Shown here one piece after another: positions 1-64,000 of a stretch of DNA of 64,000 nt. The stretch comes from Isotricha intestinalis (Eukaryota; Ciliophora; Litostomatea; Vestibuliferida; Isotrichidae). The notes under the pieces were generated by a model that was not told where the DNA came from, did not search any database, and saw nothing but the letters and a program-made list of their open reading frames with translations. The translations under genes were made by a program, and so were the position numbers. Within the stretch, counting starts at the first letter, position 1. Each line of letters begins with the position of its first letter. The DNA lies in contig JAJJLU010000352.1 in the NCBI GenBank assembly GCA_023807065.1, positions 1 to 64,000 of the forward strand. Reading direction: 5' to 3'.

Positions 1-201
1 ATTAAATAACTTATAAATCATTATCTTTTTTTCTTCTTCAGTATTAACATTAGTAGAATTAGACTTCTCATTATTTTTATTACTTAAGTTTTTTTCTAAA
101 TTTCAATTATTTTTATTTAATTTCTATAAAGCTACTTTATTAGTTATAACAATTTGATTTCTTTTACTTTATTATTCATATTATTATTATTAAATGTTTA
201 T

Positions 202-473
202 GAATCACCAACTAGATTGAAATATTTTGGTAACTTATTAGATGCTTGCAAAAATAACTCTTTGAGGAGAGGAAACTTTCGGTACTGGATCATGCAAGAG
301 AAAAAGATGGTATTTGGGTTATTTTATATTGATTATCTATCTTAGCACAAAAAATAGAAGGTAATACTGGAAAATTCATTGGGATTAATGGTATCTTAGG
401 TGTCATTAGAAAACTTATGGAAGAGATTATTTTTGTAGATATGATTATTTATATAATAAATTATAAAAAATGA
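202..473 (+). pseudogene. Decayed fragment of an unrecognised gene
   Basis: Two reading frames carry protein-like sequence that only joins across a frameshift near position 262. The first part reads ESPTRLKYFGNLLDACKNNS. The second reads EERKLSVLDHAREKDGIW and, after an in-frame TGA, LSILAQKIEGNTGKF and GILGVIRKLMEE, ending at a TGA at 471. Residue mix and continuity look like a once-folded alpha/beta protein, but I do not recognise the family. The frameshift and the internal stop argue for a dead gene. It lies in a 2 kb stretch where every gene-like segment is broken. Confidence 0.4.
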
Positions 474-667
474 TTACTAGAAAATAATATAAAAATATAA
501 ATTAATATAAAATCAATAAATATTTAAAAATATGGAATGTGATCTGTAGAAGAATATAAAATTAGGCAAACAATCATTTTTTTTAAATTATAATTACTTT
601 ATTAAAAAATAAAATAATCAATTTCCCAGATTTTATTAATTTTTTTTTTTATAAAATATAAAAAGAT

Positions 668-1438
668 TCTTATGAACTTCAATTATCAATAAAACAACAT
701 TCAAGTTGGATTAATTCATTTATTCATGTTTTGGTGATAAAACAATGAAAATAATTAAATTAATAGGAGAAGATGAATATCGGGTTGAACAAACATTACA
801 AGGACATACAAATGAAGTTTGTAAAGTAATTTAAATAAAAGAAAATGGATTAATTTCTGTATCATATGATAAAACAATGAAAATATGGGAATTAAATAAT
901 GAAAATAAATTTGAATGGTTGCTAATATATACTTTTCAAAATAAGGAATCATGTTGTAATATTTTAAGATTAAATAAAAATGAATTTGTTACTTCATCAT
1001 GTTCTGATAAATGTATAAAATTTTGGAATTCAAATAATTATTCAAATATTACAACTATTAATAATATAGAAACTACTTGGACATTAAAAACAATGTGTTT
1101 ATTAGAAGATGATATATTATGTGTTGGAGGAACAAATTCAAAAGGATTTTATTTAATTAAAATATCTACTAATCAAATTATTAAAAATATTCTTGGACCT
1201 ACAATGATTTTTGTTATTAATGAATGTTTAGATGGTTTATTTCGATGTTCTATTGAAGATGAAAAAGGAAATGATTATATTGTGAAATAAAAATATGAAG
1301 AACAAAATTTAGAGAAAATGTTTGAAAAGGAAAAAGCAATTAATGAATTTATTTGTTCATGTGTTGAATTAAATGATGTACACAATTGCTTCTGGAGGAT
1401 ATGGAGATGGATATTCAATTAAATTATGCCAAAATTAA
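668..1438 (+). pseudogene. WD40-repeat protein pseudogene
   Basis: Reads as WD40 blades: GDKTMKI near 735, then LQGHTNEVCKVI followed by LISVSYDKTMKIW, then FVTSSCSDKCIKFW, and a final IASGGYGDG. The reading is broken by in-frame TAA codons at 832-834 and 1288-1290. Frame breaks lie near 735 (a shortened blade) and near 1378, after VELND. Around both TAA codons the protein sequence continues in the same frame, so neither is a natural end. No GT-AG segment removes the first TAA and leaves an open frame. WD40 propellers are protein-interaction scaffolds; here only a non-functional relic is visible. The piece at 877-1290 is open but lacks a proper start and end. Confidence 0.7.
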
Positions 1439-1566
1439 TTATTTAAATTTGATAGATATCAGATAATATTTTAAAAAAACTTAATAGTTTTATTCCTTTA
1501 TGAAATTCATTAAAGTTTAAATAATTTTTCATATTTTTTATGGAAATAATTCAAGTTCTTTTTTTA

Positions 1567-1782
1567 TTACTTTTGAATTATCTTTTCTAATCTCTTTTTT
1601 AAAAATTCAAATTCTTTTTTATCAAAATTTTCATTTGTTGTTGAAAGTAAATAACCATTAACTATAATATCCATTTTTTTATTTTTTAAATTTTTATAAC
1701 CTAATTGAATTTTATCTTTTTTAACATCAAGGAAATATATGATGGTTGATTAAATGTTTATTACAGTTAATTTATAAGTCAT
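1567..1782 (-). pseudogene. Small decayed ORF with one in-frame TAA
   Basis: From ATG at 1782 the frame reads MTYKLTVINI, then a TAA, then STIIYFLDVKKDKIQLGY and NGYLLSTTNENFDKKEFEF, ending KKRLEKIIQK. The total would be 71 residues. The sequence on both sides of the TAA is in the same frame and equally protein-like, so the stop looks like a recent lesion. I found no intron that removes it and keeps the frame. More degenerate coding-like sequence lies upstream on the same strand (about 1874-1965, including DNKEHVKLQNYLDFKEI), possibly the 5' part of the same dead gene. Family unknown. Confidence 0.35.
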
Positions 1783-2013
1783 ATTTATATTTAAATAAGG
1801 GCTTTATTAAATGATTAAAAAAAATTATTAATTTTTAAACCTTTTTTTTAATTTTTGTTAAATTCCAAAATCACTAAATTTCTTTGAAGTCTAAATAATT
1901 TTGTAGTTTCACATGTTCTTTGTTATCTCCTTTAATTTTTATAGAATTTTTTTTCTTTGCATATAATAATAATTTAAAAACAAGAAGAAAAAAAATATTT
2001 AATTAACTATTAT

Positions 2014-3363
2014 TTAATATTTATTTAGTGAATTCCCTTTTACTTTAGATTTATTATTATTTCTTTGAGAAGTATTTAATAAATTTTTACTAATATTTTT
2101 ATTTTTATTACTTTTATTCCCTGAAATATCTCTAAATATATTATATTTACCATTTTTAACTGAATTTGTGAATAAATTTATATTATTTATAAACTCAATA
2201 TTATTTATTTTCCCTTGACTTGAGTTTTTCAAATGATTTCTATAATTATTAATTTGATGTTTTACTGTATTTGAATTTATAATAAAATCTTTAAAAATTG
2301 ATGATTTTTTTATTTTTGTTGCTCTTGATGAATTTTCAAATGATTTATATCTATTATGTATTTTTTTTTTTTTTTTATTAGATAAATTTATTGTATAATT
2401 AATAAATAATCTTGATAAAAATGCTTTTTGTTTTTTAGATAATATTAAACTAGTACTACTACTATTATTTTCTTTTTTAAAATTTTTATTAGAAAAATTA
2501 TGAATTTTATTATGTGAAGATGATAATCTTGATATACTTAAAAAAGAAATATTATTATTTCTTTTTTTATGTCTATTTGAATTATTTATGGAATTTAAAT
2601 TAAGTTTTTCTTCTCTTAAAGTTGAAGAAGGAGATGGATTATTATTATATTCGTTTAAGTTTAATGAAGATGAATTATATTTTTTATTTAATTTATCTTT
2701 ATAAAAATGTAAATTTTTATTTATTTCTTGAATTTGTTTTATATATTTTTCTTCATATTCTAAAAATGTTTTCTCTTTTTTTTTTAATAAAGCTTTTAAT
2801 TTTTTTTCATTTGATGATAATATTAAATTTTGATTTTCATATGATTTAAGAAGAATATCTTTATTTGAAAGTTCTTTTTTTAATAAATCTATTTCATCTT
2901 CAATTCTTTTATTTTCTTTTATATTTTTATTTTTTAAATTATTATTTAAAATAGCTATTTTCTCATATAAAATATTTTTTTCAAATTCTTTTTCTTCAAT
3001 TTCATTTTGAAGACTTTCAATATAAATTTTTAATTGATGTTCATTTCTTATATGTCCTCTAATATCATTTTCATATTTAATTAAAACACTTTCATAATCT
3101 GTTTGTGAATTATATTGTTTTTGATATTCTTTTATTTTTTCATTTACATTAATATCTATAAATATATCAATATAAGATTTAATAAATTTTATTAATGTTA
3201 AACAATCATAATTTTTTATTTTATTATTTATTTCCATATTATTATTATTTGATTCAGAATAATTCTAAATTTTAATATTAATTCTAACTTTTATAATTTT
3301 TAATTTTAAAGAAAGATAAAATTCAATTAAAGCAAGTTTAATTTCTGTTTCTTTGTTATCCAT
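2014..3363 (-). CDS. Coiled-coil protein, spliced (two exons)
   Basis: The longest open frame starts at 3237, but a better start is ATG at 3363. It reads MDNKETEIKLALIEFYLSLK and then meets a TAG that is the last codon of a 24-nt GT-AG intron (3265-3288). Removing the intron keeps the frame and gives 441 residues. Residues about 75-215 form a charged coiled coil that begins with a segment containing KYENDIRGHIRNEHQLK. The C-terminal half is Asn/Ser/Lys-rich and probably disordered. I do not recognise a named family; a structural cytoskeletal role is only suggested by composition and by the ciliary neighbours elsewhere in the window. It is transcribed toward the pseudogene region. Confidence 0.7.
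3265..3288 (-). other. 24-nt spliceosomal intron
   Basis: On the minus strand the segment starts GTTAGA and ends TTTAG. It is 24 nt long, a multiple of three, and its final codon is an in-frame TAG. Removal joins ...KIIK to NYSES and extends the coiled-coil gene by 34 residues to a new ATG. Confidence 0.65.
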
Positions 3364-3475
3364 TTTCAAATTTTTTTTTTCTTATCAATTAATTTTTTTA
3401 ATTCTTAAATTAAAAAAGAAAAACAATATTTAAAAATTATTATATGAAATAATAATTATATAAATTATAATATTA

Positions 3476-5215
3476 TTAATTATCCCAATTAAATTCAATA
3501 CTATCATTTTTATTTAAAAAAACAACACAAGGAGTTAATTTAAAAGGTTCAACATATGGAATAACATTTGTTAATTTAGTTATTTCTTTTTTATTACAAT
3601 CAAAGAAAATTATTTGTTTTAAAATAGGATTAAATTCCATAATAAATAATTGATTTTGTTGAAAAGAAGGAAATTCAATTTTTTTATTATTTTCTTCAAA
3701 GTTATTACAATTCCAACTATAACCATTATTAGATATTAAATAAGAACCATTATTAAAAATTTCATTTTTTGAAGAAATACAAAATTTTCCTTTATTAATT
3801 ATTACTTTTTCTTTATCACATATTCCAAATGCAATCCACTTTGAAAAATTATTTAATTTAATTGTCCATTTTATTATTTTTTTTTCTTTTGTATTTATAT
3901 CATATATTGGATTTACAAATAAAAATATATGTTCTTTTTTTGTTTGAGAACAAAATTTTGCAATGTTATTATTTATTTTTATGTTTGTATTTAAATTTTT
4001 CAAATCAAAAAATACTTTTATTAAATTATCATCTTTATTATTTGTATTGTTATTTTTTTGAATATTTTTATTTATATCTATGTCTTTTTCTTCTTTTTTC
4101 CCATTTTTTTTATTTAAATTTTCAACCACTTGATTTTCTCTTTTTCTTTTTTTATTTAAAGTGTTATAATCTTCTTCTTCATTAAAAAGTATTTGATTTG
4201 ACTTAAAAGGATCAATTTCAATATTATAATCATAATAATATTTATATTCATTATCTTTTTCAATATCTATATTATTATGTTTTATATTATTATTATCATT
4301 AATGTTATTTTTAATAATATTTATTTCATCCAAAAATTTTTTTTCCATATCTAAAATCTTTTGAGTGACTAATAATAAATGTTTAGAGCAATCATCTTGC
4401 ATTTTATTATTAAAATCTTTTTTTTTATATTGATCTAAACAACCTAAATCTTTAAAGGAACAACTAATAAGAGTACAATCACATGAATTTTTAATATGAT
4501 TATCAATATCTTTTCTTTCAATATTTAAACCACAATTTTGAGGGCATGCAATTTTTTTATTTGGACAAATATTATTATGTTCTTCTAATACTTTAAAAGG
4601 AAAATTATTATGACAATCATTACATTCAATGGTTCTATATTCACATATATTTTTATGTTCATTCATTTTTTCTCTTATAATTTCGATATTACAATTTTGA
4701 AAAGGACATTTAATTAAACTTTTTTGACAATCATTTAATATATGTTCTTTCATTTCTGAAATTTTACCTATCCATAAACAACCTTTATTACAATTTTTAC
4801 ATTTAATTTTTCTTTTTCCTATACTTTTACATATTAAATAAACAGAAGTATAAATTCCATCTTTTAAAATTTCTTTTGAAATTGGACATTTATGATATTT
4901 ATTATAAAAAGTTTCAAAACATTTTTTACAAAATGTATGAGAACATTTATCTATTATTGGGTCATTTAATATTCCTTTACATAAAGGACAAAAATATTCT
5001 TCTATATCTAATGATGTTTTATCTATTAATAATTCAGGATCTATTTCCATTTCATATTCTTTTTCTTTTTCTTCTTCTTTTTTTTCTTTGCCTTCTTCTT
5101 TTTCTTCTTCTATTTTTTTTTCTTCATTATTTTTTACATTTTCTTTAGGAGATGAATCATCCTTTAATTCTATTAATTCTGTTATTTGATTATTCTCTTT
5201 TTGAACATCTGTCAT
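3476..5215 (-). CDS. RING - TRAF-type zinc finger E3 ligase with SPRY-like C-terminus
   Basis: 579 residues. An acidic Glu/Lys-rich leader (about 30-60) precedes a RING finger at residues 76-115: CPLC, then CSHTFCKKC, then CPISK, where the last ligand position is Ser as in some TRAF-like RINGs. Several Cys/His-rich TRAF-type zinc fingers follow (about 135-265, for example CPFQNCNIEI and the C..HNNICP series). A short coiled coil and an Asn/Lys-rich linker come next. The C-terminal region (about 440-579), with WIAFGICDK, GSYLISNNGYSWN and LTPCVVFLNKNDSIEF, resembles a SPRY/B30.2 domain rather than a MATH domain. By family it should be a ubiquitin ligase or signalling adaptor; the substrate is unknown. 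It is divergently arranged with the gene at 5354. Confidence 0.8.
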   Translation of the reverse strand: MTDVQKENNQITELIELKDDSSPKENVKNNEEKKIEEEKEEGKEKKEEEKEKEYEMEIDPELLIDKTSLDIEEYFCPLCKGILNDPIIDKCSHTFCKKCFETFYNKYHKCPISKEILKDGIYTSVYLICKSIGKRKIKCKNCNKGCLWIGKISEMKEHILNDCQKSLIKCPFQNCNIEIIREKMNEHKNICEYRTIECNDCHNNFPFKVLEEHNNICPNKKIACPQNCGLNIERKDIDNHIKNSCDCTLISCSFKDLGCLDQYKKKDFNNKMQDDCSKHLLLVTQKILDMEKKFLDEINIIKNNINDNNNIKHNNIDIEKDNEYKYYYDYNIEIDPFKSNQILFNEEEDYNTLNKKRKRENQVVENLNKKNGKKEEKDIDINKNIQKNNNTNNKDDNLIKVFFDLKNLNTNIKINNNIAKFCSQTKKEHIFLFVNPIYDINTKEKKIIKWTIKLNNFSKWIAFGICDKEKVIINKGKFCISSKNEIFNNGSYLISNNGYSWNCNNFEENNKKIEFPSFQQNQLFIMEFNPILKQIIFFDCNKKEITKLTNVIPYVEPFKLTPCVVFLNKNDSIEFNWDN

Positions 5216-5353
5216 TTTTATTTTTTTTTTTGATTTCTTTTTTAATGATTTGTTTTTATAAGAAAAGACAATTTTTAAATTATATATCGAATTTTTTTTT
5301 TTTTTTTTGTTTTTTTTTATTTACATAATATAATATGAATTAATTAAATTGAA

Positions 5354-6670
5354 ATGAATGTTATAAATGATAATTTGTTTAAATATAATATTTCAGCAAA
5401 AAATATTGATAAAGAAATTATTGATAATATTATTTTTAATGAGAAAAAACATATAGTTTCAATTTTCAAAGAATATTTAATATTAGATGAAAGTTGTGAT
5501 TTTATTTCAAAATATTATTCTCTTTTTGAATCTCTTACTTTATTATTTACAATATCAAATAATTCAAATAATAATTTCATTCCAACTTTATCAGACATTG
5601 AAAAAGAAATGATAATATTAAAAGGAATGAAAAGAAAAATAGAAAAGATTAATTTTATTAAAAAAAAAACTCATAAAAAATTAAATAAAGAATTTCCTTT
5701 AGAAAATAATATTTCAATGTTAAGTATTGATAGTCAAAAAACAATTGAGTTAAGCGAACAAGATAAAATTATTATTGGATGTAAAGATTTTGGTGATGTT
5801 AATGATTATAGTTTATTATTTCAATTAATTTCAAATAAGAAAAAAAAGAAAACTATAACTCATTATAAAAATGAAGATAAAAAAAAAGTAAATAATAATT
5901 TAATGAAAAAATTTAATTATGTTAAACAAAATAAAATTACACTTTATAATAAATCTCCTAATAAAATAAATAGAAATAATATTTTAAATCAAAAAATAAA
6001 TTTAAATAATAAAAAAAAAACTACAAATGAAAAATTTTATACTATTGAATTGAATAATAATATAATAAACGATAAAAAAAATAGTACTAAGACTTCAAGA
6101 AATAAATTAATAAAAAAAAAAGATTTGAAAATAATAAAAACTTGTAATACAGATGAAAATCAAAAATTTAAAAAAAAATTTAATTTTATTGAATCATATA
6201 ATTCAATGAAAAAAAATTTATCATATAAACCAATAAAAACAACAAAGTCAATAACAAAATCAAGTAATTCAAAAAATTCTCATTTAAGTGAAACAATTTT
6301 TCCTGAAAAAATAAATATTAAAAAATCTGTTATAAATTTAAGAAATAATAAAAATATTAATTCAAGAAATAAAGACAATAAAATATTAAATTCAAAATCA
6401 ATAAATTCAGTAAATAATTTATTTATTGCAAATAGAAAAAACTCATTTAATAATAATAGAATTAGTAAAACTCCTTTAAATTCAAAACCAACTTCTTTAA
6501 TTAAGAGTAAACCTAATAATCAAATTAAAAATAAAAATAATAATAAATTAAAATCTAATGTTTTATTAAAGAAAGATAAAGAATTGTATTCATTAAAAAA
6601 TAATAATTTATTTCCTAAAAATAAAGAATCAATCAAGAAAAAAATATTAAACAAATTAAAATTAGATTAA
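5354..6670 (+). CDS. Asn/Lys-rich protein with conserved N-terminal alpha-helical module
   Basis: 438 residues. The N-terminal 110 residues contain FKEYLILDESCDFISKYYS followed by a region ending in a lysine-rich helix. This resembles a module I associate with ciliate proteins (patterns like KEYLI.DD..EFLKRYY); that is recollection, not a search. The remainder is low-complexity Asn/Lys/Ser sequence with many basic patches, probably disordered and possibly microtubule- or nucleic-acid-binding. It starts 138 bp from the divergent RING gene. The shared upstream region carries a poly-T run (about 5290-5320), so a bidirectional promoter is likely. Confidence 0.65.
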   Translation: MNVINDNLFKYNISAKNIDKEIIDNIIFNEKKHIVSIFKEYLILDESCDFISKYYSLFESLTLLFTISNNSNNNFIPTLSDIEKEMIILKGMKRKIEKINFIKKKTHKKLNKEFPLENNISMLSIDSQKTIELSEQDKIIIGCKDFGDVNDYSLLFQLISNKKKKKTITHYKNEDKKKVNNNLMKKFNYVKQNKITLYNKSPNKINRNNILNQKINLNNKKKTTNEKFYTIELNNNIINDKKNSTKTSRNKLIKKKDLKIIKTCNTDENQKFKKKFNFIESYNSMKKNLSYKPIKTTKSITKSSNSKNSHLSETIFPEKINIKKSVINLRNNKNINSRNKDNKILNSKSINSVNNLFIANRKNSFNNNRISKTPLNSKPTSLIKSKPNNQIKNKNNNKLKSNVLLKKDKELYSLKNNNLFPKNKESIKKKILNKLKLD

Positions 6671-7007
6671 TTTATAAATAAAATTATTTATTTATTCTAA
6701 AATCATATAAATATTTTTATTACATATCAATTGATTAGAATGTTTTAAATTTAATTTTGAAATATTTATAAATAAAAAGTTTTATAATAGATTATAATAT
6801 TTATTTAAATATTTTTATAATTATTATTAAAAAATTTAAATTCTAAAAATTTAAATTTAAATAACCGAAAAATTGAATTTGAATTTAAAATAATTTTAAA
6901 ATAAAAATATATAAATGTTTTTTTTTAAATCAATTAAATACTTTCAATTATATTTAAAATAAATAATTTTTTGATTGAAAACAAATAAAATTTAATTTCA
7001 CATTTCT
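6671..7007. other. Intergenic, no gene seen
   Basis: About 340 bp of A/T-rich sequence between two convergent genes. It holds only A and T tracts with stops in all frames; I see no conserved coding pattern, tRNA or strong hairpin. Confidence 0.6.
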
Positions 7008-7529
7008 TCATTCCTTTTTAATTTTATTATTCATTTTTTCCATTTCAATTTGTTTATTACTTATTTTATAATCATATATATTATTATCATTATAATAAAA
7101 AGAATTTTTAATCATTGCACATCCTAAACCAAAAAAAATAAGAAATTGAAATGAAGGAAGAAAATCATTTAAAAATTCAAAACTTAATTCAAAAGTTTTA
7201 TTAAAATCTTTAAAATGTTGAATTGGATTATGATAAATAAATCCATTTAAAATACAAAATAATCCAGTAATTAATTGAAAAAATTTAATTCCTAAAATAC
7301 TTAAAATAGAAAGAACAATTAAACTAATCATATATATTTTAAAAATATCTTCTACTTTATCAGAATAGTCAATATCAATATTTAAATCTTCTATAAATTT
7401 ATTAAGTTTTCTTATAAATTCTTTATAAAATCTATATGATAATAATAATTTATATAATGCAAATATTATTAAACTTTGATATAGAAATAATCTTTTAAAA
7501 CAATTTTTTAAATATGATAATATTTCCAT
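7008..7529 (-). CDS. Small multi-pass membrane protein
   Basis: 173 residues with about four hydrophobic segments: roughly 14-33, 63-82, 84-101 and 124-143. The last contains SFQFLIFFGLGCAMI. A loop with GFIYHNP lies between the third and fourth. The tail is short and charged, ending in Lys/Glu. The layout recalls small four-helix proteins of the DoxX/SURF4 type, but no diagnostic motif is visible and the assignment is weak. No cleavable signal peptide is evident. It has a normal ATG and no sign of splicing. Confidence 0.6.
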   Translation of the reverse strand: MEILSYLKNCFKRLFLYQSLIIFALYKLLLSYRFYKEFIRKLNKFIEDLNIDIDYSDKVEDIFKIYMISLIVLSILSILGIKFFQLITGLFCILNGFIYHNPIQHFKDFNKTFELSFEFLNDFLPSFQFLIFFGLGCAMIKNSFYYNDNNIYDYKISNKQIEMEKMNNKIKKE

Positions 7530-8202
7530 TTATTGTTTTTTTTGAATTATTTTTTTAAACACATTTTTTTTACTTCAAGAATTAAATAATATTAAATACA
7601 ATTTTAATGTTTAAATTAATTTTTTATATAATATATTTCAAGAATTGTTGGCAATGGTTTTAAAAAAGCTTCAAAAAATTTATTATTGTATTATTATCAA
7701 TTTTTAATATGGATGTTAAAAGGACTTTAAATAATAAAGTATTAACTTGGTTCATATATTTTTTTATTAATATTTGATTAAAATAAAAATTGATTTCATA
7801 AATATTTCTTTTTGAAATAAATAAATTCTTAATATTCACATATAAATATAAGTTATTTAACATTAAAAATAATGGTTTAATAAAGAAAAACAAGTATTAA
7901 ATTAAAATATAATTAAATAATTATTATAGTTAAAAGAAGTATTAAATATTGATGAAATTATTATATTATTAAATATTATCTTTTTTAATGTGGTATATAC
8001 AATAAATTAATTTTATCTTGAAAAATAATATATATATGTTTCTAAAATCCAAATTATAAAACATTTCTTAATAATTAATATTATTCTTTTATATATAAAT
8101 ATTGCTTTTTCAAAATTGAATATTATTTTGAAAAATAAAATTGCTTTTATCATTTTTACTGAATCATTAAAGAAATTAAAAAACATTAAAAAAAAATAAT
8201 TA
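7530..8202. other. Intergenic region upstream of two divergent genes
   Basis: About 670 bp. Short open stretches exist on both strands (for example minus strand 7660-7893, a 77-residue Ile/Phe/Leu/Asn-rich frame), but none has a recognisable domain. They may be chance ORFs or very old gene remains. The sequence should contain the promoters of the membrane-protein gene (leftward) and the fumarate reductase gene (rightward); no motif stands out from the A/T background. Confidence 0.5.
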
Positions 8203-9699
8203 ATGGAAAAAACAAAATATTTAATTGTAATAATAACAATCCTAACAATATATATAATATATTCATTAATTAAACCAAAAAAAGAGGAATTTGATATAGT
8301 AATAGTAGGTTCAGGTTTAGCAGGATTAGTTTCAGCATATGAAAGTTTAAAATTATCAAATCGAAAATTAAAAATATTATTATTAGAAAGAGAATTAAAA
8401 TACGGTGGAAATTCAATTAAAGCAACAAGTGGAATAAATTTATTAAATACTGAAGTTCAAAAAAGGAAAAATATATCAGATTCATTTAATCGATTTTTCA
8501 ATGATACAATAATATCATCAAAGGAGAAATCAAATCCTCAATTAGTGAGTGAATTAATAAATGATTCTCAAGAAATATATAATTATTTGAAACAAATAAA
8601 TATCCACTTAACAGAAGTAAATATTTTAGGAGGACATTCAATTCCAAGAACTCATCGTCCTGAAAATTCTTCAATTGGATTTACTTTAATAACAAGTTTA
8701 TATAATATATTAACATTCAGTGGTGAATTATATATAAGATTTAATTCTACTGTAATTGAATTATTATATAATGAAAAATCAAATAGAATATATGGTTTAA
8801 AATATAAATATTTAGATAAAATAATTGAAATTAAATGTAATAATATTATTTTAGCTTGTGGTGGTTATGCAAATGATTTTGGAAATGATTCTTTATTAAA
8901 AGAATTTTCTCCTTTATATATGAATTTTCCAAGTACAAATGGTAATTTTAGTACTGGTTTAGGAATGAAAATTGCAAGGAAAATTAATGCTAAATTAATT
9001 GATATGAGTTATATTCAAATTCATCCTACTTCTTTTATTGATTTTAATGATAAATTTAATAAACATAAAATTTTAGCTCCTGAATTATTAAGAGGTATTG
9101 GAGGAATTTTAATTAATTTTAATGGTGAAAGATTTTGTAATGAGTTAGGAACTAGAGATTATGTAACTAAAAAAATTATTGAAAATTGCAATAAAATTGA
9201 TAATAATGAAATTGAACAATATCAATGTTTTTTAATTATTAATGAAAAAGGATTTAAAGATTATGGTTCGAACATTAATTTTTATTATAATAAAGGTTTA
9301 TTAAGGAAATATAATGATTTTAAAACTTTTTCTGAACAATATAATATTAATTATACTATATTAAATAATACAATATTTAAATATAATGAATATTATGATA
9401 AAGGGATAGATCCTTTTAATAAAAAAGTATTTTATACAAAATTTGATATAAATTCTCCTATTTATATTTCATTAATAACACCATCAATTCATTATACAAT
9501 GGGAGGAATAAAAATAAATAGAAATGCAGAGGTTATAAATAATAATAACAAAGTTATTAATGGATTATATGCTGCTGGAGAAGTAACTGGTGGAATACAT
9601 GGTGAAAATAGATTAGGAGGAAATTCTTTACTTGAATGTGTTGTTTTTGGGAGAAAAGCTGCAAGAAGTGCTTTTCATAATGTAAAAAATTTAAAATAA
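8203..9699 (+). CDS. Soluble-type fumarate reductase (FAD flavoprotein) with N-terminal membrane anchor
   Basis: 498 residues. It probably reduces fumarate to succinate with electrons from a reduced cofactor, as in yeast Frd1/Osm1, an electron sink under low oxygen. The FAD dinucleotide motif is GSGLAG at 36-41. Family signatures follow: YGGNSIKATSGIN, GGHSIPRTHR, HPTSF, LRGIGGILINFNGERF with the catalytic-region Arg, SIHYTMGG, and the C-terminal AAGEVTGGIHGENRLGGN. All active-site blocks seem present. Residues 6-23 are a hydrophobic helix before the flavin domain, so the enzyme is likely anchored or targeted to an organelle or the secretory pathway. There is no N-terminal FMN-binding domain and no cytochrome b5 domain. 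Confidence 0.9.
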   Translation: MEKTKYLIVIITILTIYIIYSLIKPKKEEFDIVIVGSGLAGLVSAYESLKLSNRKLKILLLERELKYGGNSIKATSGINLLNTEVQKRKNISDSFNRFFNDTIISSKEKSNPQLVSELINDSQEIYNYLKQINIHLTEVNILGGHSIPRTHRPENSSIGFTLITSLYNILTFSGELYIRFNSTVIELLYNEKSNRIYGLKYKYLDKIIEIKCNNIILACGGYANDFGNDSLLKEFSPLYMNFPSTNGNFSTGLGMKIARKINAKLIDMSYIQIHPTSFIDFNDKFNKHKILAPELLRGIGGILINFNGERFCNELGTRDYVTKKIIENCNKIDNNEIEQYQCFLIINEKGFKDYGSNINFYYNKGLLRKYNDFKTFSEQYNINYTILNNTIFKYNEYYDKGIDPFNKKVFYTKFDINSPIYISLITPSIHYTMGGIKINRNAEVINNNNKVINGLYAAGEVTGGIHGENRLGGNSLLECVVFGRKAARSAFHNVKNLK

Positions 9700-9853
9700 T
9701 ATTTTTATTATATTAATTCTTTTATTTTAATTTGTTTATATAGTAATACATTAAATAATTTTTATCTAATTCTTTTAATTATATTATTATTATTATATAT
9801 TATTATTAAAATCATTATTAAATAAATAAAAAAAAAACAAAAATATAATTTTA

Positions 9854-11428
9854 TCATTCTTCATTCTTATGAACTTCTTGATCATTTTCATAGATTAAAG
9901 TAGTTTCCTTCATTTTATTTTTACCTCCAACATAATTATCCATATTGAATTTAAAATTACCTTCTTTTTTCCCATTAATCCAATTTCCTTTTAAAGTACA
10001 TTTATTTTTAAAAATATATATTCCTTTCCCATCTCTTAAATCATTTCTATATCCTCCAATATACATATCTCCATTTTTAAAAATAAATTCTCCATATCCA
10101 TTCATTTTTTCATTATCCCAAGTTCCATAATAACTTTGTCCATCAATCCATTTATAATAACCATCTCCATTTACTTTTCCATTAATAAAATTTCCAATAA
10201 ATATATTTTGATTTTCTGTTCTAATAAATCCAAAACCATTAAAAACACCTTGATGAAAATTTCCACAATAAAAATATTTTTTAGTTGTATATTCACCATA
10301 ACCTTCGAATTTATTATTATGGAAAAAACCTCTATAATTAAATAAATTTGTTATTAAATAACCATAACCATGTTTTATTCCATTTCTAAATTCACCATAA
10401 TAACATTCTCCATTTTCTTTTATTAACATTCCTATTCCATGATATTCATTAAATTTAAAATAACCACAATATTTAAATTTAATTTCTTTTTCTCCTTTTG
10501 TTCCTAAATGTTCTATAAAATATTCTTTTCCTAATCCCCATTTTTGATTTGTATTTTCACGAAAAGAACCTTGAAAATATATTTTTTTATCATCTTGAAA
10601 TGTTTTAACTGAACAATAATGTTTTTCTTCTTCTTCTATATTTTCTAATATTTCTTCAAAGAAAGGACCATTTTCTCCTATTAAAGTTTCTTTTTTTGAT
10701 TCTGTTATTATAAAGAAATGTTTATCTTTTAATTTTTCTTGAAAATTTTTATTGTGAATTTGTTCAAAATCAAAATATAAATTCCCTACTTCTTTCTCTA
10801 AATTTCCTATATTAAAATTTTTACTTAATGATGTAAGAAAATATACTCTAAAAAAATTTTGAAAATCTAAAGAAGTTTTTATTTTCATTATATTTAATTT
10901 ATCAAATTGCTTTAAATTTCTATTATCATTTAATTCTTCTTCATTATTATTTTCACTATTTTCTTTTTTAATTTTATTTTTTTTTTTTTTATTTGTATTT
11001 ATTTCATTTTCTTCTTCTTCATCTTCTTCTGATTCACTATCTTCATATCTTTCTGAGTATTTATTTAATATTGCTTTTTTTATTGAAAATTTCAGATGTG
11101 CGTTTGTAATTTTAAAAAAGCCATTATAGAATTCATTTATTTTTGATCTTAATTTTCTTAATCCATTTATTGAAAAGTCAAATTCTTGTTTAAATGCAAA
11201 ATATAATTCCCAACTTTGTTTTATTGATAATTGTGATACTATATTAAATAATCTTTTCTTTTTATATTGATATAATGAGATTACTTCTTGTTTAAATTTT
11301 TTCCTTGCTTTAAAACCACGAAAATGTGATTGAATTTTTATTGCACTTTTTATTATTTTTGGATCAATTTTTTTTATTTCTTTTTCTATTGTTTTTTCTG
11401 AACATGATGCTTTACAATTATTTCCCAT
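9854..11428 (-). CDS. IQ-motif and MORN-repeat protein, probably lipid-modified at the N-terminus
   Basis: 524 residues. It begins MGNNCKASC, so after Met removal Gly2 is a candidate myristoylation site and Cys5/Cys9 candidate palmitoylation sites. An IQ motif (AIKIQSHFRGFKARKKF, about 29-45) should bind calmodulin or centrin. An acidic segment (Asp/Glu/Ser, about 128-145) and a Lys/Asn linker follow. About eight MORN repeats occupy residues 310-500 (patterns such as YYGEFRNGIKHGYG and YYGTWDNEKMNGYG). MORN proteins tether membranes or organise cortical and ciliary structures. The combination suggests a Ca2+-responsive cortical scaffold; this role is inferred. Confidence 0.85.
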   Translation of the reverse strand: MGNNCKASCSEKTIEKEIKKIDPKIIKSAIKIQSHFRGFKARKKFKQEVISLYQYKKKRLFNIVSQLSIKQSWELYFAFKQEFDFSINGLRKLRSKINEFYNGFFKITNAHLKFSIKKAILNKYSERYEDSESEEDEEEENEINTNKKKKNKIKKENSENNNEEELNDNRNLKQFDKLNIMKIKTSLDFQNFFRVYFLTSLSKNFNIGNLEKEVGNLYFDFEQIHNKNFQEKLKDKHFFIITESKKETLIGENGPFFEEILENIEEEEKHYCSVKTFQDDKKIYFQGSFRENTNQKWGLGKEYFIEHLGTKGEKEIKFKYCGYFKFNEYHGIGMLIKENGECYYGEFRNGIKHGYGYLITNLFNYRGFFHNNKFEGYGEYTTKKYFYCGNFHQGVFNGFGFIRTENQNIFIGNFINGKVNGDGYYKWIDGQSYYGTWDNEKMNGYGEFIFKNGDMYIGGYRNDLRDGKGIYIFKNKCTLKGNWINGKKEGNFKFNMDNYVGGKNKMKETTLIYENDQEVHKNEE

Positions 11429-11552
11429 TTAAAAATTATTTTTTATTTGAAAAAATTATAATAAATTTTATAATAATAAATGTGAAAAATAATTGTTATT
11501 TATTTTATATTTTAGATTAGAATTATTTTTATTAAAATAAAATACATTTAAA

Positions 11553-12152
11553 ATGTCTTTGGAATTCGTAATAAAAACGAGTAATTCTTCATCTCCTCTT
11601 CCTATAACTTTTGAAGATAAACCATCATATCAATATTTAAAAAAAAAAATTTTAAAAAATATTTCACTTGGTAATGATGAAGAAATAATTCAAATTTCTA
11701 TAAATTATAATGGAAAAGATATAATAATTGCTGATGATATGGGAGTCATATTTTTATTTGATAAAGTTAAAAAAAAAGAAATTAAACAAGGGGAACTTTT
11801 TCTAAAAACTGGAAAAAAAAAGGAAGAAAAAAAAAAAGAAAAGAATAAAAATGAAAATCCCGAAAATGGTGTTCATCATGAATTAATTTTTGATGAAAAA
11901 CAAGATTTTGAAGATAAGATTGATTATTTATTAATTCAAATGAAAGAAAAAATTATGAAAGAAATGAAAAATGATTCAAAAAATAAAAAAATGGTTTATA
12001 GAGGAAAAGAATGTAATAAATGTAAAAAACATATCATTGGTTATTTATATCAATGCTCAGAATGTGAAAATAATAGATATTATTTATGTTCAAATTGTAT
12101 TGAAGAAAATTTAAATAAACCTTTTCATGATCATAAGTTTTATATTCTTTGA
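11553..12152 (+). CDS. PB1-like / ZZ-type zinc finger protein (p62/NBR1-like architecture)
   Basis: 199 residues ending in TGA, one of the few non-TAA stops here. Residues 1-85 form a small beta-rich domain that could be a PB1 fold (N-terminal FVIKTS, then a strand/turn pattern ending FLFDKV). A charged Lys/Glu linker follows. Residues 154-194 are a ZZ zinc finger: ligands C154, C157, C168, C171, C179, C182, H192 and H194. PB1 plus ZZ is the arrangement of the autophagy receptors p62/SQSTM1 and NBR1, but no UBA domain is present. It could be a minimal autophagy adaptor or an unrelated ZZ protein; the ZZ call is firm, the PB1 call tentative. Confidence 0.75.
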   Translation: MSLEFVIKTSNSSSPLPITFEDKPSYQYLKKKILKNISLGNDEEIIQISINYNGKDIIIADDMGVIFLFDKVKKKEIKQGELFLKTGKKKEEKKKEKNKNENPENGVHHELIFDEKQDFEDKIDYLLIQMKEKIMKEMKNDSKNKKMVYRGKECNKCKKHIIGYLYQCSECENNRYYLCSNCIEENLNKPFHDHKFYIL

Positions 12153-12267
12153 ATTAAAATTAACTATTTTTATTAATATTTAATTTATGATTCACCAAAA
12201 ATACTATTTTATTTTTTATTTTTATTTAATTAAAATTTCCATTTAATAATAATTAATTTTTATCTTA

Positions 12268-13359
12268 TTATCCAAACATTACAATAATTAAAGGATAATA
12301 AGGTAAAATTATTATAGAAAATATTTGAATAAATATATAAAAAAAAATAAATCCAAAATTAAAAATTAATGGATACTTCTTTTCACCAACGAAAAAATTA
12401 GAAATTCTTTTAGTAAATCCAATAACAAAAACAAAAAAACTAGCAAAAAAGCATAAAATATCAAAAATTAAATCATTTTTTTTTCTATTTTTATTTAAAT
12501 GTAAATTTCTAAAGAAAATTTTACAATAATTGTGTGATCTCTGATTTAAATGTTCATCATTATATTCTTTAAAGCAATATTTACATAATTGAAAAGAACA
12601 ATTTAAACATTTTACATATAAACATGAATTTCTACCAAATAAAGCAGGTTTATTACATTTAGTACAAACTAAACTTTTTACTTTTAAATAATCTTTCATT
12701 ATATCATTTGGCTTTTCAGTCAATTCAAATATATTTTTATTTAATAAACATTTATCTATTTTTTCATTAATTTTATTTATTTTTGGTTTACTTGATTTTT
12801 TTATTCTTTTAAAATAAAAAGGAGAAATTAAAGAACGTATTATTTTCATAGTTAAATTCTTTTCACATGAATATTTAGGACATTTTAAAGAAAAAGCTTT
12901 TAATTCTATTAATTCTTCATAATAATTTCTTCCACAAATTTTACAAAATTTATGTAAACATTCTTTTGTTGAATATAATGTTAAAAATACATTATCACAA
13001 ATAAAACATTTAAATTTTAAAAATGATAATATTTTTTTTTTTTTTGATTTTTTATTTATTTTCCTTATTTCTGGTTTTAAATATTCTGTTTTTGAAGAAT
13101 TTAAATAAAAAGAATTTTTACTTTCTATTGAAGTTTCTTTACTTAATAATAAATGATTTGAAATATTTATTGATTTTATTGAATTTGCTCTTTTACTTAT
13201 TTTTGATTTATATATTAATGATAAAATATTATCTCCTTCATTATTTTTAGTTGTAGAATTTGATCTTTTTGTATTAAAATCACTTTTAACATTTGGTAAA
13301 GTTATTTTTTCTTCTTTATTTGTTGTATTATTTTTATTATATTCATTTAATATTATCAT
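12268..13359 (-). CDS. RBR-like E3 ligase with C-terminal membrane helices
   Basis: 363 residues. A Ser/Lys-rich N-terminus is followed by a RING-like finger (residues 118-165: CFIC, CLHKFCKIC, CPKYSC). A second Cys-rich unit lies at 232-280 (CTKC, then SCLYVKCLNC, then LCKYC and a His/Cys tail). C246 sits four residues before the next Cys, the spacing of the catalytic Cys in RBR RING2 domains, although the usual NHM after it is LYV. Two or three transmembrane helices fill residues 297-363. Architecture resembles membrane RBR ligases such as RNF19/RNF144. The second RBR-like protein of the window is at 49089. Confidence 0.7.
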   Translation of the reverse strand: MIILNEYNKNNTTNKEEKITLPNVKSDFNTKRSNSTTKNNEGDNILSLIYKSKISKRANSIKSINISNHLLLSKETSIESKNSFYLNSSKTEYLKPEIRKINKKSKKKKILSFLKFKCFICDNVFLTLYSTKECLHKFCKICGRNYYEELIELKAFSLKCPKYSCEKNLTMKIIRSLISPFYFKRIKKSSKPKINKINEKIDKCLLNKNIFELTEKPNDIMKDYLKVKSLVCTKCNKPALFGRNSCLYVKCLNCSFQLCKYCFKEYNDEHLNQRSHNYCKIFFRNLHLNKNRKKNDLIFDILCFFASFFVFVIGFTKRISNFFVGEKKYPLIFNFGFIFFYIFIQIFSIIILPYYPLIIVMFG

Positions 13360-13643
13360 TAAATTAACAATAAAAAATAAATTATTGGATTAAAAAAAAA
13401 ATCTTATGAAATCTTATGAAATAATAATAAATTTATAGAAATTTCTAAAAAATCACTATGAAAGTCCCTTAAAACATACAAATAAAAAAAACTAAAAAAC
13501 AACAAAATTCAAAATAAAAAAAGAAAAAAAGAGGAAAAATCCTTTCTAAAATACAAAAAAAGAAAAAAACTCAAAAAAAGAAAAAAAACAAAAATTAATT
13601 CAAAAACCTATAAATGCCAATTTAAAAGATAATAAATATAAAA

Positions 13644-16600
13644 ATGTCAGATTTAAAAATTAATCTTCACAAATTCAACGATAGCTACATTGGAGAACTT
13701 CAAATTGCAAAACCAAAAGAAATATCTCAATCAAATAGTACATTTATAGCAATACTGGACATATCAGGTTCAATGGGTCAAAATGTCCAAAGAATAATAA
13801 CAAATTACTTACCATCAACATTAAGATTATTAGGAATAAAAGAAGATGAAGAAATACATTTAATAACATTTGAATCCTCAACTGAATATATGAAAATTAA
13901 ATTATCAGATATGGAAAAATCACCTTTAAAAGCAAGAGGAGGAACAAATATGTCAAATATTTTTCAATATCTTAAAGAAATTATAAAAGATGAAAATACA
14001 TCTTATAGAATTTTAACCATATCTGATGGAGAAGTTTGGGATCAACAAGAAACTTTAACGAATGCTTGTAATTATAAAAATACTTTAAGTGAAAAATATA
14101 TGATTAATTCTCAAGCTATTAGATTTTTTACTTCTAGTTCACAACCTGATACTACTGCTCTTTCTTCTGTTTTGCAATTTAATAATGTTTCTGAAGTTAA
14201 TTTAATTGATATTAATTATTCTACAGATCCAAATATTATTTGTAGTACTATTGCTTCTCTTTTCGAAAATGATGGTATTGGAGTAAAAATTAACTTATAT
14301 GGAAAAAATTTAAGGAAAAATCCTTGGAATGAAAAATCTAATGAAATTTCTTTAAATTTCGGGAAAAATGTCTTTTGGGTTGATGATATGGAAAATTTAA
14401 AAATTAAAATTGGAGATAATGTAGTTAATTGTAATGTTGAAATTGGAGAAGAAATTAATGATGAGAATATATCTTTTATATTGAAAGATAAAATAAATTC
14501 AATTATAAATAAATTGAAAGTATTAAAAATTGTAAATACAGATAAAACGAAATTAGAAATGGAAAAAATAGTAGAAAGTTTTAAAGATTTTGAGAAAATC
14601 TTAACAAACAGTAAAACATTGGCATTAAAAGACAATAAATTATCATCAAGAGTAATATTTATAAAAAAATTAATAAGAAAGAGACAAGATTCAATAATAA
14701 ATCAATTTAAACAAATATTAAATGATGATAAAATAAATCAATTAAACAGTCAACAAAAAGCAGATTATTTGAGAAATATAGATAATTCAAAAAGTGGAAA
14801 AGGATTAGCAAAAAGAGCTTTTGAAGAAGGAATTGATTTTGATTCAATTGCAAGAGAAGAAGTTAAAAATATGGCAAAACATATTAATGAATTAAAAGAT
14901 ATTGATGATTCAAATCATCTTCAAAGTTTTTATTCTATTTCTACTACTTTAGAAGGAATTAAAACTGTTTGTGAATTAAGTAAAGAAAGTGAATTTGATG
15001 AAATTGAAATTAATGATATTGTTAAATTATTAAATATTGTTGGAATTGGTGTTTTTGGAATTATTGGAAATTATCCTGATCCTTTTCAATATAAAATTAA
15101 AAAAGTTTATTCTGGATGTTATATTAGTTTAAGTGATATTTTAACTGTTGAAGAAATTAACAATCAAAAAATTGAAGCTCCTGGAATTAAAGAAGAAATT
15201 AATAATGTTATTCCAATTTTTAATGATGAAAGAATTCATAAATTTTTAAATAATTACTGCCCTAAATTATTAGAATATATTTCTTCTATTGGAATGAGAA
15301 GAATTTTAAGTGAAGTTCCTTGTACTTTTGAAGCTACTCTTCTTATTGGTAATTGGAAAATGTTATGTGATTTAACAAAAAATAGAAGTGAAATTAATAT
15401 TAAAAATTTTATTGAAGTGATTAAAAATACACAATTTCAATGTGGGAAACATTATTTAAATGTTTTGAAATTTATTGAAAATTATAAAAAGGAAAATAAT
15501 TTAAGTATGTATTTAAATAATTATGGTTTTGCTTGTATGCTTTCTCCCATATATGAACTTGCTAAAAATAATAAAGTTTCTAAAGAAAATATTCAAGCTA
15601 TGTTAAGAGCTATTTTCCAATTTGAAATTTATCAAGTTATAAGAGGTTTAATAAGAAAAAGTGAAGATCAAACAAAATTTATTTCTGAAAGTATTAATAA
15701 TTTATTAAGTATTGATTTCGATAAACACGGCACTAAATTACCTCCTTTGTTTGAAAAAAATTTAAATCCTGTTTTTTATGATAATTATGAAATTAATAAG
15801 GAGAAATTAAATGAATATAAAAAAACATTAGGATGGACTAATTTTATTTCTCAAATATATTTATATTATCAAACTTCTTTATCAGAAGACCCAATTAAAG
15901 CCTTTAAAGAATTACCTGAATATAATGATGAATTAATAAAAAGTAATTTTGGAATAAATTATGATTTAGATTCATTTATTGTATTTAATATTGTTCAATC
16001 ATTTATATTTAAAGAAAAGATTGATAGAGTAAATGATGAAGAACAAAAAATGAAAATAATTGATTTATCTGATTTTGAAGTATCAAATAAATTTATAAAA
16101 GATCATGTAAAAGGAATATATGCATCTAAATATGCAATAGAAAATCAAAAGCAAATAAAGAATCAATTAGATATTATTTCAAAAGAATTAGTAAATTTAT
16201 TATTAAGTTCACAAACAAAAGAAGAATTTATAAACTTAATGAAAAATGGAATAACAAAAGGTTACTTAACACATATTATTCAAGATGAATCAACAAAAGG
16301 ATATATTGAATTAAAAAACGGAATTTTAGATGAATCAAAAGAAATTCCTTTAAGAATAGAGAAAATAGAATTATTAATTGCAGCAAATGATGAAAATAAT
16401 AATGTTATTTGGAATAAGGGAAATCCATTAAGAGCAAAATTAATAGATTATAAAAAATTAGTTGAAAAATTAAATCCAGGAAAATGGAAAGAAATATTAA
16501 ATAAAATAAAAGGAAACACACATAAATATAGAGAAAAAGTTAATAGACAAGGTCATTCTAATGAAAAACCTTCTTATTGGGCTCTTGGATTTGAAACTTT

Positions 16601-16760
16601 AAGTGAAATGGTTGATGCTTATCAAAAGGAAGAAGTTGAAAAATATAAATTAGTACATAATAATTGCTGTGGATTAGCTGAAGAAGGGAAAAGTCTGAAA
16701 GAAGAAAAAAAGAAACTTAGGAAAATTAAAAGGAAGAATTATAAAAAACAAAAGAAATAA
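13644..16760 (+). CDS. Large von Willebrand factor A domain protein
   Basis: 1038 residues. The vWA domain spans about 30-230 with a complete MIDAS site: D39-I-S41-G-S43, T101 in RGGTNMS and D128 in ISDGE. It should therefore bind a divalent metal and a partner. The remaining 800 residues are mainly helical with no domain I recognise. The C-terminus is strongly basic (KEEKKKLRKIKRKNYKKQKK). There is no signal peptide or membrane helix, so it is probably cytosolic or nuclear. A long A-rich leader (about 13490-13643) precedes the ATG. Possible roles include chaperone-like or ubiquitin/RNP scaffolding, as for other intracellular vWA proteins; none is shown by the sequence. Confidence 0.8.
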   Translation: MSDLKINLHKFNDSYIGELQIAKPKEISQSNSTFIAILDISGSMGQNVQRIITNYLPSTLRLLGIKEDEEIHLITFESSTEYMKIKLSDMEKSPLKARGGTNMSNIFQYLKEIIKDENTSYRILTISDGEVWDQQETLTNACNYKNTLSEKYMINSQAIRFFTSSSQPDTTALSSVLQFNNVSEVNLIDINYSTDPNIICSTIASLFENDGIGVKINLYGKNLRKNPWNEKSNEISLNFGKNVFWVDDMENLKIKIGDNVVNCNVEIGEEINDENISFILKDKINSIINKLKVLKIVNTDKTKLEMEKIVESFKDFEKILTNSKTLALKDNKLSSRVIFIKKLIRKRQDSIINQFKQILNDDKINQLNSQQKADYLRNIDNSKSGKGLAKRAFEEGIDFDSIAREEVKNMAKHINELKDIDDSNHLQSFYSISTTLEGIKTVCELSKESEFDEIEINDIVKLLNIVGIGVFGIIGNYPDPFQYKIKKVYSGCYISLSDILTVEEINNQKIEAPGIKEEINNVIPIFNDERIHKFLNNYCPKLLEYISSIGMRRILSEVPCTFEATLLIGNWKMLCDLTKNRSEINIKNFIEVIKNTQFQCGKHYLNVLKFIENYKKENNLSMYLNNYGFACMLSPIYELAKNNKVSKENIQAMLRAIFQFEIYQVIRGLIRKSEDQTKFISESINNLLSIDFDKHGTKLPPLFEKNLNPVFYDNYEINKEKLNEYKKTLGWTNFISQIYLYYQTSLSEDPIKAFKELPEYNDELIKSNFGINYDLDSFIVFNIVQSFIFKEKIDRVNDEEQKMKIIDLSDFEVSNKFIKDHVKGIYASKYAIENQKQIKNQLDIISKELVNLLLSSQTKEEFINLMKNGITKGYLTHIIQDESTKGYIELKNGILDESKEIPLRIEKIELLIAANDENNNVIWNKGNPLRAKLIDYKKLVEKLNPGKWKEILNKIKGNTHKYREKVNRQGHSNEKPSYWALGFETLSEMVDAYQKEEVEKYKLVHNNCCGLAEEGKSLKEEKKKLRKIKRKNYKKQKK

Positions 16761-17231
16761 TTTTTTTATTTATATTTATTATTTATATATAAATAAATTA
16801 TAAAATAATAATATTTTTTTTTTATTTTTTCAATATAAATTTAAGTAAATTATTTTTAGAATTGGTAAAAATTATTATAAATTATATGAAAATTATGAAC
16901 AAAGAAAAAGAACACTTTATTACATTTATTTATTTTTCCTTTTTAATCAATTTATATTATAATAATTATCAATATTTATTATTTATATTATTTTTTATAA
17001 CAAGACAGAGAATGATTTTTATTTTGATAATAAATTATATTTTTCTGCATAATTATATTATTTATATATTTTCTTATTTAATTATATTCATCAACATATC
17101 TTCATAATTTATATTATTCAAATAAAATAAATATTATTTTTCCATAATCAATAAAATTAAAAAAATATATTTTTAAATTTAATATTTATTGTTTTTCTTA
17201 TTTTAAATTAATTAATTTCAATAAAATTAAA
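16761..17231. other. Intergenic, no supported gene
   Basis: About 470 bp of A/T-rich DNA. An 81-codon open frame at 16862-17107 (plus) is almost all Ile, Phe, Tyr, Leu and Asn with no domain and looks like a chance ORF. No structured element was noticed. Confidence 0.5.
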
Positions 17232-18850
17232 ATGGAACAAATCAATTTTGAGAATAAAAAAGAGAGAAAAAAAAGTTCTGATAATAAAAGAGAAACAGAA
17301 AATCAAAAAAATAAAAAATTAACTCAATTAATAAAAAATAATTCAGTAAAAGATTTAAACATAGAAAAATCTCAAAAAGTAATATCACCAAAAAATATAG
17401 AATATTCAGAATGTAAGAAATCAATTTATATAAATTTTAGTAATAAAAAAATTTAAAAATAATAGTTTAGAAATATATCCAAATAAAAGTGAAATAAATA
17501 ATAATTTAAAAAGTAGTTTAGAAGATATTTCAAATTTTAAAAATCCAATTAATCAAACTTATTATGAAGATACTAATAATATTTTTCAAAAAAATTTAAA
17601 TGTAAAATCATATAAGATGAAAATGAAGAAAAAAGAAAATAATGAAAATAAAGAAAATACATCTTTTCAAGAGTAAAAAATAATATTTAATTAAATATAG
17701 ACAATTAATATTTTTAAAAAACGAATTAGAAAATTTAAAAGATAAATCAACAAAAACAAAAGATAAAATAACAGTGTTTATAAAATTAGTAAGAAAATAT
17801 GCAAAGAAATTATCTGCATTATCAAAATTACTTCCAATAAATACAACAGGAAATAATGATGATAATAATAATAGTAATATTTTTTCAGATATCTTTAATA
17901 CAATTAATCAATTTTATCAAATGATTTATAATCCTAAATTAAATGAAAATGTTTTTGAAATTTCTGATTTATTAACTACTGAAGAATCAATAAAACATAA
18001 TTCAAATGATAGTCCTTTTACTTTAAAAGGAAGTAAAGTTAATGATAATTTGAATGATAATAATATTGTTTCTAATAATAATATTAATAATAATTTAAGT
18101 GAACATTATAAAAATTTAATGAGGAAATATGAAGATAAATTTAAATTATTAATTTCTGAAAATGATTATTTAAGAAAAATTATTAAAAATAAAGAAGGAG
18201 ATAAAGAAAAATATGAAAAAGAAATATTAGATTTAGATGAAAAATTAAAAAAAGAAAAAAATATTAATGAAGATTTAGTTAATAAATTTAATTCAATAAA
18301 TAATTTAGCACAAGATTTAGAAAATAAAGTTGAAAATTTACAAAATGAAAACTTATCATATAAACAGAAAGTTATAGAATTAAATAATAATATTTCAAAA
18401 TATGAATCTTTAAGAAATAAAAATGAAATGTTATTAAATGATTTAAATTATAAAAATTCAGTAGTAAGATATTTAGAAAATTTACTAAAAAGAACAAATT
18501 TAAATCCAAAATTATTCACAGAAGAAACAATAAAAGAAGAATGTGAAAAAGAAAAATCAATAAATAATGAAAATGAAGATAATTTAAATGAATATTTAAA
18601 TGAAAATAATCAAAATGAAACGATTAGCGATTATAATAATAATAATAATATAAAACAAAATCTTCAAATAAATAAAAGTAAACATTCATCAGCAAAAAAA
18701 GAAAAATTATCTTCAAATAGAAATAATGATAAATCAATTGATGAAGAAGAAATTTCAAATCATCCAAATCAAATTAAAAAAGAAATTGATAATTTAGATG
18801 AAGAAATATCTAAATTACAATCTCAATTAAAAAAAATGTTAAATAAATAA
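17232..18850 (+). CDS. Coiled-coil protein, spliced (three exons)
   Basis: Two apparently separate open frames (17232-17456 and 17774-18850) are one gene. Introns at 17440-17470 (31 nt) and 17673-17700 (28 nt), both GTAA...TAG, remove the intervening stops. They join the exons exactly in frame and give 519 residues. The first junction reads YINF-K-IYPNK and the second SFQE-QLIFLKNELENL. Residues about 160-230 and 290-400 are heptad-rich coiled coils, the second containing KYEDKFKLLISENDYLRKII. The rest is Asn/Glu/Lys-rich. No named family recognised; a centrosomal or cytoskeletal scaffold is plausible. It is convergent with the kinesin gene, 85 bp away. Confidence 0.75.
17440..17470 (+). other. 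31-nt spliceosomal intron
   Basis: GTAATA...TTTAG. It interrupts a codon after its first base; splicing gives AAA (Lys) and restores the frame to the next exon. An earlier AG inside (ending 17466) would create a stop and is not usable. Confidence 0.75.
17673..17700 (+). other. 28-nt spliceosomal intron
   Basis: GTAAAA...TATAG. It splits a GAA codon (GA/A). Splicing removes several in-frame stops and joins two coiled-coil segments in frame. Confidence 0.8.
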
Positions 18851-18935
18851 AAAAAATAATAATTAATAAATGAATTTTTTTTTATTCTAAAAAATAAAAT
18901 AAATAAACATAAATATCTTTTTTTATAATAATAAA

Positions 18936-19391
18936 TTAATCTTCATCAGTAAAATATTTAGGATCTAATTTTTTTCTTAAAGAATCTTCTTCTTGAACAT
19001 GTTTTTTATATTTATCTATTTTTTGCATTAAATCAGAATAAATTTCTAATTTATTTTTAACTACTTTTTCTAAACTATTAACATATTCATCCATTTTAAA
19101 ATCTTCTTCATTTCCAACTCCTTTTACATTTGCTATTAATTCTCCTTCATTTGTTAATAATTTTGCATCATCTTTTATCACTTTCATATGAGTATTTATT
19201 AAGTTATCTTCATCTTCTACTAATAATTCTGTTAATTTTTGATATTTAATATAATCATCATCTAATTTTATTCCTTCTTGACTTATTCTCCTTTTTAATA
19301 TTGCCCAATCATCTTCTTCTTCATTATTTATATTTTCATTTTTATTTGAATTATTATTATTATTATTATTAATATTATTATTATTATTAAT

Positions 19392-19422
<31 letters not shown>

Positions 19423-19424
19423 AA

Positions 19425-19484
<60 letters not shown>

Positions 19485-21548
19485 GGTAAAATTGTTGTTA
19501 ATATTTAAATTATTGTTATTGCTAAAATTGGTATTATAATTATTATTATTGAGATTATTGTTGGTGTTATTGTGGTTAAAGTTATTACTAATATGAGTGT
19601 TAATCATTTTTTTATTTCCTCCTACCTTTGGTCTACTATATATATTATGACCTTGATTTGTATTAATGTTGCTTTGTTGATTTATATTATTATTTTGCAT
19701 ATTATTAAAATTTTGGGGATTATTTTGAGAAAAATTATTTGGATTATTGAAATTCTGTTGAATAATATTTTGATTAGGATTATTATTTTGGTTATTGTTA
19801 AAATTATTATTATTAAAATTATTTTGGTTATTGTTATTGAAATTATTGTTGTTAAAATTATTATTGAAATTATTATTAAAATTATTTTGATTATTATTGA
19901 AATTGTTGTTAAAATTATTTTGATTATTATTAAAATTATTATTATTAAAATTATTTTGGTTATTGTTGAAATTATTATTAAAATTATTTTGGTTATTATT
20001 GAAATTATTATTTTGTTGATTAAGATTATTATTTTGATTTAATTGATTCATATTATTTAAATTTTGATTATTTTGTTCAAAATTTTGAGAATTAATATTA
20101 TTATCATCATCAACATTCATTTCATAATTTTCATCTTCACAGTTTGAATTATCATTTTCCATATTTTCCTGATTGAAATCATTTTGATTACATTGTAATT
20201 GTTGTTGCATTAAATTTAAATTTCCTGTATTAAAATCATCATCTTGGTTATTATTAATATTAAAATTACTTTGATTTCCTTTAGAAGATTTTGAATTTAA
20301 ATTTCTTCCACTTAACCCAATATTATTATAATTTCCTCCAAAATGGTGTTTAGTTTTTTCTTTTAATCGATCACTATATCTCAAAGTATTTAAACTATGA
20401 TTAGCACAAGAATAAGAAGGATTAATACAAGAAATCATAATAATTCTACTTTTATCACTTTTACTAACGAAAGAATCTCTTAAAACATGAGTTAAATTAC
20501 TAGTTCTAAAAGGAACATGAGTGTCAGCATTGTTTTTTTTTTCTTCAAGAGCTCTAATACATTCTTTAAGAGCTAATAAACTTTTATTAATTTCAGCTCC
20601 TTCAGCTCTTCTTTGTCTATTATTACTTTGTGTTTCTTGTGCTCTTTCACTTCCTGCTAAATCAACAAGAGATAATTTACCATATTCTTCATCTTCTCCT
20701 TTTAATTTCACTATTATATTACATATTGCATGTGATCGAGATGATGTTTCATTTGTTACTGTATTTTTTGTTGTTCTTATTGCATTAGCTGCTTTTATAA
20801 TTTGATGCATTTCTTCCTTTGATTCTGATATTTGATTTATTAAACCATATATTTGAACTTTACCATATTTATCATCTAATATTGTTAATCTATTCTTATT
20901 ATTTAATAAATCATATAATCTACCTCCATATATTTCAAAGAAACTTATATAAAAATCAAATTTATTACCATTATTATTTGACATATTATATAATGCATCA
21001 ATTGCTATATTTTGAATTCCTTTCATTGTATATGTTTTTCCACTTCCTGTTTGACCGTATGCAAAACAAGTAACAATACCTTGATTTAATACTAAATTAA
21101 TCATTGGAGCTATTGTATATTCATATACATCATTTGTAGTTTCATTTTCATTGAAAGAATTATCAAAAACAAATTCATGGTCTTCTAAATATTTTGTAAA
21201 ACCATCTACTTGAACTTTACATTCGTGAATTATCATTTTTGGATTTATTACTGAAACACAATCTATTTCTCCATTATTTATTTCTTTCTGTGATAATGGT
21301 CTTTTTCTAACTACTACAAATATTTTTGAATTATCTGAATATGTGTGATTTGATTTTTTTTGTTTTGATGTTTCTTGCTTCTTTTTATTCATCATTTTTG
21401 AAAATTGAACATCTGCTTCTTTTTGGTTTGGAGGTAAATTCTTTTTCTCTTCTTTGGCTTTTCGGGCTTCTCTTCTTTGTTTTAAAATTGCTATTTCTTC
21501 TGCGATTCCTCCCTTTTTTAAATTTTTTTCTCCAAGTAATTTTTTCAT
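18936..21548 (-). CDS. Kinesin-13 (MCAK/KIF2-type microtubule depolymerase) with giant Asn-rich insert
   Basis: 870 residues. The motor domain lies at about 75-400: IFVVVRKRP, the kinesin-13-type KVQVDGFTKYLEDHEFVFD, P-loop GQTGSGKT, switch I SSRSH, switch II DLAGSE, and the neck-side SLNTLRYSDRLK. A basic neck (LKQRREARKAKEEKK) precedes it, as expected for an internal-motor kinesin. Family members depolymerise microtubule ends in spindles and control flagellar length. Residues about 430-745 are extraordinarily Asn-rich (NNFNN-type and poly-Asn), encoded by ATT/AAT microsatellite DNA. The C-terminal 110 residues return to a normal coiled-coil composition (EEEDDWAILKRRISQEG), so the insert separates two conserved parts. 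Confidence 0.92.
19425..19484. repeat. (ATT)n microsatellite encoding poly-Asn in kinesin-13
   Basis: An almost uninterrupted run of ATT on the plus strand (AAT Asn codons on the coding strand). It is the core of a wider Asn-rich low-complexity tract (about 19330-20110) inside the kinesin gene and is expected to be length-variable. Confidence 0.9.
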
Positions 21549-21678
21549 TTTTTTTCTTTTATTTTTGAAATTTTTATTTTTTTTTATTTATTTAAGTTTT
21601 TTTTAATTTTATTTCTAATAAAAAATTTATTTTTAATTATAAAAAACTATTTTGTGTTTATCTAAATTTCCATTATTT

Positions 21679-21730
21679 CAACAAATTCAACTTGTTGTGG
21701 GAATCCATCTTATTCCAGAATGGAAACCCA
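21679..21730. other. Two tandem hairpins in the kinesin / deaminase intergenic region
   Basis: Two adjacent inverted repeats. Hairpin 1 is CAACAA (21679-21684) with TTGTTG (21692-21697) and a 7-nt loop. Hairpin 2 starts one base later: TGGG-AA-TCCAT (21698-21708) pairs with ATGGA-AA-CCCA (21720-21730) around a symmetrical AA/AA internal loop. The stretch is much richer in G and C than its surroundings. It lies between the kinesin 5' end (21548) and the deaminase stop (21791). It could be a structured RNA, a 3'-end signal or a small repeat element; no known RNA family was recognised. Confidence 0.45.
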
Positions 21731-21790
21731 TTTAATAAATAAGCCAAAAAAAATTTTTAAATAATTAATTAAACCTTTAAATAATTAAAT

Positions 21791-23257
21791 TTATTCTTTA
21801 TCAACAAGTTCTAAACAAATTGCTTTATTAAATTCCATCCATTCATTCAGGAATTTTTCTTTATAAATATTTTTTAAATCATCAGAAATTTGAGCAGAAT
21901 CTATACTAGATAAGCCAATTAATTTAAAATCAAAAAGATCAAATTCCATACTTGCAGCACAGACAAAAAAATCATAATTAACTCCTTTAGTATTATAAAG
22001 AGTAGGATCATCATTACTAATACAAATATTAATACCATAATTTAAATAACTTATACCAGGATGCATTCTTAAATCTCTTACATTTCTTAAAGTTTGATTT
22101 GATATTGGATTTACTTCAATACAAATGTTTTTTTCTTTAAATTTATCAATTAATCCTAAATATTTATATAAATTTATTCCATGACCAAATCTCTTTGATT
22201 CTAATAAATATCCATCAATTAAATTTTGGTTTCTAACCCTTATACTTTCTCCACAATGAAGTATCCAAGGTAAATATAAAGAATATTCTTTTCTTAAATC
22301 ATTTGCTTTTAATAAAACATTTTTTAATTCATAAAATGTTTTAAAATGATCTTCATCTCCACTTAAATCCATTCCACATATTATATCTGGATATTTCTTT
22401 TTTAATTCAAAACTTAATTTCATTAGATTTTCTATTCTTTCATTTTTCATATTTCTTAACATTCCTATTATTATTCCAAATGAAAAATCTTTATATGTTT
22501 TTCTTATTTCATCTAATGCTTCTTTTATTATTGAAAATTCTTCATCTATTGAAATTTTATTTAAATTTTCATCAGTTACTTGATTAGGAAGATATCTTGT
22601 TTCAAGTCTATATATTTTATCTTCTAAACATTGTTGGAAGTTATTTAGTAAATGTTGTTTAAAAAAATTTTTATAAAGATATAAATGATAACAATAAAAA
22701 TATTTTGGCATAAAAATAGTAAAAGCTTCAGAATTACTTTTGGCTTTTTCTAATTCATGAGGTAACATACTTAATTTTTCATGGAAAAAATCATAAATAG
22801 TTTTATTTGGATTTTCTTTAAAAAAATCATTTAAAATTTCTTTAATATTTTTATCATCATCTCTAGGTTTTTTAGTGTAAATTAATCTATAAGGATATTT
22901 AGTAATAACATCTTTAGAATAATCTCTCAAATATATATTATCTTTATTTTCATTTACTATATTAGAAATCCAATTAATATCAATTGAATCTTCAAGATGA
23001 TGATGAAGAAGACATCCTTTTGGCATTTTTTTCAGTAAAGAAAAAAATTTATGTGATTCTATTTCTTTTTTATATTTCATTGCTAAATCATAATGGAAAT
23101 CTTCATTGAAATTAAATGTTATTTTTGAATGAAATAATCTATTTGCTGTGTCTTCTAATTTAGAAAATTTAATATTTTTATATTTTAAGAGATTTAAATC
23201 GTTTTTTATTAAATTTTCTCTTTTCTCTTCATATTCTTTAATTTCTGGATTTTCCAT
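21791..23257 (-). CDS. ADA2/ADGF-type adenosine deaminase, cytosolic form
   Basis: 488 residues. Metal and catalytic signatures of the adenosine deaminase family are all visible: MPKGCLLHHHLEDS with the H-x-H pair (H85, H87), CGMDLSGDE, HCGES (H334, E337), RFGHGINL, and VNPISN followed by CISNDDPTLY with the Asp pair (D416, D417). The MPKG lead-in and the long N-terminal region match the ADA2/ADGF branch rather than classic ADA1. It should hydrolyse adenosine or a related purine nucleoside to the inosine form. ADGF members are usually secreted, but no signal peptide is present here, so it is predicted intracellular and may serve purine salvage. Confidence 0.88.
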   Translation of the reverse strand: MENPEIKEYEEKRENLIKNDLNLLKYKNIKFSKLEDTANRLFHSKITFNFNEDFHYDLAMKYKKEIESHKFFSLLKKMPKGCLLHHHLEDSIDINWISNIVNENKDNIYLRDYSKDVITKYPYRLIYTKKPRDDDKNIKEILNDFFKENPNKTIYDFFHEKLSMLPHELEKAKSNSEAFTIFMPKYFYCYHLYLYKNFFKQHLLNNFQQCLEDKIYRLETRYLPNQVTDENLNKISIDEEFSIIKEALDEIRKTYKDFSFGIIIGMLRNMKNERIENLMKLSFELKKKYPDIICGMDLSGDEDHFKTFYELKNVLLKANDLRKEYSLYLPWILHCGESIRVRNQNLIDGYLLESKRFGHGINLYKYLGLIDKFKEKNICIEVNPISNQTLRNVRDLRMHPGISYLNYGINICISNDDPTLYNTKGVNYDFFVCAASMEFDLFDFKLIGLSSIDSAQISDDLKNIYKEKFLNEWMEFNKAICLELVDKE

Positions 23258-23439
23258 TTTTTTTTTGTTTTTTTATTTTTATTGAAATTATTATATAATT
23301 TTATTATTTAATTTTATTAACCAAAAAATAATTTTCATTCACTGTTTTTTATAATGAAATTATTTTGGTTTTTTAATATATTTTAAAAAGATTTATGATT
23401 ATCAATTTATAAATCTATCCTAGCTTCATTAAATCTTTA

Positions 23440-23495
23440 AAGTTCCTCCAGCCTTGAGGAAAAAATAATTTTTTCCCAAAAACTCTTTGGAACTT
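23440..23495. other. Nested inverted repeats upstream of the deaminase and kinase genes
   Basis: Outer arms AAGTTCC (23440-23446) and GGAACTT (23489-23495) enclose further palindromes: TTCCTC/GAGGAA (23443-23448 with 23456-23461) and GGAAAAAAT-A-ATTTTTTCC (23458-23476). These helices overlap, so alternative folds are possible. It is the only G/C-enriched patch in a 480-bp intergenic region (23258-23740) that otherwise shows nothing. It may be a small non-coding RNA or a regulatory palindrome; no family recognised. Confidence 0.4.
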
Positions 23496-23740
23496 ACATC
23501 AAAATAATCATAAAAATTTTATATTATTATTATTTGAATTCATTTATAATAATTTATAGATATAATTTGAATTCATCTAGTTATTATAAATCATATATTT
23601 TATATTTCTTTTAATTTATTTTAAAAACATAATTATGAAAAAAATATGTTAATATCTTCATTAAGATCATTATCATTTTTTTAATGATAAATAATAAATA
23701 TATGTAATTTATGTAAATAAATAAAAAAAAGAAACATAAA

Positions 23741-26068
23741 ATGTCTAAAATAAATAATATATGGGAAAAGTATAATAAAATAGAAATAATAGGTTCAGGA
23801 AAATTTGGTGATGTTTATAAAGCAAAAATTGGTAATCAATATGTAACAATTAAAAAAATAAATAAACTAAAAATAAATAAAAAACAATTATTAGAAGAAA
23901 CAGAAATCTTGAAAAAAATAGAATCAGATAATTTAGTGAAGTTAATCGAAAGAATTGAAATAGAAAATTCATTTTATATTATAAATGAATTTTGTCACTT
24001 AAATCTTCAAGAATATTTAAATAGAAGAAAAGAAGCTTTATCGATAGAAGAAATAAAAGAATTATTAATTGATTTAAATAAAGGATTTAAAGTAATGAAT
24101 AAAAACAATATAATTCATGGAGATATTAGTCTTTCAAATATTTTATTATCATTAAATAAAAATAATATAAATAAAGTATGTTTTAAAATATCTGATTTTG
24201 GATTAAGTGATATAAACGAAGAAGATTTTATAAGTATCAATGTATTAAAAGGATCATGTCAATTTATTCCTCCTGAATGTTTAAAAGGAAAAAAAATAAA
24301 TAATAAAGGTGATATATGGTCTTTAGGTATTCTTATTTATTATCTTTTATTTAAACAATACCCTTATAACGGAACAGAAATTCAAATCCTTAAACAAATA
24401 GAATCTAATAAAAAATTAAATGTTATAAATGATAAATTATTAGATGATTTATTAAAAAAAATGCTAAATCCTAATATTGACAAAAGAATTAACTGGGAAG
24501 AGTATTTTAATCATCCTTTTTTTAATAATAATAATGTAATTAATAATTTACCTTTTTTTAATATGACATGCGGTCAACATTCAAAAAATTTTTATGGTTA
24601 TTGTTCAGATTGTAAATGTAATATATGTGAATTATGTGATCATAATTCACATAATTTTATTCCTTTTTATCAAATATCTTTTAATCAAAATGAAATCAAT
24701 CAGATAAATAATTTATCTCAATTAATAAATAATAAATTAGAACAATTTATTAAAATTAAAAAAAATATTGAGGAATTAATAAATAAAATAAAATCAATTA
24801 AGGGTAATTCTTCAATATATGAAAAAGATAAAAATAATAATTATAAACAATATTTAATTGATTATTTAGAAGTATTAACTAAAAAAATAGAAATTAATGA
24901 AGATTTAATAAATATAAATTTTGCTCCTATTAAAAAAGAAAATAATATTAAATGTGAATATGATATTAAGAAGGGAAAAGATGATAAAGATAATTATTTA
25001 ATTCAAAGAATAATAAATTCCTATGAAGAAACAAAAAGAAATAATTCATGGTTAGAAGAAGAATCACCAAATAATGAAAAGGAAATAAAAGATAACTGTG
25101 AAATGTATTTAAATAATAAAAAAATAGATTTTAGTTATAAATATAAATTTCCAAAAGATGAAAAATATAAAATGCAAATATTTTTTAAAAAACCTTTATC
25201 AAATACAAATTATATGTTTTTTGATTGTAATAAATTAACTTCTTTGAATTTATCTAATTTTAACAGTAATTATGTTAAAAATATGAGAAGTATGTTCTAT
25301 AATTGTCGTTCTTTAACTTCTTTAAATTTATCTGATTTTTATACTAATAATGTAAAAGATATGAATGAAATGTTTTATGGTTGTCTTTCTCTAACTTCTT
25401 TAAATTTATCTGATTTTAATACTGATAATGTAAAAAATATGAGTGGTATGTTCTATAAATGTTCTTCTTTAACTTCTTTAAATTTATCTAATTTTAATAC
25501 TAATAATGTTAAACATATGAGTGGTATGTTCCGTGATTGTTCTTCTTTATCCTCTTTAAATTTATCTAATTTTAATACTAATAATGTTTATAATATGAGT
25601 TGTATGTTTTCTGGTTGCTATTATTTAACTTCTTTAAATTTATCTAATTTTAATACAAATAATGTCAATAATATGAGTTTTATATTCTCTAATTGTCGTT
25701 CTTTAACTTCTTTAAATTTATCTCATTTTAATACTGCTAATGTTAAAGATATGAGTGGTATGTTCTATGGTTGTTCTTCTTTAAAATCTTTAAATTTATC
25801 TAATTTTAATACTAATAATGTTTATAATATGAGTGGAATGTTCCGAGATTGTTCTTCTTTAACTTCTTTAAATTTATCTAATTTTAATACTAATAATGTT
25901 AAAGATATGAATAATATGTTCTGTGATTGTCGATCTTTAACATCTTTAAATTTAGCTAATTTTAATACCATTAATGTTGAATATATGGAAAATATTTTTA
26001 AAAATTTAAATAGGAAATGTGAAATCATTAGTAAAGATGAAAAAATGTTATCTGAAAAAAACAAATAG
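23741..26068 (+). CDS. Protein kinase - B-box - DUF285 (BspA-like repeat) fusion
   Basis: 775 residues ending in TAG. Residues 12-261 are a Ser/Thr-type kinase: glycine loop GSGKFG (18-23), Lys38, alpha-C Glu53, catalytic loop HGDISLSN (H126, D128, N133), DFG 152-154 and PPE 177-179. HGD replaces the usual HRD, but all catalytic residues are present, so activity is expected. Residues 277-305 are a B-box zinc finger (CGQH, CSDC, CELCDHNSH). A helical region with a probable coiled coil follows (about 315-420). Residues 499-758 are ten 26-residue DUF285 repeats (LTSLNLSNFNTNNVKNMSG type). No signal peptide or membrane helix is seen, so the repeats are predicted cytoplasmic, unlike most BspA-like proteins, which are surface-exposed. 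Confidence 0.88.
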   Translation: MSKINNIWEKYNKIEIIGSGKFGDVYKAKIGNQYVTIKKINKLKINKKQLLEETEILKKIESDNLVKLIERIEIENSFYIINEFCHLNLQEYLNRRKEALSIEEIKELLIDLNKGFKVMNKNNIIHGDISLSNILLSLNKNNINKVCFKISDFGLSDINEEDFISINVLKGSCQFIPPECLKGKKINNKGDIWSLGILIYYLLFKQYPYNGTEIQILKQIESNKKLNVINDKLLDDLLKKMLNPNIDKRINWEEYFNHPFFNNNNVINNLPFFNMTCGQHSKNFYGYCSDCKCNICELCDHNSHNFIPFYQISFNQNEINQINNLSQLINNKLEQFIKIKKNIEELINKIKSIKGNSSIYEKDKNNNYKQYLIDYLEVLTKKIEINEDLININFAPIKKENNIKCEYDIKKGKDDKDNYLIQRIINSYEETKRNNSWLEEESPNNEKEIKDNCEMYLNNKKIDFSYKYKFPKDEKYKMQIFFKKPLSNTNYMFFDCNKLTSLNLSNFNSNYVKNMRSMFYNCRSLTSLNLSDFYTNNVKDMNEMFYGCLSLTSLNLSDFNTDNVKNMSGMFYKCSSLTSLNLSNFNTNNVKHMSGMFRDCSSLSSLNLSNFNTNNVYNMSCMFSGCYYLTSLNLSNFNTNNVNNMSFIFSNCRSLTSLNLSHFNTANVKDMSGMFYGCSSLKSLNLSNFNTNNVYNMSGMFRDCSSLTSLNLSNFNTNNVKDMNNMFCDCRSLTSLNLANFNTINVEYMENIFKNLNRKCEIISKDEKMLSEKNK
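25235..26014 (+). repeat. Ten tandem 78-bp units encoding DUF285 repeats
   Basis: Exact 78-bp period (for example equivalent bases at 25471 and 25549). Central units are nearly identical in DNA, including synonymous positions, in TCTTTAAATTTATCTAATTT and the AATACTAATAATGT stretch. The first and last units are more diverged. This indicates recent unit duplication or conversion within the kinase gene. Confidence 0.9.
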
Positions 26069-27010
26069 TTTATTCCTAGCATTAAATATTTAGCTTGATT
26101 TTAAAAAAAATTAAAATAAATTAGTAGTGATTATTTTTTTTCTTTATTATTCAATTTCTTTTTTTTTAATCATTAAAACTAAATAAAAATACAATTTTAA
26201 CACCATCATTTGGAATCATAATTAAAGAAATTAATTACATTCCTTTAATTTATTCATTTAAACATATACTAAATAATAATAGGTTTAAATTAAAAATATT
26301 TGCTATGATTATTAATATACTTATTTAATGTTTTTTATCTAACATTTAAAATTAAATTTGAAAATAAGTTTTATTTTATTTATTATATCAAATGTATTTT
26401 GAAAAAAAAGAAGAAGTAAATTCAAACAAACTCTATAAAACCTAAAACAAAAAACATTCTTTCTTTAAGAGTATATTTCTAATATTTATGTTATAAAACA
26501 TATAATTTTTGTTTAAAAAATGAACATTGGATTCAAAAAATAATTGTATGGAATTTATTTATATAATATTTGATTCAATAAATTATTTTTATCTGGTTAT
26601 ATATATACTTATAAACATTAAAAAATCTCTTTTTAGAAATAAAATATTACTTAAAACCTCAAAATTAAACTTTTTAATAAAAAGAATATCAATTTTATAA
26701 TTTTTTATTATTATTTTTCAGTTTTAAATGTATAATTTAAATTTTAAAAAGATAAATTTTGTATTCTAACAAGATGAATAAAAATAATGTTTATTATTTT
26801 AAAAAGTTTATTTATAAAAAAACTTATATAATATTTAAATATTTTTGTTAACAAATCTTACAAAAATTACTTTTTATTAGTTAATAATAACAAAAAGCTT
26901 TAAAAACAAAGACAAAAAAAAATAATAATAAACAAATACAAAAATACCATAAATATTAACATACTTTAATATAGCTATTCTATATCATCAAAAATTGTTT
27001 TGAATTATAT
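26069..27010. other. Long intergenic region, no gene seen
   Basis: About 940 bp, the longest gene-free stretch in the window. It has stops in all frames and only short A/T runs. It separates two convergent genes (kinase fusion and Mei2-like), so it should hold two 3' ends. I found no tRNA-like B box, hairpin or coding relic. Confidence 0.55.
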
Positions 27011-27556
27011 TTATAAAATATGATTTCCAAAATTTTTTTTTAATATTTTAACTCCTTGAACAGAAGAATAACAAATTTCGTATTTTTTATTACATCCTTT
27101 AATATTTAAAATTTTCCATTTTTCTTCGAAAAAATTTAAAAATTGCAGAATGTTATAATACTTCTTCATATTTACAAAAGCAAATCCTAAAATATTACCA
27201 GAATTACTATCAATAGGAATATATAAATAATTAATATAATTTTCTAATAATATAATTGAAGATATATTTTGATATTTTAAGTATCTTGGAAGATTTTTTA
27301 TCATTATTGTTGTTCGTTTATCTTTTCCATTTATTATATTTTCTCTTATTATTGTCATTGTTTTTTTCTTTTTATTATCTTTACTTTTTATATCTTCACT
27401 TTTAGAATTAGAAAAAAAATGAGAAAAACGAGATTCAGAAGGATTACTAAAATTTGGGAATAATTTTTCTATTATTTTTGAATAAAAAATCCAATTAAAA
27501 TTCTTATTTTTTTCTATCTCTGAATCAGAAAAATAATGTTTATTCTCAAAATTCAT
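27011..27556 (-). CDS. Mei2-like RNA-recognition-motif protein
   Basis: 181 residues. Residues about 76-181 match the C-terminal RRM (RRM3) of Mei2-type proteins: RTTIMIKNLPRYLKYQNIS, then LYIPIDSNSGNILGFAFVNM, then FFEEKWKILN and CYSSVQGVKIL. In fission yeast and plants this RRM binds RNA and promotes meiosis or developmental switches. The short N-terminal part is charged and Ser-rich. The protein consists of little more than this one RRM; Mei2 itself has additional upstream RRMs. Role here unknown, possibly in sexual (conjugation) or developmental RNA control. Confidence 0.82.
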   Translation of the reverse strand: MNFENKHYFSDSEIEKNKNFNWIFYSKIIEKLFPNFSNPSESRFSHFFSNSKSEDIKSKDNKKKKTMTIIRENIINGKDKRTTIMIKNLPRYLKYQNISSIILLENYINYLYIPIDSNSGNILGFAFVNMKKYYNILQFLNFFEEKWKILNIKGCNKKYEICYSSVQGVKILKKNFGNHIL

Positions 27557-27690
27557 TATTTTATTTTTAATAATATATAATGATATAATTATAAAATGAT
27601 TTCTTTCTCCAAATAAAAAATTAAAAATTATTTTTATAAAAGTTAATTTAATTAAAAATAATATATCCTAAAAAAATATTATAAAAAAAA

Positions 27691-28593
27691 ATGGAAAAAA
27701 CAGAAATAAAAGAAAAAAGTAATGATGAAAAAAATGCAACTTTTGATTTTAATAGTTTATTATTATTAGAATATAATTCAAAATGTAATGATTGTGGAAT
27801 AGAAAAGCCAAAATATGTATCAATAAATAATGGAGTATTTCTTTGTGAAAGATGTTCATTAGTTCATAGAACATATGGTTTAAATATAAGTGTAATAAGA
27901 TCAATAGAAAAAGATAATTGGAATGAATTACAATTTTTATTTTTAAAAAAAGGAGGAAATGAAAATTTCAGAAAATTTATTTATGAATATTTTTTCCCTT
28001 TAAATACTTCAACATATGATATTTATAGATCAAATGCATTAGATTATTATAGAAAAAAACTAAGAAATGAAGTTAATTTAGAAATTAATAAAGAATATAA
28101 AGAAGAAGAAAATATTAAACCAGATAATAAAACAGGTATTTTTATTATTCCAGATAGTGCAATAATTTATTATAATTATAATAATGATTTAATTGGAAAT
28201 TTTAGTTCTTGTATTCCAAAGAATGAAAATATTTATCAAAAATTTTCTGGAACTTTATATTCTTTTTCAAATAAAGTTAATAGTAAAATGAATGAATTTG
28301 GAATTCCTGAAAAAACAAGGAAAGTAGGTAATTATATTGTTACTAATAAGTATGTTCAAAAAATCAGTGAAGGAAGTAAAAAAGTTTATAACAGTTTTAT
28401 TGATAAAGTTATTAAGAGAAATAAAAAGAAAAATGAAAATGAAGAAAAAAATGATAGTCATCAAGTTTTAGTTGATATTGGTCCTATTGATAATACTGAA
28501 GAAAAAAAAGAAGAAAAAAATAATAATGAAAATAATGAATATAGTAAAGTTGAAAGTATAAATAGTTCTACGAGTTTAGCTGAAAGTGATTAA
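27691..28593 (+). CDS. Arf GTPase-activating protein (ArfGAP)
   Basis: 300 residues. The ArfGAP zinc finger is CNDC (C32, C35) and CERC (C52, C55), followed by SLVHRTYGLNISVIRS, which carries the catalytic arginine finger at R60. The rest of the GAP domain runs to about residue 125 (WNELQFLFLKKGGNENFR). The C-terminal half has an amphipathic, Gly/Lys/Ser-rich stretch and an acidic tail, which may sense Golgi membranes as in ArfGAP1/3. It should stimulate GTP hydrolysis on Arf and control COPI vesicle traffic. It is divergent from the Mei2-like gene, 134 bp apart. Confidence 0.9.
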   Translation: MEKTEIKEKSNDEKNATFDFNSLLLLEYNSKCNDCGIEKPKYVSINNGVFLCERCSLVHRTYGLNISVIRSIEKDNWNELQFLFLKKGGNENFRKFIYEYFFPLNTSTYDIYRSNALDYYRKKLRNEVNLEINKEYKEEENIKPDNKTGIFIIPDSAIIYYNYNNDLIGNFSSCIPKNENIYQKFSGTLYSFSNKVNSKMNEFGIPEKTRKVGNYIVTNKYVQKISEGSKKVYNSFIDKVIKRNKKKNENEEKNDSHQVLVDIGPIDNTEEKKEEKNNNENNEYSKVESINSSTSLAESD

Positions 28594-28786
28594 ATTTAAT
28601 GAAATATGTTTTTGAATTTTTGAAAAAAATTAAATATCATTTAAAAAAACTTTTAATTATTTTATTTAAAAAAAAGGAAAAACTTTTAAATATTAAAATA
28701 TCAATTTATATAATATATAAATAAATTCACATTATCATTTTTTTTAATTTTCTTACAAAATATGATTTAATTAAAATTTAATTTTA

Positions 28787-30046
28787 ATGAAGAAAAATTT
28801 TATCCAATCTCTTCCCTTTAATAAAGCAAATTTCCAAATGTTAGAACAAGAAAGAAACATGTTAAAAATAACATTACAATATATATCAGCAGAAAATGAC
28901 AAATTAAAAAATGAATTAGAAGATATGAAAATGACAGCAAAGAAAAATAAAGAAATGTTAAAAGAATATGTAACCCAAATAACAAATAAAGATAAAGTGT
29001 TTGAAAAAATGAATGCACAAATAGAACAATTAACAAATAGATTAAAAATATTAGAAAATTTTAAAAAATTAAATTTAAAGAAGACAAATTTAAATCCAAT
29101 AACAACGAATAGTTCAAATAAAATAGAAAATAAAACTACTTATTATACAAATACAAATATTAATTCTTTAACAAATACAAATTCAAATAATAATACTTAT
29201 GAAAGTAAAAATAATCCAACTCAAGGTTCAATTTCAATGAAAAAAACAGAAACTAAAAATTCTAATAATACTAATACTAATAAAAGTTTTTCTTATATTC
29301 CTAATAAAATTACTCAGAAAAATAATTTAGGTATAAATAAAGGAAAAGATAAAATTAATAATAATAACACTAATAATAATAATAAAAATAATAATAATAT
29401 TATTAATGAATTTTTATTAAAACAAGCAACTTTAATTGAAGAAATGAGTAGTATTAAAGATGATATTCAATTTATTTTAGAAAATCAAACAAGAAGTAAA
29501 ATGAAAGAAAAGTTAAATCAAAGTATTTATTCTTCAAATAATAATTTAAATAATTCTTTTATAAGTAATAATTCAAGTGTGATTCATAATAATAATAATA
29601 ATATAAGTTATATAAGTGGAAATTCTTCTTTAAATAATTCTATTATTTCTGCTTCGAGTTCTTCTATCAATTCTTCTCATAGAAATTCTAATTTTTATGG
29701 AAGAAAAAAATTTAATATAAAAGATAGATTTTGTATTGATGATAATTTCACTGATTTTTTAAGCAGTTATAATCAATATAAAAATATTTTATTTTTAATT
29801 GATAATAATGATAATGTTTGGGAACTTGTTAAAAGAATTGATTTAAATATTAATACTATTAGTAATTATAATTCTAATGTTAAATCTGTTATTTTTTGTG
29901 AAAAACTTAATGATAAATTAAATAACATTGAAATTAAAGAACCTTTTGAAAATAAATCTTTACTTGAAAGTGAAGAAGAATTAACATCAAATAATCACAA
30001 ATATTCAGAATTTAATTTAAGTAAATATATAAAAGAAAGTGAATAA
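28787..30046 (+). CDS. Coiled-coil, Asn/Ser-rich protein
   Basis: 419 residues. Residues about 17-105 are a strong coiled coil starting at FQMLEQERNMLKITLQYIS. The middle (110-330) is low-complexity Asn/Thr/Ser. A short helical patch (EFLLKQATLIEEMSSIKDDI) and a C-terminal region with LSSYNQYKNILFLIDNN return to normal composition. No family recognised. Only 90 bp separate it from the chagasin-like gene downstream on the same strand. Confidence 0.6.
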   Translation: MKKNFIQSLPFNKANFQMLEQERNMLKITLQYISAENDKLKNELEDMKMTAKKNKEMLKEYVTQITNKDKVFEKMNAQIEQLTNRLKILENFKKLNLKKTNLNPITTNSSNKIENKTTYYTNTNINSLTNTNSNNNTYESKNNPTQGSISMKKTETKNSNNTNTNKSFSYIPNKITQKNNLGINKGKDKINNNNTNNNNKNNNNIINEFLLKQATLIEEMSSIKDDIQFILENQTRSKMKEKLNQSIYSSNNNLNNSFISNNSSVIHNNNNNISYISGNSSLNNSIISASSSSINSSHRNSNFYGRKKFNIKDRFCIDDNFTDFLSSYNQYKNILFLIDNNDNVWELVKRIDLNINTISNYNSNVKSVIFCEKLNDKLNNIEIKEPFENKSLLESEEELTSNNHKYSEFNLSKYIKESE

Positions 30047-30136
30047 AGAAAAAAAATCAATTTATAAATATAAATAAAATAAATAAATAAAATATCATTA
30101 TAATATTAATTAAACCAAAATTTTTTACAAAAAAAA

Positions 30137-30637
30137 ATGAACTTTCATAAAATATATTTTTTCTTAATAATAGTATTATTAACAAAAGAAGAAGAAAATT
30201 TAACATCAACATATAAAAATTTTTCATCATCAGAAAAAAACAATACAACAGAAAAAATAATAGAAGAATTTACAATGCCTCCAATAAATCAAATCTGGGA
30301 TATAACAGTAAAAATGGGAGAAGGATTTATTATAAAAATATTTTCAAATCCAACAACAGGTTATAATTGGTATATAGATAATTTAGATGAAATCAAACAA
30401 TCAAATATTATTTCTTGTATTAATTTAAATGATAATAATTCAACTGGGAAATTTATTGTTGATAATCCTGAAAAAATAATTATGGGACAACCTGGTCATT
30501 TTGAATTTAAATTTACTAGTTATTATAATCAATCTTTTATTGATAATAATTTATTTGAAACAATTGTTTTTGTTGAAAAAAAACCTTGGGAAAATGTTAA
30601 TTATAGAGTAGTTCAAACTAGAGTTTTTTTTAAATAA
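30137..30637 (+). CDS. Chagasin-family (I42) cysteine-protease inhibitor
   Basis: 166 residues. An N-terminal signal peptide (residues 1-15, MNFHKIYFFLIIVLL) routes it to the secretory or lysosomal pathway. The three inhibitory loops of chagasin/ICP are all present: NPTTGY (71-76), GQPG (117-120, for the usual GGxG) and KPW (149-151, for RPW). The family blocks papain-like cysteine proteases such as cathepsin L and occurs in protozoa and bacteria. It probably restrains the cell's own digestive proteases or protects against those of prey or host. Two further secretory genes follow immediately. Confidence 0.92.
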   Translation: MNFHKIYFFLIIVLLTKEEENLTSTYKNFSSSEKNNTTEKIIEEFTMPPINQIWDITVKMGEGFIIKIFSNPTTGYNWYIDNLDEIKQSNIISCINLNDNNSTGKFIVDNPEKIIMGQPGHFEFKFTSYYNQSFIDNNLFETIVFVEKKPWENVNYRVVQTRVFFK

Positions 30638-30697
30638 GTTTATTCTATTATTCAATATTTTTATTAATTTTTTTTTTATTTTATTTTTTTTTTAATA

Positions 30698-31674
30698 ATG
30701 AAAGGAGTTTCTTTTTATATTTTTTTATTTTTTTTTTTATTTGTTGTTTTAATAAAGAATATACAATTATTAATGATGAGGAATATTTTCAGTTGAAAAA
30801 TTCTAATAAGAAATATTTAGATTATTTATTAAAAGATAATTTAGAAGATAATAAAACTGTTTTTTTCCATATTTTAAAATGTGAGAATAAGCCGAATTTT
30901 GGTTTAATTTTTTATGACAATAATACTGAGAAAATATATGAAAAAAAAATAACAAGAAAAACAACGTATTTTAATTTAGAAAAAAAGAATACTCCTTTTT
31001 TAATGTCAATTAAACCTGAAAATAAAACATCTTCAATTTATTTTAAATATATTTATTCAGATTATGAAAAAATAAAAAAATTTAATCCAACTATTTTTAG
31101 TAATTTAAGAGTAAATTATATTAATGAATCAATAATTTTAAAATTTAATCAATATTTAAAAAATTCAACAGAATTAATAAATTATATTATTTTCTTTATT
31201 AATTCAACAAATAGTTATGTTGATTTATCAAATATTTGTTCAATAAAAAAAAATTGGATTGAATTAAATATTTTAACTAATTTTACTATAGAATCTGATT
31301 TTGATAATTTAGAAATTAATTTAACTAAATATAATTTTAAAGGTGGATCTTATAAATTTAATATTATTGCTAAAGAAATTAATGGTTTACATACTGAATT
31401 TTTATATAATGAAATTAAAGTTTTTTTTGGTAAAAGTTTATTTGATAATATTTTAGAATTTTTTGGATTTATTTTTTCTTTTATTGGTAAATTAATTATT
31501 ATCATTATTGTTTTATCTGTTGTTCTCATTATTGCTATTATTGTACTTTTAATATATTCTTGTAAAAAAAATAAAAAAAAAGTAAAAGAATTTAATGATT
31601 TTAATACTAAATTTAATCCTGATAATCAATTTATCCCAATTACTTCAGAAGAAATACAGAATAAAATTAATTAA
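30698..31674 (+). CDS. Type I membrane protein; 5' end needs an intron or frameshift
   Basis: The body (from about 30793) is open, but no Met with a signal peptide opens it. A signal peptide (MKGVSFYIFLFFFLFVV) begins at ATG 30698 in another frame, 60 bp after the chagasin stop. Two explanations fit. One is a 50-nt GT-CAG intron (30743-30792) joining ...FLF to LKNSNKKYLD in phase. The other is a one-base error in the T-run at 30728-30738, because the intervening sequence also reads as protein (NKEYTIINDEEYFQ). The ectodomain is beta-rich and N-glycosylation-site-rich. A transmembrane helix (LIIIIIVLSVVLIIAIIVLL) lies near the C-terminus with a 35-residue cytoplasmic tail. Function unknown. 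Confidence 0.65.
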
Positions 31675-31796
31675 ATAAATTGAATTTTAATTTATTATTT
31701 CATTTATTTTTTAATTTAAAAATATATAATTACCTGATAATAAATAATTAATTAATATTACACATAATATTGTTTAATAATATAAGAACAAAATTA

Positions 31797-33521
31797 TTAA
31801 TATAAAGGATAACCTTCAAAAACATCAGTAATATTATTTTCATGTATATTATCATTATTATTATTTTGTTCATGATTATTTTGGAAATTATTAACTTCAA
31901 TATAATAATTATTTCTATTGAAAAAATAATAAATTCCAAAAGATAATAAAGAAGTAGTTAATATTAAAATAAATTTTTTATTAACTTTAAAACCAAAAAT
32001 TCCAGTAACTTCAATTATTTTAGAAAAATCCACACAAGCTAAAACTCCTTTTTCATAAAGTATTATCATTAATAATTTATTATCAAATTTATTAAAATAA
32101 TAATCTAACATTTTTCTTTTTCTTAATCTTTTAGGAATTGATGTTAAAAGTATTAAATTTTCTTTTTCTTTTTTATTTATATTATTATCATTATTTTTAT
32201 ATTTAAAAGAAATTAATTTCATATCTCCATTTTTATAATTTATTATTAGATTATCTAAATTTTCATCTCCTTTTAAAGAAAATATTTTTTCTTCTGAATA
32301 TAAAATATTTTTAGAAATAAAATTACCATTTGAAAAATTATTTATTGAATAAATATTAGATAAAAATTGATAAATAAAGAAATCATTTTTTTCATTTATT
32401 AAAGCCAAAGGTTTTTTAATATATTTTTTAATTATTTTTTTTATTTCTTTCTCATCTAAATTTTCAACATCATATTTTTCATAATTTAATTCAGTAACTT
32501 TTAAAGTTTTAATATTGTTGATTTGATAATTAGAGCAATTATTAAAAAATTTAATTAATTCTCCTTTGAAAAAAACTCCTTCTTTATTAAAAGTAATATA
32601 AGAATGATAAACAGTTTTTATTTTTTTCATAATAATCAAATTAACTGTATAATAAAAAGGTTCTTCAGTTCTGTTTATTTTTTTATAAAAACTTTTTTCC
32701 CATATTCCTTTTTCATTTTTAACTAATATTATAATTTTATATAAGTCAATAACTTTACTATATAAAATAATATTTTTTTCAACTGCAAAATTATTTATTT
32801 CTGAATTTCCTTTTAATTCAATATCATTTATTATTAATTTACTTTTATTACATTGTAAATTTTCAATATATCTAAATTTATATTTTATTTCATCTCCATT
32901 TATAATTTCTTTATATAATACTAACAGTATTTTTTTATCTAATGAAAAATCCCATTTTATTATTGTTCCATTTATATCATTTAAATTCCAACAAAATTTT
33001 ATTATTGATTTTTTTAATTCATATTCTTCTTTATTATTTATTAGAAAATTATCTATTGGAATAGAATAAAATGAAATTATATTTTTTTTATTTAATATAT
33101 TATATGGATCATTCATTTTTTCATATGTAAATTCTATTATATTAATATTTTTTTTCCCTTCGTTTAATAAAAAATATTTATTATTTTTATTTTCTTTTGG
33201 ATTAAAAATTGTTTGATTTGTTGAATTTAAATAATCTATAAATTCATTTTCATATAATTTATTATCATTACTTAATTTATTGATAAATGGAATATCTCCT
33301 GTTAATTTTAATGATAAAGGTGTTTCATTAAAATGTTTATATACTAATCTATTTAAAGAATTTAACATTGTACTGTCAAAATCTATTGTTATGTTTTTTT
33401 CAAATGTTGAACATATAAATTGAGGAATTATATTATTTGTAAATAAATTTTCTAATGTTGAAAAAAAACAAAATAATATAAAGAATATATGAATAAAACC
33501 AAATAATTTTATTAAAGACAT
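31797..33521 (-). CDS. Type I membrane glycoprotein, function unknown
   Basis: 574 residues. An N-terminal signal peptide or anchor (about 5-22, LFGFIHIFFILFCFF) is followed by a large beta-strand-rich luminal region with many N-x-S/T sites, possibly a propeller-like fold. A transmembrane helix at about 525-543 (FILILTTSLLSFGIYYFF) precedes a short Asn-rich cytosolic tail. The layout recalls ER luminal-propeller proteins, but no family motif is recognisable. It is convergent with the type I protein at 30698. Confidence 0.6.
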   Translation of the reverse strand: MSLIKLFGFIHIFFILFCFFSTLENLFTNNIIPQFICSTFEKNITIDFDSTMLNSLNRLVYKHFNETPLSLKLTGDIPFINKLSNDNKLYENEFIDYLNSTNQTIFNPKENKNNKYFLLNEGKKNINIIEFTYEKMNDPYNILNKKNIISFYSIPIDNFLINNKEEYELKKSIIKFCWNLNDINGTIIKWDFSLDKKILLVLYKEIINGDEIKYKFRYIENLQCNKSKLIINDIELKGNSEINNFAVEKNIILYSKVIDLYKIIILVKNEKGIWEKSFYKKINRTEEPFYYTVNLIIMKKIKTVYHSYITFNKEGVFFKGELIKFFNNCSNYQINNIKTLKVTELNYEKYDVENLDEKEIKKIIKKYIKKPLALINEKNDFFIYQFLSNIYSINNFSNGNFISKNILYSEEKIFSLKGDENLDNLIINYKNGDMKLISFKYKNNDNNINKKEKENLILLTSIPKRLRKRKMLDYYFNKFDNKLLMIILYEKGVLACVDFSKIIEVTGIFGFKVNKKFILILTTSLLSFGIYYFFNRNNYYIEVNNFQNNHEQNNNNDNIHENNITDVFEGYPLY

Positions 33522-33829
33522 AATTAATATTCTTATTTATTTAATTAAAGAATATATATATCAATATTTTTATTTATTGATTCAATTATATAAATAAAAT
33601 ATTATTAAAAATATGTTTATTAAAATAAACTCTAAAATTTAATTAATAAGTAAATTATTTTAAAAATAAATTTGATAATCCTCATTTATCATAAATTAAC
33701 TGAATTAAAAAGTTATTTCTTTACAAAACAAAAATAAAATAATTAAAAATAAATAAAGAAAAATAAATAAACAATTAAAAAATATAAATATTAAGATTAC
33801 TTAATTAAATAAAAATATAACTTAAAAAA
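33522..33829. promoter_or_regulatory. Shared upstream region of two divergent genes
   Basis: About 310 bp between the starts of a membrane glycoprotein gene (leftward) and a coiled-coil gene (rightward). It must contain both promoters. It is A/T-rich throughout and no discrete motif stands out. Confidence 0.4.
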
Positions 33830-35434
33830 ATGTTTTACAATACAAATCGTTCAACAAGAGCGGCATTAAAAGAGAGAGAATTAAAATTAAATGGTGAAAA
33901 TATAGTATCAGATCATGAAAGATTAATTCGTCTTCAAAAACAAGAAAAACTAAAAGGACTTTTAATAACGAAATTTTGCAGGAAATATGGAATAAAAAAA
34001 CCAGAAAAAAAAATAGAAAATGAGGTAAAAAAATTTGTAGAAGGTGAAAAATTAACAAATTCAGATTTAAAGAAATTAGAAGATAAAATAAGAAAATTAC
34101 TTGAAGAAGAAAAATTAAAAACACACAATAAAAATTTAACATCATTAAATGAAATAAATGCAATAAATAATAATAATAATATAATTAATAGAAATTCTCC
34201 ATTGCAATCAACAGTAATAAATACAATGCCAAATTTACCATTACAAGAAAATTCATTTAGAAATTTAACTTTATCAGTAGATGCAAAGAAGAAAAAATAT
34301 AATAATATTTATGAAGAATTAGCTGCTTTAGAATCAGAAGAAAGTGCTTATCAACCTAAAATAAAAAAAATAGATTTTTCTAAATATGGAAATGAATGGA
34401 CTGCAATGAGTATTTATTCAAAATTATTATTTGATCAAGAAAATAAAGAAAGAGCTATTAAAGAAAAAGAAGATCAAAAAAATTTACATAATTATTTAAG
34501 TTACCAAATAGAAGAAAAAAAAAAGAAAATTGAAGAAGAAGAAAAATTAGAAAAAGAATATAAAAAGACTTTAAAATTACATAGAAAAAAATTAAATGAA
34601 ATTGAAAAAGAAAAAGAAAAAGCTTTAGAAGAACAAAAATTAAAAATTCAAACTGCAAGATTAAAACAAATTGAAGATGATAGAAGAAGAAAAAAATTGG
34701 AAGAATTAAGAGAAAAAAATTATGAAAAAAAACAAATTTTAAAATTTAAAAAAGATAATGAAATTGCAGAACAAAAAAGATTAGAAAATGAAAAAAAGAA
34801 AGAATTAATTTTAAAAGAACAAATAATAGAAAATGAAATAAAGAAAAAAAAATTATTAGAAAAACTAAAAAAACAAAAAGAAGAAGATTATCAAACTAAT
34901 ATTGAACACGATTTAATTGAACAAAAAAAAGAAAATGAAAGAATAAGATATTTTAAAAGAATAGAAAATAATCAAAGAAACTGTTTGGGATCAGTTGCTC
35001 AAGATGAAATAAATAAAAGAAAAAAAGAAGAAGAAGAAGAAAATTTAAAATATAAATATTATTTAAGAGAAAAATTAAAATTTGAAAATGAAAAAGAAAA
35101 AAGAAAAGAAAAATTATTTGAAGAAAAAAAAAAAGAATTGGCTAAATTTTTAGAAATGCAAATTGAAGAAAAAAAAAAGAATGAATTAAGAGAAAGTTTA
35201 ATTGATAAAGAACAATTTAAAATATTTCAAATTGATGATCAAAAGTTTAAAGATGATGAAAAAGAAGTTCAAAAAATTATTGATAGAAGACATAAGAAAT
35301 ATTTAAATTACTTAAAACAACAAATTGAAGAAAAAAGAGAAAGAGAAAAAGAAAAACCTTTAATGAATCCTACTGAATATTCTATGAATTATAAATTTTT
35401 GGAAAAAGCTAATGAAGCTTTAGCAGAAAATTAA
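33830..35434 (+). CDS. Long charged coiled-coil protein, candidate ciliary/basal-body component
   Basis: 534 residues. An N-terminal helical region (RSTRAALKERELKL, then LLITKFCRKYGIKKPEKK) is followed by a segment with YGNEWTAMSIYSKLLFDQENKE. An almost continuous Glu/Lys/Arg coiled coil then runs from about 200 to 520. The shape and the NEWTAMSIYSKLLFDQE segment resemble axonemal coiled-coil proteins of ciliated protists, as judged by eye. It lies directly upstream of the DRC4 gene on the same strand, which supports a ciliary role but does not prove one. Confidence 0.6.
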   Translation: MFYNTNRSTRAALKERELKLNGENIVSDHERLIRLQKQEKLKGLLITKFCRKYGIKKPEKKIENEVKKFVEGEKLTNSDLKKLEDKIRKLLEEEKLKTHNKNLTSLNEINAINNNNNIINRNSPLQSTVINTMPNLPLQENSFRNLTLSVDAKKKKYNNIYEELAALESEESAYQPKIKKIDFSKYGNEWTAMSIYSKLLFDQENKERAIKEKEDQKNLHNYLSYQIEEKKKKIEEEEKLEKEYKKTLKLHRKKLNEIEKEKEKALEEQKLKIQTARLKQIEDDRRRKKLEELREKNYEKKQILKFKKDNEIAEQKRLENEKKKELILKEQIIENEIKKKKLLEKLKKQKEEDYQTNIEHDLIEQKKENERIRYFKRIENNQRNCLGSVAQDEINKRKKEEEEENLKYKYYLREKLKFENEKEKRKEKLFEEKKKELAKFLEMQIEEKKKNELRESLIDKEQFKIFQIDDQKFKDDEKEVQKIIDRRHKKYLNYLKQQIEEKREREKEKPLMNPTEYSMNYKFLEKANEALAEN

Positions 35435-35691
35435 TTTTTATTTCGATTATTTATTTATTAAAAAAAGATTTTTTATTTGATGAATTAAAAAAATTAATCA
35501 ATTTATTTATTAACTCATTTCTCTCATTTAATCATAATTATTATTTAACATATAAAAAATAAAATAAAAAGCATATATTAAAAAACAAAAAAAAAAATAT
35601 TAAAAAAAAATCCCAAAAAAAAAAACTATAAAAAAATCTTATAAAAACCCATTTTAAAAAATTAATTAATAAAAAAGCAACTGACAAAAAA

Positions 35692-37134
35692 ATGCCAAAG
35701 AAAGGAAAAAAGAAGAAGGACAAGGAACCAAATGATAAATTTATGGAGATGGAAGAATCTCAATTGGAAGAATACATATCAAAAAAAGAGGGTGAAATAA
35801 AGGAGACAAAGTCTAAGAGAAATTTTGTTCAACAAGAAAGAGACATGATTACAAATTTTTATGAAATATCAAAAGATGAAGAAAAAAAATTAAAAGAAGC
35901 AATTGAAAAAGAAGAAGTTGCAATGGATTATTTAAATAAAGAACATACAAATGAAATTAATGCTTTTGAAAATAAATATCGTCATTTAGAATATGATCAT
36001 GATATGTTTATTAATGATTCTCTTCCTAAGAAAAGTCAAGAAGCTATTGAAAGAGAAGAAGAAATTAGAAAAAATAGAGAAAATATTTATATGAAAAAGA
36101 AACAACAATTAAAAGACGAAATTAAAACTAATACTAAAACTCATAGAGATGATATTGCTAAAGAAAAAACCAGTTTACAAAATAATTATGATGAAAAGAA
36201 GAAACAATTAGAACAAAGATTAAAAGATATTATTGCTCATTATAAAAAGAAATTAGCTGAGTTAGAAGCTGATTTATATTTAAGATTAAAAGTTGAAATT
36301 CATGAATTGGAAGAAAGGAAAAATATGCATATATTTAATTTAAATAAAGTTTTTGATGAAAAGATGAATAATTGGAAACAAGAGAATATAAATCAAATAA
36401 GAGAAAGTATAAAAATAATAAAAGAAAATATAGAAACTTTAAAAGATTTAGAAAATGATAATAAGAAATTACAAAAAGAAAATGATATATTACAGAAAGA
36501 AATAAATATTCTTGATGGTAAATATAAAGAAGAAAAAGAAATAAATAGAGCAGTTTTAAACAGATTAGCAAAATATTATAATCAGGAAATTAATATGAAA
36601 AATATGAAAAGTAAAATTCAAGCTTTAAGAGAAAAAGTAAAAGAAACAGCAGAAAAAACCGAAGATATAGAAAAAAGAAAAGAAGAAACTCAAGAAAAAA
36701 TAGATGATTTAAAAAATAAATTTAGAACAGTTTTAGATCAATATCAAGAAAAAACAGAACATAAAAATGATTTATTAAATCATCATTTAAAAGAATTAAA
36801 TGAAGATTATGAAAAGAAAGAAGCAGAAATAGAAGAAATTTTAAAAAATTTCGATATTGTAGCAAATAGAGAAAGAGAAGAAAATAAAAATTCTGGTTTT
36901 AGTAGAGAAATGATAAATGATTTAATGGAGCATATTAAAACTACTTTAAGTGATAAAACTATTATTATTAAAAGATTAAAAGGATTATTAGCTGTTGCTG
37001 CTAAAGCTTTTAATGATACTATTAGAGTTTATGAAGCTAAATTAATTGAATTCGGTTTACCTCCTGAAGAATTAGGATTCCAATTATTGGAAACTAATAC
37101 TAGTAAAATGCCTGCTGGTCTTGTTAGTGATTAA
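35692..37134 (+). CDS. DRC4: Dynein regulatory complex subunit 4 (GAS8/trypanin)
   Basis: 480 residues, matching the usual length of GAS8 (about 480). It starts with a Lys-rich N-terminus (MPKKGKKKKDKEP) and is coiled coil nearly throughout. Conserved family stretches include HYKKKLAELEADLYLRLKVE, then IHELEERKNMHIFNLNKVFD, and the C-terminal LRERV-like region. DRC4 is a core subunit of the nexin-dynein regulatory complex between outer doublet microtubules and controls dynein activity in motile cilia. Its presence shows the organism builds motile 9+2 axonemes. The A-rich leader before the ATG (about 35570-35690) is typical of genes here. Confidence 0.85.
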   Translation: MPKKGKKKKDKEPNDKFMEMEESQLEEYISKKEGEIKETKSKRNFVQQERDMITNFYEISKDEEKKLKEAIEKEEVAMDYLNKEHTNEINAFENKYRHLEYDHDMFINDSLPKKSQEAIEREEEIRKNRENIYMKKKQQLKDEIKTNTKTHRDDIAKEKTSLQNNYDEKKKQLEQRLKDIIAHYKKKLAELEADLYLRLKVEIHELEERKNMHIFNLNKVFDEKMNNWKQENINQIRESIKIIKENIETLKDLENDNKKLQKENDILQKEINILDGKYKEEKEINRAVLNRLAKYYNQEINMKNMKSKIQALREKVKETAEKTEDIEKRKEETQEKIDDLKNKFRTVLDQYQEKTEHKNDLLNHHLKELNEDYEKKEAEIEEILKNFDIVANREREENKNSGFSREMINDLMEHIKTTLSDKTIIIKRLKGLLAVAAKAFNDTIRVYEAKLIEFGLPPEELGFQLLETNTSKMPAGLVSD

Positions 37135-37267
37135 TATTTTACTTTTTTTTTTTTGGAATCCTGGTTTTTTATATATTATTTTAAATTTGTAATTATTTAT
37201 TTATTTTTTTTTAATTTATTTTTTTTTTTTATTTTTTTTCAAATGGGTATTTTATTATTGTTTAAAT

Positions 37268-39178
37268 ATGAAAAATGATAAAAATGATATTCAGTGTAAA
37301 GAATGTTCTCAATGTCCTTTAATTGGGATTATTTATGAAAATGGAAATGTTAAAATTGAGTCAAAATGTGAAAATGAACATTATAATATTGAAGAATTCT
37401 GTGAATTTTACAAAAGAAATTTAAATGCTTCTTCTTCTCTTTTATTGTCAAATGCAGATGATGAATATAAATATAAAACAAAAAAAAGTTTTGAAAAATT
37501 CTCAATTGAAGAAATAAATAATTATGAAAATCAAATTAAAGAAATAGAAAATCAATATTTTAAATTTATTAAAAATGCAGGAGATATATATGATGAATTA
37601 ACTAAATATCAAGAATCTTTTTTAAAAGCAATGTTAAAATATAAAGAATTAAATATATCTCAAATTAATTTTTGTAAGAATTTAATAAAAAATTATAAAG
37701 AATTAGAAAAAGAGAATAAATTAAATTATGAAATAATATCAAATATAAAAAATATATTAAATTTCAAGCCAATAAATTTTACACTGGATAAAAATTTTTC
37801 AATTTTATCAAAAGTTCAAAAATATTTTTCATACTTATCAAACAATTATAATTGTATATTAGAAAGATCAAATAATTTTATAAACACAGAATATAAAATA
37901 ACAGAAGATGAAAAAAATAAAATATTAAATTTAAAAAAGATAAATAATGAAAAATTAGAATTTTATGAAGAATACAATGATCATGAAAGTGGAAATATAT
38001 ATTACGGAGAAATAATAAGAAAAGATGATATAATATTAAAACATGGAAGAGGTATTTTATTATATAAAAATGGAGGAAAATATTTAGGTTACTTTGAAAA
38101 TGATCATATGAATGGTTTTGGAATTTTTTATGGAAAAGATGGTAGAATTGAAAAAGGAAATAAAATTAATGATTATAAAGAAGGTTTATTTACTTTAAAA
38201 ACTATTAATAATATTATTATTAAAGATCTATATGTTAATAATTTAAAAAGTGGTTTTTGTATTAAATATTATCCTAATGGTGATATTAATATTGAAGAAA
38301 AAGAAAATAATAATTCTAATGGTTATTATATTAATTATTCTATGAATGGAGAAAAATTTGAAGGAGAAATGAAAAATGGAAATAAAGAAGGTTTTGGAAT
38401 AAAAGAAAATTATTTTTCTATTTACGAAGGAGAATTTAAAAATAATAATTTTGACGGATTAGGAAAATTATATTCTAATATAACAAAAGAAAAATATATT
38501 GGAGAATTTAAAAATAATAATTATGAAGGTTATGGAATATATTATAATAGTAATGGAATAATAAATTATGAAGGTAAATGGGAAAATGATTTAAAAGAAG
38601 ATTTTGGAATAGAATATTATGAAAACGGAGAAAAAAGTTATATGGGAAACTATAAGAAAGATAAATCAAATGGATTTGGAAAATGTTATTTAAACGATGG
38701 ATTTTTATATTATATAGGAAATATAAAAAATGAAAAAAGAAATGGATTTGGAATTTATTATGGAAAAGAAAAAGAAAAGAAAATTGGAATATGGGAAAAT
38801 AATAAAGTAAATAATCATTATATTGTATTTAATAATGATAATTCTTCTTTTCATGGTTTTGCAAAAAATGGAAAATTTAATGGTTATGGTATTTTTAAAT
38901 ATTCTGATGGAGATGAATATGAAGGTGAATTTGAAAATGATTTAAGATGTGGTTTTGGTATTTATAAGTATAATGATGGTAGAGTATATAAAGGTTACTT
39001 TAAAAATGATAAATTTAATGGTTTTGGAGAATTATCTACTAATGATAATGGATGTTTTAAAGGTTTTTGGATTAATGGGAAAAGAGATGGTTATGGAATG
39101 GAAAGTTATGGAAATAATGATAAGTTTGAATTTGGAGTTTATTCTCAAGGGAAAATGATTAGGAAAGTCAATGTTTAA
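37268..39178 (+). CDS. MORN-repeat protein with N-terminal Cys/His motif and coiled coil
   Basis: 636 residues. The N-terminus has a possible small zinc site (CKECSQCPLIG, then CENEH). A helical or coiled-coil region spans about 85-225. About a dozen MORN repeats run from residue 245 to the end (for example KYLGYFENDHMNGFG, EYEGEFENDLRCGFG, KGYFKNDKFNGFG). Compared with the IQ/MORN protein at 9854 there is no acylation signal or IQ motif. Such arrays usually bind membranes or scaffold cortical and ciliary structures. Confidence 0.82.
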   Translation: MKNDKNDIQCKECSQCPLIGIIYENGNVKIESKCENEHYNIEEFCEFYKRNLNASSSLLLSNADDEYKYKTKKSFEKFSIEEINNYENQIKEIENQYFKFIKNAGDIYDELTKYQESFLKAMLKYKELNISQINFCKNLIKNYKELEKENKLNYEIISNIKNILNFKPINFTLDKNFSILSKVQKYFSYLSNNYNCILERSNNFINTEYKITEDEKNKILNLKKINNEKLEFYEEYNDHESGNIYYGEIIRKDDIILKHGRGILLYKNGGKYLGYFENDHMNGFGIFYGKDGRIEKGNKINDYKEGLFTLKTINNIIIKDLYVNNLKSGFCIKYYPNGDINIEEKENNNSNGYYINYSMNGEKFEGEMKNGNKEGFGIKENYFSIYEGEFKNNNFDGLGKLYSNITKEKYIGEFKNNNYEGYGIYYNSNGIINYEGKWENDLKEDFGIEYYENGEKSYMGNYKKDKSNGFGKCYLNDGFLYYIGNIKNEKRNGFGIYYGKEKEKKIGIWENNKVNNHYIVFNNDNSSFHGFAKNGKFNGYGIFKYSDGDEYEGEFENDLRCGFGIYKYNDGRVYKGYFKNDKFNGFGELSTNDNGCFKGFWINGKRDGYGMESYGNNDKFEFGVYSQGKMIRKVNV

Positions 39179-39500
39179 TTTCAGAAATGATTTTATTTTT
39201 GGCTTTTTTATAAGGTATTATTTGTTTAATTTTTATTTATTTATTTTATTTTTTTTGGGAGAATAATTTAATGAATATTATTAATTATAATTTGGTTTTT
39301 TGTTTGTTGAATTTTTTATATCAAAATAATGGCATATTATATTTTTAAAACATTAACTATTATTTAATATAAGAAAAATTTTGGAAAAAATATATTAATT
39401 AAGTGTTGATATATAATAAACAATCAAAATCTTAAAATTTTAAATTTAACCCAAAAAAAATAATCAATATAAGAAAAAATAAAAAATAAATAAAAAAAGA
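39179..39500. other. Intergenic, no gene seen
   Basis: About 320 bp between two convergent genes. T-rich then A-rich; no ORF, tRNA or stable hairpin noticed. Confidence 0.6.
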
Positions 39501-42500
39501 TTAATCAGATAAACATTGACTTAACCTATAAGCTCCTTCCATTTTACATTTTAATCCTAAAAATCTCATAGCTGAAATAAAAAGGCAAAAAATAAAAGGT
39601 AAAATTTCTATAACAGCAAAAGTAATTAAACTTCCATAAAACCAATCTAATTGAGAATTATGATAAACATTACAAAAAGTACTTAAAAAATACCAGAAGA
39701 AAATAATAACAATATAATTTAAAATAATAAAAATTAAATATTTTCTTTTCATATTTTTTAAAACTTTTACAACTTCAATTCTAAAAGTATCATTATTTTT
39801 TTCTCTTTTAATTAATAATTCAATTTTATCTTTTGAACCAGTAAGGAAATTAATTAAAAAATTAATGACTTCTGCACACATTGTTGCATAAATAATTCTA
39901 TAAATTTGATTTTTGAAAAAAAACATAAATCCACCTTTAACATTATAAAACCTTTCAGAAATATAAGATAAAGAATAAAAAATTCCATTTAAAGCAAAGA
40001 ATAATGCAATTTCAAAAATAAAAATCATTATTTTTATTGGAAAAGATTCAAAAGGACTTCTATTAAAAAATGTTCTTATTATATTTTGTTTTTCTTGTAT
40101 TTGTTGCCAATAAAATTCACAAAATGATCTTTTATCAAATAATAATGCATCATATAATTCCATTGAATTTAATTCATCATCATCTATTTCTTCTTCTTCT
40201 TCTTCTTCTTTTTCTTTTTTTTCTTTTTGAATTTTTGATTTTATTTTCTTTATTTTTCTTAAATTTCGAGTTTTATATGCTGGAATTAATTTGATTTTAT
40301 TTTTACTTGAATTATTACTTGAATTTAGATTTATAGAATTTGAATTGTCTTTTTTTAATGAATCACTAAATGATATTGATTCATAATTTTTATTAGAATT
40401 TGTTACATTTATACTTTCTTCTTCAATATTATCATTTAAAACTAAATCTACTAATTTTTTATTTGTATTATTTATAATAAATTTATCAGGTGAATCAATA
40501 TACTTTGATTCATCTTTATTTGTATCTAAATCATTATAATTATTTGTATCAATATTATTATCCATTGATATATCATTTTCAAAATTATCACTATATCTAT
40601 TTGAAAAAATTATTACATTATCATCTTTTAATTTTGGTATAGTTCTTCTCATTGAAACTGTTTTTTTTCCTCTTTCACTTTCAGATTCCATTAAATTTCT
40701 ATTTGTATCAATAGTAATATTGGGATTATTATTTTTTTTAGGAGGATTCATTTTAATATAATCTAATAAATTGATTTTAACATCTATTATACCATTTTTA
40801 ATATATAAAATTAGAAAAGGTAATTGAGAAAAAAAGGAAAATAACATAACATAAGAACCTATATTTTTAATAAAGTGATTAAAATCAAAAACATTTTTAT
40901 AACATTTAATAGAGCCGAAATTAGCATCATTTAATATTTCTAAAATTTCACCAGTAACTGCATTATCAAGAACATTATTTAAGAAATCTTCTTTAATTTC
41001 ACAAGAACAATTAGCTTCTAAAGTATCTAAATTAACACTAATTAATTCACAATCACTTTCACATAGAGAAACATTTTGATAATAATTTTTTTTTCTATCT
41101 TCTAAAGTAACATCTCTTCCATTAGGAGCAGTAAATTCGAAACAAATATCAGTAAAGAAAGGATCACTAAAATTATAAACATTAATTCCTAAACTTTCAA
41201 AATATTTTGCTTCTTCTATTCCTTCTGTTTCTGGATCTATATCTACAATCATTGATATTTTATCTCCTGAACATATTTTTTTTGAAAGTTCTGTTCCTTC
41301 ATTATCATAAAATTTATATTCTGTTTGTCCTGTTTTTTTTATATATAATAATAATATTATTATTTGTGAATTTTCATTTAAATTTGAATTTGAATTTATT
41401 ATCTTTTTTAAACAATTTGAAAAATCAGGAATTGGAATTTCAGGTTCTAATTCATTTAAGCATGCTTCACTTTTATATATTGAAATAATATATTCAGAAT
41501 TAATTTCTTTATAAGTTGTAACATGAGTAGTAATTGAATTATAATGTTCAACATATGTAGAAATCATTAATGAAATTTCACTGATTATATCAGTTAAAGA
41601 AAATGAAATTTGATAAGAAGATTTTAAACATTTATTCCCATCAACACAAATATTATCATCTGAAAATGAGGTTCCTGAAGGACAAGAAGTAATACATTTT
41701 TTTTCATATGAATATGGTTTAGTAGAAGGACAAATGTGATAACAACGAGAATTTTCTAAATCTAAATATTGATAATTAATTGGACATTCATTTACACAAA
41801 TATAATTTAATGAAGAATTAATATAAAAATATTGATTTTCTTCACATTTTAATTCACATTGACCTTCTTTTTCTGGATTTAAAACATATTCTGAGGTACA
41901 TTGTGTACAATTATTATTAGCTTCATCTCCTCCTTTAGTACAACTTTCACATTTATGATAACATACACTATATACATTTACTGAATTTGAATCTATTATT
42001 ATTGTTGTTTCATAAAACATTTTACTTTTTGTTGTTTCATTAAAACATCTTTTAGTTCCATCAACATTAAACGGATAAAGTGGTTTGTAATTGGAAGAAC
42101 ATTCTTTACATAATAATGATGACGTTTCACAATTTATACATGATTCATTACATTTTTCATAATTTCCAAAATTTGTATTTAAATAATAATTTGAATAATA
42201 ATTTTCTTTTTCTGTCTCATCTATACATATTGTTTTATCCAATTTAAGAGGAAAAAAACCGTGAGAGCAATCTTCACTTGTACAATTTGTTATTTCATTT
42301 GAACCAATTGAAGTACAAGTTTTACAAGCTTTATTACAATATTTATATATATCACTTACTAAAATTGTGTTTGTAGGTTTTGTACTTGAATTTCTGCAAT
42401 CTAAATAAGATGAAATTCCATTATTAGTATCTGCTAGTGGAAAATAATTATTTTTACATGCAGTGCATTTATTTGTTTCATTTGACATTGAATCTCTACT

Positions 42501-44330
42501 ACAAAATTTACATGTTTCATCACATTCCATAAATACTGATATATTTAAAAACCAATTTTCATGAGTCCCTAATGTTAATAAACATTCTAAATTAGGTGAT
42601 GATGATATATTTTTCGGAGAATAATCAGTTTTACAATCTATACATAATTGAGATGGAGAAGATGATGTTTTTGAACATGTTCTACATGATGAATTACATT
42701 TTCCAAATCCATTAGATTCATTTATAAAATAATATCCAATTTCTTCTGTTTCTTTACTAATACATTTCTCTATTGTTCCTGTAGGAGGAATTGGATAAAA
42801 ATAATTTGTTGTTGATGATAAAGTCGTCGGATTATCACATTTTAAACAATCAGTTGAAGAAGTACATACTAAACATCCTGCTTTACAATGTTTAAAGGTA
42901 TTACTATCAAAATAATAATAATTATATGTAAAGGATTTATTCCAACATTCATCATTTCCTTCATAATCATTAGGAACATTATAATAATCATTAGAATTAT
43001 CACAAACACAAACAAGTTCTAAAGTTTCTAAATTCCTTGTACAACTTGTTGCTCCAGTTGAAATTTGAATAAATTTATGATATAAAGAATCATAATAATA
43101 TCCTTCAATTGTTGAATCCTTTGATTGACAAGTTGAAGTTGAAGGATATTTATTTAAATTATCACTTAAAGATGAAGAACAATTTGGGAAATATAAGGAA
43201 TACTTAATATTATTGCCCTCACTAAATAAATATCCAACTCCTTCATTATTAAATTCAATAATATTAATAATAGAATTTTTGTTTGAAGTAATATTAATTT
43301 TATTAGTACCATCATTAACATCACTTCCTTTTAAGAATTTAAACTTTTTATCAGAATATGTTACAAAGGAAACAACTGAAATAGAAGATTCAATATTTGA
43401 TTGATTATATCTACATGTTGTTGGGAATATACCATCACTTCTAATTCCAATAAAACAATGAGAAATATCATTTGAAACTGAATCTAAAACAGCATAATCG
43501 GCTTGATTTGAATCTTTATATAAAATATTCGTATTTGATACATTTAATAATCCAACATTACAAAATAATTGAAAATGATGCCATGCTAAATTTTTCAATT
43601 CACAATACATTACTTTATCATCTTCTAATCTTTTTGTTATTGTACCGTAATTTTCAGTGATTTGTTCATTGTTTGATGCTTTATGTTCCATTCCAATTGA
43701 ATTAACATTTCCATCTTTTTTAATATTATTATTTTCATCATACAATGAATAAAAAGAATTTTGACGATAAGTATCATTAGTGTAAAAACAAACAGTATAT
43801 TTTTTTGAAACAAACATTGCACAAGAAATATGATTATCAATAATATTAGAAATAGTTCGACTGACAATTAAAGAATTACTATTATACCAAGTAATAGTTG
43901 CAATTTTATTTTTAGAATAAGCAACTGAAAAAATATCATTTCCATAAGAACAAGAAAGTGTTATTGAATTATTATCAAAATCTCCCAAATTCAAAGTCTC
44001 TTTTATTGTTCCAGATAAATCAAATATTATAATTTTTTGTTGATTGGCTTTTACTAAAACTGCTAAATTTTTTGAAATTTGACAAGCATCAGATGAAATT
44101 CCATCAAAATCAAAACCAGTTTTTTGTTCTGGTAAAGTTCTACTTGAGTCACTATAAAATTTTATAAAATATCCATTTGATGTTATTGCTAGTTGATTAA
44201 AATCATTTTCTTTTATTAAAAATGAAATTACTTGAGATCCACTATTTATTGTATCTGATTCTATTGTTGCATATGTTTCTTCTGAGAATATTTGTTTCAA
44301 AAGAAAAAAAAGAAAAAAAATTTTTATCAT
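39501..44330 (-). CDS. Giant Cys-rich receptor-like membrane protein (furin-like repeats)
   Basis: 1609 residues. A signal peptide (MIKIFFLFFLLKQIFSEE) leads into a beta-rich ectodomain (about 20-390). A long Cys-rich region (about 395-900) follows, made of furin/growth-factor-receptor-type units (C..C...C..C with CKAGCLVC, CIDCKTDY, CESCTKGG). A further extracellular domain precedes a transmembrane segment near 1150-1180. An acidic/Asn-rich cytoplasmic loop (about 1190-1400) is followed by a hydrophobic module with four or five helices (1420-1600) containing RSPFESFPIKIMIFIFEI. Large proteins of this plan are common in ciliates. Function is unknown; a surface sensor or adhesion molecule is a guess. 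It starts 44 bp from the divergent U-box gene. Confidence 0.78.
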   Translation of the reverse strand: MIKIFFLFFLLKQIFSEETYATIESDTINSGSQVISFLIKENDFNQLAITSNGYFIKFYSDSSRTLPEQKTGFDFDGISSDACQISKNLAVLVKANQQKIIIFDLSGTIKETLNLGDFDNNSITLSCSYGNDIFSVAYSKNKIATITWYNSNSLIVSRTISNIIDNHISCAMFVSKKYTVCFYTNDTYRQNSFYSLYDENNNIKKDGNVNSIGMEHKASNNEQITENYGTITKRLEDDKVMYCELKNLAWHHFQLFCNVGLLNVSNTNILYKDSNQADYAVLDSVSNDISHCFIGIRSDGIFPTTCRYNQSNIESSISVVSFVTYSDKKFKFLKGSDVNDGTNKINITSNKNSIINIIEFNNEGVGYLFSEGNNIKYSLYFPNCSSSLSDNLNKYPSTSTCQSKDSTIEGYYYDSLYHKFIQISTGATSCTRNLETLELVCVCDNSNDYYNVPNDYEGNDECWNKSFTYNYYYFDSNTFKHCKAGCLVCTSSTDCLKCDNPTTLSSTTNYFYPIPPTGTIEKCISKETEEIGYYFINESNGFGKCNSSCRTCSKTSSSPSQLCIDCKTDYSPKNISSSPNLECLLTLGTHENWFLNISVFMECDETCKFCSRDSMSNETNKCTACKNNYFPLADTNNGISSYLDCRNSSTKPTNTILVSDIYKYCNKACKTCTSIGSNEITNCTSEDCSHGFFPLKLDKTICIDETEKENYYSNYYLNTNFGNYEKCNESCINCETSSLLCKECSSNYKPLYPFNVDGTKRCFNETTKSKMFYETTIIIDSNSVNVYSVCYHKCESCTKGGDEANNNCTQCTSEYVLNPEKEGQCELKCEENQYFYINSSLNYICVNECPINYQYLDLENSRCYHICPSTKPYSYEKKCITSCPSGTSFSDDNICVDGNKCLKSSYQISFSLTDIISEISLMISTYVEHYNSITTHVTTYKEINSEYIISIYKSEACLNELEPEIPIPDFSNCLKKIINSNSNLNENSQIIILLLYIKKTGQTEYKFYDNEGTELSKKICSGDKISMIVDIDPETEGIEEAKYFESLGINVYNFSDPFFTDICFEFTAPNGRDVTLEDRKKNYYQNVSLCESDCELISVNLDTLEANCSCEIKEDFLNNVLDNAVTGEILEILNDANFGSIKCYKNVFDFNHFIKNIGSYVMLFSFFSQLPFLILYIKNGIIDVKINLLDYIKMNPPKKNNNPNITIDTNRNLMESESERGKKTVSMRRTIPKLKDDNVIIFSNRYSDNFENDISMDNNIDTNNYNDLDTNKDESKYIDSPDKFIINNTNKKLVDLVLNDNIEEESINVTNSNKNYESISFSDSLKKDNSNSINLNSSNNSSKNKIKLIPAYKTRNLRKIKKIKSKIQKEKKEKEEEEEEEIDDDELNSMELYDALLFDKRSFCEFYWQQIQEKQNIIRTFFNRSPFESFPIKIMIFIFEIALFFALNGIFYSLSYISERFYNVKGGFMFFFKNQIYRIIYATMCAEVINFLINFLTGSKDKIELLIKREKNNDTFRIEVVKVLKNMKRKYLIFIILNYIVIIFFWYFLSTFCNVYHNSQLDWFYGSLITFAVIEILPFIFCLFISAMRFLGLKCKMEGAYRLSQCLSD

Positions 44331-44374
44331 TATTTTTTTAATTATTTTTTTTATTCTGAAAATTTTATATTTAT
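44331..44374. promoter_or_regulatory. 44-bp bidirectional promoter interval
   Basis: Only 44 bp separate the ATG of the giant membrane protein (minus) from the ATG of the U-box gene (plus). Both 5' untranslated regions and any core promoter must fit in, or extend into, the coding sequences. Confidence 0.5.
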
Positions 44375-44815
44375 ATGATTAAGGAATTAATAATTTATGG
44401 AAGCGCTTGTTTTTCTGGGTTTTATTTATGTAATTATTTATCGAATAAATTGAATTTTTATAAAGGAAATTCGAATAAAATAGATGATAAAAATAATTAT
44501 AAAAAACAATTAAATTATAAAGAAAGTGATTTAAATCAAATTTCAGAAGAAATGAAACAAATTATTTCATGTCCAATATCATTAACTTTTTTTAAATATC
44601 CTTCAATAAGTCCTTATGGAATTACTATTGAAAATGAAACTATAATAAGAGCTTTAAAGAATAATCCTTTTTGTCCTTTCACAAAACAACCTTTAAATAT
44701 TAATGACATGAGACCAAATTTAAATTTATATTTATTAATTCAATTTTTAGTAAATAAAGAAAAATATAATAAAAATCATCCCAATGATAAAATATTAATT
44801 AAAGAAATACTTTAA
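44375..44815 (+). CDS. Small U-box E3 ligase with N-terminal hydrophobic segment
   Basis: 146 residues. Residues about 62-132 form a U-box: ISCPISLTFFKYPSISPYG, then ENETIIRAL, then CPFTKQPL and MRPNLNLYLLIQFL. This follows the standard U-box order without zinc ligands. Residues 5-22 (LIIYGSACFSGFYLCNYL) are hydrophobic and may anchor it to a membrane. U-box proteins recruit E2 enzymes for ubiquitin transfer. There are no TPR, ARM or WD repeats, so substrate binding is not evident. Confidence 0.85.
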   Translation: MIKELIIYGSACFSGFYLCNYLSNKLNFYKGNSNKIDDKNNYKKQLNYKESDLNQISEEMKQIISCPISLTFFKYPSISPYGITIENETIIRALKNNPFCPFTKQPLNINDMRPNLNLYLLIQFLVNKEKYNKNHPNDKILIKEIL

Positions 44816-44900
44816 TTAAAAACTAAAAAAAATAAAAATGTTATATTTTCTTTTAAATAATATAATAAAAAAAATAATATTTATATTTCATTTAAAAAAA

Positions 44901-46172
44901 ATGTTAAATAAACAAATATTAATAATTCTCTTATTAAATTTAATAGAATGTGATAAAGAAAAATTAAATTTAGTGGAATCTTTAATAAAATGGTCAAAAA
45001 AAAGAAAAATATATATTAATCCATCATTAAAATTAAATCCAGTGGATGGAGATCATAATCTTCCTTATTTTACATCAAATGAAGAAATAAAAACAAATAC
45101 AACTTTAATTTCAATTCCAAAAAATATGTTAATTACTCAAAATTTAATAACAGAACTAATAAATAATAATACTAAAAGTAAATATAAAGGTTTATGGGAA
45201 AAATTATTACACTTAGATAATGCATATATTAATTACTATTCAACTAAAGAATTATTTTATATGGCAACAATGATAGAACATTTCATGAGAATTAAAAAAG
45301 GGAAATTTTATCATTTATTTGGGAAATATTTAGATATATATCAATATACTAATTTAGATAATTATCCTATATTTTATTCAAAAGAAGAAATTGATTTTAT
45401 TAGTCAAACTAATTTTTATGATGAAATAAACAGAGCTTTAAATTCTATTGAAAATGAACAGAAAATTTTAACTAATGATTTAAAATATTTTTCTTCTGAT
45501 TTAGAAGCTTTTTTAAAATATAGAGTTTTAATTCTTTCTAATTCAATTAATAAAAATAATATTACTTATGTAATTCCATTTTATGATTCTTTTAAAAGAG
45601 ATATTTTTGAAAGTATTTGCGATGCTAAAATTGAATATGATAATATAACACAATCATTTAATATTGTTTCTATTAATAATATAGCTAAAAATAAAGAAAT
45701 TGTTGTTCTTATGAAAAGAATGCCAAATAAATCTACTTTATTATATTTTGGTTTTACTTCTGAGAATAATAATTTAATTGGTTCTTATCCAATTGAAAAA
45801 TTAAATAATCTTTTAAGACAAAGATTAAAATTAGATTTAAATGTTCTTCCAATTAATAGAACTTATGATATTAGTGATGGTAATTTTATTAATAATAATA
45901 TTGAGAGTTATAAAAGTTTAAAAGAAAAAATTGATAAATATAAAAATAATCCCATTGGAGAATATATTTTAATGAAAGATAATTTAGAAGATTATTTAAA
46001 ATTATATGATAAATTCACAGATGGAAAATTTAATGAAATTTATTATGGTAATCAAAAAATAATTAATGTTAAGAGAATTATAAATATGGAAAAAAAATTG
46101 ATTGAAGTTAGATTAAATTATTTAAATAGTGTAATAAATGATAAAAAGAAAAATCAAAAACAAGATTTATAA
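44901..46172 (+). CDS. SET-domain (Rubisco-LSMT/SETD3-like) protein with signal peptide, probably degenerate
   Basis: 423 residues from the chosen ATG at 44901, which opens with a clean signal peptide (MLNKQILIILLLNLIECDKE). An upstream in-frame ATG at 44838, only 22 bp after the previous stop, would add 21 residues and bury that signal. The fold order is that of LSMT/SETD3-type SET proteins: a split SET start (LKLNPVDGDHNL, TLISIPKNMLIT), an inserted helical region, a KYRVLILSNS region, and LLYFGF near the end, with a C-terminal substrate-binding-like helical domain. The SAM-binding NH motif is replaced in PFYDSFKRDIF, so methyltransferase activity is doubtful. Secretory targeting is also unusual for this family. 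Confidence 0.75.
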   Translation: MLNKQILIILLLNLIECDKEKLNLVESLIKWSKKRKIYINPSLKLNPVDGDHNLPYFTSNEEIKTNTTLISIPKNMLITQNLITELINNNTKSKYKGLWEKLLHLDNAYINYYSTKELFYMATMIEHFMRIKKGKFYHLFGKYLDIYQYTNLDNYPIFYSKEEIDFISQTNFYDEINRALNSIENEQKILTNDLKYFSSDLEAFLKYRVLILSNSINKNNITYVIPFYDSFKRDIFESICDAKIEYDNITQSFNIVSINNIAKNKEIVVLMKRMPNKSTLLYFGFTSENNNLIGSYPIEKLNNLLRQRLKLDLNVLPINRTYDISDGNFINNNIESYKSLKEKIDKYKNNPIGEYILMKDNLEDYLKLYDKFTDGKFNEIYYGNQKIINVKRIINMEKKLIEVRLNYLNSVINDKKKNQKQDL

Positions 46173-46319
46173 TTTAAATTATATTTAGTGATTTTTTAAT
46201 TTTTATATATTTTTTTAGATTTTTTTATAGAAATTTTGAAAGATAAAGGAAAATAAATAAATAATTTATTTATTTTAATCGTAATAATTTAAATATTTGA
46301 ATCATATATTCTTTTAATT

Positions 46320-46443
46320 TTCTTCTTTAACTTTATGTACTTTTAACATTAATAATATTAAAGTTATGAGTGATATTTTAAATAAAATAATAAATTTAAA
46401 ATTAAATCCTGAAGAATTAGATCATATTATAATAATTAAATAA
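46320..46443 (+). pseudogene. Solitary DUF285 repeat relic
   Basis: TCTTCTTTAACTT followed by TTTTAACATTAATAATATTA aligns base-for-base with the repeat units of the kinase gene, after a short deletion. Translation gives FNINNIKVMSDIL against FNTNNVKDMSGMF. The frame runs on to LNPEELDHIIIIK and a TAA at 46441. No start or further repeat is present. The rest of the gap 46173-46514 is empty A/T-rich DNA. Best read as a fragment of a dead DUF285 gene. Confidence 0.55.
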
Positions 46444-46514
46444 ATAAAAAATATAAATATTGAATTTTATTAATAATAATATTTAAAAAATATATTAAAA
46501 ATCAGAAAAAAAAT

Positions 46515-48368
46515 TTAATTTGTTAATATATATTGCCAAAAAACAATATTTGTATCATCAGCACCGTCTCTAATCAAAAATTTAGAATAAATCTCCAAAT
46601 TTTCTTTTAAAGGGAAAATTAATTTAAAATCAGTAAGTGAGCTTCTTTCAATTTCTTCAATGGCATCATTAACCATTTTTTTGTAATAAGGATTATTATA
46701 TTCTTCTTTAAATCTTTTCATATTTTTATCATTAAAATATCTTTTAACATCACTTTTCAAATATAATAATTGAGAATCAGTTTCTTTGTTAAAATATATA
46801 TTTTTCTTTTTTTTTATTTCAGGTAATTTACTATTATTGTTATTATCAAGTGAAAAAAGACATTCTTTAATCTTATGATGATAAGGATAAACACCCACAA
46901 TATTAAAAATATCAGTAATTAAATTAGTTTTAATATCTAAATCTAAAGGAGAAGTACATTGCATACTTGGTTTAACATTAACTTCAATTAACCAACATTT
47001 AAAATTTTCATCTATCATTATATCAAAACCATATAATTCAAAAACTGAATTTAATTTATTTATATTTATATCTTTTGAAATTTCATTTGCAACTGTCATT
47101 ATACTTTTAATAACAATATCATTTATTTGATTCCATATTTTTGTAAATAATTCAGGTTTTCCTATTTTATTAAAGTAATTTCTATATTCATTTAAACTCC
47201 ATTTAGAAGAATCTTCATCTTCATTTTCTTCATTTTGATTACTTTTATATTTAGGATTATTAACATTAATAGAAAAATTAGTTAAATAAACATAAATATT
47301 ATCAACATTATTTTTATTATAATCTTCAGTAGCAAACCTAACTAAACCATTATTATACAAATATATCCTTAAAGGAGTATAAGAAGCAATTAAAACATAA
47401 ATTCTTAAATCATATTTTTTATTTAATATAATATGTGGATTACTAATATATCTACAAACAATAAATTTTTCATCTTGATTATATTGACTTTTCCAAGTTA
47501 AATGCCATAATTCATTAGTGTCTTTTAATATATGAATTCCTCTTCCTCTACTTAAATTTACTGGTTTAACAATCCATTTTTTTTTTAAGTCGCCATCAAC
47601 TTCTTTAAATTTATCTCCATCAGTTGGCATAATAAAACTTAAAGGAACAAATTTATAATCATCAGGAAATAATCTTTTAAATCTTTTAAAATGTCTATAC
47701 ATTGTATCTTTCCTTCCTAAAGTATAGGTTGATGGAAAATATGAAAATTTTTGATATTTATTTAATTTTTTTACTATATTTAGCATTTGATTTTTATGCT
47801 GCAAACTCCATATTATATTACATTCATTTAATTTTGTTTTAAAATCAAAATTCCCGTTTTTACATGTTTCTATATAACATTCTTGAATTCCATCAAATGT
47901 ATTCATATATGGATAATATACTTCTGGTATTTCTATTTCTTCTTTTAATTCAAATTCTTTAGATTCTATTTCTTTTATTTCCTTATTTGACTTTTTGATG
48001 AAAAAATATAAGTTTTTACTCTTTTTAAAATAGTAAAATGTAAATTTTTTTTTTGTTTTTTCTTGATTATTTATATCATTATTTGTTTTATTATTTATTT
48101 CATTATTATTTGGATTATTATTATTATTTAAAATTTTATCAATTTCAATTTTTTCTTCTTTTTTTTTTTCTTCAACCATTAACAATTTTTCTTTTATTGA
48201 AGGTAAAGTATTTATTGTGTTTAAATTAGAATTTGATGATGTTGGTTCTGTTTGTAATATTTCAGTATTTTTACTTGCATTTAAACTATCTTTTTTTTTG
48301 TTTTTTTCTATAAAAGATAATGATTTTGCTATTATTTGTATTTTATTAGGTTTTTTTTTAGATTTCAT
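46515..48368 (-). CDS. Tubulin tyrosine ligase-like (TTLL) polyglutamylase/glycylase
   Basis: 617 residues. After a Lys/Asn-rich N-terminal 150 residues, the TTL domain spans about 155-480: RKDTMYRHFKRFKRLFPDDY, then WIVKPVNLSRGRGI (ATP-binding), YDLRIYVLIAS, YVYLTNFSIN, FELYGFDIMIDENFK and WLIEVNVKPSM, which carries the metal-binding Glu and Asn. Such enzymes add glutamate (or glycine) chains to tubulin tails and tune axonemal dynein and microtubule stability. The sequence looks closest to the polyglutamylase group (TTLL4/5-like) by eye. It is consistent with the ciliary genes nearby. Confidence 0.88.
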   Translation of the reverse strand: MKSKKKPNKIQIIAKSLSFIEKNKKKDSLNASKNTEILQTEPTSSNSNLNTINTLPSIKEKLLMVEEKKKEEKIEIDKILNNNNNPNNNEINNKTNNDINNQEKTKKKFTFYYFKKSKNLYFFIKKSNKEIKEIESKEFELKEEIEIPEVYYPYMNTFDGIQECYIETCKNGNFDFKTKLNECNIIWSLQHKNQMLNIVKKLNKYQKFSYFPSTYTLGRKDTMYRHFKRFKRLFPDDYKFVPLSFIMPTDGDKFKEVDGDLKKKWIVKPVNLSRGRGIHILKDTNELWHLTWKSQYNQDEKFIVCRYISNPHIILNKKYDLRIYVLIASYTPLRIYLYNNGLVRFATEDYNKNNVDNIYVYLTNFSINVNNPKYKSNQNEENEDEDSSKWSLNEYRNYFNKIGKPELFTKIWNQINDIVIKSIMTVANEISKDININKLNSVFELYGFDIMIDENFKCWLIEVNVKPSMQCTSPLDLDIKTNLITDIFNIVGVYPYHHKIKECLFSLDNNNNSKLPEIKKKKNIYFNKETDSQLLYLKSDVKRYFNDKNMKRFKEEYNNPYYKKMVNDAIEEIERSSLTDFKLIFPLKENLEIYSKFLIRDGADDTNIVFWQYILTN

Positions 48369-48570
48369 TTTTCTGTTTTTTAATCTATTATTAATAATTC
48401 ACATTATTTTTTAATTATGAATATTTATTTATTATTTTTTTATTTACAATTTCTTTTTTTAATTTCAATTTTATATGAAAAAAAGATTAACATCATTTTC
48501 ATATGATAAGTAAAAAATAAAGAATAATATAAATAATTTTAAAATTAATGAAAAAAATGAAAAAAAATTT

Positions 48571-48859
48571 TTAATCCAAAAGTTTCATTTGTATCCATTC
48601 CTTAAACAATAAAGGGCAATTATTTTGTTTTTTAATCCATTCTTCAAAACAATGTTTATAAAAACAATAATTATATTGTCCAACAACTTCTTTATTTTCA
48701 TTAGGCTTATAATTTTCAGGGTTTGCTTGACATTTTAAACATTGCTTCATTTAATAGATTTTTAGATATTGAACATGTGTCTCCTAAATTATTATATACC
48801 CCCATTGCTATTGTATTCTATGATAATATTTATTTTTATCTTTGTTCTATTCCTTCCAT
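48571..48859 (-). pseudogene. RING-H2 finger pseudogene
   Basis: From ATG at 48859 the frame reads MEGIEQR, then TAA, K, TAA, ILS, TAG, and then an unbroken NTIAMGVYNNLGDTCSISKN and LLNEAMFK. A one-base insertion in the A-run (near 48734) shifts to a second frame: CQANPENYK, then VVGQYNYCFYKHCFEEWIK and NNCPLLFKEW, ending in a TAA at 48571. The RING-H2 pattern is clear, but ligands are eroded (CSIS for CSIC, FYKHC for FHKHC, CPLL for CPLC). Three stops, a frameshift and lost zinc ligands make this a dead ubiquitin-ligase gene. The rest of the gap 48369-49088 shows nothing. Confidence 0.7.
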
Positions 48860-49088
48860 TTTTTTTCCTTTTATTTTTATTTTTTTAAATTTTTTCTATA
48901 TATCTTCTTTTTTTGATTTTTATTTTTATTTGGAATATTAAATACATTTTTTTAAAATTAAAATAATATAATATTTTTACCTTTCAAGCATTTATAAATT
49001 TGAAAATTACTTTTAAGAAATAAATTAATTGTTATTATATTTACATTTTTTTTTGTATTTATTTTTTAAAATTTTAATCATAAATTCA

Positions 49089-50426
49089 ATGGAAAAATCA
49101 ATAAATGTAATAGAGAATTTGATGACAAACGTTGAATCATCATTTATAAATGAAAGGGAAGAAGAAGAAGAAAAAGAAGAAGATAAAGATGAAATAGATA
49201 TTTTAAAAGAAAAGGGATATGATGAAAAAATGGTAAAAAAAGTATATATTTTTTTAAAACCTATTAATCAAGACAAAGCAGAAAAATATATGTCAAAAAA
49301 AGATGGTTTATATCAACATAACTTTTTTCCTTATTCTTTTAAAAAAAATGATAAATGTTTAATTTGTGACGGGAAAGAAGAAGAACACATTGAAGGTAAA
49401 AAAAGAATAAAATTTAAATTGAAATCAAAAAGTAATAAATCAGAAAAGGGTTTAATAAAACTTTTACCTCCAAAAGAAAACACTGAAGACCCAAAAATTT
49501 GTGAATTATGCGGTGAACACTTTAATGATGATGAATTTTTTCAAACAAAAATTCCATGTGGACATTTTTTTTGTACTCAATGTTGGATGGAATATTTAAA
49601 TGAGAAATTATCAGAATCAAAAATAGAAAAAATAAAATGTATGGCTCATAAATGTAGCTTTGAATTATTAGAAGATTTCATAAAAAATATAATAAAAACT
49701 GATAAAAGTTTAGAGAGAAAGTTTCCAAATTATCAAAAGAGAATTAATATATTAAAGGATCCAAACAATAAATTATGTCCTTATCCAAATTGTTCCTCAT
49801 ATGGAAAATTAAGGAATGATAATGATAAATATATAAAATGTGAATTGGGTCATAAATTTTGTTATAATTGTTTGAAACCATGGCATGGAAAAGAAGAATG
49901 TTCTTATTCAAAAGAAAATGATTTGAATATATGGAAACAACACAATATAATCAAACAATGTCCCAAATGTAAAATATACATTGAAAAAAATTCAGGTAGT
50001 AATGAAATGAGTTGTACACAATGTGATTATAATTGGTGTTGGATTTGTAGAAGTAAATGTGGACCATATCATTATTCTTTTGGAGGTTCCTGTGCTGGGT
50101 TAGAATATTCTAATAATGAACTTATACAGAACAATTGTGTTATACTTTATTGTTATAAATATTTTGTTATGTTGTTAAGCTTAATTTTATCTTCTATTTT
50201 TTGGATTGCATTATCTTATTCATATTGGATTTTTTCAAAATTGGAGGATTATCTTATCATTTCTATTGATTCTGGTCTTATTGGGTTTTTGTTTTTCTTT
50301 CCTTCTTTTTGTTGTTATACTATTTTTGGAATTGAGATTTTTTCTTTTATTATTATTCCTTGTCTTTTTTACCTGAATTTATTTGAAATTATCCTTGAGA
50401 AATATTTGGATTTTATGGGATTGTAG
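49089..50426 (+). CDS. RBR-family protein with membrane tail and a Ser at the catalytic Cys position
   Basis: 445 residues from ATG 49089. An in-frame ATG at 49029 would add 20 hydrophobic residues that look like translated leader. RING1 is CELC...CGHFFCTQC...CMAHKC. The IBR is CPYPNC...CELGHKFCYNC. RING2 is CPKC, then IEKNSGSNEMSC, then CDYNWCWIC. In active RBR ligases RING2 reads IEK..GCNHM.C, and the Cys forms the ubiquitin thioester. Here it is Ser (residue 304), and the following His is Glu. The other zinc ligands are intact, so the fold should persist while transferase chemistry is lost. Two or three transmembrane helices end the protein (about 350-430). TAG stop. Confidence 0.85.
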   Translation: MEKSINVIENLMTNVESSFINEREEEEEKEEDKDEIDILKEKGYDEKMVKKVYIFLKPINQDKAEKYMSKKDGLYQHNFFPYSFKKNDKCLICDGKEEEHIEGKKRIKFKLKSKSNKSEKGLIKLLPPKENTEDPKICELCGEHFNDDEFFQTKIPCGHFFCTQCWMEYLNEKLSESKIEKIKCMAHKCSFELLEDFIKNIIKTDKSLERKFPNYQKRINILKDPNNKLCPYPNCSSYGKLRNDNDKYIKCELGHKFCYNCLKPWHGKEECSYSKENDLNIWKQHNIIKQCPKCKIYIEKNSGSNEMSCTQCDYNWCWICRSKCGPYHYSFGGSCAGLEYSNNELIQNNCVILYCYKYFVMLLSLILSSIFWIALSYSYWIFSKLEDYLIISIDSGLIGFLFFFPSFCCYTIFGIEIFSFIIIPCLFYLNLFEIILEKYLDFMGL

Positions 50427-50620
50427 AGTATTTAAAATATGAGCTTTTTTATTTCTTTATTTTAAAATTTAGAATAATAATTTAAATTATAATATACCAT
50501 CAAAAAAAAATAATATCAAACACAAATTTATATTTTAATTTGATAAAATAATTACAAAAAAACAATTAAAAATCAAATAAAAATTATAATTAAAAAAATA
50601 TTAAAACAAGACAATTAAAA

Positions 50621-52894
50621 ATGACAGATACAGATTCAAAAGATAATATTCTTTTCCAGAAGCTTCGTAAATTAATAAACTTAATAGACCAGTTACGTGA
50701 TTGTGGAGTGAACGAATATATTAAACTACCTAGAATAGCATCTTTAGGAACTCAATCATCAGGAAAGTCATCAGTTCTTGAATCAATAGTAGGTTTAGAC
50801 TTCCTTCCAAGAGGAGATGGGGTGGTAACAAGACGTCCACTAGAATTACGTCTCTGTCATATTGAGTCAGGGGCACCATGGGCGACATTCGAGGAGAGAA
50901 AAGGAGTAAAATTTACAGATTTCATAAAAGTAAGAGAAACAATAGAAGAATTAACTGAAGAAATATGTAAAGAAGATAAAAATATTGTTGATAAACCAAT
51001 AGTATTAAATGTTTATTCACAAACTTGCCCTGATTTAACTTTAATTGATTTACCTGGAGTTACAAGAGTTCCTGTTGGTAAACAACCGAAAAATATTGAA
51101 GAAATTACTAAGAATATGGCAAGGAGATATTGTAGTGATCCTTTAACTATTATTCTTTGTGTTATTGCTGCTAATGCTGATATTGCAACTAGTGATGGAT
51201 TGAAAATGGCAAAGGAACTTGATGATAAAGGAAAGAGAACTTTAGGTGTTTTAACTAAATTAGATATTATGGATAAAGGAACTGATGCTAGGAAAGTTTT
51301 AATGAATCAAGAAATTCCTCTTAAATTAGGTTATGTTGCTGTGAAAAATAGAAGTAAACAAGATTTGGTTGATAAAATTCCTATGAAAGAAGCATTGAAG
51401 AAAGAAAAGGACTTTTTTAATAATCATCCTATTTATAAACATATGCAACAAGGTTTTTATGGAACTGATGTTTTAATAAACAAACTAACAAAAATATTAT
51501 TTAAAATAATACGTGAAAATTTACCAAATATAATAAAAAGTATAAATGAAAGTATACGTCGATGTGAAGAAGAATTAAATTTATTAGGAACACCAATGCC
51601 AACAGATGATGCAGGGAAAATAAGTTTATTATGGAATATGTTAAATGAATATTGTGAAATATTTACAAATGTACTTCGAGGGAAATATGATAGCAAAAGA
51701 GCATCATTTTTAAGAGATGAAGGAGGATATAAAATAAAAGCAATATTTAAAGGATTATTAGATGATTATATTGGTGATTATAGAGCCACTGAAGTTTATA
51801 CTGATCAAAATATTGATTATGCTTTACAAATTCATGAAGGTGATTCTATTCCTGGTTTTCCTTCTGTTGATGCTTTTTATTATTTACTTAAACCCAGATT
51901 GGAAATTATAAAAGAACCAATTAATGAATGTTTCACTAATGTTTATTCCTATTTAGAAGTATTAAGCACCAAAATATTAGAAAAAACTTTTTCTCGTTTT
52001 CCAAAAGTAATTGATGAAGTATCTGAATTTGTAAATCATTTCCTTATAGAAGAAAAAGATAGAGCTAAACATTTAATAGATTCATTAGTAGAAATGGATA
52101 TAAATTACTTATTCACAAATGATTATGAATATATGACAAATTTTGCTAATTTTAATCCAAATCAAAAACCAGGACAAAAAAATATAGCAAATCAAACTCA
52201 TGAAGAACCTATTCCTGTTGGAGGAAGACAGTTGTTAATTAGAGAAATTAGAAATAGAATTGAAGCTTATTTTAAATTAATTGTGAGAAATTTAAGAGAT
52301 GCTATTCCAAAAGCTATAGGTTATACTTTAATTACTTCTGTTCAAAAAGATATGAAAATGAAACTTTATGAAAAATTATATCGTGATAAAAGTTTAATTA
52401 AAGTTATTAGTGAATCTGAAGGAATTACTAAACAAAGAATTGAATTGAATAGACAAATTAAAGTTATGAGAGAAGCTCAGAAAGTTATTAAAAGAGATCC
52501 TGATTTAATGGCTGTTATGGAAATTAAAATTGATGATGAGGATATTATTAATAATTCTAATCAAAGATTTGGAGATTTTTCTAATAACGATAATAAAGAT
52601 AATGAAATGATAAGTAATAGAGATGTTGGCAATAATACTAATAATATGAATAATAATATGAATAATAATATGAACAAGAATATGAATAATAATATGAATA
52701 ATAATATGAATAATAATATGAACAAGACTATGAATAATACTATGAATAATAATATGAATAATAATATGAATTATAATATGAACAAGAATATGAATAATAC
52801 TATGAGTAAAACAAGCAACACAAATAGCAATATTCCAGCTTCTAAACCTAAGAATGCAAATTTTGGAAATTTATTTGGAACAGTGAAAAAATAA
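50621..52894 (+). CDS. Dynamin-family GTPase (dynamin/Drp1-like)
   Basis: 757 residues. GTPase motifs: G1 GTQSSGKSS (43-51), G2 VVTRRP, G3 DLPG, G4 TKLD. Middle domain and GTPase effector domain follow (GED-like region about 540-640, ending REAQKVIKRDPDLM). There is no PH or Pro-rich domain, so it is Drp1/plant-DRP-like and should self-assemble to constrict membranes of endosomes, mitochondrion-related organelles or vesicles. The C-terminus carries an unusual Met-Asn tetrapeptide array (about 676-728). The first 100 codons use more G/C-ending and CGT codons than other genes here, suggesting strong expression. Confidence 0.93.
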   Translation: MTDTDSKDNILFQKLRKLINLIDQLRDCGVNEYIKLPRIASLGTQSSGKSSVLESIVGLDFLPRGDGVVTRRPLELRLCHIESGAPWATFEERKGVKFTDFIKVRETIEELTEEICKEDKNIVDKPIVLNVYSQTCPDLTLIDLPGVTRVPVGKQPKNIEEITKNMARRYCSDPLTIILCVIAANADIATSDGLKMAKELDDKGKRTLGVLTKLDIMDKGTDARKVLMNQEIPLKLGYVAVKNRSKQDLVDKIPMKEALKKEKDFFNNHPIYKHMQQGFYGTDVLINKLTKILFKIIRENLPNIIKSINESIRRCEEELNLLGTPMPTDDAGKISLLWNMLNEYCEIFTNVLRGKYDSKRASFLRDEGGYKIKAIFKGLLDDYIGDYRATEVYTDQNIDYALQIHEGDSIPGFPSVDAFYYLLKPRLEIIKEPINECFTNVYSYLEVLSTKILEKTFSRFPKVIDEVSEFVNHFLIEEKDRAKHLIDSLVEMDINYLFTNDYEYMTNFANFNPNQKPGQKNIANQTHEEPIPVGGRQLLIREIRNRIEAYFKLIVRNLRDAIPKAIGYTLITSVQKDMKMKLYEKLYRDKSLIKVISESEGITKQRIELNRQIKVMREAQKVIKRDPDLMAVMEIKIDDEDIINNSNQRFGDFSNNDNKDNEMISNRDVGNNTNNMNNNMNNNMNKNMNNNMNNNMNNNMNKTMNNTMNNNMNNNMNYNMNKNMNNTMSKTSNTNSNIPASKPKNANFGNLFGTVKK
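52646..52804 (+). repeat. 12-bp tandem repeat encoding Met-Asn-Asn-Asn in dynamin
   Basis: ATGAATAATAAT-type units repeated about thirteen times with variants (AACAAG, ACTATG). They give (M-N-N-N) with periodic Lys/Thr. It lies in the disordered C-terminal tail after the GED and is expected to vary in length. Confidence 0.85.
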
Positions 52895-53673
52895 TTAATT
52901 TAGTTTAGATATTTAAAATATTATACAAAAATTAAATCATTCATTTCTCTTAAAAAAGAGAAAAATTTATAAAAACATAAATGATAAAAAATCTTTAAAA
53001 AAAACAATTGACAATAATTTAATTAATTTTATTATTTAAAATATATTTTTAATTTTTATATCTTAAATTTGTAACTTAAGCTTAAATAAGTATTGATTTT
53101 AAATATCATTTACATATAATCTTCACATCTTTTAGTCTCATTAATAATATATTGATTAATAATTTCTTTATTTTCACATGTTAAATTATCATTCATTAAA
53201 ATTCAATTGTTAGTTTATATATATTTTCTAGTGGGAAAATTCTACAAATCTATTTATTATGTTAATAATAATTTTCTATATTATGAAATTTGTATATTAT
53301 TAAACAGATGAATAAATTTTAATTTATTAAAATTAAATTTTGTTAAATAAAATATTTATGTATATATAAAATTTATTGTCTATTATTATTTGATTTTAAT
53401 ATTTCCTTTTTAACATTTATAATAATATTTTTGATTATTGATAAGTTATATGATCAAAATTCTTAGATTATAAGATAAATTAACATAAATTTAATTAAAA
53501 TATGTCCTTGAATATAATAATTTAAATATATCCTTTAAATTAATGATAATAAGTTTATAAATTATTTAGTGATTTCTTCCCTGATAATGAAATTATCAAA
53601 AAAAATAAATTTAAAATAATTAAAAATTGAAAATATAAAAATTTAAATTATTAATTAAATATATTTAAAAAAA
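52895..53673. other. Long intergenic region with a 28-codon minus-strand ORF
   Basis: About 780 bp. The only coding-like patch is 53110-53196 on the minus strand: MNDNLTCENKEIINQYIINE then TKRCEDYM and a stop. Its composition is unlike the surrounding A/T tracts and it has two Cys, but it is too short to judge. It may be a microprotein, an exon or a gene fragment. The remainder is A/T tracts and should contain the promoter of the gene at 53674. Confidence 0.35.
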
Positions 53674-56600
53674 ATGTTCGAGAACAATGACTTTACTCAA
53701 AACGAAGCATATATGTTAAAAAGATCAGATCCTCAATATGTATTTTCAACAATAACAAGAGGAATAAATTTGATTAACGACGGAGACAAACAAACAAAAA
53801 AAGTAACAATAACAGATTTACATAAATTTATCTGTATAGACCAACCAAGTATAAAACCAGAATTAATACAAGAAATATTAATATCATTTAACAAAAATTT
53901 AATTAGATATTCTTTATTTGAAGATATAGATAAAGTTCGTGAAAATTCATTAAAAATATTAATATATTTATTTGCAAATTGTACAAACATTGTAAAATTT
54001 TTTCCTTTTATTTTCAGTGCATTAGTAGATAAATTAGATTGTAATGATTTAGAAGGATATGGAAATTTACCAGAAGATATAAGACCAACTCCAAGTCAAA
54101 ATCCACATAAAATAATAAAGGTAAATGAACAAATAGAAGAAATAAGAATATTATATATTAAATTATTAGAAACTTTAATAGTAAATGAATCAGCAAATAA
54201 AGATGATTTTAGATTATTTGTTCAAGATATTGTTAATATTACAAGAACTTTATGTATGGATCCTGCTCCAAATGTTGTTTTAATTGCTTGTAATTTTACT
54301 GAGAAATTAGCTGAAAATTTTGGGCAGGAATTATTATATTATTTTAATAGTATTTTAAGTAGAGGTTTATTATATGCTTTATCACATAAGCAAGCTAAAT
54401 TAAGATTAGCTGCTTTAAATGCTATGAATAAATTAATGTTTTGTTCTCCTTTTAAAAAAAACGTGGAAATTATGGAACAATTAATTGGGTTTAGAGATCC
54501 TACTATTGTTCCCATTAAAGATTTCTATGAAGCTACTACAAAATTTAATTATTTAGCATTTTTATCACAGGATCAAAATTACAATGTTTTACATAGATTT
54601 TATGAAGTAATTTCAGGATGGATGATTAATTGTGATGATAGAAGTGATCATGAAAATAGATTAATACCTTATATAATAAGTGGTTTATTTGATAAAAATG
54701 AAGAAATAGCTTCTTTTGTTTTAGAAAAATTTGAAGAAATTGGTAAATTATATGAAAAAACAAATGAAAAAGATTATAGAGATATGAAACAATATGGACT
54801 TGATGAACCTTGGACTGAATATATAGATAAGAATAATATTAATAAATTATTCTATCCTTTTCCTTTATCTGGAAGACCTATTTTAGGTTGCAGAAAAATA
54901 GTTGCTAATTATTTAAGAAGATATATTAAGAATTTAACCAGTGAATTTGAAGGTATTGATACTGATATTAAATTAAAAGTTGCTAATTTATTATTATTTT
55001 CTATTGTTTTTGCTGAAGAAATGATTGTAGAATTTTTAGATGGAATTTTATTATTATTTATGAAAGATTTTTTAAAAAATTCAAATATTGAAATAGATAA
55101 TTTATTAAGAAATATTCCAGAGAATGTATTTAGGAAAAATAATGAGAAAGAAATAAATATAGTATTAATAAAAGCAGTAAAATTAATGGGAAGATTTTGT
55201 GATTATGATTCAATAACAAAAATATTATATTCCACAATTAAAGGAGATTTAAATGGAAATTATCAAGATATTCAAAGAGGTGCTTTAAACACTTTAAAAT
55301 ATGCTTTTATTGGTCATTGTAATTCTTCTTTTGATGGTTTTGGAATGTTTAAAAATAAATTTAAAGACTTTATTTCTGTGATTGGAAATGAAGAAAAAGT
55401 AAAAGAATTTATTGACTCAAAATCTTCTTATGATGTTTTAAATTTTTATTTTGATATTGTTAAATGTGTTAAAGATAATATTAAAAAATTTACTGAAGAA
55501 AATTTAAATGAATTTAAAAATGAATGTAATATTATTTTTAATAATATTCTTCATGCTTTAGGTTCCAGTGAATTTTTAACTAATAATAATGTTTATAAAT
55601 TTATAGAGAAAAATTTAAATGAATTAAATGATAATATGAAAATTATTTTAAATGATTCTGCTTATAATTTTTTCAATACACATTCTTTAGAAATTTTAAA
55701 ACAAATTGAAACTCATTTAGATAAAAATTTTATATCAATGCAAAATAAAAATTATAAAATTTTATATCTTTTTATTAAATGTCATAAATTATTTTTTGAG
55801 CATATTTCAGAAGAAAAAAATGAAGAAATTAGAAATGAAATAATAAACACAATATTTTCAATATATAATAAAATATTTTCTAATGAAGAAAATTTTACAG
55901 TTCATTCAAATGCATTATCATTAATAATTAATTTTCTTTCTTCTTTACCATCAAATTATAATTACACTCAATTAGAAAATTATCCTAAAATGTTAAATAG
56001 TATAATTTTACCTTATTCGAAAATAATTGGAGAAGAATTTAAATTTAAATTTGCAGATTTATTAAAAGATGAAAAAGAATTAGAAAAGAAAAAAAGGAGA
56101 AATCCAAAAACTTTAAAAACAGAATTAAGAAGAACTTTTTTATTATATATTAAAGGATTATTAAATTCAAATAATTTATTTAAAATAGACAAAGAAAATA
56201 TAGATAAAAATAGGAAAAATATAAATGTATTAATATCAATATTTAATAATAAAGAAACTTTAAAAAATTTTTATGAAGAATCAGAAAATATAAGAGATTT
56301 ATTTGGAGAAATATATAAATTATATTTAACAAAATATTTTGTAGTTAATAATAAAAATGAAGAAAAAATTGAAAATTTAAAGAAAATATGTAAAAATTTT
56401 GAAATATATTTCAAAGAAGAAATATATGATAATAATATAGAAATAAGGAAAAAAAGTATAGAAATATTAAATATATTATTAAATCAAATTCCAATGAGTC
56501 AATATTATAAACCAATGAAAGAAATGTTTGATTCAAGAAGTGAAGAAGCAAAAAATTTTCAATTAGAAATGTTAAAGGCAATGGCTTATATTGATGATGA

Positions 56601-56832
56601 AAAAAAATTAATTGAAAATTATTTTGATGAATTTAAAGATATTTTAAGTTCAATTATTAATGAAGCTTTAAATGAAAAAATGGCTTTTGGAAATTTATGT
56701 GATCGAACTATGCAATTAATTTTTGAAAGATTTCCTATTTTTCTTTTTAATGAAATTGCCAAAGCACAAAAAAAAGAACAAATAGCAAGAGTTGAATATT
56801 TTAATATTCAACTTAAGAAAGTTTTTAAGTAA
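53674..56832 (+). CDS. HEAT-repeat dynein axonemal assembly factor (DNAAF5/HEATR2-like)
   Basis: 1052 residues, helical throughout with HEAT-type repeats and no membrane segment. A segment around residues 390-440 (YPFPLSGRPILGCRKIVANY, LRRYIKNL, then KLKVANLLLFSIVFAEEMIV) resembles the GxRPxLGCR region of HEATR2/DNAAF5. That cytosolic factor is needed to preassemble axonemal dynein arms. The human protein is about 855 residues; this one is longer at the C-terminus. Identification is by recalled pattern and could instead be another HEAT-repeat scaffold. The ciliary gene set of the window is consistent with it. Confidence 0.65.
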   Translation: MFENNDFTQNEAYMLKRSDPQYVFSTITRGINLINDGDKQTKKVTITDLHKFICIDQPSIKPELIQEILISFNKNLIRYSLFEDIDKVRENSLKILIYLFANCTNIVKFFPFIFSALVDKLDCNDLEGYGNLPEDIRPTPSQNPHKIIKVNEQIEEIRILYIKLLETLIVNESANKDDFRLFVQDIVNITRTLCMDPAPNVVLIACNFTEKLAENFGQELLYYFNSILSRGLLYALSHKQAKLRLAALNAMNKLMFCSPFKKNVEIMEQLIGFRDPTIVPIKDFYEATTKFNYLAFLSQDQNYNVLHRFYEVISGWMINCDDRSDHENRLIPYIISGLFDKNEEIASFVLEKFEEIGKLYEKTNEKDYRDMKQYGLDEPWTEYIDKNNINKLFYPFPLSGRPILGCRKIVANYLRRYIKNLTSEFEGIDTDIKLKVANLLLFSIVFAEEMIVEFLDGILLLFMKDFLKNSNIEIDNLLRNIPENVFRKNNEKEINIVLIKAVKLMGRFCDYDSITKILYSTIKGDLNGNYQDIQRGALNTLKYAFIGHCNSSFDGFGMFKNKFKDFISVIGNEEKVKEFIDSKSSYDVLNFYFDIVKCVKDNIKKFTEENLNEFKNECNIIFNNILHALGSSEFLTNNNVYKFIEKNLNELNDNMKIILNDSAYNFFNTHSLEILKQIETHLDKNFISMQNKNYKILYLFIKCHKLFFEHISEEKNEEIRNEIINTIFSIYNKIFSNEENFTVHSNALSLIINFLSSLPSNYNYTQLENYPKMLNSIILPYSKIIGEEFKFKFADLLKDEKELEKKKRRNPKTLKTELRRTFLLYIKGLLNSNNLFKIDKENIDKNRKNINVLISIFNNKETLKNFYEESENIRDLFGEIYKLYLTKYFVVNNKNEEKIENLKKICKNFEIYFKEEIYDNNIEIRKKSIEILNILLNQIPMSQYYKPMKEMFDSRSEEAKNFQLEMLKAMAYIDDEKKLIENYFDEFKDILSSIINEALNEKMAFGNLCDRTMQLIFERFPIFLFNEIAKAQKKEQIARVEYFNIQLKKVFK

Positions 56833-56954
56833 ATATTTTTTTTATTTTATTTATTTCTTTTTTTTGAAATAAAAATATATTATAGTTTATTATTATAAAT
56901 ATTTTTTTTATCACATAAATAAGAAAAGGAAATATTTTGCATTTAATACATTAA

Positions 56955-59900
56955 TTATTGATTATGTGTTCTTTTTATTTTTACTGTTCTTCTTGGAATG
57001 TAAATTTCTTCTTCTTTATAATTTATTTTCACTTGTCTTGTATGAATTAAATTTTCTAAAGCATTTTTATTTAAATCTGAAAGAGAATGAACAAAATTAT
57101 CAACTAAATTTTTATCATAATTTTCTAAATTTTTCATTGTATTTGTGAAATATTGATAAATATCTGAATTTTTAATATTTTCATTATCATTTATTGTTTC
57201 ATCAACTAATTCTTTTTCATCTTCTAATTCAATATAATCAATAAAATCTGAATCTGAATTTTCGTCTTCCTCAACAAAATTACAATTTAATTCTTTTTTC
57301 ATTAAATTTTTATTTTCCGCAGTTTCTGATTTTTTCTGCTTAATAACTAATTCAAATAAAGAATTAATTAAATAATTTAATTTATTGTTTTTTCTTAATT
57401 CTTCAATACAAAAAGAATTATTCAAAATAGAACAAATTCCCAAAACTACACATTTACCTAAGGAAATAGAATATACTTCTTTTTTTAAAGCAATGACTTC
57501 TTGAATTAAATCTAATATTTTAAATAAATTATCTGAACTTGATAAAATATTATATGTGAAAACTGGGAAATAAATAAATGAAACATATAGAGTTGAAATA
57601 CTTATTAAATTTGAAAATAAATTTTCATCATCTTCTTCTTCTTCTTCTTCATCATTATCGGTTTTTTCATAAAAGGAAATAATTTTTTTTAAAAAATATT
57701 CTAACATTGAATTATCATTATTAAAACTATTATTTGCAATTACTCTAAATGAAATTAACATATAATTATTTTTAGTTTCTGTTAATTGTAAATCAATATT
57801 TAATTTTAAAATTTTTATAATTTCATTATTTAATTCATTTATCTCAACTCCACTTTTATTATTATTTATATATTTAAAATATGTTGAAATAAAATCATAA
57901 ACTGAATCATTAATCGAAGAATAATTATTACAAATAGATTCTAAATTTTGGAAAATTAAAACGGAAATTGGTAAAATCATTTTATTTGAATTCATTAAAT
58001 CATCAACCAAATTTATTATATCATCAACAAAATCAATTTTTTTTGGATTTTTAATATAATTCACAATTGGAGATATTAATTCTGAGAAACTTTCAATTTC
58101 ATTTAATTTAATTTTATTATCTCCATTTATAAAACTTCTTAAAATTTTGAAAGCAGAAGAAACAAAAGCACTTGAAAAATCATTATTTGGTTTTAAGAAT
58201 TCATTTTGTAATCTAAGAACTAAATTTCTTAAGCAATCAATTAATAAATTTCTATTTGAAATTTCTATATTTGAAAAAACTTCTTTTAAAAAATCAAAGA
58301 AAGGAATAATATCAACTTCATTAATTAACTTATTTATTTTATTTAAATTTTCATCTTTATTAATAACATCTGAAAGAAAAGGAATTGTTTTTAAATTTTC
58401 TTCTTCTTCTTCTTCATCAACATTAAATTTAGAAACTAAAGCATTTGAAGCACAAAAACCTAATCCTTCATTTTCTTTTGATTTTAATAGAGAATTCATT
58501 AGAAAATTAAATGTATTTTGATTGAATTCTTTTGTATTATTTTCTTTTATAAATTCGTCATAATAATATTGATAAATATTACATAATTTACATCTTATTA
58601 ATTCTGAATCTATGTTATTTAATTTTATTTGGTTTTGAATTATTAAATTTTGAAATGCCTTTCCACTTAATTGAGGAAGATTATCTTTGAAAATTAATAA
58701 TATTAAAAAGCAAAAATCAATTTTTGTTTCATCATCAAATTTATCTATAATAGTATTATTTTTATTTTCTAAATAAACTTTAAATTGAATATTATTTATA
58801 TTCTGAGAATCAGATAAAATAAATTGTAGCATTTGTAAAGTAAAACTTAAAATAAAACTTCTAATATCAATGATTTTTTCATATAATTTTTTAATCAAAA
58901 AGCAAGCAGCAGTTCTATAACTTTTTCTTTGAAATTCACAGAACATATCAGATATATTATTATAATAATTTTCACCTTCTATTTTCATATTATCTTTATC
59001 ATATTTATTAGTAGTAATTAAAGGGAAAACAATATTTAAAAGGAAATTAGGTAGAAAAGGAAAGAATTGACTTTTGAAAGGTTCTCTTATTAAAGCTCTT
59101 GTTAAAAAAGCAAAAAATTGATATATAATATTTTCTAAAGGATTATTTGCAGGATTATTATAAAAATAAATGGATTTAATTAATATTTCATATTTTGATT
59201 CATCATTTAATAAATCTGTTAATGATTTTATTATTATATCTATTATATTTGAACACGTTTTTATAAATTCTTGTGATTGAATTGCTTCATCTGCATTAGT
59301 TGATGTTTGAATTATTGTTGTATAAACTTGAAGGGCTTTTGCTTTCATAAAATTTATTTCATTATAATTTTTATCTTCTTTAAAATATATTATTTGATTT
59401 TGCTCTATTTCTTTATCTGGAATTTTAAATGAAAATAATTCACTTAATATACTATTATATTTTGATAGAAATTGAGAACAAATTAAATTTTTATTTTGAA
59501 TAAATTTTAATTTGAATAGAATTGAATAAAATATTTCACATATTCCTTTTAATAGTTCAAAATATTCATATGTTATAGTTTGAGAGTTTACAAAAATTTT
59601 TGTATTATCAAAAATTATATCTGATATAGGAAATAAATATTGATAAATAAAAGATTCTAAATTTTCTCCATTTATACATTTTCCTGATATTAATGTATTT
59701 AATAATGAAATTACTATATTTGATTTCATTATAATTTTTTCTGTTTTTTTCATTTCATTTATTAATAAATTTAAGAGATTTGTTAAATTTTGATTGTCAT
59801 TAAGAAATTCATTTGTTGAAATAATTTTATTTATAATATCATTTAAAATTTGACTTATTGAAGGATTAATTAAATGTTCTTGACCTGAATTAAACATAAC

Positions 59901-60191
59901 ATCAAGAAGTGAATTTAAAAAATTTAAAATTTCTTCTTTATTTGATTTCAATAATTTAGAAAAAGCAAAATTTTTTAAGTAAATTGCAATACTTTTATGT
60001 AGATTTAAACTTATATTGAAATTATTATATATATCTATTGATAAAGCTTTTAAAAGATTATTTATATATTCTTCTTTATTTTGACTTAAAGCATCTAATT
60101 GATTTTGAATTTCTTGAATATTATTTGTATCTGTTGAAGTGAATGATGCTTCTAATAATTTTAATGTTTTTAGAAAATTATCTTCAGACAT
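56955..60191 (-). CDS. Importin-beta family karyopherin (importin-7/8/9-like)
   Basis: 1078 residues of helical HEAT repeats. The N-terminus (FLKTLKLLEASFTS, then LDALSQNKEEYINNLLKALS) has the importin-beta N-terminal pattern, including the short helix pair and LHKSIAIYLKNF. An acidic loop (NDEEEEEEDDENLFS, about residues 843-857) and a very acidic C-terminal segment (EEDENSDSDFIDYIELEDE) match importins 7/8/9, which carry ribosomal proteins and histones. Length also fits (about 1040). It should shuttle cargo through nuclear pores under Ran control. The exact orthologue is not resolved by eye. Confidence 0.75.
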   Translation of the reverse strand: MSEDNFLKTLKLLEASFTSTDTNNIQEIQNQLDALSQNKEEYINNLLKALSIDIYNNFNISLNLHKSIAIYLKNFAFSKLLKSNKEEILNFLNSLLDVMFNSGQEHLINPSISQILNDIINKIISTNEFLNDNQNLTNLLNLLINEMKKTEKIIMKSNIVISLLNTLISGKCINGENLESFIYQYLFPISDIIFDNTKIFVNSQTITYEYFELLKGICEIFYSILFKLKFIQNKNLICSQFLSKYNSILSELFSFKIPDKEIEQNQIIYFKEDKNYNEINFMKAKALQVYTTIIQTSTNADEAIQSQEFIKTCSNIIDIIIKSLTDLLNDESKYEILIKSIYFYNNPANNPLENIIYQFFAFLTRALIREPFKSQFFPFLPNFLLNIVFPLITTNKYDKDNMKIEGENYYNNISDMFCEFQRKSYRTAACFLIKKLYEKIIDIRSFILSFTLQMLQFILSDSQNINNIQFKVYLENKNNTIIDKFDDETKIDFCFLILLIFKDNLPQLSGKAFQNLIIQNQIKLNNIDSELIRCKLCNIYQYYYDEFIKENNTKEFNQNTFNFLMNSLLKSKENEGLGFCASNALVSKFNVDEEEEEENLKTIPFLSDVINKDENLNKINKLINEVDIIPFFDFLKEVFSNIEISNRNLLIDCLRNLVLRLQNEFLKPNNDFSSAFVSSAFKILRSFINGDNKIKLNEIESFSELISPIVNYIKNPKKIDFVDDIINLVDDLMNSNKMILPISVLIFQNLESICNNYSSINDSVYDFISTYFKYINNNKSGVEINELNNEIIKILKLNIDLQLTETKNNYMLISFRVIANNSFNNDNSMLEYFLKKIISFYEKTDNDEEEEEEDDENLFSNLISISTLYVSFIYFPVFTYNILSSSDNLFKILDLIQEVIALKKEVYSISLGKCVVLGICSILNNSFCIEELRKNNKLNYLINSLFELVIKQKKSETAENKNLMKKELNCNFVEEDENSDSDFIDYIELEDEKELVDETINDNENIKNSDIYQYFTNTMKNLENYDKNLVDNFVHSLSDLNKNALENLIHTRQVKINYKEEEIYIPRRTVKIKRTHNQ

Positions 60192-61003
60192 TTTTTTAAA
60201 TGATAAATAATAATTTATAGAGGTATTTAAATGAGATTATGATTTTTTTTTTAAATTTGTAACAACAATCAAGAAATAAATTATTTTTTATATTTTTTAT
60301 AATATGAATTTTGATAAGGAAGTTAATTTACTTAATTTTTTAATTTAGATGAAATAAAAAAATCGATGAAGGAAATAATAATTAACTTAATCTGTTATTA
60401 AAGAATTAGATGATAAATTGGATGAAATATAAAAAATAATATTATTAATTCATTTTATTTATCTCAAAAATATATATTAATATAATTCAATGAAGAAAAT
60501 AAATATAATAAAAATTATTAAAAATGATAAGAAATAAGTTAATTATTCAAAAAAAAGATAATATTTTTGAAAACTGAATGTATTATTAAAAAAAGAAAAA
60601 CTTCAAAATATAAACTTTAAAATAAAAAAAAAGGAAAAAAATATTCATTTAAAAAAAAAAATAATGAAAAACCAACAAATGATAATTATATAAAAATAAA
60701 ATCAATTATTATTTGAAAACATTAAATAGAAATTCCATAAAATAATAAATTAAAAAGAAAAGTAAATGAAGAAAAAAATTAAATTTAAATAAGAATAAAC
60801 AACAAAATAAAAAGAAAAATTTTTAATCAAATTAAAATGTAATTTTAAAAAAGTTTTTTTTAAAATAAAATAAATTCATTAATTATACTTTCAATTCCAA
60901 TATAAAAGTCCTTTGAATATAGAATCAAAGAATAAAAAATTTAAACAGTCTTTATAAACTTAATAATTAAAATAAATATTTATTTTTTAATTTTTATAAA
61001 AAA
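60192..61003. other. A-rich intergenic region with possible dead coding trace
   Basis: About 810 bp, strongly A-rich. From ATG 60304 a frame reads MNFDKEVNLLNFLI and then runs through many TAA/TAG codons and a TGA before SVIKELDDKLDEI. It could be an old coiled-coil pseudogene, but TAA is so frequent in such DNA that this is weak. A 6-bp hairpin (CTTTGA/TCAAAG, 60911-60930) follows a TATAAAA at 60901, about 100 bp upstream of the next ATG; its meaning is unknown. Confidence 0.3.
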
Positions 61004-62668
61004 ATGATAACAGAAGATAATTTAAGAGAATCAAATTTTAATTCTTGGAGAAAATTTTATAATCCAGGAAGAGAAGAAGTATTAAAATTAAATTTATATT
61101 CTCCAGAGCAGAAAAAGAAGAAAAAAACAGAGAAAAAAACAACAGGAACTGATTTAGTAATATTACATCATTCAATAGAAAGAGTAAAAAAATTTTTACC
61201 AGGAGTAAAAAATTTAATGTTAACATCATCAAAAGATGAAAAACAAGAAAATATAATTTATCAAAGATTAGAACATATAGAAGATGAAAATAATTTAAAA
61301 GAAGAAATTAATCAATTAAATAATATTATAAATGAATATAAAGAAATAAGAAATTTAAAAGCTGAAGAATTAATAAAATTAAATAGTGAAATTAATGATA
61401 TTGAATTAGATATTAATATGATGAGTGATGTTTCTAGATATACAATGATTGATAAAGAAAGAAATGATTTATTGAAAGAAGTTCAAATTCATAAAGAAAA
61501 TATGAAAATGTTGAAAAAGAAAGAAAGAGAAAAAGAGAAATTATTAAAATTAGAAAATAAGAATAATGTAAATACTGATGTTAATAATAAAAATAATGAA
61601 GATAAAACCATAAGTAATTTTAATGATGAAGATAATTTTAAAACAACTTTTTTTAAAAATACAAAAATAAAAATTGAAGGTGAACAACAATTAGAATTAA
61701 TGTTTTTAAGAGCTTCAGAATCTAGAAGTAAAAAATTAAAAGAATTAAAAAATAAATTACCTCCTTTAATAAAGAGTAAAAATGAAATAATGAAAGAAAT
61801 AAAAGAAATAAATGAAAAGATAGAAAAAATTCGTGAAAAAAAAAATTTAAAAAGTGATGAATTATATTCTCATTATTTAAGTATATTAAAAGAAGGAACT
61901 GATACTCGTTCAGAAGGTCTTTCTTGGATAATAAAAGAAATTTATATTTTAGGAAAAGAAATTATGATAAGTTTTTTACCTGATTTTTTAGATGAGTTAT
62001 GTATTGTTTTTATATTTAAACAAGCAAAAATAAATTTAGAATTGAATAAATTAGAAAATAAAATTGAAAAAACTCGATTAGAATTAAAAAATATTGGATT
62101 AAAAAATATAAATAATAAAAATTTAAATAATCCTTTTTTTACAAGTGAAAATAAAGAAAAATTAAATTTTGATACTTATGATCAATTTAAATTAAGAAGA
62201 GATCAAAATGCTGTTAATGCTAAAATTACTAATTTAAGTAATTCTAATTTAATTCCTCCTGTTTTAAAATTAAGAGATGTTCAAGAAATTGTTAAAAAGT
62301 CAGAAATTCATATTTCTCAAAATCAAATGGAAAAATTAATTAAATATTTTTCTCTTTGTAAAAGAAGAGATGAAATTAAAGAATTTCAAGAAAAATTAAA
62401 AAAAAAAGAAATGAACAGAATTTTTGAAGAATATTTGAAAAATGATTATTTTCAAAGATTTAAAGTTGAAAAAAATGTTGTTCTTTCGGCTTTAATAGGA
62501 GAAGATAATATTTTACCTGAATTAAATAAACAAATGAGAGAAACTAAAAAATATTTTGATAATTTAAAATCTATTGGAATGCATAAAAGAATAGTAACAA
62601 GTGAACATTCTAAAAATATTTTAAAAATGAATCAAATATTAAATAATAATAAAAATAAAAATAATTAA
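61004..62668 (+). CDS. Coiled-coil protein of a conserved protist type
   Basis: 554 residues. The N-terminal 70 residues contain SWRKFYNPGREEVLKLNLYS. Long coiled coils occupy about 80-190 and 235-290, followed by a distinctive non-coiled module with LYSHYLSILKEGTDTRSEGL, then SWIIKEIYILGKEIMISFLP and DFLDELCIVFIF. I associate this module with conserved ciliate coiled-coil proteins from memory. The C-terminal third is helical and basic. No membrane segment. A basal-body or ciliary scaffold is plausible but not demonstrated. Confidence 0.62.
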   Translation: MITEDNLRESNFNSWRKFYNPGREEVLKLNLYSPEQKKKKKTEKKTTGTDLVILHHSIERVKKFLPGVKNLMLTSSKDEKQENIIYQRLEHIEDENNLKEEINQLNNIINEYKEIRNLKAEELIKLNSEINDIELDINMMSDVSRYTMIDKERNDLLKEVQIHKENMKMLKKKEREKEKLLKLENKNNVNTDVNNKNNEDKTISNFNDEDNFKTTFFKNTKIKIEGEQQLELMFLRASESRSKKLKELKNKLPPLIKSKNEIMKEIKEINEKIEKIREKKNLKSDELYSHYLSILKEGTDTRSEGLSWIIKEIYILGKEIMISFLPDFLDELCIVFIFKQAKINLELNKLENKIEKTRLELKNIGLKNINNKNLNNPFFTSENKEKLNFDTYDQFKLRRDQNAVNAKITNLSNSNLIPPVLKLRDVQEIVKKSEIHISQNQMEKLIKYFSLCKRRDEIKEFQEKLKKKEMNRIFEEYLKNDYFQRFKVEKNVVLSALIGEDNILPELNKQMRETKKYFDNLKSIGMHKRIVTSEHSKNILKMNQILNNNKNKNN

Positions 62669-62752
62669 ATATATTTATTAAATTAATTAAATATAAAATA
62701 AAGGGAATATTATTAATAAAAAGCATTTATTATATATATAATTATTTATAAA

Positions 62753-64000
62753 TTAATTATCTTTTATCTCTTTAGAAGTTATTTCATTTTGTTTTAATTT
62801 TCTAGGACTAATAGATTTAGTTAATTGCATTTGTAAATCTTTGACATCTTGATTAGAAATCAAAGATCTTTTTGTTAATTGTTGTATTGTTTGACTCACA
62901 AGAGAACTTTGAAATGATTGTGTTGTTCCTTGCATTGTTTGTTCTTTTTTAAATTTTATTATATTTGATATATTCTCTTTTATTGATGATAATAAATTAT
63001 GATATTTTTTCATTATATTTAAATCTTGCTTTTTTTGATGAATTGTCTTCTCTGTGAATTTCTTTTCTTTTTCTTCTTCATTTTGATTCATTTGACTATT
63101 CTTCCTTTTTGTTTTAGTTATATGAGAATAAAATGGTGAAGAAACAATTCTTTGAATATTTAATATTTCACTATCTAAATCTTTATCTAATTTTTGAGCA
63201 CTTGAAATTATTGAATTTACAATTTGATATTGTAAAAATGTATTTTTACTTACTTTTAATTTTTCCATTGCTTGATTTAAAGCATGAACATTATTATATA
63301 TTAATCTTCTTAAATGACTATTATGAATTACTACTGATTGAGGAAGAAGTTTTCTCATTGTTTCTAATTCTACATATTTTACTCCAAAATCTTTTTCGAC
63401 TACAAAATTTTCTAAAATTTCTAATATCATTAAATTTTTTCTTATGTGACTTGTATATGCTTTTGATGCATTTTCACCTTCTCTTATATTTTCCACTAAC
63501 ATTACTTTTTTATCTAATTTTACATGATCTACCTTTTTCAAATATTCATTTCGCCTTTTTAATTCTTCATTTATTTGAGCTTTTTCATTTGATTCAAAAT
63601 ATAAATATGCTAAGAATAAAGTGTGAATGTCTTTTTTGTCTTCTGGTTTTATATTTGAGTGTATAAATTTTAGGAATATTATTACATCTTCATTTGATAT
63701 GTTTTTTTTTATTCTTTTTAATTCTGATATTTTACCCTCATTTTCCACGAAGACTGTTATTATACAATAAAATATATCTCTGAAATATACGTACAATAAA
63801 AAGAAAAAACCACAGAAAATCCATTTGAGATTATATAATATTTTTTTCATTGTTGATATTTTTAATAAAGTTTGATATTTTAACATAATTAAACAACCTC
63901 TAAAGTAGCATATTGGAATTAAAAAAGCAGTATATATCATAAATATAATTAAAAGAACAGGGAAATAAAACATAATATAAACCGATTTTGTGACAATAAT
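62753..64000 (-). CDS. Membrane protein, 5' end cut by the window edge
   Basis: From the first Met inside the window (63973) there are 406 residues, but the frame stays open for nine more codons to the edge (IIVTKSVYI), so the real start is probably outside. Hydrophobic helices lie at residues 1-24 and about 46-70, followed by a long charged helical cytoplasmic region with RKLLPQSVVIHNSHLRRL. The tail is Ser/Gln/Thr-rich. This could be the C-terminal part of a larger polytopic protein; the family is not recognised. Confidence 0.65.
   Translation of the reverse strand: MIVTKSVYIMFYFPVLLIIFMIYTAFLIPICYFRGCLIMLKYQTLLKISTMKKILYNLKWIFCGFFFLLYVYFRDIFYCIITVFVENEGKISELKRIKKNISNEDVIIFLKFIHSNIKPEDKKDIHTLFLAYLYFESNEKAQINEELKRRNEYLKKVDHVKLDKKVMLVENIREGENASKAYTSHIRKNLMILEILENFVVEKDFGVKYVELETMRKLLPQSVVIHNSHLRRLIYNNVHALNQAMEKLKVSKNTFLQYQIVNSIISSAQKLDKDLDSEILNIQRIVSSPFYSHITKTKRKNSQMNQNEEEKEKKFTEKTIHQKKQDLNIMKKYHNLLSSIKENISNIIKFKKEQTMQGTTQSFQSSLVSQTIQQLTKRSLISNQDVKDLQMQLTKSISPRKLKQNEITSKEIKDN

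Follow-up and report, generated by a model that had tools for sequence, protein, structure and literature searches.

The described systems closest to the protein reported here are of several kinds. TRIM (RBCC) proteins carry a RING, followed by a B-box, a helical stretch and an exchangeable C-terminal recognition module. DUF285/BspA-type repeats occur in bacterial proteins that are named as surface proteins, such as P0205 and P0228. NLRs and plant LRR receptor kinases join a leucine-rich repeat (LRR) array to a signalling part and form large gene families. Ciliates are described in the Ichthyophthirius genome paper (PMC3341644) as expanding ULK, CAMK and other kinase families, and ULK is tied there to cytoskeletal dynamics. 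No mention of ciliate kinase+B-box or kinase+DUF285 proteins was found in the titles and abstract openings searched, a coverage outside which most subscription journals and preprints lie.

The window, which is the whole stretch of 64,000 nucleotides of Isotricha intestinalis DNA analysed here, holds on its plus strand at positions 23741-26068 one uninterrupted open reading frame (ORF) of 775 aa, running from ATG to TAG; a TAA stands in frame nine codons before the start. Its features, with the basis for each, are as follows.

23741..26068, + strand: whole ORF, 775 aa plus stop
23771..24523, + strand: protein kinase domain, aa 11-261 (Pfam, residues, predicted fold)
24560..24664, + strand: B-box zinc finger, aa 274-308 (Pfam; ligand conservation), with ligands C277, H280, C288, C291, C296, C299, H301 and H304
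24686..24889, + strand: post-B-box helical stretch, aa 316-383, possible coiled coil (AlphaFold2 model)
24938..25225, + strand: cap domain, aa 400-495, ahead of the repeats (occurrence in other DUF285 proteins of the genome)
25226..26005, + strand: ten 26-residue DUF285/BspA-type leucine-rich repeats, aa 496-755 (Pfam; register)

The sequence-only reading had proposed a fusion of three parts in one ORF, ending in ten BspA-type repeats of 26 residues and lacking a signal peptide, and on all of these points it was borne out. The Pfam matches were Pkinase at aa 11-261 (E 8.2e-47), zf-B_box at aa 274-308 (E 2.3e-5; 24.9 bits against a cut-off of 24.1) and DUF285 (E 3.1e-64; 214.6 bits against a cut-off of 25), and the repeat array consists of ten units in strict 26-residue register, the first at Cys496. 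In the AlphaFold2 monomer model the stretch behind the B-box forms helices 316-351 and 368-383, of 36 and 16 residues. The cap domain has no Pfam match apart from the edge of LRR_5, and is also found in other DUF285 proteins of the same genome. The hydropathy scan over 19-residue windows reached a maximum of 0.87 for the protein, with the first 40 residues non-hydrophobic, and neither a membrane segment nor a hydrophobic N-terminus was seen. Since hydropathy is low and the kinase starts at residue 11, a secretion signal or membrane anchor is very unlikely and the protein is predicted to be cytosolic. No Pfam match up to E 1 was obtained in the protein for the RING family, its N-terminal domain being the kinase, or for NACHT or NB-ARC.

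The kinase had been read as apparently active. Lys38, Glu53, Asp128 (HxD) and DFG at 152-154 (Asp152), on which this was based, are indeed retained, as is Asn133; but the catalytic loop reads HGDISLSN, in which the HRD arginine (position 127) is replaced by Gly and the usual lysine by Ser130, and the window copy itself may be a weak or inactive kinase. A public copy that is 99% identical to the window protein (P0001) carries Val at the Glu53 position. Human ULK1 ranked first among the Foldseek matches listed for the predicted kinase fold, CDPK1 was first among sequence matches in the PDB with ULK2/ULK1 among the best, and DAPK3 and Aurora were tied by VIA-align of the fold; the structure-match lists consisted wholly of kinases or LRRs, so the absence of other folds from them is uninformative.

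Pfam placed kinase, B-box and DUF285 together in 45 of the 120 public homologues among the matches listed, this being the combination for which a database search had been proposed; kinase+B-box was followed by WD40 in three and by MORN in four of the 120. A short kinase+B-box query returned 1999 public relatives. With the same fusion in 19 places of the organism's own genome (below), these 45 homologues put it beyond chance. A bacterial or a viral origin of the architecture was considered and rejected, the whole layout appearing in neither scan: the bacterial search gave 20 genome-contig loci under bacterial-MAG titles, 23-35% identical and aligned within query residues 4-327, and the viral search gave one contig locus matching residues 486-733 only, where both scans confirmed only candidates with a few peptide patterns. 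One DUF285 protein among the matches (P0076) is named as a surface protein of a Prevotellaceae MAG; it may be genuinely bacterial or come from a misbinned contig. Another public protein (P0002) has the same last 429 residues as the window protein (aa 347-775) and is 76-78% identical to it before them, which would fit segmental exchange of the head or a chimeric contig, and it was given no weight.

The assembly searched comprises 2153 contigs with a total of 57.3 Mb. A query of the first 440 residues gave at least 100 matches, merging into at least 95 places, of which 15 contain in-frame stops; the search scored 96 of 1372 candidates, and the family counts are therefore lower bounds. At least 57 places cover kinase and B-box, 47 without in-frame stops and 10 with them. 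By the listed coordinates, 17 of the 57 are followed by DUF285 on the same strand: 16 read into it without leaving the open frame, and in one (L070, on contig C1949) it comes after a stop. Repeats are additionally visible in L064, C1332 and C377, which brings to 19 the places with kinase, B-box and DUF285 in one frame. The expanded family that the sequence-only reading had suggested looking for in the same genome is thus present. Other tails were also observed: six places (C1707, C1066, C236, C1145, C438 and C1127) align over the full length with a kinase+B-box+WD40 protein, C217 (L079) has a MORN tail after kinase and B-box, C979 has a charged C-terminal sequence of another kind, and several places extend no further than the helices, to about 400 aa. 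Contigs C741 and C1042 each carry two kinase+B-box genes on the same strand, about 2 kb apart in C741, which suggests tandem duplication. Whether family members are over-represented at contig ends was judged from a rough estimate only, and the idea was dropped.

B-boxes are common in this genome beyond the kinase family. All 150 scored candidates of a B-box search, out of 495 first-look candidates, matched, some ORFs having two. Among ten B-box proteins scanned, RING was above its curated cut-off in one (L030) and under it in two (L041, with MATH, and L029), WD40 was found in L023, L033 and L034, and DUF285 in L026.

How often the tails have changed was estimated on a tree of 80 kinase+B-box rows, which is a quick tree with SH-aLRT support only, built with the catalytic columns left in the alignment and without eight of the 45 three-domain proteins (P0002, P0032, P0035, P0042, P0050, P0052, P0053 and P0071). 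The DUF285 label needs 11 changes on this tree, 7 of them forced by starred branches, in comparison to 25.1 for shuffled labels. The labels are thus clustered, and the tails are mostly inherited with their heads and not freely shuffled, with several gains or losses over the tree. The window clade was placed among mostly tail-less rows and outside the main clade with DUF285. In L070 a stop interrupts a DUF285 gene whose repeats continue past it; since the tail-less rows include some cut contigs and this interrupted gene, the count of changes overstates the number of true exchanges.

Across the family, catalytic residues have been lost repeatedly while the B-box and Lys38 stay nearly fixed. Of the 80 rows, one is gapped at a catalytic position and 79 were scored. 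Among these, 78 retain Lys38, 46 have the HxD Asp, 59 have the DFG Asp and 41 have all three residues. The B-box ligands are intact in 632 of 634 cells; compared with the Asp cells by Fisher test this gives p 2.6e-38, for rows that are related by descent. All three catalytic residues were kept in 12 of 22 rows of the own-genome set A1, with all eight ligands in 20 of 22 (the window standing for L051, and L054-L057, L065, L068, L069 and L072 left out as cut or stop-containing), and in 29 of 52 rows of set A2, which omits P0017, P0032 and P0052, with all eight ligands in 57 of 57. Overall, 39-48% of the scored relatives are without at least one catalytic residue. The rows of A2 and of the tree were partly picked by their Pfam B-box, which favours ligand conservation, and 107 further proteins were therefore checked: 828 of 836 ligand cells were intact, and 352 of 356 in the 47 rows for which Pfam called no B-box. 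Six of the 107 rows had a gap at a catalytic column; Lys38 was present in all of the other 101, the HxD Asp in 73 of them and the DFG Asp in 87. On the tree, catalytic loss requires at least 19 changes, 10 of them forced by starred branches, in comparison to an average of 26.5 for shuffled labels, so the loss is also partly inherited. With the ligands near-fixed and catalytic residues frequently lost, it is the B-box that is conserved in the family, and the head would often be a pseudokinase. The reading of an apparently active kinase is not supported as it was put, the window copy also lacking two usual residues of the catalytic loop.

To describe selection along the protein, we used composition-corrected codon models of the window protein against three paralogues (two for the kinase). 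Omega was 0.01-0.07 in the LRR core, 0.09-0.13 in the B-box, 0.25-0.26 in the kinase, 0.33-0.42 in the helical and cap part and 0.24-0.48 at the strand and turn positions. At repeat positions 2, 3, 18, 19, 21, 22, 25 and 26, which were picked after the variation among the window's own repeats had been viewed and do not make a blind test, omega was 0.53-1.17 with the composition of 4-fold sites and 0.94-1.85 with intergenic composition, and was significantly greater than 1 under neither. Positive selection, to which a Nei-Gojobori omega of 2.0-2.7 at the variable LRR positions had pointed, was rejected, as this value from the simple count was due to AT bias and was gone once the bias was modelled. 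As modelled from codons, the array shows a constrained LRR core together with one set of positions, putatively a face, that varies freely.

DUF285 arrays are put to wider use in this genome. A minus-strand ORF of 1209 aa (L008, on C961) carries UQ_con (ubiquitin-conjugating E2), DUF285 and then a PARP catalytic domain; DUF285 follows Trypsin_2 in L019 (C1656) and a B-box without kinase in L003. Trypsin_2 and DUF285 share an open frame in three places (L019, C1724 and C1472). DUF285 is rare with these partners in the own genome, an open frame being shared with a listed DUF285 match by 1 of 12 PARP and 3 of 24 Trypsin_2 matches. Among the matches listed for L008, 74 of 120 relatives have PARP+DUF285, some also with E2 or kinase; from their Pfam numbers we take further domains in these relatives to be LIM, SNF7 and ubiquitin, and one relative to be NPL4+DUF285.

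The assembly is most likely a ciliate macronuclear genome of trichostome type, as judged from telomere repeats, single-exon ORFs in the standard code, a DNAAF5-like protein and low GC. For the pattern CCCCAA-(0 or 1)-CCCCAA-(0 or 1)-CCCCAA there were 957 matches in the forward and 867 in the reverse direction, where the reversed control had 0 and 2; the matches listed, which are the first in the genome, are nearly all CCCCAAT units, on the plus strand at contig starts and on the minus strand at contig ends, so (CCCCAAT)n is placed as telomeres are. The window has long single-exon ORFs in the standard code, a GC content of 11-27% per kb and a gene for a DNAAF5-like axonemal protein. It also encodes, at 8203-9699 (+), a FAD_binding_2 protein, which we take to resemble soluble fumarate reductases and which would fit an anaerobe. 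The trichostome gut ciliate Muniziella cunhai is reported to have the same (CCCCAAT)n motif, together with a standard genetic code and a macronuclear genome rich in AT (PMC11316547).

Our main reading, to which we assign a probability of roughly 0.4, is that these proteins work as platforms in the cytosol, assembled through the B-box, with a kinase or pseudokinase as head and a recognition tail that can be exchanged, and that they form a large family that turns over fast. The tails would be a DUF285 LRR array, WD40, MORN or none, and would occasionally be exchanged. We infer ligand binding, oligomerisation and trans-phosphorylation, and with them a pathway in which the DUF285 array and cap would dock the protein onto a protein or surface ligand, the B-box and helices would assemble several copies, and the assembly would bring the heads together, where intact heads would phosphorylate neighbours or clients and degenerate heads would serve as pseudokinase partners or adaptors that retain the ATP-site lysine. 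A fixed assembly domain, an optional enzyme and a free surface fit such a platform better than they fit a simple enzyme.

The head could instead belong to a ULK-like branch of cytoskeletal or cortical signalling, in which LRR, WD40 and MORN tails would dock it to fixed structures and no foreign ligand would be sensed. The ULK1 and ULK2 matches to the kinase, the existence of MORN and WD40 tails in the family, and the ULK expansion and ULK-cytoskeleton link described for ciliates (PMC3341644) all agree with this account, which we consider somewhat unlikely. A further account is cell-autonomous defence, or the handling of prey or symbionts, by a TRIM- or NLR-like repertoire whose LRRs would recognise microbial or damage ligands while the head signals. 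The size of the family, its many near relatives, the stops in 10 of 57 places, the variety of tails, the freely varying LRR face and the fusion of DUF285 arrays to E2+PARP, trypsin-like and other intracellular domains are in line with it; but turnover is expected of any large dispensable family and omega at the variable positions did not significantly exceed 1, and we hold this account to be unlikely, an immune-like role of the family being possible.

Much less probable is a family drifting under relaxed selection, in which duplicates lose catalysis and tails and few are functionally important. In-frame stops in 15 of 95 places, the frequent loss of catalytic residues, an omega near 1 over part of the array and the repeats of L070 beyond its stop would be expected of such drift, but the B-box ligands (632 of 634) and the LRR core (omega 0.01-0.07), which are held also in members that lack catalysis, indicate strong constraint on the assembled protein. 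That the layout is an artefact, with kinase and repeats as separate genes or with a hidden exon that makes the repeats extracellular in the manner of BspA, seems hardly credible: the surface-protein names of bacterial DUF285/BspA proteins would suit it, but the ORF is uninterrupted, its N-terminus is not hydrophobic, and the same fusion recurs in 45 of 120 listed homologues and 19 own-genome places.

Beyond the platform reading, a broader and rather doubtful proposal is that gut ciliates evolved a cytosolic receptor-like repertoire of their own, in which DUF285 arrays would sit on many effector heads (kinase or pseudokinase with B-box, E2+PARP and trypsin-like, with NPL4, SNF7 and ubiquitin in public relatives), and a mixture of active and inactive kinases, brought together by the B-box, would replace the TRIM-type ubiquitin ligase. 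If confirmed, the family would be a case where the enzyme head of a TRIM-like scaffold was swapped for a kinase whose activity can be lost while the assembly domain is kept. It would then offer a natural experiment on the roles of pseudokinases and on the moves of LRR arrays between surface and cytosolic use, and a candidate for cell-autonomous defence or prey/symbiont handling in gut ciliates.

Compared with the known systems, the likeness to NLRs and plant LRR receptor kinases is one of analogy, for which no homology is claimed: an LRR array is combined with a signalling part in a large gene family, and the HRD arginine is lost in many members, but the window protein is without NACHT/NB-ARC and without a membrane segment, and its domains and their order are different. 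It differs from the BspA/DUF285 surface proteins of bacteria in its predicted cytosolic location, with the repeats behind kinase and B-box. In fold and sequence its kinase is nearest to CDPK1, ULK1/2 and DAPK/Aurora structures, as in the ULK/CAMK-type ciliate kinases, from which the family is distinguished by the fusion to B-box and LRR, by widespread catalytic loss and, in the window copy, by a catalytic loop with HGD and Ser130. With TRIM (RBCC) proteins it shares the B-box, the helical stretch behind it and the exchangeable C-terminal module, an order that the sequence-only reading had called TRIM-like and that the tails of the family support. TRIM tails are PRY-SPRY, in place of DUF285, WD40 or MORN, and the TRIM coiled coil, a long antiparallel dimer, is longer than the helical stretch here (36 and 16 residues in the monomer model). 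The window protein is not a TRIM member, since RING is absent, and the family has a kinase or pseudokinase where TRIM has the RING. The genome also encodes RING+B-box and B-box+WD40 genes; the former (L030, with L041 and L029 below the cut-offs) lend some comparative support to the notion of a kinase in place of the RING. We regard the family as new, in being a kinase/pseudokinase variant of TRIM-like modular scaffolds.
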